Origin: an uncultured bacterium
Lineage (GTDB): Bacteria; Bacillota_I; Bacilli_A; RFN20; CAG-826
Assembly (NCBI GenBank): GCA_949291375.1
Contig: CASEVI010000006.1
Coordinates: 1 to 52,534 of the forward strand
DNA length: 52,534 nucleotides
Direction: 5' to 3'
Numbering within the stretch: position 1 is the stretch's first letter; every line of letters starts with the position of its first letter. The notes below the pieces were generated by a model. That model was not told the DNA's origin, ran no database searches, and worked only from the letters and a program-made list of their open reading frames with translations. A program made the translations under genes and the position numbers. Shown piece by piece: positions 1-52,534 of the stretch.

Positions 1-60
1 CCAAAAATGCGTATTTATCGGTGTTTTTTCTATTCAAAATGGGAAAATTATTGGAAATTT

Positions 61-201
61 CTACTCTGAAATTGATTTTATAAAATCTAAACCTTTATCA
101 AAAGCACTTTTATTATCAACATAATTGTTCTCATTTACCGACATTGAAATTTGACCTAAAAGTGTAGTTCTAACTTTTGAGTCGGCACCTAGTTTATATA
201 G
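61..201 (-). pseudogene. short 5'-truncated reading frame, unrecognised
   Basis: About 46 codons are open on the minus strand, from just after a TAA at 202-204 to a TAG at 61-63. The peptide contains GADSKVRTTLLGQ and ends GLDFIKSISE. It has no ATG, GTG or TTG start in a sensible place and no ribosome-binding site, and it lies directly downstream of the tetR gene on the same strand. I do not recognise the family. It could be the 3' end of a decayed gene or chance; an overlapping plus-strand frame (2-124) is equally open. Confidence 0.25.
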
Positions 202-236
202 TTAAGTATTAATTATTTTCTTTTAAACCAATTTAC

Positions 237-845
237 TTATTTAAGTAAAATATTTAAAGAATCTATAATTAGTTCTTTTAAAGAAACATTTAATTCAGTA
301 TTAGTTTTTTTCATAGCTTCTTTTTGTATTGAAATTGGAAAAGAAAGTGGATAAAAACCATACATCATAGTTATAAAAGTAACTAATGCTTTATTTTCAT
401 CAATTAATGAGTTACATTTTTTAACTAACTTTTTAAAAATTGTTTGGAATCTTTTAAGTTCGGTTTTTAAAGTTATTAAATTAGACAAAGTAGTAGATCT
501 TTCAATGTCTTCCAAGTTGGAAGACATTATTTTTAATATAATTATATTTTTTTCAAATAAAGAAGCTATAGATTCGATTATTTTATGTTTAGATAAATCT
601 TTATTTAATAGAAGGTTTAAAGAATCATCAAGTTCGATAAAATGAGTATATAAAGAATCTAAAAGAATCTCTTCTTTACTTTTATAATAAAAATAAATGG
701 CTGTCCTAGATATATTAGTCATTTCAGAAATATCTTTTAAATAAATAGAATTTAATTCTTTATTTAAATATAAAGTATCTATTGCTTTAATAATTTCTTT
801 TTTTCTTTCATCAAATTGTTCTTTAGTTCTCGCTCTTAAATACAT
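237..845 (-). CDS. TetR/AcrR family transcriptional regulator
   Basis: This 202-residue protein has TetR-family size and layout. An N-terminal helix-turn-helix covers roughly residues 25-65 (the ISEMTNISRTAIYFYYKSKEE stretch carries the usual recognition helix and the Y-YFxxKEEIL signature). A variable, all-helical C-terminal ligand domain follows and gives no clue to the inducer. The gene is divergent from the flavin reductase/AKR/flavodoxin cluster, and its promoter (-35 TTGACG at 896-901, -10 TATAAT at 873-878, minus strand) shares a palindrome with the opposing promoter. By family habit it would repress both itself and the redox cluster. The family call is firm; target and ligand are inferred. 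Confidence 0.88.
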   Translation of the reverse strand: MYLRARTKEQFDERKKEIIKAIDTLYLNKELNSIYLKDISEMTNISRTAIYFYYKSKEEILLDSLYTHFIELDDSLNLLLNKDLSKHKIIESIASLFEKNIIILKIMSSNLEDIERSTTLSNLITLKTELKRFQTIFKKLVKKCNSLIDENKALVTFITMMYGFYPLSFPISIQKEAMKKTNTELNVSLKELIIDSLNILLK

Positions 846-872
846 TTCTTTTTACTTTTTTTAGATAAATAA

Positions 873-928
873 ATTATAAAAGACTATTGACATGACGTCA
901 ATTGATTAATAAAATTTAATTGACATGG
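873..928. promoter_or_regulatory. divergent overlapping promoters with palindromic operator
   Basis: Plus strand: TTGACA at 887-892, a 17-nt spacer and TAAAAT at 910-915, reading into the flavin reductase gene. Minus strand: TTGACG (896-901), a 17-nt spacer and TATAAT (873-878), reading into tetR. Both -35 boxes lie in or at the edge of the palindrome ATTGAC-ATGAC-GTCAAT (886-902). A second half-site, ATTGACATGG (919-928), repeats ATTGACATGA (886-895) and sits at the expected plus-strand transcription start. The arrangement is what an autoregulated TetR operator looks like; protein binding is inferred. Confidence 0.75.
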
Positions 929-956
929 AGTGAATAAAGATTTAATGGGTTGAGTT

Positions 957-1505
957 ATGAAAGTAAATATTGGTTCAAAATTATGCTTATATCCTTCATT
1001 AATAGGAGTAGTTGTTAGTAAGATAGATGATAAAAATAATTTTGTTTTAGTTGCTCATTTTGGAATAATTTCTCATTCTAATATATTAGTAAGTCTTTCA
1101 AAAAGTCATTATTCTAATATTGGGATAAAAGAGAATAAATCATTGTCCATAAATTTAGTTGATGAAAAAATGCTTCCAAAAGCTGATTATGTTGGTTCAT
1201 TAAGCGGCTTGAAGATAGATAAATCTAATGTTTTTGCTTGTTTTGAAAGCGAAAATAAAGTACCTATTATTGAAGAATCGCCTTTAAGTATTGAATGCGA
1301 AGTCATCGATAATTACGAAATAAATGGATTTAATAATTTTATATGTAATATTAAAAATGTTTATGTTAAGGAAGAATATTTAATAGATGGAAAAACAATA
1401 GATTATGAAAAGTTAAAACCTATATTATTTGAATTTCCTACATATCAATATTTATCAACAGGTAGAATTATTGGAAAATGTTTAACTTTTAAAAAGAAGG
1501 AGTAG
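957..1505 (+). CDS. flavin reductase-like domain protein (FMN-binding split barrel)
   Basis: This 182-residue protein resembles the flavin reductase/DIM6-NTAB family that binds FMN in a split-barrel fold. Visible features are the early PSLIGVVVSK strand, the HSNILVSLSKSHYSN segment (where the family binds flavin phosphate), a SLSINLVDE strand, the G-SG turn near residue 83 and the late strand SIECEVIDNY. Length is normal for single-domain members. It is the first gene of the TetR-linked redox cluster, 5 nt before the aldo/keto reductase remnant. The start is ATG at 957, about 35 nt after the predicted transcription start, with only a weak GGGTTGAG ribosome site. The natural substrate is unknown. 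Confidence 0.75.
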   Translation: MKVNIGSKLCLYPSLIGVVVSKIDDKNNFVLVAHFGIISHSNILVSLSKSHYSNIGIKENKSLSINLVDEKMLPKADYVGSLSGLKIDKSNVFACFESENKVPIIEESPLSIECEVIDNYEINGFNNFICNIKNVYVKEEYLIDGKTIDYEKLKPILFEFPTYQYLSTGRIIGKCLTFKKKE

Positions 1506-1510
1506 AAAAA

Positions 1511-2487
1511 ATGGAATATATTAAACTTGGTAATAGTGATTTATTAGTCTCTAAAATTTGCTTAGGATGTATGTCTTTTGGTGATGGTAGTAATGTTCAA
1601 AATCGGGCATTAAATTATGAAGAAAGCGAAAAGATTATTAAACATGCTTTAGATGTAGGAATAAATTTTTTTGATACTGCTAATTGTTATTCTAATGGAA
1701 CTAGTGAAGAATATTTAGGGAAAGCATTAAAAAAATATGTTAAAAGAGAAGAAGTTATTATCGCAACAAAAGTTTTTTATAATGAAGGAAAGTTATCTAA
1801 AGAAGCTATTTTTAGAGAAGTAAATAAATCTTTAAAAAGACTTGGAACGAACTATATCGATTTATTAATTATTCATCGTTTTGATTATGACACCCCAATT
1901 GAAGAAACTATGGAAGCCTTAAATGAAGTAATAAATTTAGGTAAAGTTAGATATATTGGCGCTTCAGCAATGTATGCTTATCAATTTGCTAAAATGCAAG
2001 ATTGTGCTAGATATCATGGTTGGCATACCTTTATTTCAATGCAAGATCACTATAATTTAATTTATAGAGAAGAAGAAAGAGAAATGATGCCACTTTTAAA
2101 AGAAGAAAATGTTTCATCAACTCCTTATTCCCCTTTAGCCGGTGGAAGATTAGCAAGATTATGGGACTCTTCTTCAAAAAGAAGTCAAATTGATATAGTT
2201 GGTCATAAAAAATATGATTTAAATAGAGATATTGATTATCCAATAGTAGAAAGAGCATATGAATTAAGCCTTAAAAAGAATGTTTCACAAAGTTCAATTG
2301 CTTTAGCTTGGCTATTTAAAAATAAACAAGTAGGATAATTATTCTTGGAGTAACTAAAACTAAATATATTGATGAGGCTTTAGAAGCCCTTGAAGTTGAT
2401 TTAACTGAAGATGAAATTAAATATTTAGAGGAATTATATAAACCACATAAAATTATTGGCGCACTTCCAAGAGGAAATAATAATTAG
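1511..2487 (+). pseudogene. aldo/keto reductase, frameshifted near 2332-2336
   Basis: Frame 1 encodes 275 residues of an aldo/keto reductase (TIM barrel, NADPH-dependent carbonyl reduction). It shows the N-terminal LGNSDLLVSKICLG, the DTANCY segment with catalytic Asp and Tyr, the ATKV Lys and the LLIIHRFD His. It stops at TAA 2336-2338, after KNKQVG. The expected cofactor-binding continuation, beginning IILGVTKTK, follows immediately in another frame and ends at TAG 2485-2487. Restoring one missing base gives about 325 residues, the family norm. The ribosome site AAGGAG at 1497-1502 is intact. Either the gene is recently dead or the consensus has a one-base error. The missing C-terminus would hold the NADPH-phosphate-binding loop, so the truncated product is unlikely to work. 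Confidence 0.82.
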
Positions 2488-2488
2488 T

Positions 2489-3040
2489 ATGAAAGTATTA
2501 GTTTTTAAAGGTAGTCCTCATATAAACGGGACTACGAACACAATTAGGGATGAATTTATAAAAGGTGCAAAAGAAAAAGGACTTCAAATTGAAATTATTG
2601 ATGTTGCTCATATTTTGTTACATCCATATTTAGGATGTAACAAATGTGGTATGAATGGTAGATGTATCCAAAATGATGAAGGAAATACAATTCTAGATAA
2701 AATCTTAAATAGCGATTGTTTAGTCTTTGTCACACCTGTTTATTATTTTGCTATGTCTGCTTAACTTAAAACTTTAATAGATCGTTTTTAAGCTAAAAAT
2801 GGAGCAATAACAAAAAGACATTTAAAAGTAATTTATATTGCAGCAGCATGGAATGATGATAGTGTTGTTATGAAAGCTTTAAATGCTCATTTTGATATAT
2901 TAACTTCTTATTTAGAAATGAATAAAGTAGGAAGATTAATGGCAAAAGGAGCTGGATATCCAGAAACTATTAAACCTTCTTATTTAAAAAAGCTTATGAA
3001 CTTTGTAAAAATTTATAATAAAATGGATGTAAAATTATGA
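2489..3040 (+). pseudogene. NADPH-dependent FMN reductase-like flavodoxin, two in-frame stops
   Basis: Read through, the frame encodes about 183 residues of the flavodoxin-fold NAD(P)H oxidoreductase/iron-sulfur flavoprotein group. It has N-terminal VFKGSPHINGTTNT (FMN phosphate loop), a C-x2-C-x5-C cluster around CNKCGMNGRC, and the VFVTPVYYFAMSA strand. TAA codons at 2762-2764 and 2789-2791 stand where relatives have Gln (MSAQLK) and Tyr or a similar residue (DRFxAKNG). The frame is otherwise open to a TGA at 3038-3040 that overlaps the next ATG. GAGG precedes the start. The short product, about 92 residues, lacks half of the fold. With the adjacent AKR frameshift this looks like local gene decay. 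Confidence 0.82.
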
Positions 3041-3678
3041 AAAAAATAAAATTATCATTATTATTTTTAAGTTTATTAGGTATTTGTTTAACAGGATGTA
3101 ATTCCAATAATATTGTTGATGACCCTAATAATGATAATGCTCAAGATAATGAAAAAAATAATGGAGAAAATGATTGTGAAAATATAAACGTCTCTAATAA
3201 AGCGATGGTAGTGTATTTTTCAGCTACTGGAAACACAAGAAGAGTAGCGAATATGATTTCTTCATATATTGATTCACCAATTTATGAATTAGAACCAGTC
3301 GATCCATATACTCAAGAAGATTTAAATTATAATGATTCAAATAGTAGAGTTTCTAAAGAAAGAAATGATCCAAATCATTTAACTGAACTTGTTAATGCTA
3401 ATTTTGATGAATTCGATGAATCAAAATATATTTTTATTGGTGCTCCTATTTGGTGGGGTCAATTAAGTTGGGTAATAAATGATTTTGTTTTATCTAATAA
3501 TTTTTTAGATAAAACAATCATTCCTTTTGCTACAGCTTCTTCATCTTCATTTAATATTGGAGGCTTAAAACATTTAAGTGAAGAAGCGACTTGGCTCGAA
3601 GGCAGAAGATTTAGAATTAGTGAAATAAATGAAGAAACTATAAATTCATGGATTGATAGTTTAAATATTAACTTTTAG
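3037..3678 (+). CDS. lipoprotein with flavodoxin domain
   Basis: Residues 1-20 form a lipoprotein signal (KK, a hydrophobic core, then LTGC with the lipid-bearing Cys at 21). A low-complexity Asn/Asp-rich linker of about 35 residues follows, and then a flavodoxin domain: VVYFSATGNTRRVA is the FMN phosphate-binding loop, and IFIGAPIWWGQLSW and the FATASSSS strand provide the isoalloxazine loops. The protein should be anchored outside the membrane carrying FMN, probably as an electron carrier; an electron source is not visible. It overlaps the preceding pseudogene by an ATGA and lies 12 nt before a second flavodoxin gene. Secreted flavodoxin lipoproteins are known in gut Firmicutes, but their partner here is inferred only. 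Confidence 0.85.
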   Translation: MKKIKLSLLFLSLLGICLTGCNSNNIVDDPNNDNAQDNEKNNGENDCENINVSNKAMVVYFSATGNTRRVANMISSYIDSPIYELEPVDPYTQEDLNYNDSNSRVSKERNDPNHLTELVNANFDEFDESKYIFIGAPIWWGQLSWVINDFVLSNNFLDKTIIPFATASSSSFNIGGLKHLSEEATWLEGRRFRISEINEETINSWIDSLNINF

Positions 3679-3690
3679 GAGAAAAATAAA

Positions 3691-4161
3691 ATGAAAATTC
3701 TTATAAGTTATTTTTCAGCTAGTGGAGTAACAAAAGAAGCAGCTGAAAAATTATCGAATTTAACAAATGGAGATATAGAAGAAATTATTCCAAAAGAAAT
3801 TTATACAGAGGAAGATTTAGATTGGAAAAATAAAAAATCACGCTCTTCTTTAGAAATGAAAAATGAAAATTCTCGACCTAAAATTTTAGCTAATAAATAT
3901 AATTTAGAAGACTACGATATTATTTTTATAGGTTATCCAATTTGGTGGTATATTGAACCAAGAATAGTAGATACTTATTTAGATAAATTTTCATTAAAAG
4001 GAAAAAGAATAGTTCCGTTTGCAACTAGTGGTGGGAGTGGTATAGAAGGTTCTATTAAACATTTAAAATATCTTTATAAAGATGCAAAAATTGAAGATGG
4101 TTTATTATTAAATCATGGTATAAATGAAGAATTAATAACTAAAATTATTAATAAAAAATAA
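3691..4161 (+). CDS. flavodoxin family protein
   Basis: This 156-residue single-domain flavodoxin lacks a signal peptide, so it is cytoplasmic. The FMN phosphate loop is ISYFSASGVTKEAA at residues 4-17, and the flavin-stacking strands are IFIGYPIWWYIEP and PFATSGGSGI. It is about as long as long-chain flavodoxins and close in sequence to the domain of the lipoprotein just upstream, suggesting a tandem duplication with one copy exported. A GGAG ribosome site precedes the ATG. It may pass electrons to, or be reduced by, the other oxidoreductases of the cluster; this is inferred from context. Confidence 0.85.
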   Translation: MKILISYFSASGVTKEAAEKLSNLTNGDIEEIIPKEIYTEEDLDWKNKKSRSSLEMKNENSRPKILANKYNLEDYDIIFIGYPIWWYIEPRIVDTYLDKFSLKGKRIVPFATSGGSGIEGSIKHLKYLYKDAKIEDGLLLNHGINEELITKIINKK

Positions 4162-4181
4162 TTGGAGGATATTAAAAAAAT

Positions 4182-4904
4182 ATGAAACAAACCGCTGGAA
4201 GAAATGGATTAGGAGATTTAGCACCTAAATTTGCTGAACTTAATGATGATGTATTATTTGGGGAAGTATGGTCTAGAGTTGATAAATTATCTTTAAAAGA
4301 TAGATGTATAATTACTGTTGTTGCTTTAGTTAGTAAAGGAATTAGCGATAATTCATTAAAATATCATTTAACTAACGCAAAAAATCATGGCGTTAGTAAA
4401 GTTGAAATGGTTGAAATTATTACTCATATTGCTTTTTATATTGGCTGGCCAAATGCTTGGGCAGTTTTTCCAATGATTAGAGAAGTTTATGACAATGAAA
4501 AAATATATAAAGAACCTATGTTTGGTTTAGGTAAACCAAACGATGCTTATAAAGAATATTTTGTAGGTCAATCATATTTAAATCCTTTAAATAAAGACGG
4601 AATTTTTATTGCAAACGTTACATTTGAACCAGGGTGTAGAAATAATTATCATATTCATCACGCAACTAAAGGAGGAGGCCAAATCTTACTTTGTACTGAT
4701 GGAGAAGGATGGTATAAAGAAGAAAATAAAAAGATAAGAAAACTCATGCCCGGGGATGTAGTTTATATTGCCCCAAACGTTAAACATTGGCATGGAGCAA
4801 CAAAAGATAGTTGGTTCTCGCATCTTTCTATTGAAGTTCCTGGTGAAGATACTTCTAATGAATGGTTAGAAAAAGTAAGCGATGAAGAATATAACGCTTT
4901 ATAA
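4182..4904 (+). CDS. carboxymuconolactone decarboxylase-like / cupin fusion
   Basis: Residues 1-105 match the carboxymuconolactone decarboxylase/AhpD-like all-helical fold (FGEVWSR, DRCIITVVALVSKG, ITHIAFYIGWPNAW). Residues about 130-230 are a cupin barrel with metal-binding histidines (the HIHHATKGGGQ motif, then GDVVYIAPNVKHWHGA). AhpD peroxidase activity needs a CxxC motif, which is absent, so peroxidase function is unlikely; ring cleavage or isomerisation of a quinone-like compound is possible but unproven. This two-domain form is common in anaerobic Firmicutes beside aldo/keto reductases and flavodoxins. The ribosome site is GGAGGA. It is the last gene of the TetR-linked cluster. Confidence 0.8.
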   Translation: MKQTAGRNGLGDLAPKFAELNDDVLFGEVWSRVDKLSLKDRCIITVVALVSKGISDNSLKYHLTNAKNHGVSKVEMVEIITHIAFYIGWPNAWAVFPMIREVYDNEKIYKEPMFGLGKPNDAYKEYFVGQSYLNPLNKDGIFIANVTFEPGCRNNYHIHHATKGGGQILLCTDGEGWYKEENKKIRKLMPGDVVYIAPNVKHWHGATKDSWFSHLSIEVPGEDTSNEWLEKVSDEEYNAL

Positions 4905-4957
4905 ATATTGAATAAATGTCCATTTTTAATAAAACGCATTTAAGAAATTCATGATAG

Positions 4958-5122
4958 CGGTTATTTTTTGAAAATTCTTTAAAAGGAACGAAAGTAATTA
5001 AAATTGTTAATGCTAAAGTGGTAATTAATGTAAACTCAGATCAAAATAAAAATAATAAAAATTTGGTAGATTTTGAAATATTAAATCATTTTGAAGCGCT
5101 GAATAAAATAAATAGTGACTAA
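4958..5122 (+). other. orphan coding remnant
   Basis: About 54 codons are open from just after a TAG (4955-4957) to a TAA at 5120-5122, with a plausible peptide (SLKGTKVIKIVNAKVVINV, then LVDFEILNHFEALNKI). There is no start codon with a ribosome site, and codon use resembles the neighbours. I do not recognise it; it could be the tail of a gene lost beside the decaying redox cluster. The rest of 4905-5371 holds a repeat copy, a structured leader and the promoter of the next gene. Confidence 0.3.
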
Positions 5123-5171
5123 TATTAGATAAAAACATAAAAAAATATCAAAAAATAAAAAACTTCACTTT

Positions 5172-5207
5172 AAAGTGAATATTTTTTCTTGTTTAAGCAT
5201 TCTTGTA
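5172..5207 (+). repeat. bipartite intergenic motif, copy 1
   Basis: AAAGTGAATA (5172-5181), 14 nt, AGCATTCTTGTA (5196-5207). The same two blocks recur with a 15-nt gap at 43098-43134 and, inverted, at 52349-52385. In this copy the left block is the right arm of the palindrome TTCACTTTAAAGTGAA, and the right block runs into the small hairpin GTAC-TAT-GTAC. It lies between the end of the redox cluster and the ZIP transporter gene. Confidence 0.6.
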
Positions 5208-5213
5208 CTATGT

Positions 5214-5256
5214 ACGGGGTGGTTGAGCCTTTTATATAAGAACCCCGTTCTTATAT
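5214..5256 (+). promoter_or_regulatory. mutually exclusive hairpins upstream of the ZIP gene
   Basis: ACGGGGT (5214-5220) can pair with ACCCCGT (5242-5248). Alternatively ATATAAGAAC (5234-5243) pairs perfectly with GTTCTTATAT (5247-5256) around a CCC loop. The two pairings share 5242-5248 and cannot coexist. Switches of this kind are typical of riboswitches and attenuators, and the downstream gene is a metal transporter, but there is no clear U-tract and the sequence matches no riboswitch class I can name. Whether transcription crosses this region is unknown, since a -10-like box lies downstream of it. Confidence 0.4.
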
Positions 5257-5291
5257 TATATATATGTATAAATAAGTATTTTATAGATAGG

Positions 5292-5318
5292 TATAATTTT
5301 AAAAGCAAATAGTTTGCT
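5292..5318 (+). promoter_or_regulatory. probable promoter and dyad for the ZIP gene
   Basis: TATAAT at 5292-5297 has no convincing -35 box. The perfect dyad AGCAAA-TAG-TTTGCT (5304-5318) starts at the expected transcription start, where it could be an operator or an mRNA 5' hairpin. Confidence 0.5.
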
Positions 5319-5370
5319 AAAAAAATTATGTTGTTTTAAGGTAAGAAATAAATATTTCTAGGTGGTTTTT

Positions 5371-6177
5371 ATGAATATCTCAACTAATAACATTGTTATA
5401 ACAATCATAGGTTTTATGATTATTTTTATTGGAAATGTATTAGGAGCTGGATTAATATTTTTCTTTAAAAAAGATATTAATGAAAAACTTAATACAATAT
5501 TTTTAGGTTTTGCTAGTGGAATAATGGTTGCGGCTTCAATTTTTTCTTTGATTTTGCCTTCTTTAGAAAGTGAATCACTTTCTAATTATGGTAATTTTTC
5601 ATTTATTCCAGTAGTAGTTGGTTTTTTATTTGGAGGATTATTTTTATTTATAATTGATAAAATTATTCCTCATTTTCATAAAGGAACAAATGAAGAAGAA
5701 GGAGTTAAATCAAAATTTAGCAAATCTACAAAACTATTTTTAGCTATGACTATTCATAATATTCCTGAAGGCTTAGCAGTTGGTTTTTCTTTTGGCGGAG
5801 CATTGCTTTTAAATAATGATAATGCATTTATTGCCTCTTTAATGTTAGCTATTGGAATGGCTATACAAAATTTTCCAGAGGGAGCAGCTGTTACTTTGCC
5901 ATTGAGAGAATCAACAAATAGTAAAACAAAAGCGTTTATTTATGGATCTTTAAGCGGAATTGTTGAACCTATTTTTGCTCTTATCGGTTTCTTTTTAGCA
6001 GCAGAATTGTCTTTTTTAGAGCCTTATCTATTATCTTTTGCGGCTGGAGCAATGATTTATGTAGTTATTGAAGACTTAATTCCCGATGCTCATTTATCTA
6101 AACACCCTCATTTTGGAACATGGTCAGCATTAATTGGCTTTGCTTTAATGATGGTTCTAGATGTTGCTTTAGGTTGA
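5371..6177 (+). CDS. ZIP family divalent metal transporter
   Basis: This 268-residue membrane protein has eight likely membrane helices and a His/Glu-containing cytoplasmic loop (about residues 100-118, beginning PHFHKG). The two ZIP hallmarks are HNIPEG (129-134, helix 4) and QNFPEG (166-171, helix 5), which form the binuclear metal site; GAMIYVVIEDLIPDAH closes the domain. GufA/ZupT-type bacterial members take up zinc and sometimes iron or manganese; the metal cannot be told from sequence. ATG at 5371 is chosen over an upstream GTG because AGGTGG (5360-5365) is correctly spaced for it. TGA ends the gene. It appears monocistronic, with a structured leader. Confidence 0.9.
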   Translation: MNISTNNIVITIIGFMIIFIGNVLGAGLIFFFKKDINEKLNTIFLGFASGIMVAASIFSLILPSLESESLSNYGNFSFIPVVVGFLFGGLFLFIIDKIIPHFHKGTNEEEGVKSKFSKSTKLFLAMTIHNIPEGLAVGFSFGGALLLNNDNAFIASLMLAIGMAIQNFPEGAAVTLPLRESTNSKTKAFIYGSLSGIVEPIFALIGFFLAAELSFLEPYLLSFAAGAMIYVVIEDLIPDAHLSKHPHFGTWSALIGFALMMVLDVALG

Positions 6178-6492
6178 ATTTTATAAATAAGTTATGCTTT
6201 TCAAATCGATAAAAATTTATATAAATATATATTATAAGTGGTAGGTATTTGAAAAAGCGTTAATAGTGATTAAAGAATATACAAAAAAGATTTAATTTTT
6301 CATATCGAATAAATTAATTTATTAAAAAATGGTTAATAGTAAATAAATAGTGTAAATTAAGTATAAATTTTATAAATTATAGTGATTAGATATAAGAAAT
6401 ATTCGAAAATAAAATATACTATATTCTGTCACTATTTAAATACAATTTTCATTTACAAAGTGAATTTTTATTCTTAAGATTAAGTTGTGCTT
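6178..6492. other. 315-nt gap without recognisable gene
   Basis: Very AT-rich, with no plausible reading frame. ATAGTGA-like words recur, and AAATAGTG (near 6345) faces CACTATTT (near 6430) as an inverted repeat. A loose AAAGTGAATTTTTATTCTT near 6458 recalls the left block of the bipartite repeat but lacks its right block. Confidence 0.4.
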
Positions 6493-7134
6493 ATGAAAAA
6501 CTTAAATGATTTACTTAAATATGAAATTGGAGAATTTAATTTCACTTTTAAAGATTTATTATTCGAATTAAATATTAATTTAATAATCGATAAAAATAAT
6601 TCTGATTTATATTATTTTTCTTTTTTAAACGAAAAAGAAACAATAATTAAATCAAAATTATTATCTTTTTCACTTACTAACTTTAATATTTATGAAATAT
6701 TGCTTAGTTTAAGGAACTATTATTTATTAAATAAAAAAGAATTAGTAACGTTAATTAATAATTATTCATTGACATCACTTTATTTTGATACTGAAGATAT
6801 TGAAAATGAACACTTATTTAATGAATATTTATCATCATTTAATTTATATAAGATCTTTTTAAATCATAAAATTGATTTAAAAAGAATATATAATCGAGTA
6901 AAAGAGGATGAAGTTTATATTAAAAATATTAATGACAATAAAGATATTGTTAATAAAACTAAAAGCGTGATAAAACTAGAAAGAGTTATTGATTTATCTT
7001 CTTTAACTAGATATAAAGATAGTGATAATAATGCTAATAAAAAGATATCTATAATTAATTTTCTTAAAGATAGAGCAATTAATAATTTAAATAAATTAAA
7101 AGAATATTTAACCTTTAAAAAGAAGATTTATTGA
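6493..7134 (+). CDS. hypothetical protein, orphan
   Basis: This 213-residue protein belongs to no family I recognise. It is rich in Leu, Asn, Lys and Ile, probably mostly helical, with no signal peptide, membrane segment, cysteine cluster or nucleotide-binding motif. The C-terminus is basic (LTFKKKIY). ATG 6493 is preferred to an in-frame GTG two codons earlier; no ribosome site is clear. It stands alone between a ZIP transporter and a toxin pseudogene and is followed by a terminator-like hairpin, so it is probably a single-gene unit. Its length and codon use suit a real gene, but its function is unknown. Confidence 0.55.
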   Translation: MKNLNDLLKYEIGEFNFTFKDLLFELNINLIIDKNNSDLYYFSFLNEKETIIKSKLLSFSLTNFNIYEILLSLRNYYLLNKKELVTLINNYSLTSLYFDTEDIENEHLFNEYLSSFNLYKIFLNHKIDLKRIYNRVKEDEVYIKNINDNKDIVNKTKSVIKLERVIDLSSLTRYKDSDNNANKKISIINFLKDRAINNLNKLKEYLTFKKKIY

Positions 7135-7150
7135 TAATAGTCATCTTTTT
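7117..7150 (+). terminator. possible rho-independent terminator
   Basis: AAAAAGA (7117-7123) pairs with TCTTTTT (7144-7150), extended by GA/TC across an A-A mismatch. The right arm itself supplies the U-run. The hairpin overlaps the end of the orphan gene. Confidence 0.45.
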
Positions 7151-7167
7151 GTAGTTTTTTATAAATA

Positions 7168-7329
7168 TTAAAATAATTCAGAATGTGAGCCTAAATTAAG
7201 TAAAACGAAATAATTTTCATTTAATTCAATTTTATAAATTAAAAGCTAGTCTGGTTCTATATGGCATTCAAAACAATCTTTATAATTTTTATCAATTTTT
7301 CATCTGTGATTTTTATATTTTAAAGGAAG
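7168..7329 (-). pseudogene. YafQ/RelE-type toxin remnant (mRNA interferase)
   Basis: One minus-strand frame reads LPLKYKNHR, stop, KIDKNYKDCFECHIEPD, stop, LLIYKIELNENYFVLL and GSHSELF, ending at TAA 7168-7170. This is the YafQ signature: xKYKxHxL, then ECHIxPDWLLIYK, then GSHSELF, with the catalytic His and Asp positions still present. Trp of PDW is replaced by TAG (7246-7248), and a TGA lies at 7300-7302. The N-terminal third and any antitoxin (DinJ-like) are not recognisable upstream. A dead type II toxin-antitoxin locus is the simple reading. Confidence 0.75.
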
Positions 7330-7581
7330 TTAGATATTATACTTAGTATAATCAATAAATATTGAATTTTTTTTAATTATTTATTGTCGTTTTTTTCACT
7401 TCATTTTTATTTGTTAGTTTAGAAAACTAGTAAATTTTATTCTTTGATAACTATATTTTCTTTTTTAATTGATTAGTGGATAAATAGAATCAATAAATTT
7501 TCTTTTTCGATAAAGTAAAACATATATATTTTGGTGTGTGTAAAAATAAATTAGTTTTATAATTAGTTTTGTAAGTAAAAT
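7330..7581. other. AT-rich gap, probably toxin-antitoxin debris and a promoter
   Basis: No antitoxin frame could be read on the minus strand. TATAAT at 7558-7563 lies 18 nt before the esterase start and is its likely -10 box. Nothing else is recognisable. Confidence 0.35.
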
Positions 7582-8391
7582 ATGAATGAAAAGTTAAAAG
7601 ATTTAAAGTTAATAAAAAAAGTTTATTTAGAAGGATATAAAGATCCTCTTCATTTTATTAGTTTTAATAATGATGATAATAGAGGTATTTTTCCATTTTT
7701 TAAATATGAAAATGCATTAACTGCAATAATTCTTCCTGGAGGAGGATTTGATTTTGTTTCTATTTTAAATGAAGGAATTTTTATTGCTAAAGAATTTAAT
7801 AAAAATGGAATTAATGCGATTGTTTTATCTTATGGAATAAAAGAAAAAGCAAAATATCCCTCACCTATTTTAGATGTTGTAGAAACTTATAAATTTTTAG
7901 ATAAATACGCTTCTATTTTAAATATTGATAGTAAAAATTATATTATTTTAGGTTCATCAGCTGGTGCTTTTTTAGCTCTTTCTTATGCAAGAAAAGATAT
8001 TGGTTATGAGTTTTATAAAATAAAAAATCCACCAAAAGCATTGGTTCTTTCTTATCCACTTGTAAGTTTAAAAGATAATTTAACTCATAAAGGTAGTAGA
8101 GATAATGTTATCGGCTTTTTTAAAAAAGATGCTGAAAAAGAAAAATTATATTCAAATGAAGAACATATTAATAAAGATTTTCCCCCTTGTTTTATTTGGT
8201 GTTTTGATAAAGATGAATTAGTAAATTGTTTAAATTCACATATTTTAAAAGAAAAACTCGATGAAAAAGGAATTAAAAATGAACTAATAATATATGAAGG
8301 AAATTTTCATGGAGTAGGCTTGGGTCGATATACACCTTCTTTTGGTTGGTTTAATTTAGCTTTAGATTTTATTAAAAAGAATATTAATTAA
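7582..8391 (+). CDS. alpha/beta hydrolase, acetyl-esterase type
   Basis: This 269-residue hydrolase has the oxyanion-hole motif PGGGFDF near residue 52, the nucleophile elbow GSSAGA near residue 133 (second Ser), a likely acid in WCFDKDELV, and the catalytic His in GNFHGVGLG near residue 248. The pattern is that of the hormone-sensitive-lipase/xylan-acetylesterase group, which removes acetyl or other acyl groups from sugars or xenobiotics. There is no signal peptide, so the substrate must be inside the cell. The gene ends 7 nt before the glycerate kinase fusion, so the two are probably co-transcribed. The exact substrate is unknown. Confidence 0.85.
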   Translation: MNEKLKDLKLIKKVYLEGYKDPLHFISFNNDDNRGIFPFFKYENALTAIILPGGGFDFVSILNEGIFIAKEFNKNGINAIVLSYGIKEKAKYPSPILDVVETYKFLDKYASILNIDSKNYIILGSSAGAFLALSYARKDIGYEFYKIKNPPKALVLSYPLVSLKDNLTHKGSRDNVIGFFKKDAEKEKLYSNEEHINKDFPPCFIWCFDKDELVNCLNSHILKEKLDEKGIKNELIIYEGNFHGVGLGRYTPSFGWFNLALDFIKKNIN

Positions 8392-8398
8392 ATAAATT

Positions 8399-10036
8399 AT
8401 GGCGATTAAGATTTTATCTTTAATAGATTCTTTTAAAGGATCAATATCTTCATTAGAAATTTCAAAATTTTTAAAAAGAAATTTTAAAAATTTTTCATAT
8501 TTTCCTATTTCTGATGGTGGAGAAAACTTTTTAGATGTTATTAAAAAAATATTAAAAAATAATGATATTCATTCTTTAAATCCTTTAACAAACTATAAAA
8601 ATAATGTAAAAATTCTTTTAGATAATAAAAATAATGCTTATATTGAATCTGCAAATATTATTGGTTTAGGGTTAATTAATAAAGATGATAAAGGTATTTT
8701 TAAAAGATCTTCTCATTCTTTAGGAGAAGTTCTTTTAAAAATAAATGAATTAAATATTAATACTCTTTATATTGGATTAGGAGGAAGTGCTACTAGTGAT
8801 TTAGGAGTAGGTTTATTAAAAGCTTTAAATTTAAGATTTTTTGATAAAAATGATGTAGATATAAGTGAAAAAATACATTTTATTGAAGATATTATAAATG
8901 TTCAAAAATTAAGTTTTTCTTCTTTTAAAAATTTAAATTATAAAATTGAAATAATTAATGATGTATCTAATCCTTTATTGGGTGAAAATGGAGCAAATTT
9001 TATTTATGCACATCAAAAAGGAGCAAGTACAACAGATATTGTTAAATTAGAAGATTATTTTGTTAAATTTTATGATTTGTTAATTAAATATGCTAAAAAT
9101 CATTTATTTAATTTAAATGATGATATTGGAGATGGTTCAGCTGGAGGACTTGGTTTTATTTTTAAACATATTTTAAAAGGAAAATATAACCAAGGTATTG
9201 ATTTTGTTTTAAATAGAATAGATTTTAAAAAAATAAAGGATAAATACGACTATATTTTAACAGGAGAAGGTTCTTTAGATTCGCAATCTTTTAATAAAAA
9301 AGTAGTAGGAGGAATATTAGATAATTTATCTAAAAATGATAAGGAAAAAGTAATAATTATTTGTGGGCAAAATAAAGTTCATTTAAATAATTTAGATAAA
9401 AAATATTCATATTTTATTAAAAATATTTATTCATTGACTCCTAAATTTGCTAACAAAGAAGAATCTATTAAGAATCCAAAAAAATATTTAAAAGAATTAA
9501 TTTTTGATGTTAAAAAAGATTTAGGGATTTTAAAATTTAAAGAACATAAGTTTCCGCCATTTATAAATAAAGATAGTGAAATATTAATTTTAGGTTCTTT
9601 TCCTAGTGTTAAATCTTTAGACAATAATTTTTATTATATGAATGAAACTAATCGTTTTTATAAAATATTATCAACAATTTTTAATATAGATATTAATGAA
9701 ATAAATTCTTTAGATAAGAAAAAAACATTTTTAAAAGATCATCATATCGCTTTATATGATGTAATAAAAGCTTGCTATATTGAAGAAAGTAAAGACGAAA
9801 CTATTAGTGAAGATGATATTCTACCTATTGATATAGTTAACATATTAAAAAGTTATAAAAATATTAAAAAAATAATAATTACTGGTAAAAAAGCCGAAAA
9901 GTTATTTAAAAAATTTCTTTTAAATAAAATTAATGAAAAAAAGATTTTGCTTTATTTTTTACCATCAACTTCAAGTGCAAATGCTTCTTTTAGAATAGAA
10001 AAATTAGTTGAAATCTATAAAAAAGCTATATTTTAA
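8399..10036 (+). CDS. glycerate kinase fused to hypoxanthine/uracil-DNA glycosylase-like domain
   Basis: Residues 1-378 are a complete GarK/GlxK-type glycerate kinase: DSFKGS (10-15), SDGGEN (38-43; usual SDGGEG), GLGGSATSD (126-134) and LTGEGSLDSQS (287-297). This enzyme phosphorylates D-glycerate with ATP. Residues about 381-545 match the DNA-deoxyinosine (hypoxanthine) glycosylase branch of the uracil-DNA glycosylase superfamily: KFPPF, LILGSFPSVKS (396-406), FYY-x4-NRF (411-420), HHIALYDVI (448-456) and PSTSSANASF (522-531). There is no stop between them and no ATG or GTG near 9530-9550 from which the second part could start separately. Both halves are full length with almost no linker. 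A stop lost by mutation or consensus error is the alternative. Confidence 0.85.
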   Translation: MAIKILSLIDSFKGSISSLEISKFLKRNFKNFSYFPISDGGENFLDVIKKILKNNDIHSLNPLTNYKNNVKILLDNKNNAYIESANIIGLGLINKDDKGIFKRSSHSLGEVLLKINELNINTLYIGLGGSATSDLGVGLLKALNLRFFDKNDVDISEKIHFIEDIINVQKLSFSSFKNLNYKIEIINDVSNPLLGENGANFIYAHQKGASTTDIVKLEDYFVKFYDLLIKYAKNHLFNLNDDIGDGSAGGLGFIFKHILKGKYNQGIDFVLNRIDFKKIKDKYDYILTGEGSLDSQSFNKKVVGGILDNLSKNDKEKVIIICGQNKVHLNNLDKKYSYFIKNIYSLTPKFANKEESIKNPKKYLKELIFDVKKDLGILKFKEHKFPPFINKDSEILILGSFPSVKSLDNNFYYMNETNRFYKILSTIFNIDINEINSLDKKKTFLKDHHIALYDVIKACYIEESKDETISEDDILPIDIVNILKSYKNIKKIIITGKKAEKLFKKFLLNKINEKKILLYFLPSTSSANASFRIEKLVEIYKKAIF

Positions 10037-10053
10037 TTTTTATATCTTTTTAA

Positions 10054-10069
10054 TATAATAAAAAAGTTA
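10054..10069 (+). promoter_or_regulatory. -10 box directly before a start codon (leaderless candidate)
   Basis: TATAAT at 10054-10059 is followed by 9 nt and the ATG at 10069, with no Shine-Dalgarno. Transcription would begin within about 3 nt of the start codon. Confidence 0.5.
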
Positions 10070-10746
10070 TGAAAATTGGTGTTATTTTAGCAACAGAAGA
10101 AGAATTTGCTTCTTTTGTTAATGAGTTTAAAAATGAAGTTGAAATTAAAACAATTAAAAATTTACCTTTTGATGGTATTTCTTTTTCTTATAAAAATCAC
10201 GATATTTATGCTTTATATTCAAATATTGGAATCATCAATTCAACATTGGCTAGCCAATGTTTAATTGATAAATATAATATTAATTTAATTTTAAATGTTG
10301 GTGCTTGTGGAGGGTTGAAAGAGAACATTAAAAAGAATGAAATTTTTATTGTCGAAAATGTTATTTATTACGATTTTGATCTATCTTTAATTGATAATGT
10401 CAAAAAAGCTCAATATCCAGGTTTTGATAGCGAAATCATTCCTCTACCTAATAAATATTTATCTTTAATAGAAGCTAAATTATCTTTAAAAAGAATGAAT
10501 TGTGCTAGTGGAGATAAGTTTATCACTGATAAAGAATTTATTTCTCATTTAGTCAATGATTTTAATTGTTCAATTTGCGATATGGAACTTATTGGAGAAA
10601 CTTTAGCAGCTTATAAAAATAAAATTGATATTATTTCTTTAAAAGTAGTTAGTGATAATGCTTCGGCGAGTGAATATGAATCAAATGCTCTTTCTTCTAA
10701 TGAAAAATTAATGAAAGAGGCAAAAAAAATATTTGAATTATTGTAA
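10069..10746 (+). CDS. mtnN: MTA/SAH nucleosidase-like purine nucleosidase
   Basis: This 225-residue protein is of the PNP/UDP family type that hydrolyses 5'-methylthioadenosine and S-adenosylhomocysteine to free adenine. The start is typical (IGVILATEEEF), followed by a central NVGACGGL (family GTAGGL/GVAGGL), the FITDKEFI strand, CDMELIGETLAA (usual DMEGAAIAHV, with the ribose-binding Met-Glu) and LKVVSDNAS (catalytic Asp of the SDxAD motif). The divergent residues around the base-binding site mean another nucleoside could be the substrate, so the symbol is a best guess. No ribosome site; a -10 box lies 9 nt upstream. It converges with the Nudix gene. Confidence 0.75.
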   Translation: MKIGVILATEEEFASFVNEFKNEVEIKTIKNLPFDGISFSYKNHDIYALYSNIGIINSTLASQCLIDKYNINLILNVGACGGLKENIKKNEIFIVENVIYYDFDLSLIDNVKKAQYPGFDSEIIPLPNKYLSLIEAKLSLKRMNCASGDKFITDKEFISHLVNDFNCSICDMELIGETLAAYKNKIDIISLKVVSDNASASEYESNALSSNEKLMKEAKKIFELL

Positions 10747-10782
10747 ATTATTTTAACTTATATTTAACTATTTAAACACTAA

Positions 10783-11205
10783 TTATTTACTAAAATTATT
10801 AATAATATATTCATTAGCTTCTTTTAATGTATCTTTATCTGATTCAAAGGTCAATCTTTCAATAGCTTTATTAATTTCAAGCCATTCAAAAGATATCACT
10901 TCATCATCGTGGTTATCTATTGGGTCATTTTTACTAAGCGCCTCAGCGACAAAAAATGTAATATCTTTAATAACGTTTTCTTTAGGAGAATAAGTGATTA
11001 CCTTCCTAAAATTTGTATCAATTTTTACGTCTAAAGAAGTTTCCTCTTTTATTTCACGATAAGCTGTTTCTTTTTCACTTTCATTATTTTCAGCATGCCC
11101 TTTACATAATGAATTATGGCCTAAGCCCATATGAAGAATTAAATATTTTATAATTCCGTCTTCTTTTTTAAATATTACAGCACCACAACTTTTTTCTTTT
11201 TCCAT
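10783..11205 (-). CDS. Nudix hydrolase, probable diadenosine tetraphosphatase
   Basis: This 140-residue protein begins EKSCGAVIFKK, typical of Firmicute bis(5'-nucleosyl)-tetraphosphatase (asymmetrical), which splits Ap4A to ATP and AMP. The Nudix box is GHAENNESEKETAYREIKEE (residues about 36-55), with the Gly and the REIKEE metal-binding core in place and Thr-Ser replacing the final Gly. ATG at 11203-11205 is preferred to an in-frame TTG seven codons upstream because homologues start there. It is transcribed divergently from the rimP-nusA operon. Other dinucleotide or capped substrates are possible. Confidence 0.85.
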   Translation of the reverse strand: MEKEKSCGAVIFKKEDGIIKYLILHMGLGHNSLCKGHAENNESEKETAYREIKEETSLDVKIDTNFRKVITYSPKENVIKDITFFVAEALSKNDPIDNHDDEVISFEWLEINKAIERLTFESDKDTLKEANEYIINNFSK

Positions 11206-11234
11206 AAGATTTAACGATAATATCAACGTTTTTA

Positions 11235-11312
11235 TTGATTTTTATAAATAAATACCTTATTATTATAGCATCATTTAACCGAATGATGCCTCATTAGGCA
11301 TCTATTTTTTTT
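11235..11312 (+). promoter_or_regulatory. rimP-nusA leader: promoter and terminator/antiterminator pair
   Basis: A possible promoter is TTGATT (11235-11240), 17 nt, TATTAT (11258-11263). Hairpin A pairs GCATCATT (11268-11275) with AATGATGC (11282-11289). Hairpin B pairs GATGCCT (11285-11291) with AGGCATC (11296-11302) around CATT, followed by TAT7, a good intrinsic terminator. A and B share 11285-11289 and are mutually exclusive. The rimP ribosome site follows at once. NusA-dependent autogenous termination ahead of this operon is reported in Bacillus subtilis, so control of this kind is likely here. If transcription starts at about 11270, hairpin A would be shortened by 2 bp. Confidence 0.65.
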
Positions 11313-11327
11313 GAAGGGGGGATAGAA

Positions 11328-11789
11328 ATGATTGACGCCAATCTTATTAAAGAAGGAATTGAAAAGAAATTAGCTGAAATTTCTTATACATTACATTCAA
11401 TCAAGTCTTATAACGACAAAGGTGGTAACGTGTTAGAAATTGTTGTTGATCGTGATGAAAATATCGATTTGGATGATATTGTTGAAGTTTCTAACTATTT
11501 ATCAACATATCTAGACGAAGTTATAACCGATGATTCACCTTATACTCTTGATGTTTCCTCTTTAGGGGCAGAAAAGCCTATAGATTTATCAAAACTTGAT
11601 AAATACGTAGGGAAATATGTCAATTTACATTTATCTCACCCTTATAAAGGTGAAAATATATTAGAAGGAGATTTAAAGGAAGTTAACGAAAATTCTATTA
11701 CTTTAACTTATAAAGTAAAAACTAGACTAATAGATGCAAAAATCGAACGCAAAGACGTTGATAGAGCACGTTTAGCTATAAAATTTTAG
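11328..11789 (+). CDS. rimP: ribosome maturation factor RimP
   Basis: This 153-residue protein is the RimP/YlxS factor needed for 30S subunit maturation. It has the N-terminal alpha-beta domain (LEIVVDRDENIDLDDIVEVS, then the conserved YTLDVSSLGAEKPI, family Y-LEVSSPGxxRPL) and a C-terminal SH3-like barrel (GKYVNLHL, then ARLAIKF). The strong GAAGGGGGGAT ribosome site fixes the start. It is the first gene of the rimP-nusA-rnpM-infB-rbfA operon and lies behind an attenuator-like leader. The family motif has Ala-Glu where most have Pro-Gly, a mild divergence. Confidence 0.93.
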   Translation: MIDANLIKEGIEKKLAEISYTLHSIKSYNDKGGNVLEIVVDRDENIDLDDIVEVSNYLSTYLDEVITDDSPYTLDVSSLGAEKPIDLSKLDKYVGKYVNLHLSHPYKGENILEGDLKEVNENSITLTYKVKTRLIDAKIERKDVDRARLAIKF

Positions 11790-11798
11790 GAGATATTT

Positions 11799-13571
11799 AT
11801 GAATAAAAAAGCATTTTTAGAAGCAATCACCGAATTAGGTAATCAAAAAAGACTCTCAAAAGATATTATTAAAAAATCAATTGAAGATGCATTTCAACTT
11901 TCTTTAAATAAGAAATTTGAAGATGAATATAAGATTGATTCAAGAGTTTCAAAATTAAGAAAAACTGATAAAACAAAGGCTGAGGAAAAACTCGAAGCAG
12001 CTCACATTAAAACAGTTGTTGATTTAGATAAAGCAAAAATTAATATTTATCGTGAATTTGATGTTTTAAATGATGATGATATTACTGATGATTTCGTTCA
12101 AATTCCTCTTGAAGAAGCACAAAAAAGAAATCCAAAATTAAAAGTTGGGGATGTTTACAGTGAAGAAATTGATTTTGATTCTTTAACTAAAAAAGATGTT
12201 GATAGATTTGTTTCCAATTTTAAACAAAGCATTTCAAAAGCTGAAAAAGATGCTTTATTAGAAGAATTTAGTGACAAAATCGGAACAATTGTTACAGGTA
12301 TTGTTGAAAAATTTGATAATAATAGTTGCTTAGTCAACTTAGATGGTACGACAGTTGTTTTATATAGAAAGCATTTAATTGGCGATGAAAAATTTAAAAA
12401 TGGCGATCCAATTAAAGTCTATGTTGAAGGAATTAGAAGAGATGATAAAAAATCAGCTTTAATTAGTGTTTCTAGAAGCTGCCCAGATTTCTTAAGAAAA
12501 ATCTTTGAAAATGAAGTTAATGAAATTAACGATGGAACTGTAAAAATTGTTAATATTGCAAGAATCAGTGGTGTTAGAAGTAAAGTTGTTGTTTATTCTA
12601 CAGATCCAAATGTTGATGCTAGCGGTGCTTGTATTGGAAAAAATGGCGAAAGAATTCAAAGAATTGTTAGCCAATTAGGTTCTGGACACGATCAAAAAGA
12701 AAAGATCGATGTTATTTTATATCATAGAAATTTAGGTGTTTATTTAGCTGAAATTTTAAAACCAGGCGAAGTTATTGGTATTAATTTCTCTGATGATATG
12801 AAACATGCTCTTGTCATTTGCAAAAACGATACTATGAAGCTTGCTGTTGGAACACGTGGTTCAAATGTTTTCTTAGCAAAAAAACTTACTGGTTTAGAAG
12901 AAATTAAAATTATTAATGAATCCGACATGGAAGTTAATGGAGTTACTTCTTATAAGCCAATTGAAGAATATATTGAAGAAGACAAGGCTGAAGAAGCTGA
13001 AGAAGCAAGAAAAAGATTTAGAGAGCAAAGCATTCTTAAATCAGGCGCAAAGAAATCTGATTCTGCTTTAAATGTCGATGATTCAGCAATTATGGATGAA
13101 AAATTAGGAATTGATGAAGAAATTGCTGATGAACCAACTGATTCTGGAGAAAATAAAGAGGAAGTTAAACTAAGTGTAACTTCACATGTTGAAGAAGAAA
13201 CTAAAAAAGAAGAGATAAAAGAAGAAACAAAACCAGTTGAAGAAATTGTTGCTCCTGTTATTAAGGAAGAAGCTCATGAAGAGCCAGTCGAAATTAAAGA
13301 AGTTAAAACAACTACAACTTTAGAATCTTTAGAAAAATCTTTAGAAGAAGAAAAGAAAACTAAGACAGAAACTAAGAGTAAAAAATCTTCAAAGAAAAAA
13401 GAAGAAGTTAAAGAAGATAAAGAAGAAAACAAAAAACCTGTCAAGAAAATGGATATTTATACTGAAGAAGAACTTAAAGAATTCGAAGATGAAGATAATG
13501 ATGACTATTATGATGACGACGAAGAAGATTGGTCAGAATATGATAGCGATGATTATTACGAGGATAAATAA
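11799..13571 (+). CDS. nusA: transcription factor NusA with long acidic C-terminal tail
   Basis: The 590-residue protein has the normal NusA core: an RNA-polymerase-binding N-terminal domain (1-155), an S1 domain (about 158-225), KH1 (about 245-300, with IGKNGERIQ) and KH2 (about 310-378, with AVGTRGSNVFLAKKLTG). NusA binds RNA polymerase, promotes pausing and intrinsic termination, and autoregulates this operon in Bacillus. Residues about 385-590 are an unusual low-complexity tail, Glu/Lys-rich then strongly acidic (ending with many Asp, Glu and Tyr); Bacillus NusA ends near residue 370. The GGAG site precedes the ATG, and the stop codon overlaps the start of rnpM by one base. Confidence 0.95.
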   Translation: MNKKAFLEAITELGNQKRLSKDIIKKSIEDAFQLSLNKKFEDEYKIDSRVSKLRKTDKTKAEEKLEAAHIKTVVDLDKAKINIYREFDVLNDDDITDDFVQIPLEEAQKRNPKLKVGDVYSEEIDFDSLTKKDVDRFVSNFKQSISKAEKDALLEEFSDKIGTIVTGIVEKFDNNSCLVNLDGTTVVLYRKHLIGDEKFKNGDPIKVYVEGIRRDDKKSALISVSRSCPDFLRKIFENEVNEINDGTVKIVNIARISGVRSKVVVYSTDPNVDASGACIGKNGERIQRIVSQLGSGHDQKEKIDVILYHRNLGVYLAEILKPGEVIGINFSDDMKHALVICKNDTMKLAVGTRGSNVFLAKKLTGLEEIKIINESDMEVNGVTSYKPIEEYIEEDKAEEAEEARKRFREQSILKSGAKKSDSALNVDDSAIMDEKLGIDEEIADEPTDSGENKEEVKLSVTSHVEEETKKEEIKEETKPVEEIVAPVIKEEAHEEPVEIKEVKTTTTLESLEKSLEEEKKTKTETKSKKSSKKKEEVKEDKEENKKPVKKMDIYTEEELKEFEDEDNDDYYDDDEEDWSEYDSDDYYEDK

Positions 13572-13831
13572 TGAAAAAAATACCATTACGTCGATGTTTA
13601 ATTACTAATGAATCGTTTCCAAAAGAAGATTTGTTTAGAGTTGTTAGGACACCTTTAGGAGAGGTGATTTTAGATACGACTTATAAAGCTAATGGTAGAG
13701 GCGCTTATATTAAAAAAGATGAAGAAATTATTTTAAAAGCAAAAAACAAAAAAGTATTAGAGCGTGCTTTAGAAACTAAAGTTCCAGACGAAGTTTATGA
13801 ACGCATGATTACTTTTTTAAAGATGAAATAG
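13571..13831 (+). CDS. rnpM: YlxR/RnpM family protein
   Basis: This 86-residue protein is of the YlxR family, with the signature PLRRCLITNE, RVVRTPLGEVILD, and NGRGAYI near residue 46. In Bacillus subtilis YlxR (RnpM) binds RNase P RNA and modulates its activity. Its place between nusA and infB is the standard Firmicute order. It overlaps nusA by one nucleotide (TAATG), pointing to translational coupling. The L7Ae-like gene ylxQ that follows in Bacillus is missing. Confidence 0.93.
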   Translation: MKKIPLRRCLITNESFPKEDLFRVVRTPLGEVILDTTYKANGRGAYIKKDEEIILKAKNKKVLERALETKVPDEVYERMITFLKMK

Positions 13832-13849
13832 GAAGGAGGATTAGTATTT

Positions 13850-15691
13850 ATGGAAAAAAAGAATAATAAAAAGGTTAGAGAAACTAACATTCCAGCATCA
13901 AATATGAACAAAAATAAAAACATGAATAAAGTTCAAGGTCAAGTATTTGTTTTTACTAAATCATTAACTGTTGGAGAGTTAGCAAAAGAGTTAAATGTTA
14001 ATGCTTCTGATATTATCAAAAAATTATTCATGCAAAAAAAGATTGTTACAATCAATAACTATTTAGATGATGATACAATTGGCGAAATCTGTCTTGAATT
14101 CGGTTATGATTTTAAAAAAGAAGAAATAATTGATGAAGAAGATTTTGAAAAAATTCAAATCGATGATAAACCTGAAGATTTAAAAGAAAGACCTCCGGTT
14201 GTTACAGTTATGGGTCACGTTGACCATGGTAAAACAACGTTGATTGATGCGATTAGAAATTCAAATATTGCAGCTAATGAATATGGTGGAATTTCTCAAG
14301 AAATTGGTGCTTATCAAAAAGTTGTTGATGGTAAAAAGATTACATTTATTGATACTCCAGGTCATGAAGCTTTCTCGGCTATGAGAAGTAGAGGAGCTTC
14401 TGTTACTGACATTGTTATTTTAGTTGTTGCCGCTGATGATGGTGTTATGCCTCAAACAATTGAAGCGATTGATCACGCAAAAGCAGCAAATGTTCCAATT
14501 ATTGTTGCAATTAATAAAATGGATGTTCCAGGAGCAAATCCTGAAAAAGTTATTAATGAATTAATGCAACATGATGTTATTGCTGAAAAATATGGTGGTG
14601 ATGTCATGGTTTGTGAAATTTCTGCAAAGAAAAAACAAGGAATTAAAGAGTTATTAGAAACTGTTTTAGTCGAAGCTGAAATGCTTGAACTTAAAGCAAA
14701 TCCAAATAGATATGCTATTGGTACAGTTTTAGAAGCAGAACTTGATAAAGGAGAAGGTCCAAAAGCTACTCTTTTAGTTCAAAATGGTACTTTATATTCT
14801 TCTGATTATGTTGTTGTCGGTTCAACATATGGAAAGGTTAGAAGAATGACTAATGAATATAAACAAGTTTTAAAAGAAGCTACACCTTCAACCCCTGTTA
14901 GTGTTATTGGCCTAAACGAAGTTCCTTTAGCTGGTGATCATTTCATGGCTTTCCCAACCGAAAAACAAGCTAAAGAAATTGCAGAAAAGAGAAGATTAAA
15001 GAAAATAAATGAAGAAAGAGCTCAAACAAATGGAGTTACTTCATTAGAAAATTTATATGAAAAAATTAATGAAGGTCAAATGACCAACATTAATATTATT
15101 GTTAAAGCTGATACGACTGGAAGTGCTGAAGCTGTCAAAGCATCTTTAGAAAAATTAAATAATGATCAAGTTAAAATCAATGTTATTCGAAGTGCTGCAG
15201 GGGCTATAACTGAGAGTGATGTTTTATTAGCTAGTGCATCTGGAGCTATTATTTATGGTTTTAATGTTAGACCATCTGCATTAGTTAGAAAGAAGTCTGA
15301 AGAAGAAAAAATTGAAATTAGAACTCAAAAAATTATTTATGCTTTAATTGAAGAAGTTGAAGATGCAATTAAAGGTAAAATGAAAAAAGAAACTGTTGAA
15401 AATATTCTTGGCCAAGCCGAAGTTAGAAATGTCTTTAAGATTTCTAAGGTTGGTGAAATTGCCGGATGTATGGTTACAGATGGATTAATTAAAAATACCG
15501 CTTTAGTCCATGTTTTAAGAAATGGCGTAGTTATTTATGATGGGGAAATAGATTCATTAAAACGTTTTAAAGATGACGCTAAAGAAGTTAAAGAAGGATT
15601 TGAATGTGGCATTAAGATTAAAAACTTTAATGATGTACATGAAGGAGATATCATCGAAGCTTTTGAGATGATAGAAAAGACAAATGAGTAG
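13850..15691 (+). CDS. infB: translation initiation factor IF-2
   Basis: This 613-residue IF-2 has a short N-terminal region containing one IF2-N helical module (VGELAKELNVNASDIIKKL, residues about 40-58). The GTPase domain follows: P-loop GHVDHGKTT near 122-130, DTPGHEAF switch II and NKMD. Domains II, III and IV follow, the last ending in the fMet-tRNA-binding barrel (RNGVVIYDGEIDSLKRFK). It places initiator tRNA on the 30S subunit and promotes subunit joining. The start has an excellent AGGAAGGAGG site. The protein is much shorter at the N-terminus than Bacillus IF-2 (716 residues), as in small-genome relatives. It overlaps rbfA by 8 nt. Confidence 0.97.
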   Translation: MEKKNNKKVRETNIPASNMNKNKNMNKVQGQVFVFTKSLTVGELAKELNVNASDIIKKLFMQKKIVTINNYLDDDTIGEICLEFGYDFKKEEIIDEEDFEKIQIDDKPEDLKERPPVVTVMGHVDHGKTTLIDAIRNSNIAANEYGGISQEIGAYQKVVDGKKITFIDTPGHEAFSAMRSRGASVTDIVILVVAADDGVMPQTIEAIDHAKAANVPIIVAINKMDVPGANPEKVINELMQHDVIAEKYGGDVMVCEISAKKKQGIKELLETVLVEAEMLELKANPNRYAIGTVLEAELDKGEGPKATLLVQNGTLYSSDYVVVGSTYGKVRRMTNEYKQVLKEATPSTPVSVIGLNEVPLAGDHFMAFPTEKQAKEIAEKRRLKKINEERAQTNGVTSLENLYEKINEGQMTNINIIVKADTTGSAEAVKASLEKLNNDQVKINVIRSAAGAITESDVLLASASGAIIYGFNVRPSALVRKKSEEEKIEIRTQKIIYALIEEVEDAIKGKMKKETVENILGQAEVRNVFKISKVGEIAGCMVTDGLIKNTALVHVLRNGVVIYDGEIDSLKRFKDDAKEVKEGFECGIKIKNFNDVHEGDIIEAFEMIEKTNE

Positions 15692-16037
15692 TAATTCAAA
15701 AGAACGTTTAGCTGCAGAAATATCAAAAGATATTAAAGAAATTGTCCAATTTGAAATAAAGAATGAATCAATTGGATTTATGACAATTACAGATGTTATT
15801 GTTTCTAGTGATCATAGTTATGCAAAAGTTTTTGTTTCTTTTTTCAATAATCATGAAAAAAACCTTGAAAAATTAAATAGAACTAAAGGTTTTGTAAGAA
15901 GTTCTTTATCAAAAAGACTAAAAACAAGGCGAGTTCCAGAAATTGAATTTGTTTTGGATGATTCTTTTTTAAAATTTCAAAAACTCGATTCAGCTTTAAA
16001 AAAAGATGAAGCAGATATTGAAAAGTTTAAAAAATAA
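15684..16037 (+). CDS. rbfA: ribosome-binding factor RbfA
   Basis: This 117-residue RbfA is a single KH-type domain protein that binds the 30S neck for late 16S rRNA maturation. Family features are RLAAEISKDIKEIV, GFMTITDVIVSSDHSYAKVFVS, RSSLSKRLKTRRVPEIEFVLDDS. The start lies within the end of infB (8-nt overlap), so translation is probably coupled. It is the last gene of the operon, converging with the TtcA-like gene only 1 nt away. Confidence 0.95.
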   Translation: MSSNSKERLAAEISKDIKEIVQFEIKNESIGFMTITDVIVSSDHSYAKVFVSFFNNHEKNLEKLNRTKGFVRSSLSKRLKTRRVPEIEFVLDDSFLKFQKLDSALKKDEADIEKFKK

Positions 16038-16038
16038 A

Positions 16039-17214
16039 TTATTTATTTATAACTTTATTTATTTTTAATTCTTTTAATAAATATACTGGATTATCGGTTA
16101 AAGAAATTAGGCATTTGTTTCCTAATTTCTTTTTATTTTTATAAGGAAGATATTTAATAGTTTTTAATATTGAATTATTTAACTCAATTTCAAAAACTAT
16201 CGGATTGAATTTTGAATATATCTTCATATATAAATCATAAAGAATAAGGTCTATATCACTATAATTTTTAAATTTTAGTAATTTAATAGTAAAATTACGG
16301 TCGTTTTTTAAGATATTAACAACTCCTACTAATTTATTATTTTTAAAGTAATGGAGATGAAAAAGATTTGCTTTTGGAATGGTTTTAGTCTTTAAAAATT
16401 TCATTTCTTTAATCAAGCTTTCTAAATCTTCTACATGTTTAAAATAATATTTAGAATAAGATACTTTGAATTCAAAATGATTGAAAAAAACATCCAATTT
16501 TTCTTTATTATTTAACATAGTTAAAAAATTATCTTTGCTTGTTGGATATTCTTTATAAAAATTGTTAAGCAATGTTTTAATATCTTCTCTTTTTGTATGC
16601 TTATCATTTGGACAAGTAGAAGGGAAAACAGGAATATTTTCTTCTTTTATTAATCTTTTTATGGTGTTTTCTTCTACATAAATAAAAGGGCGGATAAAAG
16701 TTATTTTATCGTTAGTTAAATACATTTTTGGAGCAAAAGTACCAATTCTTCCTCCATAAATTTCATTTAAAAACAAAGTTTCAATAGCATCATCCTTATG
16801 ATGAGCAAAAGAGACATGATCACAATTTAATTCTTCAGCGACTTTATTAATAATTGCTTTTTTCATTCTTGAACAAATCGAACAAGGAAGATGTGGAAGA
16901 TGTTGTTTTTCTTCTTGAATTTTTAATATTTCATAAACTTGTTTAGCATCTTTTATATATAAATCATATCCTAAAGAAGAAACGTATTTTTTTAATTGAC
17001 TAAAATCAGAATTTGGAAACCCTAAGTCGATAATCATCGGCTTAATTTTAAAATTTATTTTAGCGTATTTTTGATATAAATGAAGACAATATAAAAGTGC
17101 CATAGAGTCTTTCCCACCACTAATTCCAATACAAATCGAAGTATTGTCTTTAAAAAGGTTAAATTCATCATCAGCTCTTCTAATTGAAGCTAAAATAATA
17201 CGTAATGCTCTCAT
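16039..17214 (-). CDS. TtcA-like tRNA 2-thiolation enzyme with extra C-terminal region
   Basis: Residues 1-248 match the TtcA/TilS-like adenylating family: PP-loop SGGKDS (32-37), CSIC (Cys111 and Cys114) and a third cysteine, Cys201, in STCPND, the set that holds a [4Fe-4S] cluster in TtcA. Such enzymes activate a tRNA cytidine with ATP and replace its oxygen with sulfur. Residues 249-391 are an additional domain of about 143 residues that I do not recognise; NKLVGVVNILKND and the mixed alpha/beta character weakly suggest an acetyltransferase-like fold. The family is usually 240-310 residues long. The -10-like TATCAT is 9 nt before the ATG and there is no ribosome site. The target tRNA is not deducible. 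Confidence 0.82.
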   Translation of the reverse strand: MRALRIILASIRRADDEFNLFKDNTSICIGISGGKDSMALLYCLHLYQKYAKINFKIKPMIIDLGFPNSDFSQLKKYVSSLGYDLYIKDAKQVYEILKIQEEKQHLPHLPCSICSRMKKAIINKVAEELNCDHVSFAHHKDDAIETLFLNEIYGGRIGTFAPKMYLTNDKITFIRPFIYVEENTIKRLIKEENIPVFPSTCPNDKHTKREDIKTLLNNFYKEYPTSKDNFLTMLNNKEKLDVFFNHFEFKVSYSKYYFKHVEDLESLIKEMKFLKTKTIPKANLFHLHYFKNNKLVGVVNILKNDRNFTIKLLKFKNYSDIDLILYDLYMKIYSKFNPIVFEIELNNSILKTIKYLPYKNKKKLGNKCLISLTDNPVYLLKELKINKVINK

Positions 17215-17283
17215 ATCTTAAAAATGATAAATTATTTACTTTTATAAAGCAAAAGTAATATTAAAATTTATAAAAGAATATAG

Positions 17284-17300
17284 TAAAATATTTCGGTATG
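17284..17300 (+). promoter_or_regulatory. ribF -10 box abutting the start codon
   Basis: TAAAAT at 17284-17289 is followed by 8 nt and the ATG at 17298, with no Shine-Dalgarno, so ribF mRNA is probably leaderless. The inverted repeat ACTTTT...AAAAGT (about 17238-17257) lies between this and the divergent TtcA-like gene. Confidence 0.5.
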
Positions 17301-18206
17301 AAAGTAATTTATTTAAAAAATTTTGATGAAGTTAATGAAGTAGCTAAACTCTCATTAGTTTTAGGAAATTTCGATGGTGTTCATATTGGTCATGCGCAAT
17401 TAATCAATTATGCTAGAACTAATAGTAGTGGAAATTTGGGGGTTTTTACTTTTGATAAACCTTTAAAAACAATTGAAGGTTGTTTAACTTCTTTAGATGA
17501 TAGAATCGAATTATTTAAAGAATTAGGTGTTGATTATGTTTTTATTATTTTAACTGATGATAATTTTAAAAAAATGTCGTATATCAAATTTGTCGATTTA
17601 ATTTTAAAGAAATTAAATCCAGTTAAAATTTTTTGTGGTCCTGATTTTAAATATGGGTTTAATGCTCAAGGTGATGTTTTCTATTTAAAAGAAAGATTTA
17701 GCGAAGTTTATGTTTTAAATTATGTTAATAATCATAATGGTAATAAAATCTCCTCATCTTCAATTAGAGAATTGATTAAAGAAGGAAATATATATGAAGC
17801 TAACAGATGGCTTGGAAGGATTTATAGAATAAAAGGAGTAGTTTCTAAAGGAAAAGGGAAGGGATTAAGTTTTGGTTTCCCAACTGCAAATTTAACTTTA
17901 AGTGATAATTATGTTATTCCTAAAGAAGGTGTTTATGTTACAAAAACAAATGTAAACGGTCATATTTTTCGCTCTCTTACTAACATTGGAAAAAATCCAA
18001 CAATTTCTGATGATAATAAACTTACTATTGAAACTTATATTTTTGATTTCCAAGATGAATTATATGGAAAAGAAATTGCTGTATCTTTTTACTCTCGCTT
18101 AAGAGATGAAATTAAATTTGCTTCTACTAAAGAGTTAGTTGAGCAACTTGAAAAAGATATGGATGATGCTATATATTACTTCGATTATGGTAAAAAAATA
18201 AGTTAA
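17298..18206 (+). CDS. ribF: bifunctional riboflavin kinase / FAD synthetase
   Basis: This 302-residue RibF has an N-terminal nucleotidyl-transferase domain (GNFDGVHIGHAQL near residues 24-36, the HxGH motif; SSSSIRELIKEG near 152) that makes FAD from FMN, and a C-terminal flavokinase domain (GKGLSFGFPTANL with the PTAN motif near 200; TNIGKNPT; ETYIFDF) that makes FMN from riboflavin. Length and order are standard. It would supply the flavin needed by the flavodoxins and flavin reductase at the left of the window. It lies upstream of rpsO, which has its own promoter, a common pairing in Firmicutes. Confidence 0.96.
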   Translation: MKVIYLKNFDEVNEVAKLSLVLGNFDGVHIGHAQLINYARTNSSGNLGVFTFDKPLKTIEGCLTSLDDRIELFKELGVDYVFIILTDDNFKKMSYIKFVDLILKKLNPVKIFCGPDFKYGFNAQGDVFYLKERFSEVYVLNYVNNHNGNKISSSSIRELIKEGNIYEANRWLGRIYRIKGVVSKGKGKGLSFGFPTANLTLSDNYVIPKEGVYVTKTNVNGHIFRSLTNIGKNPTISDDNKLTIETYIFDFQDELYGKEIAVSFYSRLRDEIKFASTKELVEQLEKDMDDAIYYFDYGKKIS

Positions 18207-18241
18207 ATACTTTAAAATTTATCGAAATTCTCAATTTTTTA

Positions 18242-18355
18242 TTGTTTTTATATATCGATTCGTGTATATTGATTAAGAGACTTTTATCTTTGATCTAGGA
18301 ATCTCCAACCTTTTTCATTGGTAATAGCGTTTATTTTATTAAAGGAGAAAAAAAG
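18242..18355 (+). promoter_or_regulatory. rpsO promoter and 5' leader
   Basis: TTGTTT (18242-18247), a 17-nt spacer and TATATT (18265-18270) form a clear promoter. The leader of about 80 nt includes CCAA/TTGG pairing (about 18307-18323) and ends with AAAGGAG before the ATG. Ribosomal protein S15 often represses its own leader, but no S15-binding structure could be confirmed by eye. Confidence 0.55.
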
Positions 18356-18625
18356 ATGGCTGTAAGCAAACAAACAAAGGCTGAATTAGTAAAAAAATTC
18401 GGTAAAACTGAAAAAGACACTGGTAGTGTCGAGGTTCAAGTTGCTATTTTAACTGCTTCAATTAAACATTTAACTGAACATTTAAAAAATAACGATAAGG
18501 ACCACGTTGCAAGAAGAAGCTTATTAGTATTAGTTGGTAAAAGAAAATCTTTACTTTCTTATTTAGAGAAACAAGATAGAGATGCTTATATCAAACTTAT
18601 TGCTGAACTTGGATTACGTAAATAG
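18356..18625 (+). CDS. rpsO: 30S ribosomal protein S15
   Basis: This 89-residue protein is standard for S15, with the family sequence DTGSVEVQVAILTASIKHLTEHL, the rRNA-binding NDKDHVARRSLLVLVGKR and the C-terminal YIKLIAELGLRK. It binds the central domain of 16S rRNA early in assembly. It is preceded by its own promoter and followed by a strong terminator, so it forms a single-gene unit. Confidence 0.98.
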   Translation: MAVSKQTKAELVKKFGKTEKDTGSVEVQVAILTASIKHLTEHLKNNDKDHVARRSLLVLVGKRKSLLSYLEKQDRDAYIKLIAELGLRK

Positions 18626-18646
18626 TTTATTAAAAAAGAAATTTAT

Positions 18647-18677
18647 AAAGACTCTATTTGAAATAGAGTCTTTTGTT
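18647..18677 (+). terminator. rpsO intrinsic terminator
   Basis: AAAGACTCTATTT (18647-18659) and AAATAGAGTCTTT (18661-18673) form a long perfect stem followed by a T-rich tail. Confidence 0.85.
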
Positions 18678-18709
18678 TTCTTTCTTGTTATAATTAGTAA
18701 GGTATTTTT

Positions 18710-20449
18710 ATGGATACAAAAACGATTTCATATTCTTTAAGGAATTATAAAAAACAATTAATTTTTGGGCCTATTTTTAAAACAATTGAAGTTATTTTTG
18801 AACTTTTTATTCCTTTAATAATGAAGCAAATTATTGACGTAGGAATTGCAAAAGGTCAAATGGGAGATTATTCCTATATCATTTATTTAGGCTTAGTTAT
18901 TTTATTGTTAGTCATCTTTGGATTTTTTTCAACGATGGTTTGCCAATACCTTTCTAGTGTTTGTTCGCAAGGTTTTGGAACCGATTTAAGAAATAGAATT
19001 TATCGAAAGGTTGATGAATTATCTTTAAAAGAATTGGAACTTGTTGGTAAAGGTAATTTATTAACGATACTAACTAATGATACAAATCGTTTACAAGTGG
19101 GTGTAGCAAGTTTAATTCGTTTAGCTATAAGAGCTCCTTTACTTGTTGTTGGCTCTTTAATAATGTGTATTTTTGTTTCAATTAAAGCTTTTTATGTATT
19201 TTTAGTCGCTGTTATAATTGTTTCTGTTTTCGTCGCAATTATTTTCATTTTATCAAGTAAACAAATTTTAAAAGTTCAAAAAAAGGTTGATAAAATTGTT
19301 ACCATTTCTAATGATGATTTAGCTGGAAGCAGAGTAATTAGAGCTTTTAATAAAGAAGAAGATGAAGCAATAAAGTTTAAAAAAATAAATGATGAATATT
19401 ATAAAGAAGCTAGAAAAAATGCTTTTTTTAATGCTCTTGTCAATCCATTAACATATTTAATTATTAATGGAGCAGCAGTTATTATTGTTTTATTAGCTAA
19501 AAATTATATTAATTTACCTGATGAAATGAGTAGTGGAGATCTTTTAGCTTTAATTCAATATTTAAACCAAATTATGACGGCCCTTTTAGTTGTATTTAAT
19601 CTCGTTATTGTTTTTACAAAAGCTTTAGCGTCAAGAAAAAGAGTAAATGATTTTTTAACAAAAGAAAGTTCAATTAAAAATGGAACAATTAAACAAAGTG
19701 AATTTAAAAATGGAAATCCTTTAATTACCTTTAAAAATGTCTTTTTTAGATATGAAGATGGCGATAATTATGTTATTAAAGATGTTTCTTTTAATATAAA
19801 TAAAGGTGAAACTGTCGGTATTATTGGTGGAACAGGAAGTGGAAAAACTACAATTATCAAATTAATTGAAAGATTTTTTGATTCTAGTGAAGGAGAAATT
19901 TTATTTAATTCAAAGAATATTAAAGATTATGATACTTTTTATTTAACATCTCTTATTTCTTTAGTTTCTCAAAAAGTTTCTATTTTTAATGGCTCAATTA
20001 AAGAAAATTTAACAATGGGAAATGAAAATATAAATGAAGAAATGATGGAAGAAGCTTTACAAGAAGCTGATGCTTATTCATTTGTGTATAAATATGAAGA
20101 TAAATTAGAACATAAAATTGTTGAAGGTGGTAAAAATTTATCTGGCGGTCAAAAACAAAGAATTTCAATTGCAAGAGCTCTTTTAAAAAGAGGAGAAGTT
20201 TTAATTTTAGATGATTCTACAAGCGCTTTAGACTTTTTAACTGATAAAAAGATAAGAAATAATATTAAAAATATTGATGGTTTAACAACTATTATTGTTT
20301 CTCAAAGAGCAACTTCGTTGGTTGATTGCGATAAAATTATCGTCATGTATCATGGTGGAATTGAATCAATTGGAACGCATGAAGAATTATTAAAAACTTC
20401 TAAAGTTTATAAAGAAATTTATTCTTCTCAGGTGAAAAATTATGAGTAA
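18710..20449 (+). CDS. ABC exporter half-transporter, subunit with degenerate site
   Basis: This 579-residue protein has six N-terminal membrane helices (residues about 15-310) and a C-terminal ATPase domain: Walker A GGTGSGKTT near 372, signature LSGGQKQR near 477 and Walker B LILDDSTSALD near 497. The catalytic Glu after Walker B is Asp here, the mark of the degenerate-site subunit in heterodimeric exporters such as BmrCD or TM287/288. Such pairs move drugs, lipids or peptides out of the cell; the cargo is unknown. TATAAT at 18688-18693 and AAGG lie upstream. The end overlaps the partner gene by 8 nt. Confidence 0.9.
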   Translation: MDTKTISYSLRNYKKQLIFGPIFKTIEVIFELFIPLIMKQIIDVGIAKGQMGDYSYIIYLGLVILLLVIFGFFSTMVCQYLSSVCSQGFGTDLRNRIYRKVDELSLKELELVGKGNLLTILTNDTNRLQVGVASLIRLAIRAPLLVVGSLIMCIFVSIKAFYVFLVAVIIVSVFVAIIFILSSKQILKVQKKVDKIVTISNDDLAGSRVIRAFNKEEDEAIKFKKINDEYYKEARKNAFFNALVNPLTYLIINGAAVIIVLLAKNYINLPDEMSSGDLLALIQYLNQIMTALLVVFNLVIVFTKALASRKRVNDFLTKESSIKNGTIKQSEFKNGNPLITFKNVFFRYEDGDNYVIKDVSFNINKGETVGIIGGTGSGKTTIIKLIERFFDSSEGEILFNSKNIKDYDTFYLTSLISLVSQKVSIFNGSIKENLTMGNENINEEMMEEALQEADAYSFVYKYEDKLEHKIVEGGKNLSGGQKQRISIARALLKRGEVLILDDSTSALDFLTDKKIRNNIKNIDGLTTIIVSQRATSLVDCDKIIVMYHGGIESIGTHEELLKTSKVYKEIYSSQVKNYE

Positions 20450-22208
20450 TTTTAAGTTTTTATTTAAATATTTAAAAAAAGAGATGGTTTCGATAATTTT
20501 GTGCGTCATTTTATCGATTATTACCGTCTTATGTATAACTTTTATTCCTTATTTTATTGGGGATAGTGTTGATATTATCTCTTCTTTTTTAGAAGTAACT
20601 AATGTTGGCTCGGTTGATTGGACTTCTTTATATCATAATATTTTGATTATTTGCATAATAATATCATCATTAGTAATTTTTCAGTTGTTATTTGACACAA
20701 TATTAGGTTTCTTTGTGGAAAGAATTACTATTTGTATCCGTGTTGATACATTTAATAAAATCAATAAAGTTTCTATTAAATATATAGATGAACAATCAAA
20801 AGGTGATTTAATTAGTCGAATTATTAATGATGTTGATAATTTAAATACAGGTTTAGTTAGTGGAATTAGACAATTTTTTAGTGGTGTAGTTCAAATAATT
20901 GCAACAATATCAATTATGTTTTATTTGAATTGGATGTTAGCTTTAACCGTTATCGTTTTAACTCCTTTTTCTTTTTTACTTTCTTATGTAATTGCTAAAA
21001 AGAGTGCTAAATATTACAAAAAATGTAATGAATATATTGGTGAAGGAAGCGGAATCTTCCTTGAATATATTAATAATATTGAAACAGTTAAATCTTTTAA
21101 CTATGGGCTTAAATCGTTTGAAAAATATAAAAAAACTAATTCAAATTTATATAAAGTCGGTCAAAAAGCACAATTTGTTTCATCTTTAGTTAACCCTTCT
21201 TCTAGATTAATAAACAATTGTATTTATGCTTTTGTTGGTACTTTAGGAGCTCTTTTATGTGTTTTGACTTATGAAAATGGCGGGCAATTTTTAAATACAA
21301 CCATGAGTATTGGAATGGTTACAACATTCCTTCAATATTCTATTCAATATGCTAAACCATTCGATGGAATTACTTCATGTTTAAGCGAAATTCAAAATGC
21401 GTTCTCTTCTTTAACACGTATAAAAAATGTATTCTTAACTCCGGATGACATTGATGAAGGTAAAGAAAATATCGGTGAAAAAATTTCTGATATTTCGTTT
21501 GAAAAAGTAAATTTTGGATATACTGAAAACCAAAAAGTTATTAAAGATTTTACTTTAAATGTTCCATATGGTAAAAAAATTGCAATTGTTGGGCCTACTG
21601 GTTGTGGGAAGACTACGCTTATTAATTTGTTATTACGTTTTTATGATCCAAATAACGGAGCAATAAAAATAAACAGAGTTTCAAATTTAAATTATAGTAA
21701 AAAAAGTATTCGTTCTCATTTTGGTATGGTTTTACAAGATACGTGGATTTTTAATGGAACCGTTTTTGAAAATATTGCTTATGGAAAAAAAGATGCAACC
21801 TTAGAAGAAGTTAAAGATGCTTGCATAAGAGCAAATTGTTTAGATTTTATCGAAAGATTGGGAAAAGGTTTTGATACAAAAATAGCTGATGATAGCGGTT
21901 TAAGTGCGGGTCAAAAACAACTTATTTGTATCGCTAGGGTTATGCTTTTAATGCCTGATATTATGATTTTAGATGAAGCCACTTCAAATATTGATACTCG
22001 AACTGAAATGAAAATTACTGAAGCTTTTAAAAAGTTAACCGATGGCAAAACATCTTTCATCATTGCTCATCGTTTGTCAACTATTGTTTCAAGCGATTTA
22101 ATTTTAGTTTTAAAAGATGGTGAAATTATTGAGATGGGTAATCATAAAGATTTAATTGAGAAAAAAGGATTCTATTATGATTTATATAATGCTCAATTTT
22201 CAAACTAA
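20442..22208 (+). CDS. ABC exporter half-transporter, catalytic partner
   Basis: This 588-residue protein has six membrane helices and an ATPase domain with Walker A GPTGCGKTT near 386, signature LSAGQKQ near 486 and a canonical Walker B with catalytic Glu (MILDEATSNID). It differs from the upstream subunit, which has Asp in place of that Glu, so the two should form one consensus and one degenerate ATP site. Translation is coupled by the 8-nt overlap. The family is MsbA/BmrCD-like; the cargo could be lipid or a toxic compound. A two-tier hairpin ends the transcript. Confidence 0.9.
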   Translation: MSNFKFLFKYLKKEMVSIILCVILSIITVLCITFIPYFIGDSVDIISSFLEVTNVGSVDWTSLYHNILIICIIISSLVIFQLLFDTILGFFVERITICIRVDTFNKINKVSIKYIDEQSKGDLISRIINDVDNLNTGLVSGIRQFFSGVVQIIATISIMFYLNWMLALTVIVLTPFSFLLSYVIAKKSAKYYKKCNEYIGEGSGIFLEYINNIETVKSFNYGLKSFEKYKKTNSNLYKVGQKAQFVSSLVNPSSRLINNCIYAFVGTLGALLCVLTYENGGQFLNTTMSIGMVTTFLQYSIQYAKPFDGITSCLSEIQNAFSSLTRIKNVFLTPDDIDEGKENIGEKISDISFEKVNFGYTENQKVIKDFTLNVPYGKKIAIVGPTGCGKTTLINLLLRFYDPNNGAIKINRVSNLNYSKKSIRSHFGMVLQDTWIFNGTVFENIAYGKKDATLEEVKDACIRANCLDFIERLGKGFDTKIADDSGLSAGQKQLICIARVMLLMPDIMILDEATSNIDTRTEMKITEAFKKLTDGKTSFIIAHRLSTIVSSDLILVLKDGEIIEMGNHKDLIEKKGFYYDLYNAQFSN

Positions 22209-22253
22209 TTTTTGATTATTTTTTATATTTCTAGAATAAGTATTTTTAATTTA

Positions 22254-22323
22254 AAACCATTAATTTTGATTTCATAGAAATAGGATTACTTTCGTATTTC
22301 TATGAAAAATGTGGTTTAATTTT
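22254..22323 (+). terminator. two-tier hairpin between the ABC exporter and pnp
   Basis: The inner stem is TTTCATAGAAATA (22270-22282) with TATTTCTATGAAA (22295-22307); the outer stem is AAACCA (22254-22259) with TGGTTT (22312-22317). The sequence AATTTTT follows. It lies upstream of the pnp -10 box, so it most likely ends the exporter transcript rather than controlling pnp. Confidence 0.6.
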
Positions 22324-22364
22324 TAAATAAAAAATAGATATTTAAAAGTATCTTTTTTTAATGG

Positions 22365-22392
22365 TATAATTTTTACGTTTAATATTTGAGGA
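22365..22392 (+). promoter_or_regulatory. pnp -10 box and ribosome-binding site
   Basis: TATAAT (22365-22370) has a poor -35 region. GAGGA (22388-22392) is 11 nt before the ATG at 22404, which decides the start over the in-frame TTG at 22386, because that TTG overlaps the ribosome site. Confidence 0.5.
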
Positions 22393-22403
22393 AAATTAAG
22401 AAA

Positions 22404-24584
22404 ATGAAACGTGTTTTTGAAAAAGAGTTCTTCGGTAAAAAATTGGTAGTAGAAACCGGAGAGATAGCAAAACAAGCAGATGGTGCTGTTTTTGTTAGAT
22501 TAAATGATACTGTTGTTTTATCAACAGCTTGTTGCAGCGATGAACCAAAAGAAGGAGATTTCTTCCCTCTAACTGTTACTTATGAAGAAAAACAATATGC
22601 AATCGGAAGAATTCCTGGTGGTTTTTTAAGAAGAGAAGGAAGACCAGGTGAACACGCAACTTTAACCGCGAGATTAATTGATAGACCAATTCGTCCTATG
22701 TTTAGTGATGGATTTAGAAACGAAGTACAAATTATTAATACTGTTATGAGTGTTGATTTAGATTCAACTCCAGAAATGACAGCAATGTTTGGCTCTTCTT
22801 TAGCACTTGGAATTTCTGATATTCCATTTGATGGTCCAATTGCAGGCGTTTATGTAGGTAGAGTTAATGGAAAACTTATTATCAATCCTTCAGTTGAAGA
22901 AAGAGAAGCTTCAGATTTAAATTTAGCTGTCGCTGGTACAAAAGAAGCTATTAATATGGTTGAAGCTGGTGCTAATGAATTAAGTGAAGATGAAATGCTT
23001 GATGCAATTATGTTTGGTCATGAAGCAATTAAAGTTCTTTGTGAATTTGAAGAAGAAATTATTAAAGAAATTGGAAAACCAAAAAGAGAAATTCAACTTT
23101 ATACACCTGATCAAGTTATTGTTGATGATATTTATGGAAGAATTTATGACAGAATGGTTAAGGCAATTTCTATTTTTGATAAATTAGAAAGGCAAAATGC
23201 AATTGATGCTTTAAAAAATGAAATTCTTGACGATTACGATAATCGTGAATATAAAAAAGAAAAAGAACATAAGGCAGCAATGCTCATGGTCAATGATATT
23301 TTAGAAAGCATGGTCGCTAATGAAGTTAGAAGACTTATTACTGAAGAAAAAATTAGACCAGATGGTAGAAAAATAGATGAAATTAGACCTTTAGATGCTA
23401 AAGTCGATTTATTACCTAGAGTTCATGGTTCTGCAATGTTTACAAGAGGCCAAACACAAGTTATCTCAACTTGTACATTAGGTATTAAAGAAGATGAACA
23501 AATTTTAGAAAGTTTATCTCCTGAAGATACAAAAAGATGGATGCATCACTATAATTTCCCACCTTTCTCTGTTGGTGAAATCGGGAGAACTGGTACTCCA
23601 GGAAGAAGAGAAATTGGTCATGGTGCATTAGGCGAAAGAGCATTATCTTATGTTTTACCTAGCGAAGAAGAATTCCCTTACACAATTAGATGTGTTGCTG
23701 AAGTTTGTGAATCGAATGGTTCGTCATCTCAAGCATCAATTTGTGCATCATGCATGGCTTTAATGGCTGCGGGTGTTCCAATTAAGAGAATGGTTAGTGG
23801 AATTGCAATGGGATTAATTACTTCAGGACCTTTAGATGGTAATCATCCATATACAATTTTAACTGATATTCAAGGTTTGGAAGATCATTTTGGTGATATG
23901 GATTTCAAAGTTGCTGGAACTGAAGTTGGTGTTACTGCTTTACAAATGGATATTAAAATTAAAGGTGTTACAAGAGAAATTTTACATGATGCTTTAATGC
24001 AAGCTCATAAAGCAAGAGCTGAAATTAGAGAAGTTATGTCAAAAGCAATCGCTGAGCCACGTAAAGAATTATCAAAATATGCACCTAAATTTGTTTCTTT
24101 CTATATTGATAAGGACAAAATTAGAGAAGTTATTGGTACAGGTGGAAAAGTTATCAATGATATCATTGAACAATGTAATAATGTAAAAATTGATATTGAT
24201 GATGATGGAAAAGTTTCAATTTATCATACAGATGCTGACATGTTACTTAAAGCAAAAAATATCATTCTTAACATTGCAAGAGTAGTTGAAATCGGCGAAG
24301 AATTCACAGGTATTGTTACAAGAGTTGAAGATTTTGGCGCTTTTGTTTCACTTTTTGGTGATAAAGAGGGATTATGCCATGTTTCAAAATTAAGCAATGG
24401 ATATGTTAAGAGCGCTCATGATGTAGTTAGAGTTGGTCAAACTTTAAAAGTTAAAGTTATTGGTATTGATGAAAAAGGTAAAATTTCTGTTTCTCATAAA
24501 GAATTTGAACCTAAAGGTGAAAATCAAAATAAAAATGGAGAAGTAGTTGAAGAAAAGAAGAAAAGATCTTTCTTTAAGAAATAA
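22404..24584 (+). CDS. pnp: polyribonucleotide nucleotidyltransferase (PNPase)
   Basis: This protein of about 726 residues has two RNase PH domains (ETGEIAKQADGAVFVRL at the start; RPDGRKIDEIRPL at the second) separated by the helical domain, then a KH domain (IREVIGTGGKVINDI near residue 575) and an S1 domain (GEEFTGIVTRVEDFGAFVSLF near 632), and a basic tail. It degrades RNA 3' to 5' with phosphate in the degradosome-like machinery of Firmicutes. The following genes encode a phosphodiesterase and an RNase J paralogue, giving an RNA-turnover neighbourhood. Length is normal. Confidence 0.97.
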   Translation: MKRVFEKEFFGKKLVVETGEIAKQADGAVFVRLNDTVVLSTACCSDEPKEGDFFPLTVTYEEKQYAIGRIPGGFLRREGRPGEHATLTARLIDRPIRPMFSDGFRNEVQIINTVMSVDLDSTPEMTAMFGSSLALGISDIPFDGPIAGVYVGRVNGKLIINPSVEEREASDLNLAVAGTKEAINMVEAGANELSEDEMLDAIMFGHEAIKVLCEFEEEIIKEIGKPKREIQLYTPDQVIVDDIYGRIYDRMVKAISIFDKLERQNAIDALKNEILDDYDNREYKKEKEHKAAMLMVNDILESMVANEVRRLITEEKIRPDGRKIDEIRPLDAKVDLLPRVHGSAMFTRGQTQVISTCTLGIKEDEQILESLSPEDTKRWMHHYNFPPFSVGEIGRTGTPGRREIGHGALGERALSYVLPSEEEFPYTIRCVAEVCESNGSSSQASICASCMALMAAGVPIKRMVSGIAMGLITSGPLDGNHPYTILTDIQGLEDHFGDMDFKVAGTEVGVTALQMDIKIKGVTREILHDALMQAHKARAEIREVMSKAIAEPRKELSKYAPKFVSFYIDKDKIREVIGTGGKVINDIIEQCNNVKIDIDDDGKVSIYHTDADMLLKAKNIILNIARVVEIGEEFTGIVTRVEDFGAFVSLFGDKEGLCHVSKLSNGYVKSAHDVVRVGQTLKVKVIGIDEKGKISVSHKEFEPKGENQNKNGEVVEEKKKRSFFKK

Positions 24585-24595
24585 TATTTAAAACT

Positions 24596-25144
24596 ATGTT
24601 ACATTTAATTGTTTCAGATATTCATGGAGCAAAATCTTCTGCAGAAAAAATTGTATCATTAGATAAGCAGTATAATTTTAGTAGTATTTTAGTACTAGGA
24701 GATATCAACTATAACGGAGCAAGAAATGTTCCGCCAGTTGATTATTCTCCTATTGATGTGACTGCTTTATTAAAAACAATTAAAGATAAATGTCTTTTTA
24801 TAAGAGGAAATTGCGATAGCCGTGTCGATGAATTTGTTTTAGAAAAGAAATTCTTTAATATCAAAAAAATTAAAATTAATAAAAGAAAATTTATTCTTAC
24901 CCATGGTGATTTATATAATAAAGAAAATTATAAAATTCATAAAAATAATATCTTTTTATATGGTCATACCCATATTTATGAATTAACAAAAACTAAAAAT
25001 AACTATTTTATTTTAAACCCAGGTTCAATTTCTCTTCCAAAAAACAATAATCCTCGTACTTATCTAATTTTTGATGATGAAAAAGAATTATTTTCTTTAT
25101 ATAATATTGATGATGTGTTGATTGATTCCTTATCAATGAAATAG
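24596..25144 (+). CDS. YfcE/MJ0936-type metallophosphodiesterase
   Basis: This 182-residue calcineurin-like phosphoesterase has the five metal-binding blocks: VSDIHGAK (5'-end D-x-H), VLGDINYNG (GD), RGNCDSR (GNCD), THGDLYN (H) and YGHTHIYE (GHTH). The YfcE branch hydrolyses phosphodiesters such as bis-pNPP in vitro; physiological substrates are unclear. It lies 11 nt after pnp without a clear ribosome site, so it is probably translated by coupling. The following gene is the RNase J paralogue. Confidence 0.88.
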   Translation: MLHLIVSDIHGAKSSAEKIVSLDKQYNFSSILVLGDINYNGARNVPPVDYSPIDVTALLKTIKDKCLFIRGNCDSRVDEFVLEKKFFNIKKIKINKRKFILTHGDLYNKENYKIHKNNIFLYGHTHIYELTKTKNNYFILNPGSISLPKNNNPRTYLIFDDEKELFSLYNIDDVLIDSLSMK

Positions 25145-25176
25145 ATCATAATAAGAATTGAAGTAAAGGAGTTTTA

Positions 25177-26868
25177 ATGGACAAAATTAAGATTTTAGCT
25201 TTAGGCGGGTTAGATGAAGATGGTAAAGATCTTTATGTTATTGAAATAAACAAAGATATTTTTGTTGTTGGTGGTGGATTTAAATATCCTTCAAAAACAA
25301 CGCCAGGTATTGATTTTATAATTGCAGATTTTTCATATTTAAAAGATAACAAAGATCGTGTAAAGGCTTTTTTATTACCAAAATGTAAGAAAAATAGTTT
25401 TGGGGCTATTCCCTATATTTATAAAGAAATTAAAGCGCCAATTTATTGTACAGCCCTTACTAAATTATTTTTAGAAAAGTTTTCAAGTGATTATCTTCAA
25501 GATAATGACTATGATTTTAAAATAATTGATTTACCTACTTCTTTTGAAATAGCTGGTCATCAATTTACACTTTTTTCAACCTGCGCTTCAGTACCTTCAA
25601 CTTTTGGTTTTGCAATTAAAACAAATTTAGGAAATATCGTTTATAGCGGAGATTTTATTGTTGAATATTCAAACGAAACATCTTTTAGATTAGATTTAAA
25701 TACTTTAGGTAAAATTGCAGAAAATCCAACATTATTATTAATGTCTGAATCAGTAAATTCATTAAAACCAGGATATTGTTCACCTAATCATCGTCTTTAT
25801 CCACGATTAATAAATTATTTACATAATGCCGAAGGTCGAGTATTTATCGCTGCAAATAGTGATAATTTATACCACATTGATGAGATTTTTAGAGCATGTA
25901 AAGAAACTAATAAAAAAATTTATCTTTATGATGACATTTCAAAAGATTTATTTAAATTATCTAAAATTAAAGATTTAAATAGATTCCCATCAAAAGATGT
26001 TGTCAGTAAAGATGATGTTTTAAGAGTTAAAGAATCTTCTTTAGTGATTTTAATGAGTGATGAGAGTGAAAGAATTTATGATAAAGTTTCTCTTTTAGCA
26101 AATAATGAAAATGATGATAAATTAATTTCTTTAAAAGAGAGTGATACATTTTATTTAGCAGCAATACCTTCAGATAATAATGAAATTATTGCTACTGAAA
26201 CAATTGACGAACTTTATAAAAGCGGATGTCACGTTCATTATGAAACAAAAAGTACTTTAAATAAGATGCATGCTTATGAAGAAGATTTAAAAATGTTAAT
26301 TTCTTTATTAAAACCTAAATATTATTTCCCTATTGAAGGATATTATGTTTCGCTTTTAGCAAACGCAAAACTTGCTTTTGATATGGGGATAGGGTTATCG
26401 CATAATTCAATTTTCCTTTTAGATAATGGTCAAACGTTAGTTTTTGAAGATAACAAAGCTCCTTCTTTAGATTTTAATTATGATAATAAAATTATGATTG
26501 GCGATGTGATGATTGACGGAATCGGAGTAGGCGATGTTGTTAATGAAATTATTTCTGATAGAAATAGACTTGGTGAAGATGGAGTAGTTGTTTTGGGTTG
26601 CGCTATTTCTAAAAGTCAAAGAGACATTTTAGCTGGACCAGATATTCAAATGAGAGGTTTCTTATTTTTAAAAGATAAAGATGCTGATCAAATGTTAAAA
26701 GATATTCAAAAAGTATTTGTTGAAAATGTTAAAGAATGGCTTTCGACAACCGTTAAATTTGATGTTAATGAATTGGAAGATCAAATTGTTAATATTTTAA
26801 GAAAAATGCTTTTAAAAAATAATAATCGTAATCCGGTTGTTAAACCTAACATTGTAATTATTGAATAG
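25177..26868 (+). CDS. RNase J paralogue with most metal ligands lost
   Basis: This 563-residue protein is alignable with RNase J throughout: LALGGLDEDGKDLYVIE at the start, the metallo-beta-lactamase and beta-CASP domains, and a C-terminal domain (VLGCAISKSQRDILAGPDI). The HxHxDH motif of active RNase J (residues 69-74 here) reads KCKKNS, so all its metal ligands are gone. The later HGE motif reads EGY, and the H of VNHS is Cys or Ala. The SGDF Asp and one His (MHAYEED) remain. It should therefore be inactive as a nuclease, and might be a J2-like partner of an active RNase J elsewhere. The ribosome site AAAGGAG is good. Confidence 0.85.
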   Translation: MDKIKILALGGLDEDGKDLYVIEINKDIFVVGGGFKYPSKTTPGIDFIIADFSYLKDNKDRVKAFLLPKCKKNSFGAIPYIYKEIKAPIYCTALTKLFLEKFSSDYLQDNDYDFKIIDLPTSFEIAGHQFTLFSTCASVPSTFGFAIKTNLGNIVYSGDFIVEYSNETSFRLDLNTLGKIAENPTLLLMSESVNSLKPGYCSPNHRLYPRLINYLHNAEGRVFIAANSDNLYHIDEIFRACKETNKKIYLYDDISKDLFKLSKIKDLNRFPSKDVVSKDDVLRVKESSLVILMSDESERIYDKVSLLANNENDDKLISLKESDTFYLAAIPSDNNEIIATETIDELYKSGCHVHYETKSTLNKMHAYEEDLKMLISLLKPKYYFPIEGYYVSLLANAKLAFDMGIGLSHNSIFLLDNGQTLVFEDNKAPSLDFNYDNKIMIGDVMIDGIGVGDVVNEIISDRNRLGEDGVVVLGCAISKSQRDILAGPDIQMRGFLFLKDKDADQMLKDIQKVFVENVKEWLSTTVKFDVNELEDQIVNILRKMLLKNNNRNPVVKPNIVIIE

Positions 26869-26893
26869 TAAAAAACAATAATAAAAATAAGTG

Positions 26894-26922
26894 AAAATTC
26901 CATTAAAATAATGGAATTTTTC
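26894..26922 (+). terminator. intrinsic terminator after the RNase J paralogue
   Basis: AAAATTCCATT (26894-26904) and AATGGAATTTT (26910-26920) form a perfect stem ending in a T-run. Confidence 0.85.
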
Positions 26923-26934
26923 TTAATTTATTTA

Positions 26935-26951
26935 TATAATTTTGTTGTATG
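26935..26951 (+). promoter_or_regulatory. ftsK -10 box abutting the start codon
   Basis: TATAAT (26935-26940) is followed by 8 nt and the ATG at 26949, with no Shine-Dalgarno. It lies just after the preceding terminator, consistent with a new leaderless transcript. Confidence 0.5.
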
Positions 26952-29612
26952 ATTAATAAAGAAAAGTTAAACAAAATATCAAATGAAACTGCTAAAAGTA
27001 GTATTGGAATTTTTATATGCTTATTTTCTATATATTTAGCTTTAAATTTAGCTCCTACTTTTCAATATGATATATTTATTTATTTAGCTAGAGCAATTAC
27101 GTGGGTAGTATCTTTTTTTGTTGGAGGGATATTTTCTTATATTATTTATTTATTATTATTTATCTATGGTTTAGGTTTAATAATTTATCATAAAAAAACT
27201 AAATTAAGATTAGCTCTTTTTATTAGTGGTGTAATTTTATTTTCTATTGGCGGAATGATTCTTTTAACTAATGGATTTAATTTAACTACTTTAGAAAGTG
27301 GTGAGATTAGATATTTAACATTTGATAATTTTGGGACAGTTTTATTAAATAATGTTATTTATACTGATTCAGTTTTTAGAATAAATATTATTTATAATAG
27401 TGGAATTATTGGAATGTTTTTAACTGCTTTAATAAATCAATTTTTAGGATATGTTGGTTCTTATACAATTGGTTCAATTATTTTTGTGGCGGGAGCAGTC
27501 TTACTTTTAATTCGCCCTTCGATGTATTTATTTAAAAAATTTAATGAATATCGTAATTTTAATTATCAATATTCACCAAAAAGTGCTTTTACAAAAGCAA
27601 AAGATATTACTTTAACAACAACAACTATTGATTCTTTAGAAGATGGTGATGATACAAACATCGAAGTTAAACAAGAACATGAAGTAAAAAGTGAAGAAAA
27701 AGAGAAAAAATATTCTCAAAACGATTATATTGAAAGAGCTGAAAAAGAAAGACTAGAAAAAGTTCGTCCTGCTTTTATTGACCCATCTCAACCTGAAGAA
27801 CAATATTATGCCGGGGATCATTTTGAAGATAAACCTTTAACAAGAGCTCATTTTAGTGAAGAAGAATTTGCTGATAAAGTTAGTTTTAATAATAAAAAAG
27901 AGGAAAATAATAATTTTAAGACAAATTCTTATAAAGAAGTTTCTGATAATAAAATTGAACCTCTTAAAGAAGAGATTAAAGATAATTATGATATCCCTAA
28001 AACAGATGTTGCTATTAAACCAACATTTGGATATTTAGATGATTTAAATAAGGAAAATAATTTAAATCAAGCTAAACCAAAAATTAGAAAAAAGCAGAAA
28101 TATATTGCCCCTTCTTTAAGCTTGCTTGAAAGTAGAACAACTCATGAAACTGATCAGAAGAATAAAGAGGTAGCTGAAGAAAGAAGTGATACTATTAACC
28201 AAGTTTTAACTGATTTAGGAGTTAAAGCTAGAGTCGTTTCTTATAAAATTGGACCATCAGTTACGCGTTATGATATTCAAACTGAAAGAAGTGAATCTAT
28301 TAAAGGATTTGATTCATATATAAATGATATTTGTATTCGTTTAGGTGGAGTTAATGCTCGTTTTTCACCTATTGTTTTAGGAAAAACAACTTCTGGATTA
28401 GAAATTGCTAATGCTGTTTGTTCAATTGTTAATTTTAAAGATTGTTTACAAGCTTTAAACCGTTTACCAAAAACAAAACCAACAAATATTCCTTTTGGTA
28501 AAGATATTAATAACGAACTTTTAACTGTTGATCTTCAAGAAACACCACATTTATTAGTAAGTGGTACTACGGGTAGTGGTAAATCTATTTTTGTTCATTC
28601 ATTAATTATGACTTTAATCATGAGAAATTCTCCGGATAATTTAAAGTTATTATTAATTGATCCTAAAACTGTTGAATTTAATAAATATCGTGAAATTCCT
28701 CATTTGTTATGTCCACCAGTTGGTATTGATGATCCTCAAAGACCATATGAAATATTAACGAAAATTTGCGATATGATGGAAGAAAGATATGCTCTTTTTG
28801 CTGAAACTGATTGTTCTAAATTAAAAGAATATAACGAATGGGCATTAGCTCATGGAAAAGAAACTCTCCCGGTTATTGTTGTAGTTGTTGATGAATATGC
28901 TGATTTAGTTGAATCTAATAAACGTATTTCTGAACCTGTTGTTAGAATAGGTCAAAAAGCTAGAGCAGCTGGAATTCATATGATTATTGCAACTCAAAGA
29001 CCATCTGTTAATGTTATTAATGGTGTTATTAAAGCAAACATTCCTTCTAGAGTTGCTTTACTTTCATCTTCTTATACTGATTCAAATACTATCGTTGATC
29101 AAGGTGGAGCTGAAAAATTAATTGGTAATGGTGATATGCTTATTAAATGTGCTTTATTAAGTAATACATTCCTTATTCGTTGCCAAGGGGCTTATGTTTC
29201 TAATCAAGAAATTAAAGCAGTTTGTGATTATTTACGTAATAATTATGAAACTCAATATGATGAAGAGATTATGGATATAATTAATAAGCCAGTTGCTCAA
29301 GACCCTGTTTTAATGGAAGCAAGTAAAGAATCGCGTTTTGGTAGTGATGAAGATATTTATCAAGAAGTTAAAAATCGGGCTATGAGCGAAGAATATATTT
29401 CAATGAGTAAAATTCAAACGACTTTCTCAATTGGTTTTAATAGAGCTTCTAGAATTTTTAAACGTTTACAAAGAGAAGGTGTTGTAAGTAGCGATCCAGC
29501 AACCAACTCATCAAAAGGAAGCAAAGTTTTATTACATAATTTTGATTATAGCGCAGCAAAAGAAGAATATATGGCAGGTAGTGTTGAGCAAACTACATTT
29601 AAGAAAAAATAG
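26949..29612 (+). CDS. ftsK: DNA translocase FtsK/SpoIIIE
   Basis: This 887-residue translocase has about four N-terminal membrane helices (residues 20-190), a charged low-complexity linker (about 200-390), an alpha domain, and the RecA-like motor with Walker A GTTGSGKS near 540 and Walker B VVVVDEYADLV. The C-terminal winged-helix gamma domain (SMSKIQTTFSIGFNRASRIF) reads KOPS-like or SRS DNA sequences. It pumps chromosome ends through the division septum. The membrane region and overall length match Firmicute SpoIIIE/FtsK. The gene ends 13 nt before acpS. Confidence 0.95.
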   Translation: MINKEKLNKISNETAKSSIGIFICLFSIYLALNLAPTFQYDIFIYLARAITWVVSFFVGGIFSYIIYLLLFIYGLGLIIYHKKTKLRLALFISGVILFSIGGMILLTNGFNLTTLESGEIRYLTFDNFGTVLLNNVIYTDSVFRINIIYNSGIIGMFLTALINQFLGYVGSYTIGSIIFVAGAVLLLIRPSMYLFKKFNEYRNFNYQYSPKSAFTKAKDITLTTTTIDSLEDGDDTNIEVKQEHEVKSEEKEKKYSQNDYIERAEKERLEKVRPAFIDPSQPEEQYYAGDHFEDKPLTRAHFSEEEFADKVSFNNKKEENNNFKTNSYKEVSDNKIEPLKEEIKDNYDIPKTDVAIKPTFGYLDDLNKENNLNQAKPKIRKKQKYIAPSLSLLESRTTHETDQKNKEVAEERSDTINQVLTDLGVKARVVSYKIGPSVTRYDIQTERSESIKGFDSYINDICIRLGGVNARFSPIVLGKTTSGLEIANAVCSIVNFKDCLQALNRLPKTKPTNIPFGKDINNELLTVDLQETPHLLVSGTTGSGKSIFVHSLIMTLIMRNSPDNLKLLLIDPKTVEFNKYREIPHLLCPPVGIDDPQRPYEILTKICDMMEERYALFAETDCSKLKEYNEWALAHGKETLPVIVVVVDEYADLVESNKRISEPVVRIGQKARAAGIHMIIATQRPSVNVINGVIKANIPSRVALLSSSYTDSNTIVDQGGAEKLIGNGDMLIKCALLSNTFLIRCQGAYVSNQEIKAVCDYLRNNYETQYDEEIMDIINKPVAQDPVLMEASKESRFGSDEDIYQEVKNRAMSEEYISMSKIQTTFSIGFNRASRIFKRLQREGVVSSDPATNSSKGSKVLLHNFDYSAAKEEYMAGSVEQTTFKKK

Positions 29613-29625
29613 TTAAATTTAATTT

Positions 29626-29943
29626 ATGCCAATAGGAATAGATCTTACATATATTCCTCGCTTTAAGGACAAAGAAGATTTAGCAAGGAAAATTTTAAGT
29701 GAAGATGAATTAAAAAGTTATTATAATTCTATTAGCAAAGAAGTTTTTCTTGCGTCTCGATTCGCTTTAAAAGAAGCGTTAATTAAATTTTTAGAATTAA
29801 ATATTTTATCTGTTGATTTAAAAGATATAAATATCAAGAAAAAAGAAAATGGAGCAGTTTATGTTCTATATAAAAATAAAAAGTATTCTGCTTCTTTATC
29901 TCATGAAAAAGATTATTGTGTGGGGGTTGTAACTGATGATTGA
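29626..29943 (+). CDS. acpS: holo-[acyl-carrier-protein] synthase
   Basis: This 105-residue AcpS has IGIDLTYIPR at the N-terminus (metal-binding Asp), SRFALKEALIKFL (the F-xxKE-xxK motif) and a C-terminal YSASLSHEKDYCVGVV. It transfers 4'-phosphopantetheine from CoA to acyl carrier protein. The protein is slightly short (normally 115-125 residues). There is no ribosome site; it lies 13 nt behind ftsK, and its end overlaps the pullulanase gene by 8 nt. Confidence 0.9.
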   Translation: MPIGIDLTYIPRFKDKEDLARKILSEDELKSYYNSISKEVFLASRFALKEALIKFLELNILSVDLKDINIKKKENGAVYVLYKNKKYSASLSHEKDYCVGVVTDD

Positions 29944-32080
29944 TAATTTTTTTGGAGCAAATTTAGTTGATTTTAATACTTGTAAAGTTGCGCTTTTTTC
30001 TTCATTACAAAAAGCAGACTCTACACCTATTAACTTAATTATCAATGATGAAAGAGTTGTTCGTTTAGATATCAAAAAACAAGTGTTTTTAAGCGGCATT
30101 GCTATGTATACTTGTTATTATAAAGATGGTTTTAAATTAGGAAATTCGTATAAGGTTTCTATTGAAAACCATGGAATAGCTAATTTAAATGTTTCTGAAA
30201 TTGTAAATAATCCATCTTTTGATGATGATTATTTTTATCCAAATGATGATTTAGGAGTTACATATACAAAGGAAAATACAACTTTTAAAATTTGGGCACC
30301 TTTAGCTAGTAAGGTCGAAGTTTTAATTAGAAAAGATTTTAATTCTCAATATGTTGGTCATTATTTAAAACGAGGCGAAAAAGGTGTTTTTTCACTTACT
30401 TTAGATGGCGATTATGAAAATTATCATTATATTTATGTTGTTACAAATAATGAAATTCCTACTTTAACAACTGACCCTTATGGAAAAGCAAGTGTTGCTA
30501 ATGGTAAAGAAAATGTAATTATCGATTTTTCTAAAACAAAAATAGATATGTATGAAGATCATTTACCTCTTTATAAATCATATTTAGATACAATTATTTA
30601 TGAATTAGATGTTAGAGATTTTACAATTGATGAAAACACAGATATTGAATATAAAGGAAAATATTTAGGTTTAACTGAAGAAGGTAAAAAAACAAAAGGT
30701 GGACATGAAGCTGGACTTGATTATTTAGCTTCTTTAGGTATTACTCATGTTCAAATTTTACCAATTTATGATTTTAAAACAATTGATGAAAATCACCCCT
30801 TAGATTCTTATAACTGGGGATATGATCCACAACAATATTTTGTCCCAGAAGGAAGCTATGCAACTGATCCAAATGATGGTTATTCTAGAGTTATTGAATG
30901 TAAAAAAATGATAGCAGCACTTCATAAAAAAGGGATAAAAGTGAACATGGATGTTGTCTATAATCATGTCTATGAAGGTCTTTTTAGTTCTTTTGAAAAT
31001 GTAGTTCCTGGTTATTTCTTTAGAAAAAGAAAAGATGGTACTTTGTGCAATGGAACTGGATGTGGGAATGATGTTGATAGCGAAAGATTAATGGTTAAGA
31101 AATTAATTGTTGATTGTTGTAAATTTTGGTGTGAAGAATATTCAATTGACGGATTAAGATTCGATTTAATGGGTATTTTAGATGTAAATACAATAAATCG
31201 AGTTGTTAAAGTTTGTCGAGCAATTAAATCAGATTTCATGGTATATGGTGAAGGATGGGATATGAATACCGAATTAAAGAGTGAAAAGAAAGCTTCGATT
31301 TTAAATTCATTTAAAATGGAAGATGTTGCATTCTTTAATGATACATATAGAGATACTTTAAAAGGTCCAAATGGAACAGATAAACTATCTGTTGGTGGTT
31401 ATTTAACTGGCAATCCATCATATGTTGAAGGTTTTAAATTTGCTTTTCTTTCATCCTCATTAAATTTTGTTTATCCAGCAAGATTTAAATTTGCAAGTCA
31501 ATCAATAAATTATGTTGAGTGCCATGATAACTTCACTATTTTTGATAAAGTTTCTTCAATTTATGACAAAAATAATGAAGAAATAGTATTGAATATTATT
31601 AAACAAATTAACGGAACCATTCTTTTATCTATTGGAATCCCATTTTTTCATGCTGGTCAAGAAGTCGGTTTAACAAAATATTATGTAGATAATACTTATA
31701 ATAAAGGTGATTATTATAATAAATTTAGATGGGACGTTTTAGATAAACGTTATGATATGGTTACTTATTTGAAATCAATGATTACCTTTAAAAAAGATTT
31801 TTATAAAGTTAATGAAGAAAAGCCTGAAAATATTGGAAAAATGATTAATTTTGTCAATTTAGACCAAAATCTTTTAGAAATTTTTGTTAAGGCTTTAGAT
31901 GATAAAGAATATATTATTATTTTTAATCCAACAGACAATCGTGCAACATTTGTTTTTGATGATTATTATAAATTAATTTGTGGTCAAGCTGGTTATTTAA
32001 AAGGTTCCGATTTATATATAAAAAATTCAACAATTGAACCACATTGTGTCTCAGTATTTTTAAAGAAAGAGGCTGAATAA
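29936..32080 (+). CDS. pulA: type I pullulanase (alpha-1,6 debranching)
   Basis: This 714-residue GH13 protein of the type I pullulanase group has an N-terminal carbohydrate-binding/CBM48-like part (ENTTFKIWAPLASKVEVLI), the YNWGYDP signature near residue 292, the nucleophile Asp in GLRFDLMGI near 410, the acid Glu in YGEGWD near 437 and the VECHDN transition-state residues. It splits alpha-1,6 links in glycogen, pullulan or maltodextrin. There is no signal peptide, so it acts in the cytoplasm, with sugar taken up or stored inside. Its start lies inside acpS, so translation may be coupled, an odd pairing. Confidence 0.9.
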   Translation: MIDNFFGANLVDFNTCKVALFSSLQKADSTPINLIINDERVVRLDIKKQVFLSGIAMYTCYYKDGFKLGNSYKVSIENHGIANLNVSEIVNNPSFDDDYFYPNDDLGVTYTKENTTFKIWAPLASKVEVLIRKDFNSQYVGHYLKRGEKGVFSLTLDGDYENYHYIYVVTNNEIPTLTTDPYGKASVANGKENVIIDFSKTKIDMYEDHLPLYKSYLDTIIYELDVRDFTIDENTDIEYKGKYLGLTEEGKKTKGGHEAGLDYLASLGITHVQILPIYDFKTIDENHPLDSYNWGYDPQQYFVPEGSYATDPNDGYSRVIECKKMIAALHKKGIKVNMDVVYNHVYEGLFSSFENVVPGYFFRKRKDGTLCNGTGCGNDVDSERLMVKKLIVDCCKFWCEEYSIDGLRFDLMGILDVNTINRVVKVCRAIKSDFMVYGEGWDMNTELKSEKKASILNSFKMEDVAFFNDTYRDTLKGPNGTDKLSVGGYLTGNPSYVEGFKFAFLSSSLNFVYPARFKFASQSINYVECHDNFTIFDKVSSIYDKNNEEIVLNIIKQINGTILLSIGIPFFHAGQEVGLTKYYVDNTYNKGDYYNKFRWDVLDKRYDMVTYLKSMITFKKDFYKVNEEKPENIGKMINFVNLDQNLLEIFVKALDDKEYIIIFNPTDNRATFVFDDYYKLICGQAGYLKGSDLYIKNSTIEPHCVSVFLKKEAE

Positions 32081-32082
32081 AT

Positions 32083-32826
32083 ATGTTTAAATATTTTAAA
32101 GTTATTTGTAAAGTAATTTTTCCTTTAATATGGTCTTATTTTACATGTCTTTTACCTTATTCTATTCATCCTGAAAAAAGAAGCTTAGAAAAAAGATTTC
32201 GTAAAGTTCAACACATAATTAGAAAGGTTTTAAAAGCTTTTAACATAAATTATCATGCATCTGACTTAGAAGAATTTTATAAAAATAGAAATAATGATGA
32301 GAATTATTTGTTTATTTGTAATCATATTTCTGATTTAGATCCTTTAATTTTCATTGCTCTTGCTCCAAGACCAATTACTTTTGTTGCAAAAATTGAAACG
32401 TTAAAATTTCCACTTGTTGGACGTGCTATTAAGATTTTAAGCGGAGAATTTATGGATCGTGATGATTTAAAACAAAGCTTAAAAATTATGATTAATGTTC
32501 AAAAAAAATTAGCTAGTGATGAAAAAATTGATATTATGATTTTTCCAGAAGGAACAAGAAATAAGGGAGATGTTTTTAAAACTTTACCATATCATCATGG
32601 TACATTTAGACCGGCTTTTAAAGCTAATAAAAATATTGTCGCCTTTGCAATTAGCGGAGATAATAAGGTATTAAGCTTAAAAGATAAAAGAAAAAGATAT
32701 GATACATATATTAAAAAAGTAGCCCTTTATACCCCTGTTGATTATAAGGATATAAAGACGACTGATTTAGCAATTGATTGTGAAAATAAAACTAATGAAA
32801 TTTTAAGTAAAATGAAAAGTAACTAA
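32083..32826 (+). CDS. plsC: 1-acyl-sn-glycerol-3-phosphate acyltransferase
   Basis: This 247-residue acyltransferase has an N-terminal membrane segment, the catalytic NHISDLD (HX4D) near residue 80 and FPEGTRN near 152, the glycerol-phosphate-binding motif. It adds the second fatty acid to lysophosphatidic acid at the inner membrane. GAGG in the end of pulA provides the ribosome site. The stop overlaps that of the convergent methyltransferase gene by 4 nt. Confidence 0.93.
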   Translation: MFKYFKVICKVIFPLIWSYFTCLLPYSIHPEKRSLEKRFRKVQHIIRKVLKAFNINYHASDLEEFYKNRNNDENYLFICNHISDLDPLIFIALAPRPITFVAKIETLKFPLVGRAIKILSGEFMDRDDLKQSLKIMINVQKKLASDEKIDIMIFPEGTRNKGDVFKTLPYHHGTFRPAFKANKNIVAFAISGDNKVLSLKDKRKRYDTYIKKVALYTPVDYKDIKTTDLAIDCENKTNEILSKMKSN

Positions 32827-34124
32827 TGCCTTAATCCTTTTGGATATAGATTTTTTAAAATTCCTTTAGTATATTTTACATAACCTAAATTTAAATTATT
32901 AAAAGAAACAATGTAGTATCCATCTTTTATATTTAAATTTTTATTGATACTTTCACCTTTAATATATTTTTTCATTTCTTCTTCATTTAAAAAAATGGAA
33001 GAAGTTGAAGCAAAATAATGAGAGAGATTAAAAGAAGGAATAAAATAGTCTTTTTTAATTTCACAAATATCAATCCCATACCTAATTAATGGGATTTTTT
33101 CATTAATGAGGTCAAAATTTGAACCATAGAGGTGTTTTTTAATTTCTTTATAGTATTTAAAATTAAGATTTAATGATGAAATTATGTTTTTATATTTATT
33201 TGAATTGTTTTTGTCTTTAATTATATTTTTTTTAAAATTTTTATTTTTTGATGAACCTTTCTTTTTAATTTTAGCAATAAATTGCCCTTCTCCTTTATAA
33301 AACATTGGAAAAAGATGAATAGCTTCTTTTAATTCTTTACTTCGATATTCTCCATCGACATGTGGAAGATCAACTATAGAAATATCATTTCTTTCATTTA
33401 ATAGTTTTAAAATATTTAATTCGTTTTCTTCAAAAGAAAATGAACAAGTAGAATAAATTAATGTTCCTCCATCCTTTAATAAATCGATTGCTCTATTAAG
33501 TAAATCATATTGAATCGAACTTAAAGATGTTACTTTTTCATAGGACCAATCGTTTTTCATTTCTTCCATTTTTCTAAACATTGCACTTCCTGAACAAGGG
33601 GCATCTAAAATTATTTTGTCAAAAGTGTTATTTAAAATATTAGGATTTTTCAAAAAATCAAAATTAATTATAGTGATATTATCTAAACCAAGTTTTTCAA
33701 CATTGCTTGATAAAGTTAGTGTTCTAGAATGAGAAATATCATTCGAAATAAGATTAATATTTCTATTTTTTAAAGATAAATATATACTTTTTCCACCAGG
33801 AGCAGCGCATAAATCCAAAATTACATCGTTTTCTTTTGCATCTAAGAGTTCGCTTACAAGCATACTAGAAGCGTCCATTATATAAAAAGCGCCATTATCG
33901 AAAAGATAACTTTTTCCAAATTGATAAATATTTTTATCAAAATAAAATACATTTTTTAAAAATGGATGTTTTTCTATTTTAGGAAATTCTTTTATAAATT
34001 CCTTTTCTCCAATTTTTGATGTATTTAAGATTAAAGAAGAAGTCCTTTCTTTTTCTAATTCTTTAGTTAATTCATTTATTGTTTCTTTTGATAAATATTT
34101 TTCTAAATGTTCGATAAAATCCAT
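32823..34124 (-). CDS. rRNA (cytosine-C5) methyltransferase, RsmF/NOL1-NOP2 family
   Basis: This protein of about 433 residues has the RsmF layout. The SAM-binding core shows LDLCAAPGGKS, the DAPCSGSAMFRK motif IV with a Pro-Cys pair, and STCSF with the second catalytic Cys. A C-terminal RsmF/PUA-like extension carries the RNA-binding part. It probably methylates a 16S rRNA cytosine. ATG at 34122-34124 is chosen over an upstream TTG (34137-34139): TATAAT (34131-34136, minus strand) is 6 nt before the ATG, and the TTG would fall on the promoter. Confidence 0.9.
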   Translation of the reverse strand: MDFIEHLEKYLSKETINELTKELEKERTSSLILNTSKIGEKEFIKEFPKIEKHPFLKNVFYFDKNIYQFGKSYLFDNGAFYIMDASSMLVSELLDAKENDVILDLCAAPGGKSIYLSLKNRNINLISNDISHSRTLTLSSNVEKLGLDNITIINFDFLKNPNILNNTFDKIILDAPCSGSAMFRKMEEMKNDWSYEKVTSLSSIQYDLLNRAIDLLKDGGTLIYSTCSFSFEENELNILKLLNERNDISIVDLPHVDGEYRSKELKEAIHLFPMFYKGEGQFIAKIKKKGSSKNKNFKKNIIKDKNNSNKYKNIISSLNLNFKYYKEIKKHLYGSNFDLINEKIPLIRYGIDICEIKKDYFIPSFNLSHYFASTSSIFLNEEEMKKYIKGESINKNLNIKDGYYIVSFNNLNLGYVKYTKGILKNLYPKGLRH

Positions 34125-34130
34125 GAAATT

Positions 34131-34188
34131 ATTATACAAAAATTAATACAAAACTGACATTTTTTTATCTATAATATTTCTTAGAGGA
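34131..34188. promoter_or_regulatory. divergent start sites of the methyltransferase and pyn genes
   Basis: Minus strand: TATAAT (34131-34136) 6 nt before the rsmF-type ATG. Plus strand: TATAAT (34170-34175), then TTAGAGG and ATG at 34195. The two units share 70 nt. Confidence 0.5.
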
Positions 34189-34194
34189 ATATTT

Positions 34195-35496
34195 ATGAAT
34201 ATTGAAGAAATTATTGAGAAAAAAAGAGATGGGTTTGAATTAAACCGTGATGAAATTCGTTATTTTATCAAAGGTTATGTTGCTAATGAAATTCCGGATT
34301 ATCAAGCAAGTGCTTTATTAATGGCTATTTATATTCGTGGAATGAATAAAAAAGAAATCGGTATTTTAACCGATGAAATGCGTATTTCTGGTGAGGTTTG
34401 GGATTTAAGCAGTATTCCTGGATTAAAATTAGATAAACACTCAACCGGTGGAGTTGGTGATAAAGTCTCTCTTGTTTTGGGGCCAATGGTTGCTTCTTGT
34501 GGTGGAAAATTAGCTAAAATGAGCGGCCGTGGTTTAGGGCATACTGGTGGAACATTAGATAAACTTGAATCTATCCCAAATTTCAATATTTATGAAAATT
34601 ACGAAGAATTTAAAACTCAAATTGATAAAATTGGGATGGCTATAATTGGTCAAGATAAAGAAATCGACCCTGCCGATAAAAAACTTTACGCTTTAAGAGA
34701 TGTTACCGGAACTGTTTCTTCAATTCCTTTAATTGCAAGTTCAATTATGTCAAAAAAACTTGCAAGTGGAGCTGATTGCATACTTTTAGATGTTAAATAT
34801 GGAAGTGGTGCGTTTATGAAGACTATTGAAGATGCTAAAAAATTAGCTCAAACAATGGTTGATATAGGAAAAGAATTAAACAAAGATGTTCGTGCTGAAA
34901 TAACGGACATGGATCAACCTTTAGGTTTTGCGATTGGTAATAATTTAGAAGTTAAAGAAGTAATTGATACTTTAAAAGGACATGGACCTAAGGATTTAAT
35001 CGAACTTTGCCTTTCAAGTGGCTCAATTATGCTCCAACAAGGAAAAATTTTTGATAATGAAAAAGATGCGAGAAATGCGTTAATTGAAAATATCAATAAT
35101 GGAAAAGCATTTGAAAAATTTAAAGAATTTGTCAGAGCACAAAAAGGTGATGTAAGTTATATTGAACATCCAGAAAAATTCCCTGTTGCTAAAAATATAA
35201 TTAAGATTAATTCTATTAGATCTGGTTTTGTTAATAAAATCAATGCTTTAGCAATAGGAAAAGGATCTATGGAACTTGGTGGCGGAAGAGAAAAACTCGA
35301 TGATGTTATTGATATGTCCGCTGGTATCGTTTTAAATAAAAAGATTGGTGATCAAGTAAAAGAAGGAGAACTCTTAGCAACTTTATATACTAATAAAGAA
35401 AATTTTGAGAAAGTAAAAGAAGACGTTTTAAACGCCTTCTTGATAGAAGATTCTTTTGATGAAAGCAATGTTTCTAAGAAAATATTAATTGATTAG
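34195..35496 (+). CDS. pdp: pyrimidine-nucleoside phosphorylase
   Basis: This 433-residue protein has the DKHSTGGVGDKVSL phosphate-binding block near residue 80, the KMSGRGLGHTGGTLDKLE signature near 110, and VKYGSGAFM. It converts uridine, thymidine or deoxyuridine and phosphate to base and (deoxy)ribose-1-phosphate. Length matches Geobacillus Pdp. It has its own SD GAGG and -10 box. It converges with rarA 14 nt away. Distinguishing it from thymidine phosphorylase (deoA) is not certain, but the Firmicute form is usually Pdp. Confidence 0.93.
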   Translation: MNIEEIIEKKRDGFELNRDEIRYFIKGYVANEIPDYQASALLMAIYIRGMNKKEIGILTDEMRISGEVWDLSSIPGLKLDKHSTGGVGDKVSLVLGPMVASCGGKLAKMSGRGLGHTGGTLDKLESIPNFNIYENYEEFKTQIDKIGMAIIGQDKEIDPADKKLYALRDVTGTVSSIPLIASSIMSKKLASGADCILLDVKYGSGAFMKTIEDAKKLAQTMVDIGKELNKDVRAEITDMDQPLGFAIGNNLEVKEVIDTLKGHGPKDLIELCLSSGSIMLQQGKIFDNEKDARNALIENINNGKAFEKFKEFVRAQKGDVSYIEHPEKFPVAKNIIKINSIRSGFVNKINALAIGKGSMELGGGREKLDDVIDMSAGIVLNKKIGDQVKEGELLATLYTNKENFEKVKEDVLNAFLIEDSFDESNVSKKILID

Positions 35497-35510
35497 TAAA
35501 TATTTAGTAT

Positions 35511-36794
35511 TTATTTATTGTTTTTCGAGTATATTTCTTTTATCATTTTTACATTAGAAGAACGAACAACTTTTTCTAATTTAGCATAATTATCATTAAG
35601 TGCTTTTTCATAAGATGAAGAAGCATTTTTATTTGGTTTATAAAATCTAGCATTTTTTAAAATTTCAGGTAAATATTGTAAATGTACCCATACGTCAGGC
35701 ATGTCATAAGGATATTTATCTTCTTCTTTTACATTAACTGGTGTGAATTTTAAATAATCTAAGACAGGCAAAGGTTTATTTTTAGCCATATCCATAGCTT
35801 CATACATAGCTGAACAGGCAGCTTTTGATTTTGGAGATAAACATAAATCGACAATCGCAACTGATAAAGGAATAATTGCTTCAGGAAAACCAACATATTC
35901 TGCGCTATCTACCGCTATTTTTGTTCTCATGCATGCTTGTGGATTAGCAATTCCTATATCTTCATATGCAGTTACTAAAAGTCGTCTTGTTAAACTTTGT
36001 AAATCGTTAGAGATACATAATCTAGCTGCATAATATAAAGCAGCATTTACATCGCTTCCTCTTATAGATTTTTGCATAGCAGAAACACTGTCATAATGCA
36101 TATCTTCATCTTTATCGGTTAAAAGATTTGAAACTTTCAAAATTTTTTTAACCATTTCTAAAGATATATAATTATTTTTATAAGAAATAGATAAAATTTC
36201 TAAATAATTTAAAGCAAAACGAAAATCTCCACCCGAAGCAGTTGCAATATATTTTAAAGCATCATCGTCAATGGTTAGTTTATTATCATAACCATTTTTA
36301 TTAGATATGGCTTTTTTTAATCCTTCGACAATATCTTCTTCGCTAAGTGGTTTAACTTCTAAAAGATGAACCCTACTTCTAATAGCTCGATTAATTGAAA
36401 TATACGGATTAGCAGTAGTAGCCCCGATTAAATATATAGTTCCATCTTCAACAAATGGTAATAAAATGTCTTGCTTATCTTTATTTATGCGATGAATCTC
36501 GTCTATTATAATTATTGTTGGATCATAAAACTTTGCTTCTGCAATAGCTTCTTCAATATCTTTTTTATTAGATGTTACTGCATTAAGTTTAATTAAGTGT
36601 GCATTTAAAGAATGAGCATATGCTTCAGCAATTGTTGTTTTACCTGTTCCTGGGGGGCCATAAAGAATAAAAGAAATAGGAGTTTTCGCATTTACAGAAT
36701 TTCTTAAAAATCCATTTTCTCCAACTAAATCTTTTTGACCGATAATTTCATCAAGATTATTCGGTCTTATTCTAAATGCTAAAGGCTTATTCAT
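35511..36794 (-). CDS. rarA: replication-associated recombination protein RarA/MgsA
   Basis: This 427-residue AAA+ ATPase has LAFRIRPNNLDEIIGQ at the N-terminus, Walker A GPPGTGKTT near residue 46, Walker B IIIIDEIHR near 96 and the sensor ATTANPY. The C-terminal SSB-binding/tetramerisation domain is conserved (SMYEAMD-type LMDMAKN, PYDMPD). It acts at stalled replication forks. A -10 box TATAAT (minus strand, 36803-36808) is 8 nt before the ATG, without a ribosome site. Length is normal. Confidence 0.94.
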   Translation of the reverse strand: MNKPLAFRIRPNNLDEIIGQKDLVGENGFLRNSVNAKTPISFILYGPPGTGKTTIAEAYAHSLNAHLIKLNAVTSNKKDIEEAIAEAKFYDPTIIIIDEIHRINKDKQDILLPFVEDGTIYLIGATTANPYISINRAIRSRVHLLEVKPLSEEDIVEGLKKAISNKNGYDNKLTIDDDALKYIATASGGDFRFALNYLEILSISYKNNYISLEMVKKILKVSNLLTDKDEDMHYDSVSAMQKSIRGSDVNAALYYAARLCISNDLQSLTRRLLVTAYEDIGIANPQACMRTKIAVDSAEYVGFPEAIIPLSVAIVDLCLSPKSKAACSAMYEAMDMAKNKPLPVLDYLKFTPVNVKEEDKYPYDMPDVWVHLQYLPEILKNARFYKPNKNASSSYEKALNDNYAKLEKVVRSSNVKMIKEIYSKNNK

Positions 36795-36846
36795 ATATTT
36801 AAATTATATAGGAATTTAATTAAAAATGTATTAATATTAATGAGCA
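36795..36846. promoter_or_regulatory. 52-nt divergent rarA/dtd promoter region
   Basis: rarA: TATAAT at 36803-36808 (minus strand), 8 nt before its ATG. dtd: TAATAT (36832-36837) or TATTAA (36835-36840), 6-9 nt before its ATG at 36847. Neither gene has a clear Shine-Dalgarno. Confidence 0.45.
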
Positions 36847-37296
36847 ATGAAAGTACTTATTCAACGTGTTTTAAATGCCAATGTTAAGATAGATGGTAAA
36901 TTAATTAATGAAATTTCTAAAGGTTATTTACTTTTAGTTTCTTTTACTAATGGCGATAATGAAGAAATTGTTAATAAAATCGCTCAAAAAATATGCAATT
37001 TACGTATATTTGAAGATGAAAATGGAAAGACAAATTTATCTTTAAAAGATGTAAATGGAGAAATTTTATCAATCTCCCAATTTACTTTATATGCAGATAT
37101 CAAAAAAGGAAATCGACCTTCATTTATTAACTCTTTAAAGCCTGATGAAGCTAATATTTTGTATTATAAATTTAATGATAAAGTTAGAGAATTAGGCTTT
37201 AGTGTAAAAGAAGGTGTTTTTGGAGCTGATATGAAAATCAGCTTGATAAATGATGGACCTTTTACAATTATGGTTGATTCTAAGGAGATTCTTTAA
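36847..37296 (+). CDS. dtd: D-aminoacyl-tRNA deacylase
   Basis: This 149-residue Dtd removes D-amino acids and glycine wrongly attached to tRNA. The N-terminal MKVLIQRVLNANVKIDGK, SQFTLYAD near residue 78 (catalytic Thr) and the cross-subunit motif near the C-terminus are visible; the last reads GPFT rather than the usual GPVT. Length is standard. It lies 2 nt before the next coding frame, so dtd and mnmA form an operon. Confidence 0.93.
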   Translation: MKVLIQRVLNANVKIDGKLINEISKGYLLLVSFTNGDNEEIVNKIAQKICNLRIFEDENGKTNLSLKDVNGEILSISQFTLYADIKKGNRPSFINSLKPDEANILYYKFNDKVRELGFSVKEGVFGADMKISLINDGPFTIMVDSKEIL

Positions 37297-37298
37297 TT

Positions 37299-38429
37299 AT
37301 GAAAGTAATGTTAGGTCTTAGTGGCGGGGTTGATAGTGCTGTCGCTGCTTATTTATTAAAAAAACAGGGCTATGAAGTAATTTGTTGTTTTATGAGAAAT
37401 TGGGACTCTTTAGCAAATAATGATTATTTAGGAAATCCAACCATTGATAATAATATTTGCCCTCAAGAACAAGATTTCTTAGATGCAAAAGATGTAGCTG
37501 ATAGATTAGGCTTGTCTCTTTTAAGAATTGATTATATTAAGGAATATTGGGATCATGTTTTTTCTTATTTTATAGAAGAATATAAGAAGGGGAGAACTCC
37601 AAATCCTGATATTTTCTGCAATAAATACATTAAGTTTGGCCCATTTATTGATTTTGCTAAGAAAAATGGTTGCGAAATGATTGCGATGGGTCATTATGCA
37701 AAAAGAGTTGATAAAGATGGAAAAACTTATTTATATAAAGCTTTTGATAAAAGTAAAGATCAATCTTATTTTTTGAGTCAAATAAGTAGTGAACAATTAA
37801 AATTCTCATTATTTCCTTTAGGTGATATAACAAAAAAAGAAGTAAGAAAAATAGCCATAGAACAAAATTTAGTTTCTGTAGAATATAAAAAAGATTCGAC
37901 AGGAATTTGTTTTATTGGAGAAAGAAATTTTAAAGAGTTTTTGAAAAATTATATTCCTGCGCAGAAAGGAAAAATTATTGAAATAAATAGTGGGAAAGTT
38001 TTAGGTGAACATGAAGGAGTTTATTATTATACTATTGGTCAAAGAAAAGGACTTGGAATAGGTGGTATTAAAGGATTGGATTCTCATGGTTTCTTTGTTT
38101 GTAAAAAAGATGTTAAAAATAACATTTTATATGTTGCAAAAGATAAAGAAGATGAACACTTATTTACAGACGAGGCAATTATTACTTCAATGAATTATTT
38201 TAATGAAAAAATAAAAGATGGCGAACATTTAATGGTAAAATTTCGTTATCGTCAAGATGATCATGGTGTTACATGCTATAATTTAGAAGATGGGAACATT
38301 AAGTTAGTTTATGATAAGCCATATAAAGCCGTTACTCCTGGTCAAGCATGTGTTTTTTATAAAGGTGAAGAATGTGTCGGCGGCGGATTGATTGATCATA
38401 TTTTTTATAAAGGAAAGGTTAAAGATTAA
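37299..38429 (+). CDS. mnmA: tRNA-specific 2-thiouridylase MnmA
   Basis: This 376-residue MnmA makes s2U34 in tRNA Lys, Glu and Gln. It has the PP-loop GLSGGVDSAV near the start, PNPDIFCNKYIKF (first catalytic Cys), DQSYFLSQ and STGICFIGERNF (second catalytic Cys, near residue 205). The C-terminal barrel ends GQACVFYKGEECVGGGLI. The ribosome site AAGGAG is in the end of dtd. The start ATG 37299 is clear. Confidence 0.95.
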   Translation: MKVMLGLSGGVDSAVAAYLLKKQGYEVICCFMRNWDSLANNDYLGNPTIDNNICPQEQDFLDAKDVADRLGLSLLRIDYIKEYWDHVFSYFIEEYKKGRTPNPDIFCNKYIKFGPFIDFAKKNGCEMIAMGHYAKRVDKDGKTYLYKAFDKSKDQSYFLSQISSEQLKFSLFPLGDITKKEVRKIAIEQNLVSVEYKKDSTGICFIGERNFKEFLKNYIPAQKGKIIEINSGKVLGEHEGVYYYTIGQRKGLGIGGIKGLDSHGFFVCKKDVKNNILYVAKDKEDEHLFTDEAIITSMNYFNEKIKDGEHLMVKFRYRQDDHGVTCYNLEDGNIKLVYDKPYKAVTPGQACVFYKGEECVGGGLIDHIFYKGKVKD

Positions 38430-38432
38430 AAA

Positions 38433-38999
38433 ATGAAAAGTATATTTTTTAGAGTTATAACAATTGTAGGTACTTTAATTGCTTTTGCTATTTCTTTAGT
38501 ATTGCTTTTTACTTTAGACTTTGAAGCTCATCATTTACTTGATAATGGCGATTATATTGTTAGTTTAATTAATGGAAAAACTGCTATTTTTGGTGGTAAT
38601 TCTGTTATTTTAAGAGGTAATTATATCGGGAATGAATTAGTTTTAGATACTTCTAGATTTATAATTGCTAGTTTTGCATTTGATTATTTAACTGTCATTG
38701 GCTTAGTTATAAATATTTTATCTTTAATATTTATGATTTTTTATTTTAATAGACAAATTATTTTGCTTATAACAACGATTATTAATGCTCTTTCATTGGT
38801 ATTTTTGGCTTTTGAGCCTCAATTTTTTCTATTAGTTAATAGCGGAAAAAGATTTTATAATTTAATTTATTCAACAGAAAATAATAATTCGATTATCTCT
38901 ATAGGAATTATTGTTTTTATCATTATTAATGGGATTATCGATGTTTTTTATTTAATTAGAGCAATTGCGTTATTTAAAAACAAAGTTGTTGTTGAATAA
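38433..38999 (+). CDS. hypothetical four-helix membrane protein
   Basis: This 188-residue protein has four likely transmembrane helices: about 5-28, 72-100, 108-133 and 152-182. Between helices 1 and 2 lies a short extracytoplasmic region containing GNSVILRGNYIGN. I recognise no family. It follows mnmA by 3 nt, probably in the same operon; the dtd-mnmA-membrane-protein unit ends just before the alaS promoter. No catalytic or binding motif is visible. Confidence 0.7.
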   Translation: MKSIFFRVITIVGTLIAFAISLVLLFTLDFEAHHLLDNGDYIVSLINGKTAIFGGNSVILRGNYIGNELVLDTSRFIIASFAFDYLTVIGLVINILSLIFMIFYFNRQIILLITTIINALSLVFLAFEPQFFLLVNSGKRFYNLIYSTENNNSIISIGIIVFIIINGIIDVFYLIRAIALFKNKVVVE

Positions 39000-39020
39000 T
39001 ATTATAGATTTTTCTATAAT
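38992..39020 (+). promoter_or_regulatory. alaS promoter
   Basis: TTGAAT (38992-38997), a 17-nt spacer and TATAAT (39015-39020) form a good promoter; its -35 lies in the last codons of the preceding gene. The -10 box is also within ATTATAGA-TTTT-TCTATAAT, a small terminator-like dyad. Confidence 0.65.
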
Positions 39021-39027
39021 CATAAAT

Positions 39028-39239
39028 CGAGGAAAAGAAAGATATTTTTTATATTTTAGAGAGAAGTTGTTTGGTGAAAAAACTTTATTAAAATTTATCT
39101 TAGCCACTTCCCATTAAAAAGGTTAAAAGCCTCGTTTTGTAAACGTAAATTACTTTAATTAAGTGCAAAATTTAATTTTGAAATAGGATGGTACCGCGAT
39201 AAATTCGTTCCTAAATATTTTATTATTTAGGATTTTTTT
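39028..39239 (+). promoter_or_regulatory. T-box riboswitch controlling alaS
   Basis: A full T-box leader. The Stem I base is CGAGG (39028-39032) with CCTCG (39130-39134). Within it are AGAGAGAAG and TTGGTG elements and a likely specifier GCC (39103-39105, followed by A), an alanine codon. A stem III-like CGTTT-TGT-AAACG lies at 39133-39145. The T-box AGGATGGTACCGCG is at 39185-39198, pairing AGGA with TCCT (antiterminator). The competing terminator pairs TCCTAAATA (39209-39217) with TATTTAGGA (39224-39232), then T7. Uncharged tRNA-Ala would stabilise the antiterminator and allow alaS expression. Confidence 0.92.
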
Positions 39240-39259
39240 ATTTTTAGGAGCATAAAGAT

Positions 39260-41857
39260 ATGAAAAAGTTAACTTCACAACAAATAAGAGAAACCTGGTT
39301 AAATTTCTTTAAAGAAAGAGGACACATGGTTGAACCAGGTGCAAGTTTAATTCCACATAATGATCCAACTTTACTTTGGATTAATGCAGGTGTTGCTGCT
39401 TTAAAAAAATATTTTGATGGAAGTGAAATTCCAGAATGCAAAAGAATTACAAATGTTCAAAAATGTATTAGAACAAATGATATTGATAACGTTGGGAGAA
39501 CTGCAAGACATCATACGTTCTTTGAAATGCTCGGTAATTTCTCAATTGGCGATTATTTTAGAAAAGAAATTATTGAATGGGCTTTTGATATTTTAACTAA
39601 CGATAAATATTTTGGATTAGATAAAGAAAAATTATATGTTACATATCATCCAAATGATTTAGAAACAAGAGAATTATGGATTAAACAAGGTTTATCTGTT
39701 GATCATTTAATTCCATTAGAAGGAAATTTCTGGCAAATTGGTGAAGGACCTTGTGGTCCAAACACCGAGGTATTTTATGATCGTGGTGAAAAATATGATC
39801 CTGAACATATCGGAATTGATTTACTTAAAAAAGATATGGAAAATGATCGATATATTGAAATTTGGGGTATAGTTTTCTCCCAATTTAATGCTGTGAATGG
39901 TGTTGATAGAAAAGATTATAAAGAATTGCCACATAAAAATATCGATACTGGTGCTGGATTAGAAAGGATCGCTTGTGTTTTACAAGAAACAGAAACTAAC
40001 TTTGAAACAGATCTTTTCATGCCTTATATTATTGAAACTAAAAAATTATGTAATAAACCATATGAAGGCAAATATTTAATGCCTTATAGAGTCATTGCTG
40101 ATCATATTAGAGCATGTACTTTTGCTTTAGCCGATGGAGAATTTTTCTCAAATGAAGGAAGAGGATATGTTTTAAGAAGACTTTTAAGAAGAGCTATGAG
40201 ATATGGACAAAAATTAGGTTTTCACGAACCATTTTTATATAAATTAGTACCCACTGTTATTGAAGTAATGAAAGGTTTTTACCCATATTTAATCGATAAG
40301 AAAGATTTCTTAATGAAAATTATTAAAGCAGAAGAAGAAAAATTTATTAAAACATTAAATAGCGGTGAAAATATTTTAAATGTAATGATTGAAGGAAAAA
40401 GAGAGTTATCAGGAGAAGATGCCTTTAAGCTTTATGATACTTATGGCTTCCCTATAGAATTAACTGTTGAAATCTGTCAAGACTGTGGTGTAAGTGTTGA
40501 TATTAATAAATTCCATGAATGCTTAAATAAACAAAAAGAATTAGCTAGAAATTCACGAAAAAACATCGAATCATTTAATAAACAATCAAAAGATTTATTA
40601 GATTTTTCTACCCCTTCAACATTTACTTATGATTATAAAGACTTAAATAGTAAAGTTATTGGTTTATTTAAAGATGGTGTTAAAATTGATTCAATTGAAG
40701 ATGAAGGTGATGTAATTTTTGAAAAAACTAACTTTTATGCTGAAATGGGTGGACAAGTCGCTGATACTGGCGTTATTGAAAATGATAATTTTAATGCTTT
40801 AGTTACAAACGTTATTAAAGCTCCAAACAAACAACATTTACATCATATTAAAGTTAAATATGGTAAATTATCATTAAATGACGAAGTTACTTTAAAAATC
40901 GATAAGGAAAGAAGAGCTGCAATCATGAGAAATCATAGTGCAACCCATCTTTTACAATCAGCTTTAATTAAATATGTTGGAAGTGATGTCAAACAAAAAG
41001 GTAGTTTTGTAAATGAAGAATATTTGCGTTTTGATTTTTCTCATTTTGAAAAGATTGATCAAGTCACTTTAAACAAAGTAGAAAAAGAAGTTAATAAATA
41101 TATTTCGATGATGATTGAAAATAAAACTTTAGAATTACCACTTGAAGAAGCTAGAAAAATTGGAGCTTTAGCTGAATTTGACGAAAAATATGGTGATTTA
41201 GTTAGAGTTGTTTGCTTTGGTGATGTTTCTAAAGAATTCTGTGGAGGCACTCATGTTAAAAATACTGCTGAAATAGGTTTATTTGTTATTAAGAGTGAGG
41301 AAAGTATTTCTGCTGGGGTTAGAAGAATTGAAGCAACGACTTCTTTAGAAGCTTATAAATATTTAAAACAAAAAGAAGAGTTATTAGGAGAAATTAGAAA
41401 TCAAATAGGTGTTAAATCTAATAATGAAATTACTCCTAGATTAAGTTCAATTAATAATGAAATGATTGAAGATAAAGAGTTAATTAAAAAATTAAATAAA
41501 GAAATTTTCGATTCTAAAGCAAATATAATCGTACCTTTAATTAAATCCGAAAATGAATTATCTTTTATCGTCCAATATTTTAATGGAGTTAATAGGGAAG
41601 GGTTAATTCATATTTTAGATACAATTAAGTCAAAAACCAGTAATTATTTAGTAGTTATTGCTGGTGACGAAAATGGTAAACATCCCTTAATTGTTGGCGT
41701 TGGTAAAGAATTAATATCTAACGGCGTTAAAGCTGGAGATGTTTTAAAGAAGGTTGCTTTTGTCTGCGGGGGAAATGGAGGCGGAAAACCTGATCGTGCT
41801 CAAGGTAATATTGAAAATATTGAAAAATTTAAATTTAAAGAAGAAGATTTAAAATAA
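39260..41857 (+). CDS. alaS: alanyl-tRNA synthetase
   Basis: This 865-residue AlaRS has the class II motifs near the N-terminus (RHHTFFEMLGNFSIGDYF and the late RRAMRYG), the editing domain with HSATHLLQSAL near residue 558 and CGGTHV near 659 (zinc-binding Cys and His), and the C-Ala domain ending CGGNGGGKPDRAQG. It charges tRNA-Ala and clears Ser/Gly mistakes. The ribosome site TAGGAG is fine. The gene abuts ruvX directly. Expression is T-box-controlled. Confidence 0.97.
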   Translation: MKKLTSQQIRETWLNFFKERGHMVEPGASLIPHNDPTLLWINAGVAALKKYFDGSEIPECKRITNVQKCIRTNDIDNVGRTARHHTFFEMLGNFSIGDYFRKEIIEWAFDILTNDKYFGLDKEKLYVTYHPNDLETRELWIKQGLSVDHLIPLEGNFWQIGEGPCGPNTEVFYDRGEKYDPEHIGIDLLKKDMENDRYIEIWGIVFSQFNAVNGVDRKDYKELPHKNIDTGAGLERIACVLQETETNFETDLFMPYIIETKKLCNKPYEGKYLMPYRVIADHIRACTFALADGEFFSNEGRGYVLRRLLRRAMRYGQKLGFHEPFLYKLVPTVIEVMKGFYPYLIDKKDFLMKIIKAEEEKFIKTLNSGENILNVMIEGKRELSGEDAFKLYDTYGFPIELTVEICQDCGVSVDINKFHECLNKQKELARNSRKNIESFNKQSKDLLDFSTPSTFTYDYKDLNSKVIGLFKDGVKIDSIEDEGDVIFEKTNFYAEMGGQVADTGVIENDNFNALVTNVIKAPNKQHLHHIKVKYGKLSLNDEVTLKIDKERRAAIMRNHSATHLLQSALIKYVGSDVKQKGSFVNEEYLRFDFSHFEKIDQVTLNKVEKEVNKYISMMIENKTLELPLEEARKIGALAEFDEKYGDLVRVVCFGDVSKEFCGGTHVKNTAEIGLFVIKSEESISAGVRRIEATTSLEAYKYLKQKEELLGEIRNQIGVKSNNEITPRLSSINNEMIEDKELIKKLNKEIFDSKANIIVPLIKSENELSFIVQYFNGVNREGLIHILDTIKSKTSNYLVVIAGDENGKHPLIVGVGKELISNGVKAGDVLKKVAFVCGGNGGGKPDRAQGNIENIEKFKFKEEDLK

Positions 41858-42292
41858 ATGGAAAAATATATTGGATTAGATTTAGGGACAACAACTTTAG
41901 GAATTGTTTATAGTGATAGTTTAGGAATCATTCATAATTATGAAAATTTTGTTTTTGAAAAAGGGAATTATAAAAAAGCAAGAGAACACTTGGTTGAAGT
42001 CATTAAGAATTTAAATATAAGCAAAATTGTTATAGGTTTACCTTTACAAATAGATAGAGAAGAAGGTGAACGTTGCAAATCTGTTCGTCGATTTGCTAAT
42101 GATGTATTAAAATTAGATAATTCTATAGAATTCATTTATTTTGATGAATCATATTCAACTTTTGAAGCTAAAGAAAGATTGATTGCTTCTGGGGCAAAAA
42201 AAGATGAAATTAAACAAAATATTGATATGATGAGCGCAAATATTATATTAGAAGATTATTTAAGGAGTCAAAATGGCAAAAATATTAGATGA
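41858..42292 (+). CDS. ruvX: Holliday junction resolvase-like RuvX/YqgF
   Basis: This 144-residue protein of the RNase H-like YqgF/YrrK family has YIGLDLGTTTLGIVYS (first catalytic Asp), VIGLPLQIDREEGERCKSVRRFA and IYFDESYSTFEA (acidic residues). The E. coli form is implicated in pre-16S rRNA processing. Position after alaS is the common Firmicute order. It starts with no gap after alaS, and its end overlaps the DUF1292 gene by 20 nt, which suggests coupling. Confidence 0.93.
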   Translation: MEKYIGLDLGTTTLGIVYSDSLGIIHNYENFVFEKGNYKKAREHLVEVIKNLNISKIVIGLPLQIDREEGERCKSVRRFANDVLKLDNSIEFIYFDESYSTFEAKERLIASGAKKDEIKQNIDMMSANIILEDYLRSQNGKNIR

Positions 42293-42542
42293 TAATGAGA
42301 TTCAAATCTTTGATGATGAAGGTAATGAATATTTATATAATATCCTTTTTACTTATGAAAACAAGGAAAGAGGGGCTGAATACGTATTCGTCTATAATCC
42401 TATAAAACCAAGTGATGTCTATGTTATGAAATATAACGATCAAGGTGAACTTTTTGAAGTTACTGATGAAGAAGAACTTGAAGAAGCTGATGAAGTTTTA
42501 GGAGCTTATGAAGAAGATCCAAAAATTAATGACATTAAATAA
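42273..42542 (+). CDS. DUF1292 (YrzB-like) protein
   Basis: This 89-residue acidic protein of the DUF1292 family shows IQIFDDEGNEYLYNILFTYEN, the YVFVYN core and an acidic C-terminus (EELEEADEV). It is found between ruvX and greA or mltG in most Firmicutes; function unknown. It has AAGGAG inside ruvX and an ATG at 42273, so it is separate from ruvX though overlapping it by 20 nt. Confidence 0.9.
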   Translation: MAKILDDNEIQIFDDEGNEYLYNILFTYENKERGAEYVFVYNPIKPSDVYVMKYNDQGELFEVTDEEELEEADEVLGAYEEDPKINDIK

Positions 42543-42597
42543 TGGTATTTAAAGCAAATTATGATAAAATATTTGAGCAATTAGTGAGGATTAATAT

Positions 42598-43080
42598 ATG
42601 GTAAATTCAAAAGATTTGATCTTAACACAAGAAGGTGTAGAAAATTTAAAGAAAGAATATAGGCATCTTTTAGATGTTGAGCGTCCTGCAGTTATTGAAC
42701 AACTCCAAAACGCAAGAGCAATGGGTGACCTTTCCGAAAACGCAGATTATGATGCAGCAAGAAATAAACAAGCAGAAATTGAGGGTCGTATTAAAGAAAT
42801 TGAAGCTATTTTAGCTGATGCAAAAATTATAGCTGATAATAAAAAAGCTAGAGAAGTAAAAGTTTCAAACACAGTTACTTATAAAGATTTAACAACCGGG
42901 GAAGTTGATACAGTAAAAATCGTTTCTTCTATTGAATCTGATCCACTTACTGATTTAAACAATAAGAAAATTTCTAACGTTTGTGCTTTAGGCACTGCTT
43001 TAATTGGCCATACAGTCGGTGATAAAGTTACTGTTAAAGCTGTTAAACCTTACGATGTTGAAATTGTCGAAATTAAATAA
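42598..43080 (+). CDS. greA: transcription elongation factor GreA
   Basis: This 160-residue GreA has an N-terminal coiled coil (LILTQEGVENLKKEYRHLL, then GDLSENADYDAAR with the two acidic tip residues that stimulate RNA polymerase cleavage) and a C-terminal FKBP-like domain (ALGTALIGHTVGDKVTVKA). It rescues backtracked RNA polymerase. TAAAAT at 42565-42570 is a possible -10 box, followed by a GTGAGG ribosome site. The gene is followed by a terminator-like hairpin that also covers the comEA ribosome site. Confidence 0.96.
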   Translation: MVNSKDLILTQEGVENLKKEYRHLLDVERPAVIEQLQNARAMGDLSENADYDAARNKQAEIEGRIKEIEAILADAKIIADNKKAREVKVSNTVTYKDLTTGEVDTVKIVSSIESDPLTDLNNKKISNVCALGTALIGHTVGDKVTVKAVKPYDVEIVEIK

Positions 43081-43097
43081 TTAATAAAAATTCAAAA

Positions 43098-43134
43098 AAA
43101 GTGAATATTAAACCTCCTTTATAGCATTCTTGTA
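43098..43134 (+). repeat. bipartite intergenic motif, copy 2
   Basis: AAAGTGAATA (43098-43107), 15 nt, AGCATTCTTGTA (43123-43134). The right block forms the loop of the hairpin between greA and comEA. The other copies are at 5172-5207 and, inverted, 52349-52385. Confidence 0.6.
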
Positions 43135-43151
43135 TATAAAGGAGGTTTTTT
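43110..43151 (+). terminator. hairpin: greA terminator that also covers the comEA ribosome site
   Basis: AAACCTCCTTTATA (43110-43123) pairs perfectly over 14 bp with TATAAAGGAGGTTT (43135-43148), loop GCATTCTTGTA, followed by more T to give TTTTTT (43146-43151). It has the form of an intrinsic terminator. The right arm contains AAAGGAGG (43138-43145), the Shine-Dalgarno for the ATG at 43152, so any read-through mRNA would have that site buried. Confidence 0.8.
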
Positions 43152-43703
43152 ATGATAATTAAGGTTATTTTGGGAGCTTTAGTAGTTACAGTTATTGGGC
43201 TTGTTGTTTTTAAAGCGATTGATCCAAACTTAAATAATGGCGGAAATAACGATTCTTCTTTAATAAACGATGGAATTGAAGAAGAAAATAAAATTTCTGT
43301 TGAAATAAGCGGTGAAATAACAAGAGCCGGCAATTATGTATTGGATGAAGGTGCCTCGATGGCTGATTTAATTGAAGCTGCTGGCGGAGTTACAACCAAC
43401 GCTGATGAAAGATGCTATTATTTTGAGGCTATTTTAACCGAAAATGAATCTTATTATATTCCACCAAAATTTGAGGTTGATGATGTTTGTGGAAATAATC
43501 CGATTGAAAAGACAAATATTAACACTGCATCGCAAGCTGAATTAATGGATATAACCGGAGTTGGAGCTACAATAAGTCAAAAAATCATCTCTTATAGAGA
43601 TGAAAATGGTACTTTTTATACCCTTGAAGCATTAAAAAATGTTTCTGGTATAGGTAATGCTACTTTTTCAAAAATGAGAAATGAAATAATTTTAAAGGAT
43701 TAA
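43152..43703 (+). CDS. comEA: competence protein ComEA
   Basis: This 183-residue protein has an N-terminal membrane anchor (residues 3-20, VILGALVVTVIGLVVFKAI), an SLBB domain (VEISGEITRAGNYVLDEG) and a C-terminal double helix-hairpin-helix DNA-binding domain (NINTASQAELMDITGVGATI, then SGIGNATFSKMRNEI). It binds double-stranded DNA outside the membrane and passes it to ComEC. The gene has an AAAGGAGG site buried in the preceding hairpin. Between SLBB and HhH lies a cysteine pair (ERCYY and DVCGNN). It has a normal layout for Gram-positive bacteria. Confidence 0.93.
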   Translation: MIIKVILGALVVTVIGLVVFKAIDPNLNNGGNNDSSLINDGIEEENKISVEISGEITRAGNYVLDEGASMADLIEAAGGVTTNADERCYYFEAILTENESYYIPPKFEVDDVCGNNPIEKTNINTASQAELMDITGVGATISQKIISYRDENGTFYTLEALKNVSGIGNATFSKMRNEIILKD

Positions 43704-43704
43704 A

Positions 43705-45729
43705 ATGATCTTTTTAACTATTTTTCTTTCTTTATTATCTTCATCATTATTTTATAATCAATCTTTTATTTATGGTTTGATTTTTTTAATCATAAATATC
43801 TTTTTGTTAGTAAAAGAAAATAATAAAAAATTATTTGTCGTTTCTATTGTTTGTTTTGTAAGTTTTATTATCTTTTTATTTATAAAGTCTTTGCTAATAG
43901 ATATAAATTTAAATTATTTTGTTGTAATTGAAAGAAAAGAAAGTTATGCAATTATTTTTAATGGCTTTAAATCTTATTATTTAGATTTAGAAAAAGATTC
44001 ATCATTAGATTCTTTTGATATTATTAAAATATCAATTCCATCATTAAAAGAGTTAGATTTTACTCAGTTAGAATCGGGATTTGATTTTAAATCTTATTTA
44101 TTTTCAAAAAGCGTCGATTATGAATTAAATTATGAAAAGATAGAGGTAGTTTTCAACTTTCCTTTATCTTTTTATTTTTTAAAAAAGAATTTTTTAGACT
44201 CTATTGAAAATCCAATATATCGAAATTTCTTAAGCGGATTTTTATTTTCTTCGTTAAATTATGATTTAAAAGAAACATTTTTAATTAAAGATTTACAAAT
44301 TATTACTTTATTTTCTCAAACAGGTATATATTTAAATTTTGCTTTATATGGTTTGAAAAAAATAATTGAATTAAAAATCGATGAAAAGAAAGCTCCAATC
44401 ATATCTTTTTTACTATTTTTTCCATTTTTGATTATAAATATAATTCGTTTTACAACTATTAAAGTTATAAGTTTTTATATATTTAACTATATAAATAAAT
44501 TTTATTTTGATAAAAGGTTTAATCGTCTTGAAACTATATCGATTTTAGGATCTATATTTATTATTTTAAGTAGTAGAATTGTTTATCAAGCTAGTTTTTA
44601 TATCTCTTTTTTGCTTTATTTTTTCCTTTATTTAACTTCCTCAAAATTTTACGAGCTTAAAACAATTGAGAAAAAAATAGCAACACAAGTTTTATTAACT
44701 TTTTTAATAATTCTTTTCAATATTTCTTTTAATAACTCAATTAATGTTTTATCTATAATTTTTATGATGATTTTATTACCGTTTAGTAAAATAATGTTTA
44801 TCATTTCTTTATTAACATTTTTATTTTTACCAATGGCTGTTATTGAATGGCTATTAAATATTACATATCGAATAATTTATGCTTTAGATTCTTTAAAAAT
44901 TAATATATTTGTACCACCGCTTAACGAATTTGGAATAATTATATACTTTTCGTTATTATCTTTTTTCCTTTATTTTTTTGAAATTAATTATAAGAAAAGA
45001 TATCAACAAATAATTATAATTTTTACAATTTTATCATCATTATATATAGCTCCGATTGAAAATAGTTTTACTTATCAAGTTAGTTTTATAAATGTTGGTC
45101 AAGGGGATTCAACATTGATTAGAGATAAAAATAAAACATATTTAATTGATACAGGCGGTTTAACATATACGGATTTAGCAACAAATAATCTAATACCTTT
45201 TTTTAAGAAGAATCGTATTTATTCGATCGATGCAGTTATTTTAACTCATTATGATTTTGATCATTATGGTGCGCTTGAATCTTTAAAAGGAAATTTTAAT
45301 ATTAAAAATGTTTACGATTATAATAATTTTGATGATTTTAAAAAGAAATATGATTTAAATATCGAAAATTTAAATGATTATGTTGATGCTTGGGTTGATG
45401 AAAATAATCGTTCCTTAGTTTTATACTTAAATTTAGGTGAAAAATATTTTTTATTTACCGGTGATGCTTCAAAAGATGTTGAAAAAAGGATAATCGAAGA
45501 ATATAAAACTTTAAATGTTGATTGTTTAAAAATATCTCATCACGGTTCTTCATCGGCTACATCTTTAGATTTTTTAAAAGCTACAAATCCAAGTGAAGCT
45601 ATAATATCAGTTGGAAAAAATAATTTTTATGGTCATCCAAATAAAGAAGTATTAGAAAATTTAGAAAAATGTAATATAAGAGTTAGAAGAACAGATTTAG
45701 AAGGAACTATCACATATAAATTTATTTAA
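43705..45729 (+). CDS. comEC: competence DNA channel protein ComEC
   Basis: This 674-residue protein has many membrane helices from residues 1 to about 440 (DUF4131/competence core, with a SGFLFSSLNY-type segment), then a metallo-beta-lactamase domain: INVGQGDSTLI, the metal site THYDFDHYGAL and KISHHGSSSATS. It forms the channel for single-stranded DNA; the C-terminal domain is probably the nuclease that degrades the non-transported strand. ComEB is missing, as in many genomes. It starts 1 nt after comEA with AAAGGA. It is shorter than the 776-residue Bacillus protein. Confidence 0.93.
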   Translation: MIFLTIFLSLLSSSLFYNQSFIYGLIFLIINIFLLVKENNKKLFVVSIVCFVSFIIFLFIKSLLIDINLNYFVVIERKESYAIIFNGFKSYYLDLEKDSSLDSFDIIKISIPSLKELDFTQLESGFDFKSYLFSKSVDYELNYEKIEVVFNFPLSFYFLKKNFLDSIENPIYRNFLSGFLFSSLNYDLKETFLIKDLQIITLFSQTGIYLNFALYGLKKIIELKIDEKKAPIISFLLFFPFLIINIIRFTTIKVISFYIFNYINKFYFDKRFNRLETISILGSIFIILSSRIVYQASFYISFLLYFFLYLTSSKFYELKTIEKKIATQVLLTFLIILFNISFNNSINVLSIIFMMILLPFSKIMFIISLLTFLFLPMAVIEWLLNITYRIIYALDSLKINIFVPPLNEFGIIIYFSLLSFFLYFFEINYKKRYQQIIIIFTILSSLYIAPIENSFTYQVSFINVGQGDSTLIRDKNKTYLIDTGGLTYTDLATNNLIPFFKKNRIYSIDAVILTHYDFDHYGALESLKGNFNIKNVYDYNNFDDFKKKYDLNIENLNDYVDAWVDENNRSLVLYLNLGEKYFLFTGDASKDVEKRIIEEYKTLNVDCLKISHHGSSSATSLDFLKATNPSEAIISVGKNNFYGHPNKEVLENLEKCNIRVRRTDLEGTITYKFI

Positions 45730-45737
45730 CTTTATAG

Positions 45738-45755
45738 TAAAATAATTTTGTTATG
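45738..45755 (+). promoter_or_regulatory. holA -10 box abutting the start codon
   Basis: TAAAAT (45738-45743) is followed by 9 nt and the ATG at 45753, no Shine-Dalgarno. An alternative -10, TATAGT, lies at 45733-45738. Confidence 0.45.
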
Positions 45756-46715
45756 AATTATATATTGTTCGGCGCTGAAGAATTTTTAATTAATCAAAGA
45801 GTAAAAAAATTAGTTAAGTCTTTTTTTGATAAAGAAGATTTAAATATTTTAAGAAGTGATTATTTAGAAGTTGGCCTTGATGAATGCAACTCAGCTTTAG
45901 AAGAAGTTGGCTTAGGTTTCTTTTCTAAAAAAGCGGTGATTCTTGATAACGCAGATTTTTTGTCAGTTGATAAAGAGCGTAAAAAAGTTGATGATTATAA
46001 GCTGGATAAATTATTAGCAAATTTAAATGCGAACGATGAAAATACTTTGATGATTTTCATAACAAAAAAAGATAATTTATTAAAAAGAAGTGAAGTAGTT
46101 AAATTAATTGAAAAAATAGGCAAAATATATTCATTTCCGATAATTAAAAAAGCAGATTTTTTAATTTATATGAAAAAATATTTTGAAATGAAGGGATATG
46201 ATATTGATGAAAATGCCTTAAAATTAATTTCTGAAAACGTTGGAACTGATTTATATTTATTTTCTAATGAAGCAAAAAAATTGATGCTTTATTCGAAAAA
46301 TAAGATTATTAATAAAAAAGATGTTGAAGAAATATGCTCAATTAATATTTCCGATAATGTTTTTGAACTTTCAAATGCAATTTTAACCAAAAATTATGAA
46401 AAAATTTTTAAAATTTATAATGATTTAATAACTAGAAATGTTGAGCCAATAACTTTAATTTCTTTTTTATGTACCAATTTTATTTTTTATGATGAAATTA
46501 CGTTTTTATCAAATAATGGAAGAAGTAATGAAGAAATCGCTTCAATATTAAGTGCTAATCCTTATAGAGTACAAATTTCTTTAAAAAGTTTAAGAAATTT
46601 TAATAGTTATAAAATTGCTAAAATTTTAAATGATTTATATAAATTAGATAAAGAAATAAAACTAGGAAATATTGATCGATTTTTTGCTTTTGAAATGTTT
46701 TTGACTTCATTATAA
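45753..46715 (+). CDS. holA: DNA polymerase III subunit delta
   Basis: This 320-residue HolA is the clamp-loader delta subunit that opens the sliding clamp. It has the ILFGAEEFLINQRVKKLV start (family Y-GEExFLIxxxxxKI), the FFSKKAVILDNADFL strand and the C-terminal helical collar domain (DNVFELSNAILTKNYEKIF). Family AAA+ sites are degenerate as normal for delta. Position between comEC and rpsT is the standard Firmicute order. It converges with rpsT. Confidence 0.93.
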   Translation: MNYILFGAEEFLINQRVKKLVKSFFDKEDLNILRSDYLEVGLDECNSALEEVGLGFFSKKAVILDNADFLSVDKERKKVDDYKLDKLLANLNANDENTLMIFITKKDNLLKRSEVVKLIEKIGKIYSFPIIKKADFLIYMKKYFEMKGYDIDENALKLISENVGTDLYLFSNEAKKLMLYSKNKIINKKDVEEICSINISDNVFELSNAILTKNYEKIFKIYNDLITRNVEPITLISFLCTNFIFYDEITFLSNNGRSNEEIASILSANPYRVQISLKSLRNFNSYKIAKILNDLYKLDKEIKLGNIDRFFAFEMFLTSL

Positions 46716-46730
46716 AAGAATTAAATAAAA

Positions 46731-46756
46731 AAATAAGTACCATAAGGCACTTATTT
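46731..46756 (-). terminator. rpsT intrinsic terminator
   Basis: On the minus strand AAATAAGTGCC pairs with GGTACTTATTT (46746-46756 with 46731-46741, one G-U), followed by a T-run. The rpsT stop codon (46751-46753) lies inside the stem. It may also end holA transcripts. Confidence 0.75.
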
Positions 46757-47014
46757 AATTGAATTAACTAGATTTTGTAATGAACTCTTTTCTCTAGCAG
46801 CAGTTTTTGTATGGACAATACCTTTAACAACAGCTCTATCAATAATTGAAACTGCTTTATTTAATGCTAAAGTAGCTTTTTCAACATCTTTACTTTCACA
46901 AGCAACTTTAACAGCTTTCATTGCGGTTCTTAATTTTGATTTGTAAGAGATATTTCTTAATCTAGCTTTTTCGTTTGTTTTATTTCTTTTAATTTGTGAT
47001 TTGATATTTGCCAT
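46751..47014 (-). CDS. rpsT: 30S ribosomal protein S20
   Basis: This 87-residue S20 has the basic N-terminus typical of the family (MANIKSQIKRNKTNEKARLRN), KSKLRTAMKAVKVA and the C-terminal AVVKGIVHTKTAAREKSSLQN. It binds 16S rRNA of the 30S subunit. GAGG precedes the ATG on the minus strand. It is transcribed on its own, opposite to its neighbours, as in Bacillus. Confidence 0.97.
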   Translation of the reverse strand: MANIKSQIKRNKTNEKARLRNISYKSKLRTAMKAVKVACESKDVEKATLALNKAVSIIDRAVVKGIVHTKTAAREKSSLQNLVNSIK

Positions 47015-47143
47015 AAATATACCTCAATTAATATTGCTTAAAAATGATACCAAAACTTTTCTATAAAATCAACGCAAAATATTTACTTTTCTAGCGAAAA
47101 AATTGGTAAAATATTTAAGTATTTATAAAGAAAGGAGAGGATG

Positions 47144-48091
47144 ATGTTAAATAGAAAAGATATACGAATTTTATTTTTTGGAACTCCTGAAATAAGTGCT
47201 TATTTATTCGAAAAATTAATAGAAAATAAATATAACGTCATAGGTTTAGTCGCGCAAGAAGATAAGCCTGTAGGAAGAAAAGGTATTATCGAATCAGTTC
47301 CTACTAAAAAAATTGCTTTAAAATATAATATTTCAGTTTTTCAATACAAAAAAGTTAGTGACCATGTCGATGAAATTAGAAAACTAAAACCTGATTTAAT
47401 ATTAACTCTTGCTTTTGGGCAAATTGTTTCTCGTGAGTTATTAATGGTTCCTAAATATGGGTGTTTAAACTTACATGGTTCAATTTTACCAAAATATAGA
47501 GGCGCAGCCCCAATTCAATATTCTTTATTAAATGGTGATAAAGAAACTGGAATTAGTTTGATGGAAATGGTTGAAAAAATGGATGCTGGGAAAGTTTTTG
47601 CAGTCGAAAAAGTTTTAATTTCCGCTGATGATAATTTTACAACCTTAGTAGATAAGATGAAGATTGCAGCTTTTGATTGTGTAGAAAAATATTTAGATGG
47701 AGTTTTAAATGGTGAATTAAAAGGGGTTGAACAAGACGAAAATCTTGCTACTTTTACAAAGAAAATTAAAGAAGAAGATGAAGTAATCCATTTTAATGAA
47801 GATGCTTTCGTCATTTTTAATAAGGTTAGGGCGTTATCATTAATACCTGGAGCACATTTTGTTTTTAATAATTTAAAATATAAAATTTTTAAATGCAAAG
47901 TTATAAAAGATGATTCTAATAATGAAAATGGCAAAATTATTTCTTACGATAAGAAAAATTTCATTATAAAATGCGCTAAAGACGCTATAAAAATTGAACA
48001 AATTCAAAAACAAGGCAAAAAAGTAATGAATTATTCAGATTTTTTTAATGGAAATTCAAAAGATTTTAAAGTTGGCGATTTAATTAAATAA
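47144..48091 (+). CDS. fmt: methionyl-tRNA formyltransferase
   Basis: This protein of about 315 residues uses 10-formyl-THF to formylate initiator Met-tRNA. It has RILFFGTPEISAYLFEKLI, GRKG in the loop near residue 45, LNLHGSILPKYRGAAPIQ near 110 (HGS, catalytic) and a C-terminal RNA-binding domain (RALSLIPGAHFVF). ATG at 47144 is preferred to ATG 47141 because the AAAGGAGAGG site is correctly spaced only for the second. TAAAAT at 47107-47112 is a likely -10 box. The gene is directly joined to the helicase gene (no gap). Confidence 0.95.
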   Translation: MLNRKDIRILFFGTPEISAYLFEKLIENKYNVIGLVAQEDKPVGRKGIIESVPTKKIALKYNISVFQYKKVSDHVDEIRKLKPDLILTLAFGQIVSRELLMVPKYGCLNLHGSILPKYRGAAPIQYSLLNGDKETGISLMEMVEKMDAGKVFAVEKVLISADDNFTTLVDKMKIAAFDCVEKYLDGVLNGELKGVEQDENLATFTKKIKEEDEVIHFNEDAFVIFNKVRALSLIPGAHFVFNNLKYKIFKCKVIKDDSNNENGKIISYDKKNFIIKCAKDAIKIEQIQKQGKKVMNYSDFFNGNSKDFKVGDLIK

Positions 48092-50449
48092 ATGGTAAAA
48101 ATTGAACTCAGTGTACATGATTTAGTTGATTTTATATTAAGAACAGGGAATATTGATTCTCGTGTTTTTAATATTTCTACAATGCAAGAAGGTTCTAAAA
48201 TACATAGATCTTATCAATCATTACAAGGGGAAAAATATATCCCTGAATATTTTTTAAAGTATGATTTCGAATATGATAAATATTTATATTCAATAAGTGG
48301 AAGATGTGATGGACTTATCATTGGAGATAATAATGAAATTACAATTGATGAAATAAAATCAACAAATATTTCTTTAAATATATTTTCAAAGGAGAATAAA
48401 AAATGGCATTTAGGACAAGCAGAAGTTTATGCTTTAATGTATTGCCTAAATGAAGAAATTTCTAAGATAAATGTTAGATTAACTTATATTTCTCAGACAG
48501 ATGGTTCTATACTTATTAATAACTATAAATATACTAAAAAAAGACTTTTATCTAAAGTTTTTTCCTATTTACAAAAATATTCTGCTTTTTTAGACTCGCA
48601 AAAAGATTTTGAAAAATTAAAAATTTCATCTTTGAAAAACATGCAATTTCCTTTCCCTTTTTTTAGAAATGGTCAAGAAGAAATGATTAATTTAACCTAT
48701 AAATGTGTAGAAAATAGAGAGATATATTTTTTTGAAGCTAGTACTGGAATAGGGAAAACTATATCTTTATTATATGGAGCTTTAGAAGGACTACGAGATA
48801 ATAAATGTAAACGAATATTTTATTTAAGTGCTAAAAATAGTGGTTTTGAATCAATTATTAATGCAATTAAGTTAATTTATAATAAAGGAGTTCATATAAA
48901 AACTATTCAAATTACTTCTAGAGAAAAAATTTGCACTAATAAAAATCCCAATAAAAGATGTAATCCTGATGAATGTCCTTTTGCCAAAGATTATTATTCC
49001 AAATTATATGAAATTATTATTTATAGCTTAAATAATTACGATACTTTTGACAAAAATATAATTTTAGAAATTTCTAAGAAATTTGAAGTTTGCCCCTTTG
49101 AATTAGCTTTAGACCTTTCGACAAGATGTGATTTTATAATTTGCGATTATAACTATTTATACGATCCAACAGTTTATTTGCGTCGTTTTTTTGATGAGCA
49201 AAATAATACAAAAGATAGTTTTATTTTAGTAGATGAAGCACATAATTTAGTGGATAGATCTCGCAATATGTATTCTGCCTCAATCTCAAAAGATGAAATA
49301 ACTAATTCTATGGAAGAATTAAAAAAGTTAAAATCTAAAAAACTCTACCATAATTTGTTAGAAATAAATGAAAATATTGAACAATTTAAAAATAAATTTA
49401 CAATTTCAAACGTTTTTACACTTGAGGAGATAGATGAAAATTTAATATCGTTAATAAATAAATTTAAAAATAATTACATTTTATTTAAGAAAAAGGATTA
49501 TTTGTCAAAAACTTTAGCTAGTGATAATTTATCTTTGTTATTTAATTCATTTTTAACAATCTTAGATTTTTATAATCAACATAATTTTAAAATTAATGTT
49601 TATAAAAACGGCGAAAACATAACTATTTCGATAAATTGTTTAGATGCATCCCCTTATATTAAAGAAATTTCTAATAAACAAATTGCTACAATATTTTTTA
49701 GTGCTACTTTATCTCCTATAGAATATTATGAAAAATTGTTATTGGGTGATGAAACATATAAACATTTTTCTTGGGAATCTCCTTTTGAAAATAATAATTT
49801 ATTAGTATTAGTTAAAAATGATATTTCTATAAAATATAAAGATCGCGATTTAACTATGGGTAATGTTTTATATGATATTTACCAATTCATCAAAGGTAAA
49901 ATAGGTAATTATATTGTTTTTTCTCCATCTTTTGAGTATTTGTTAAAACTTAAAGATCTCGTTTTAAAGTCTTCACTGTTTAATAATTATGATATATTTT
50001 TTCAAGAAAAAAATATGAAACAAGAAGAAAAAGAACTTTTTTTAGATAAATTTATTAAAAATCCAATAAAAACAACAATTGCATTCTGTGTAAATGGTGG
50101 AAGTTTTTCTGAAGGAATAGATTTAGTTGATTCAAGATTAATCGGGGTTGTAATCATAGGAGTGGGTTTCCCTTCAATCTCTTATGAAAATAGCCAATTA
50201 AGTGAATATTTTAATAATAATGGATTAAATGGGTTTGAATTTACTTTTATAAATCCTGGTATTAATAAGATAATGCAATCTGTGGGAAGAGTTATAAGAA
50301 GTGAAAAAGATAGAGGAATTGCATTATTAATTGATAAAAGGTATTCATATAAAAATTATAGCTTTTTGTTTAAAGATATTTGGAAAAATTCAAAATTTAT
50401 TAAATCTTCTGAAGATATTGAAAAAGAAGTTGAATATTTTTATAAATAA
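48092..50449 (+). CDS. PD-(D/E)xK nuclease fused to DinG/XPD-type iron-sulfur helicase
   Basis: This 785-residue protein starts with a nuclease-like domain (1-175) with GRCDG (Asp73), IDEIKS (Glu87, Lys89) and the HLGQAEVYA Gln/Tyr helix, as in Cas4/RecB-type nucleases. An XPD/DinG helicase follows: Walker A ASTGIGKT (216-223), four cysteines for a 4Fe-4S cluster (281, 290, 295, 334), DEAH (381-384) and the C-terminal SxGRVIRSEKDRG motif VI. This architecture recurs in Firmicutes as an uncharacterised DNA-repair helicase; nicking or resection of damaged DNA is inferred. It starts immediately after fmt with no ribosome site, so it is probably coupled. Confidence 0.88.
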   Translation: MVKIELSVHDLVDFILRTGNIDSRVFNISTMQEGSKIHRSYQSLQGEKYIPEYFLKYDFEYDKYLYSISGRCDGLIIGDNNEITIDEIKSTNISLNIFSKENKKWHLGQAEVYALMYCLNEEISKINVRLTYISQTDGSILINNYKYTKKRLLSKVFSYLQKYSAFLDSQKDFEKLKISSLKNMQFPFPFFRNGQEEMINLTYKCVENREIYFFEASTGIGKTISLLYGALEGLRDNKCKRIFYLSAKNSGFESIINAIKLIYNKGVHIKTIQITSREKICTNKNPNKRCNPDECPFAKDYYSKLYEIIIYSLNNYDTFDKNIILEISKKFEVCPFELALDLSTRCDFIICDYNYLYDPTVYLRRFFDEQNNTKDSFILVDEAHNLVDRSRNMYSASISKDEITNSMEELKKLKSKKLYHNLLEINENIEQFKNKFTISNVFTLEEIDENLISLINKFKNNYILFKKKDYLSKTLASDNLSLLFNSFLTILDFYNQHNFKINVYKNGENITISINCLDASPYIKEISNKQIATIFFSATLSPIEYYEKLLLGDETYKHFSWESPFENNNLLVLVKNDISIKYKDRDLTMGNVLYDIYQFIKGKIGNYIVFSPSFEYLLKLKDLVLKSSLFNNYDIFFQEKNMKQEEKELFLDKFIKNPIKTTIAFCVNGGSFSEGIDLVDSRLIGVVIIGVGFPSISYENSQLSEYFNNNGLNGFEFTFINPGINKIMQSVGRVIRSEKDRGIALLIDKRYSYKNYSFLFKDIWKNSKFIKSSEDIEKEVEYFYK

Positions 50450-50464
50450 ATAAATTTTTTATGA

Positions 50465-50481
50465 TATATTTATAAACTATG
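50465..50481 (+). promoter_or_regulatory. lepA -10 box abutting the start codon
   Basis: TATATT (50465-50470) is followed by 8 nt and the ATG at 50479; TATGAT (50460-50465) is an alternative. No Shine-Dalgarno is present. Confidence 0.45.
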
Positions 50482-52293
50482 GAATATAAAAAGGAACTTA
50501 TTAGAAATTTTTCAATTATTGCACATATAGACCATGGCAAGTCTACACTTGCTGATCGTATTTTAGAATTAACTGAAACGATTGAAAAACGAGAAATGAA
50601 AGATCAAATTCTTGATTCGATGGATTTAGAAAGAGAAAGAGGAATTACAATTAAACTTAATGCAGTTACTATTAGATATAATTCATTAAATGGTAATTCT
50701 TATATTTTTAATTTAATCGATACTCCTGGACACGTCGATTTTACTTATGAAGTTTCTCGTTCATTAGCCGCTTGTGAAGGAGCTGTTTTAGTTATTGATG
50801 CTACTCAAGGTATTGAAGCTCAAACCTTAGCAAATTTATATTTAGCTGTTGATAATGATTTAACAATTATTCCGGTTATTAATAAAATTGATCTTCCATC
50901 TGCAAGAATAGATTTTTGTAGAGAAGAAATAATCGAACGTATTGGAATTGATGGAGATAGTGCTATACCTGTAAGTGCAAAAACGGGTGAAAACATTAGA
51001 GAAATTTTGGAAAGAATCGTTAGCGATGTTCCTGCTCCAGGTGGAGATAACAATAATCCATTAAAAGCTTTAATTTTTGATAGCTTCTATGATTCATATC
51101 GAGGAGTAGTTGTTTTAATTAGAATTAAAGATGGATGTGTTCATGTAGGCGATGAGATTAAATTAATGAGAACTGGTGTTTCCTTTAAAGTAACTGAGTT
51201 AGGTATAAGAACACCAAAAGAAGTTTCGAAGAGTGTTTTATATTGTGGTGAAGTTGGTTATTTATGCGCACAAATTAAAGATATTAAAGATATTGATGTT
51301 GGTGATACAATTACTATTTTAAATAATGAAGCAAAAGAAGCTTTACCTGGATATAGAAAAATTAATCCAATGGTTTATTGTGGAATTTATCCAACTGACT
51401 CAAGAAAATATGAAGAGCTAAAAGAAGCTTTAGAAAAACTTTGTTTAAGTGATTCTTCTTTACGATTTGAGCCTGAAACTTCTCAAGCTTTAGGTTTTGG
51501 CTTTAGATGTGGATTTTTAGGTTTATTACATATGGATGTTATTCAAGAAAGATTAGAAAGAGAATATGGATTAGACTTAATTTTGACAGCTCCAAGTGTA
51601 ATTTATAAGGTTTATATGACTGATGGAAGTATTATGGAATTAGACAATCCTTCTAAAATGCCTGATTTAACTCTTATAAACCATATTGAAGAACCTTATG
51701 TTACTGCATCGATTATGACACCAGAAGAATATATTGGTCCGATAATGCAACTTTGCCAAGATAAACGTGGAATTTATATCGACCAACAATATTTTGATCA
51801 AACAAGAAGAATCATAGTTTATGAAATTCCATTAAATGAAATTATTTATAATTTTTTTGATAAATTAAAATCATATACAAAGGGTTATGCTTCTTTAGAT
51901 TATGAAATTAGTGAATACAAACAATCTAATTTAGCAAAAATGGATATTTTGTTAAACGGCGATGTAATTGATGCATTATCTTCGATTGTTTATAAGCCTG
52001 ATGCTTATAAAAAAGGTTTAAAATTAGTCTCAAAATTAAAAGAAGTTATTCCTAGACAACAATTTGAGGTTCCTGTTCAAGCTTCAATAAATGGTAAAGT
52101 CATTGCAAGATGTGATATAAAAGCTGTAAGAAAAGATGTTTTAGCTAAATGTTATGGCGGGGATATTTCTAGAAAAAGAAAACTTTTAGAAAAGCAAAAA
52201 GAAGGTAAAAAGAGGATGAAAATGGTTGGAAGTGTTGAACTTCCACAAGAAGCTTTTATGTCAATTCTTAGCGTAGATGATGACAATAATTAA
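50479..52293 (+). CDS. lepA: elongation factor 4 (LepA)
   Basis: This 604-residue translational GTPase has [14 protein letters not shown] (P-loop, residues 15-28), [19 protein letters not shown]-like domains II, III and V and the LepA-specific C-terminal domain ([34 protein letters not shown] in two blocks). The C-terminus ([21 protein letters not shown]) is complete. It acts on ribosomes during initiation/elongation stress. Length is standard (about 600). The mRNA probably begins at or near the ATG. It is followed by a series of hairpins. Confidence 0.97.
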
Positions 52294-52318
52294 TAAATCT
52301 ACACTTATATAATATATA

Positions 52319-52388
52319 GGGAAAAATGATTTCCCAACCCTTGTACTATACAAGAATGCTACAAAAGTAAAATTTTATTCACTTTTTT
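52319..52388 (+). terminator. three successive hairpins after lepA
   Basis: GGGAAA/TTTCCC (52319-52324, 52330-52335), CTTGTA/TACAAG (52340-52345, 52349-52354) and AAAAGT/ACTTTT (52363-52368, 52381-52386) followed by T. The last has the U-run of an intrinsic terminator. The second and third coincide with the inverted repeat copy 3. Confidence 0.5.
52349..52385 (-). repeat. bipartite intergenic motif, copy 3 (inverted)
   Basis: On the minus strand AAAGTGAATA (52385-52376), 15 nt, AGCATTCTTGTA (52360-52349). The spacing is the same as copy 2. The downstream TAGTACAAGGGTTG resembles copy 1's CTATGTACGGGGTGG. Confidence 0.6.
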
Positions 52389-52451
52389 ATTATTTTTTTT
52401 GTTTTATTTATTTTTGCTCAAATTAAAATTTAAAATCCGTTTATAATAGAT

Positions 52452-52496
52452 TAAGTCCGCTTTCGTGTTTATAAAAAATACGGCGGACTTATTTTT
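52452..52496 (+). terminator. bidirectional terminator near the window end
   Basis: TAAGTCCGC (52452-52460) pairs with GCGGACTTA (52483-52491), with extra pairs CGT/ACG inside, followed by TTTTT. It may also serve a minus-strand gene entering from beyond 52534. Nothing else is recognisable between 52389 and 52534. Confidence 0.7.
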
Positions 52497-52534
52497 ACTT
52501 TTGTTTTAATATTTTTTTATTTTCTTTAACCTAG

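Follow-up and report, generated by a model that had tools for sequence, protein, structure and literature searches.

A bipartite intergenic motif as a probable competence promoter for a SigH/ComX-like sigma factor in an uncultured bacterium

The motif, its genes and its hairpins

The window, that is, the whole stretch of 52,534 nucleotides that was analyzed, carries three intergenic copies of a bipartite motif, as seen in Table 1. Each consists of AAAGTGAATA and AGCATTCTTGTA, with gaps of 14, 15, and 15 nt, and all three matched exactly. Since shuffled sequence was expected to hold 0 copies, the view of an earlier note that the motif is real and not due to chance was supported. The hairpins that it had seen beside the copies were also found: that at comEA (z -6.3) combines terminator and Shine-Dalgarno sequence, and the other two belong to elements resembling small RNAs. 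The flanks had been described as different, which is true upstream and only partly true downstream because two of the copies precede members of one family. Its reading as a conserved motif, not a recent duplication, stands, and no named motif matches exactly.

Table 1. Motif blocks, genes, and hairpin-forming elements in the window
Feature	Position	Strand	Evidence
-35-like block AAAGTGAATA, copy 1	5172..5181	+	exact match; 8/9 vs Listeria sigma-H -35 consensus
-10-region block AGCATTCTTGTA, copy 1	5196..5207	+	exact match; logo of 33 sites
Type I element (GGGG...CCC-loop hairpin), after copy 1	5206..5266	+	model R1 87.8 bits, E 9e-13; sequence was in the R1 training set
-35-like block, copy 2	43098..43107	+	exact match
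-10-region block, copy 2	43123..43134	+	exact match
Hairpin AAACCUCCUUUAUA/UAUAAAGGAGGUUU over promoter (predicted)	43110..43148	+	-19.7 kcal/mol, z -6.26
comEA, putatively regulated gene	43152..43703	+	TIGR00426, TIGR01259; HHH_3 and SLBB
comEC, same operon as comEA	43705..45729	+	TIGR00361 E 6e-44
Short divergent type I element, convergent with lepA	52311..52350	-	R1 23.9 bits, E 0.45, weak
-10-region block, copy 3	52349..52360	-	exact match
-35-like block, copy 3	52376..52385	-	exact match

The genome of the window (G000; 1,288,206 bases, or 1.29 Mb, in 12 contigs; 26.2% GC) contains eight exact matches to the full pattern and no match to its reversed form. The shorter form GTGAATA-N14/15-AGCATTC gave 14 sites, compared to none when reversed, and a mismatch-tolerant scan found an excess of sites at gaps of 14 and 15 alone. 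With a weight matrix at a score of at least 18, there were 32 sites at these two gaps, compared to one to six in third-order Markov genomes and six for 13 other gap lengths combined. The matrix was trained on the same sites and its count is, therefore, descriptive; enrichment is tested independently by the contrast in spacing and by the counts of exact patterns. The count above that of base composition and the conserved spacing, on which the earlier note had made its claim depend, were thus both seen. In total, about 33 sites were found, with spacing strictly of 14-15 nt, and the logo of 33 sites reads kGmATA - N14/15 - AgCaTTCTTGTA. A minority of sites have TGGCATA in place of GTGAATA with the register unchanged. 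Outside the genus group, exact matches to the motif were limited to three uncultured MAGs, of which one is named as Bacilli, and one Bacteroides genome, where the single occurrence is probably due to chance.

The motif lies just 5' of five competence and recombination units: comEA-comEC, comFA-comFC, dprA, recA, and rpsF-ssb. In most of the protein-gene units the distance from the end of the motif to the coding region is a few to about 60 nt; the motif, therefore, marks transcript starts and not the transcript ends in which the earlier note had placed a possible binding site. A promoter was absent from that note's proposals and is indicated by the gene context, with recA, comEA, comFA, dprA, and ssb downstream; the proposed protein-binding site would be right in this broad sense, and nothing points to the genome-organization mark it had also considered. 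Further units led by the motif are an ABC exporter pair, a secreted 163-aa protein, two unknown proteins, a protein with a Peptidase C39 domain (PF03412; C4:13207), and a 60-aa peptide, MNKVILTDKELENIKPGEAITLAAIIAIMIVSIIAVAAYKLFTSNDGIVKLPGGYQFSWN (G000:C4:62554-62754, with the motif at C4 - 62768). This peptide is 87-98% conserved across the motif-bearing sister genomes and has no Pfam match. With the C39-peptidase protein as a putative member of its regulon, it could be a pheromone or bacteriocin that is exported. A simple, non-rigorous regular-expression search for the comG operon found no T2SS-type ATPase or prepilin signature. At most of the remaining motif sites, a short, G-rich element able to form a hairpin follows immediately.

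At comEA, dprA, and the 60-aa peptide, an inverted repeat overlaps the promoter (z -6.3, -3.1, and -1.9, respectively). The spacer or the -10 block contains its left arm, and its right arm is the Shine-Dalgarno sequence, followed by U. The hairpin at comEA is likely the greA terminator, which would also mask the comEA Shine-Dalgarno sequence in read-through RNA. In RNA reading through from an upstream gene, the hairpin would either cause termination or mask the ribosome site, and RNA started at the motif promoter would be without the left arm. Similar layouts of promoter and hairpin recur at dprA and comFA of many relatives.

Two families of small-RNA-like elements

About 20 loci in this genome are small-RNA-like elements, which fall into two families, type I and type II. 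Type I has 12-13 loci, including both elements of the window. The relative CASEKC (L098) carries an element comparable to the weakly scoring one of the window, followed by what looks like the same end of lepA. We made a type I covariance model (R1) from sequence that excluded the promoter, and it found nine loci in G000, nine in G106, eight in G113, one in G137, and one in G153. Since training included sequences from G000 and its close relatives, the counts for these genomes are partly by construction; the G137 and G153 sequences were not in the training set. R1 had no hit in a further 21 members of the genus. All 28 R1 hits in the five genomes have the promoter, or the version of their clade, just upstream.

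The type I hairpin is kept despite changes in the stem: ATATAAGAA[C/T], TATTATAAAAAT, TATAAAATAAG, and TAATTAAATAC all pair and have a C-rich loop, and the CCC loop persists while the stems are rewritten by compensatory changes. Counts of pairs exceeded those of shuffles and slid controls on two alignments, and 2 of the 28 hits had a different best hairpin in a simple hairpin search. Single-sequence folding energy of the window element was no better than that of shuffles (z -0.4). The window gave no Rfam match at the gathering score and copy 1 gave none at E<=1, and a riboswitch or other known RNA was rejected on these grounds. Orthology was assessed by comparing flanking sequence with the central 240 nt masked. 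All nine type I model loci of G000 were at orthologous positions in G106, a sister species, and seven were in G113. The window element after copy 1 is among those with a type I element at the orthologous locus in G106. The locus L239 is orthologous to a G153 locus with a fully rewritten stem. Type II has about seven loci in G000 and carries ACGTCGACGT, and its structure has no covariation support. This near-invariant palindrome is common to the type II RNAs, for example at G000:C1+105610.

The multiple intergenic copies in both orientations, with a conserved unit of about 100 nt at many sites, could be explained by a small mobile repeat (MITE/REP-like) carrying promoter and hairpin, as the earlier note had suggested. 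This is extremely improbable. The type I loci are one-to-one orthologous between species, which speaks against a mobile repeat; the promoter also occurs alone before recA, comFA, and dprA, the stems evolve by compensation at fixed loci (e.g., L239 vs L226), and there was no Rfam match over the window or copy 1. Another possible explanation is that the type I and II elements are untranslated leaders or terminators of the adjacent genes and not regulatory RNAs. Some of them do lie 5' of a same-strand gene (a Zip transporter and a trxB-like gene), and the sequence after the hairpins is AU-rich with no clear U-run. We consider it unlikely, since many elements have no downstream gene to lead because the next gene is convergent (lepA, an enolase-like gene, and others), and the sequence and CCC loop are common to loci with unrelated neighbors.

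These small-RNA-like loci probably act as sibling antisense regulators, with C-rich loops that would be able to pair with Shine-Dalgarno regions; we infer this function from the sequences themselves. The best predicted partner of type I is the translation start of an alpha/beta hydrolase-like gene (G000:C5:25033), where pairing was only slightly better than the reversed-sequence control (mean -20.7 vs -18.1 kcal/mol). Predicted targets were not clearly above this control and we claim none of them. A first top target was rejected as it lay inside the HPRT coding region, at a wrong start.

A candidate sigma factor and its co-divergence with the promoter

These data suggest, with a probability of about 0.8, that the motif serves as a competence-regulon promoter recognized by an alternative sigma factor of the SigH/ComX-like type, which would switch on the competence and recombination genes together with the roughly 20 small-RNA-like loci. 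AAAGTGAATA, with the degenerate core kGmATA, would act as the -35 element, and the -10/discriminator region would correspond to AGCATTCTTGTA; both sigma binding and transcription at the motif are predicted from sequence. Once active, the sigma factor would transcribe comEA-comEC, comFA-comFC, dprA, recA, and rpsF-ssb, the 60-aa peptide and the C39-peptidase protein, and about 20 short RNAs of the two families.

The sigma set of the genome consists of two RpoD-like proteins, two ECF sigma factors, and one weaker sigma-like protein of 195 aa. The RpoD-like genes are in tandem (G000:C4:20109-22570; 422 and 391 aa). The ECF genes are at G000:C1:260339-260875 and C1:209521-210087, and each is followed by an anti-sigma-like protein without a family match. 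The cognate factor is most likely the 195-aa protein (G000:C1:350640-351224), as judged by synteny, weak profile similarity, and co-divergence. In G000 its gene follows rlmB and precedes nusG; most genus members share this order and encode similar proteins of 190-240 aa at the position. The rlmB-nusG position is that of the Firmicutes sigH locus (PMC3364868), and sigH of Staphylococcus aureus adjoins nusG (PMC3486894). The protein shows full-length similarity to TIGR02937 (E 9.5e-6), at 25 bits compared to a curated cut-off of 42.9. The spore_sigH profile matched weakly (E 1e-3), and only in the G085 orthologue, and Pfam sigma regions 2 and 4 were not significant in the 195-aa protein. The Listeria sigma-H promoter consensus is RMAGGRWWW at -35 and RRMGAAW at -10, separated by N11-12 (PMC4754846). 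The -35 sequence AAAGTGAAT agrees with RMAGGRWWW at 8/9 positions, as does the version in G098 and G143, ATAGGGATA. No RRMGAAW was found at N11-12; AGCATTCTTGTA starts 15-16 nt after the 9-mer and the -10 of the motif is without the GAAW core. Since the -35 fits the sigma-H consensus and the -10 does not, we call the factor SigH/ComX-like and not proven SigH.

The exact motif was present in 4 of the 13 genus members sampled, and these are the four genomes with the closest orthologues of the 195-aa protein (100, 86, 80, and 53% identity). The protein appears to be fast-evolving: in G137 it is 53% identical while NusG is 92% identical, and the values in G098 are 30% and 58%. In most genus members, comFA and dprA are each preceded by the promoter, which diverges by clade with matching differences at the two genes. 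The version in G098 and G143 is AGGGATAAA...ACATTCTTGTATA (also given as AGGGATAAA...ACATTCTTGTATAGT), that in G085 is TTAGGGTA...CATCTTGTATGT, and that in G049 is TTTGGGAA...CATCTTGTTATA. The comFA and dprA promoters thus seem to change in step with the 195-aa protein.

The promoter reading could be right and the cognate factor still be the second RpoD-like protein or an ECF factor, as two tandem RpoD-like proteins and two ECF genes exist. We find this rather unlikely. The ECF factors were rejected because neither had a hit in the motif-bearing G137 (a 96% complete draft); G153 has a changed promoter and an ECF1 that is 89% identical, and anti-sigma-like genes follow both ECF genes. It is quite improbable that the blocks are instead half-sites of a DNA-binding competence activator, with transcription by the ordinary RpoD holoenzyme. 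The inverted GAAT/ATTC within the blocks, TATAGT/TATATA just after the motif at several sites, and a second RpoD-like sigma in the genome are in line with such an activator. Against it, no RpoD-like -10 is common to all sites (type II has TTGTCTAGTAAACG and type I TTGTACTACGTACG), the second block is at a fixed short distance from the RNA or Shine-Dalgarno start, and the motif co-varies with the sigma-like gene at the sigH locus.

Comparison with known systems

Both SigH competence promoters and sibling small RNAs are already known as kinds. What appears to be new is their combination, along with the promoter sequence and the two RNA families; a search of the open-licence literature found neither this promoter nor competence in these organisms described. 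The competence promoter reading predicts a testable regulon in an uncultured lineage of Bacilli, for which no transformation studies were found in the literature, clearly illustrates how a sigma factor and its promoter change together within a genus, and adds two small-RNA families, with about 20 loci per genome, apparently tied to competence. A tentative extension is that the competence sigma regulon is mostly non-coding: more than half of its promoters would drive the two new families, entry into competence would trigger a large small-RNA-mediated change in translation, and sigma factor and promoter would be rewritten together by clade.

The sigma-H systems of Listeria, Lactobacillus sakei, and Staphylococcus aureus are similar in the position of the sigma gene next to nusG (PMC3364868, PMC3486894), in the control of comE and other competence genes (PMC4754846, PMC3364868, PMC3486894), and in the -35 element (PMC4754846). 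They differ in the -10 region, which is RRMGAAW in those systems and AGCATTCTTGTA here, with a spacing that is a few nucleotides longer. The regulon described here also includes recA, dprA, ssb, comF, and the small-RNA-like loci, and its sigma protein has diverged too far to be recognized by the SigH family models.

Streptococcal ComX/SigX is a dedicated, fast-diverging sigma factor for late competence genes, including com genes, recA, dprA, and ssb. The candidate resembles it in its fast divergence and in these genes; in contrast, the cin-box TACGAATA differs from the motif and the sigma gene here is at the sigH locus. We know of no small-RNA family of such a kind under ComX.

The streptococcal csRNAs are similar small intergenic RNAs of one CiaR regulon, linked to competence and with sequences able to pair with Shine-Dalgarno regions (PMC3091779, PMC4507080). 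The elements here would likewise be several similar intergenic loci in one competence-linked regulon. Unlike the csRNAs, they have the competence motif itself upstream of type I elements, and not a CiaR-box promoter (TTTAAG repeats). Their sequence and structure are also different, with no Rfam match, and they form two unrelated families with about 20 loci, compared to five in S. pneumoniae.
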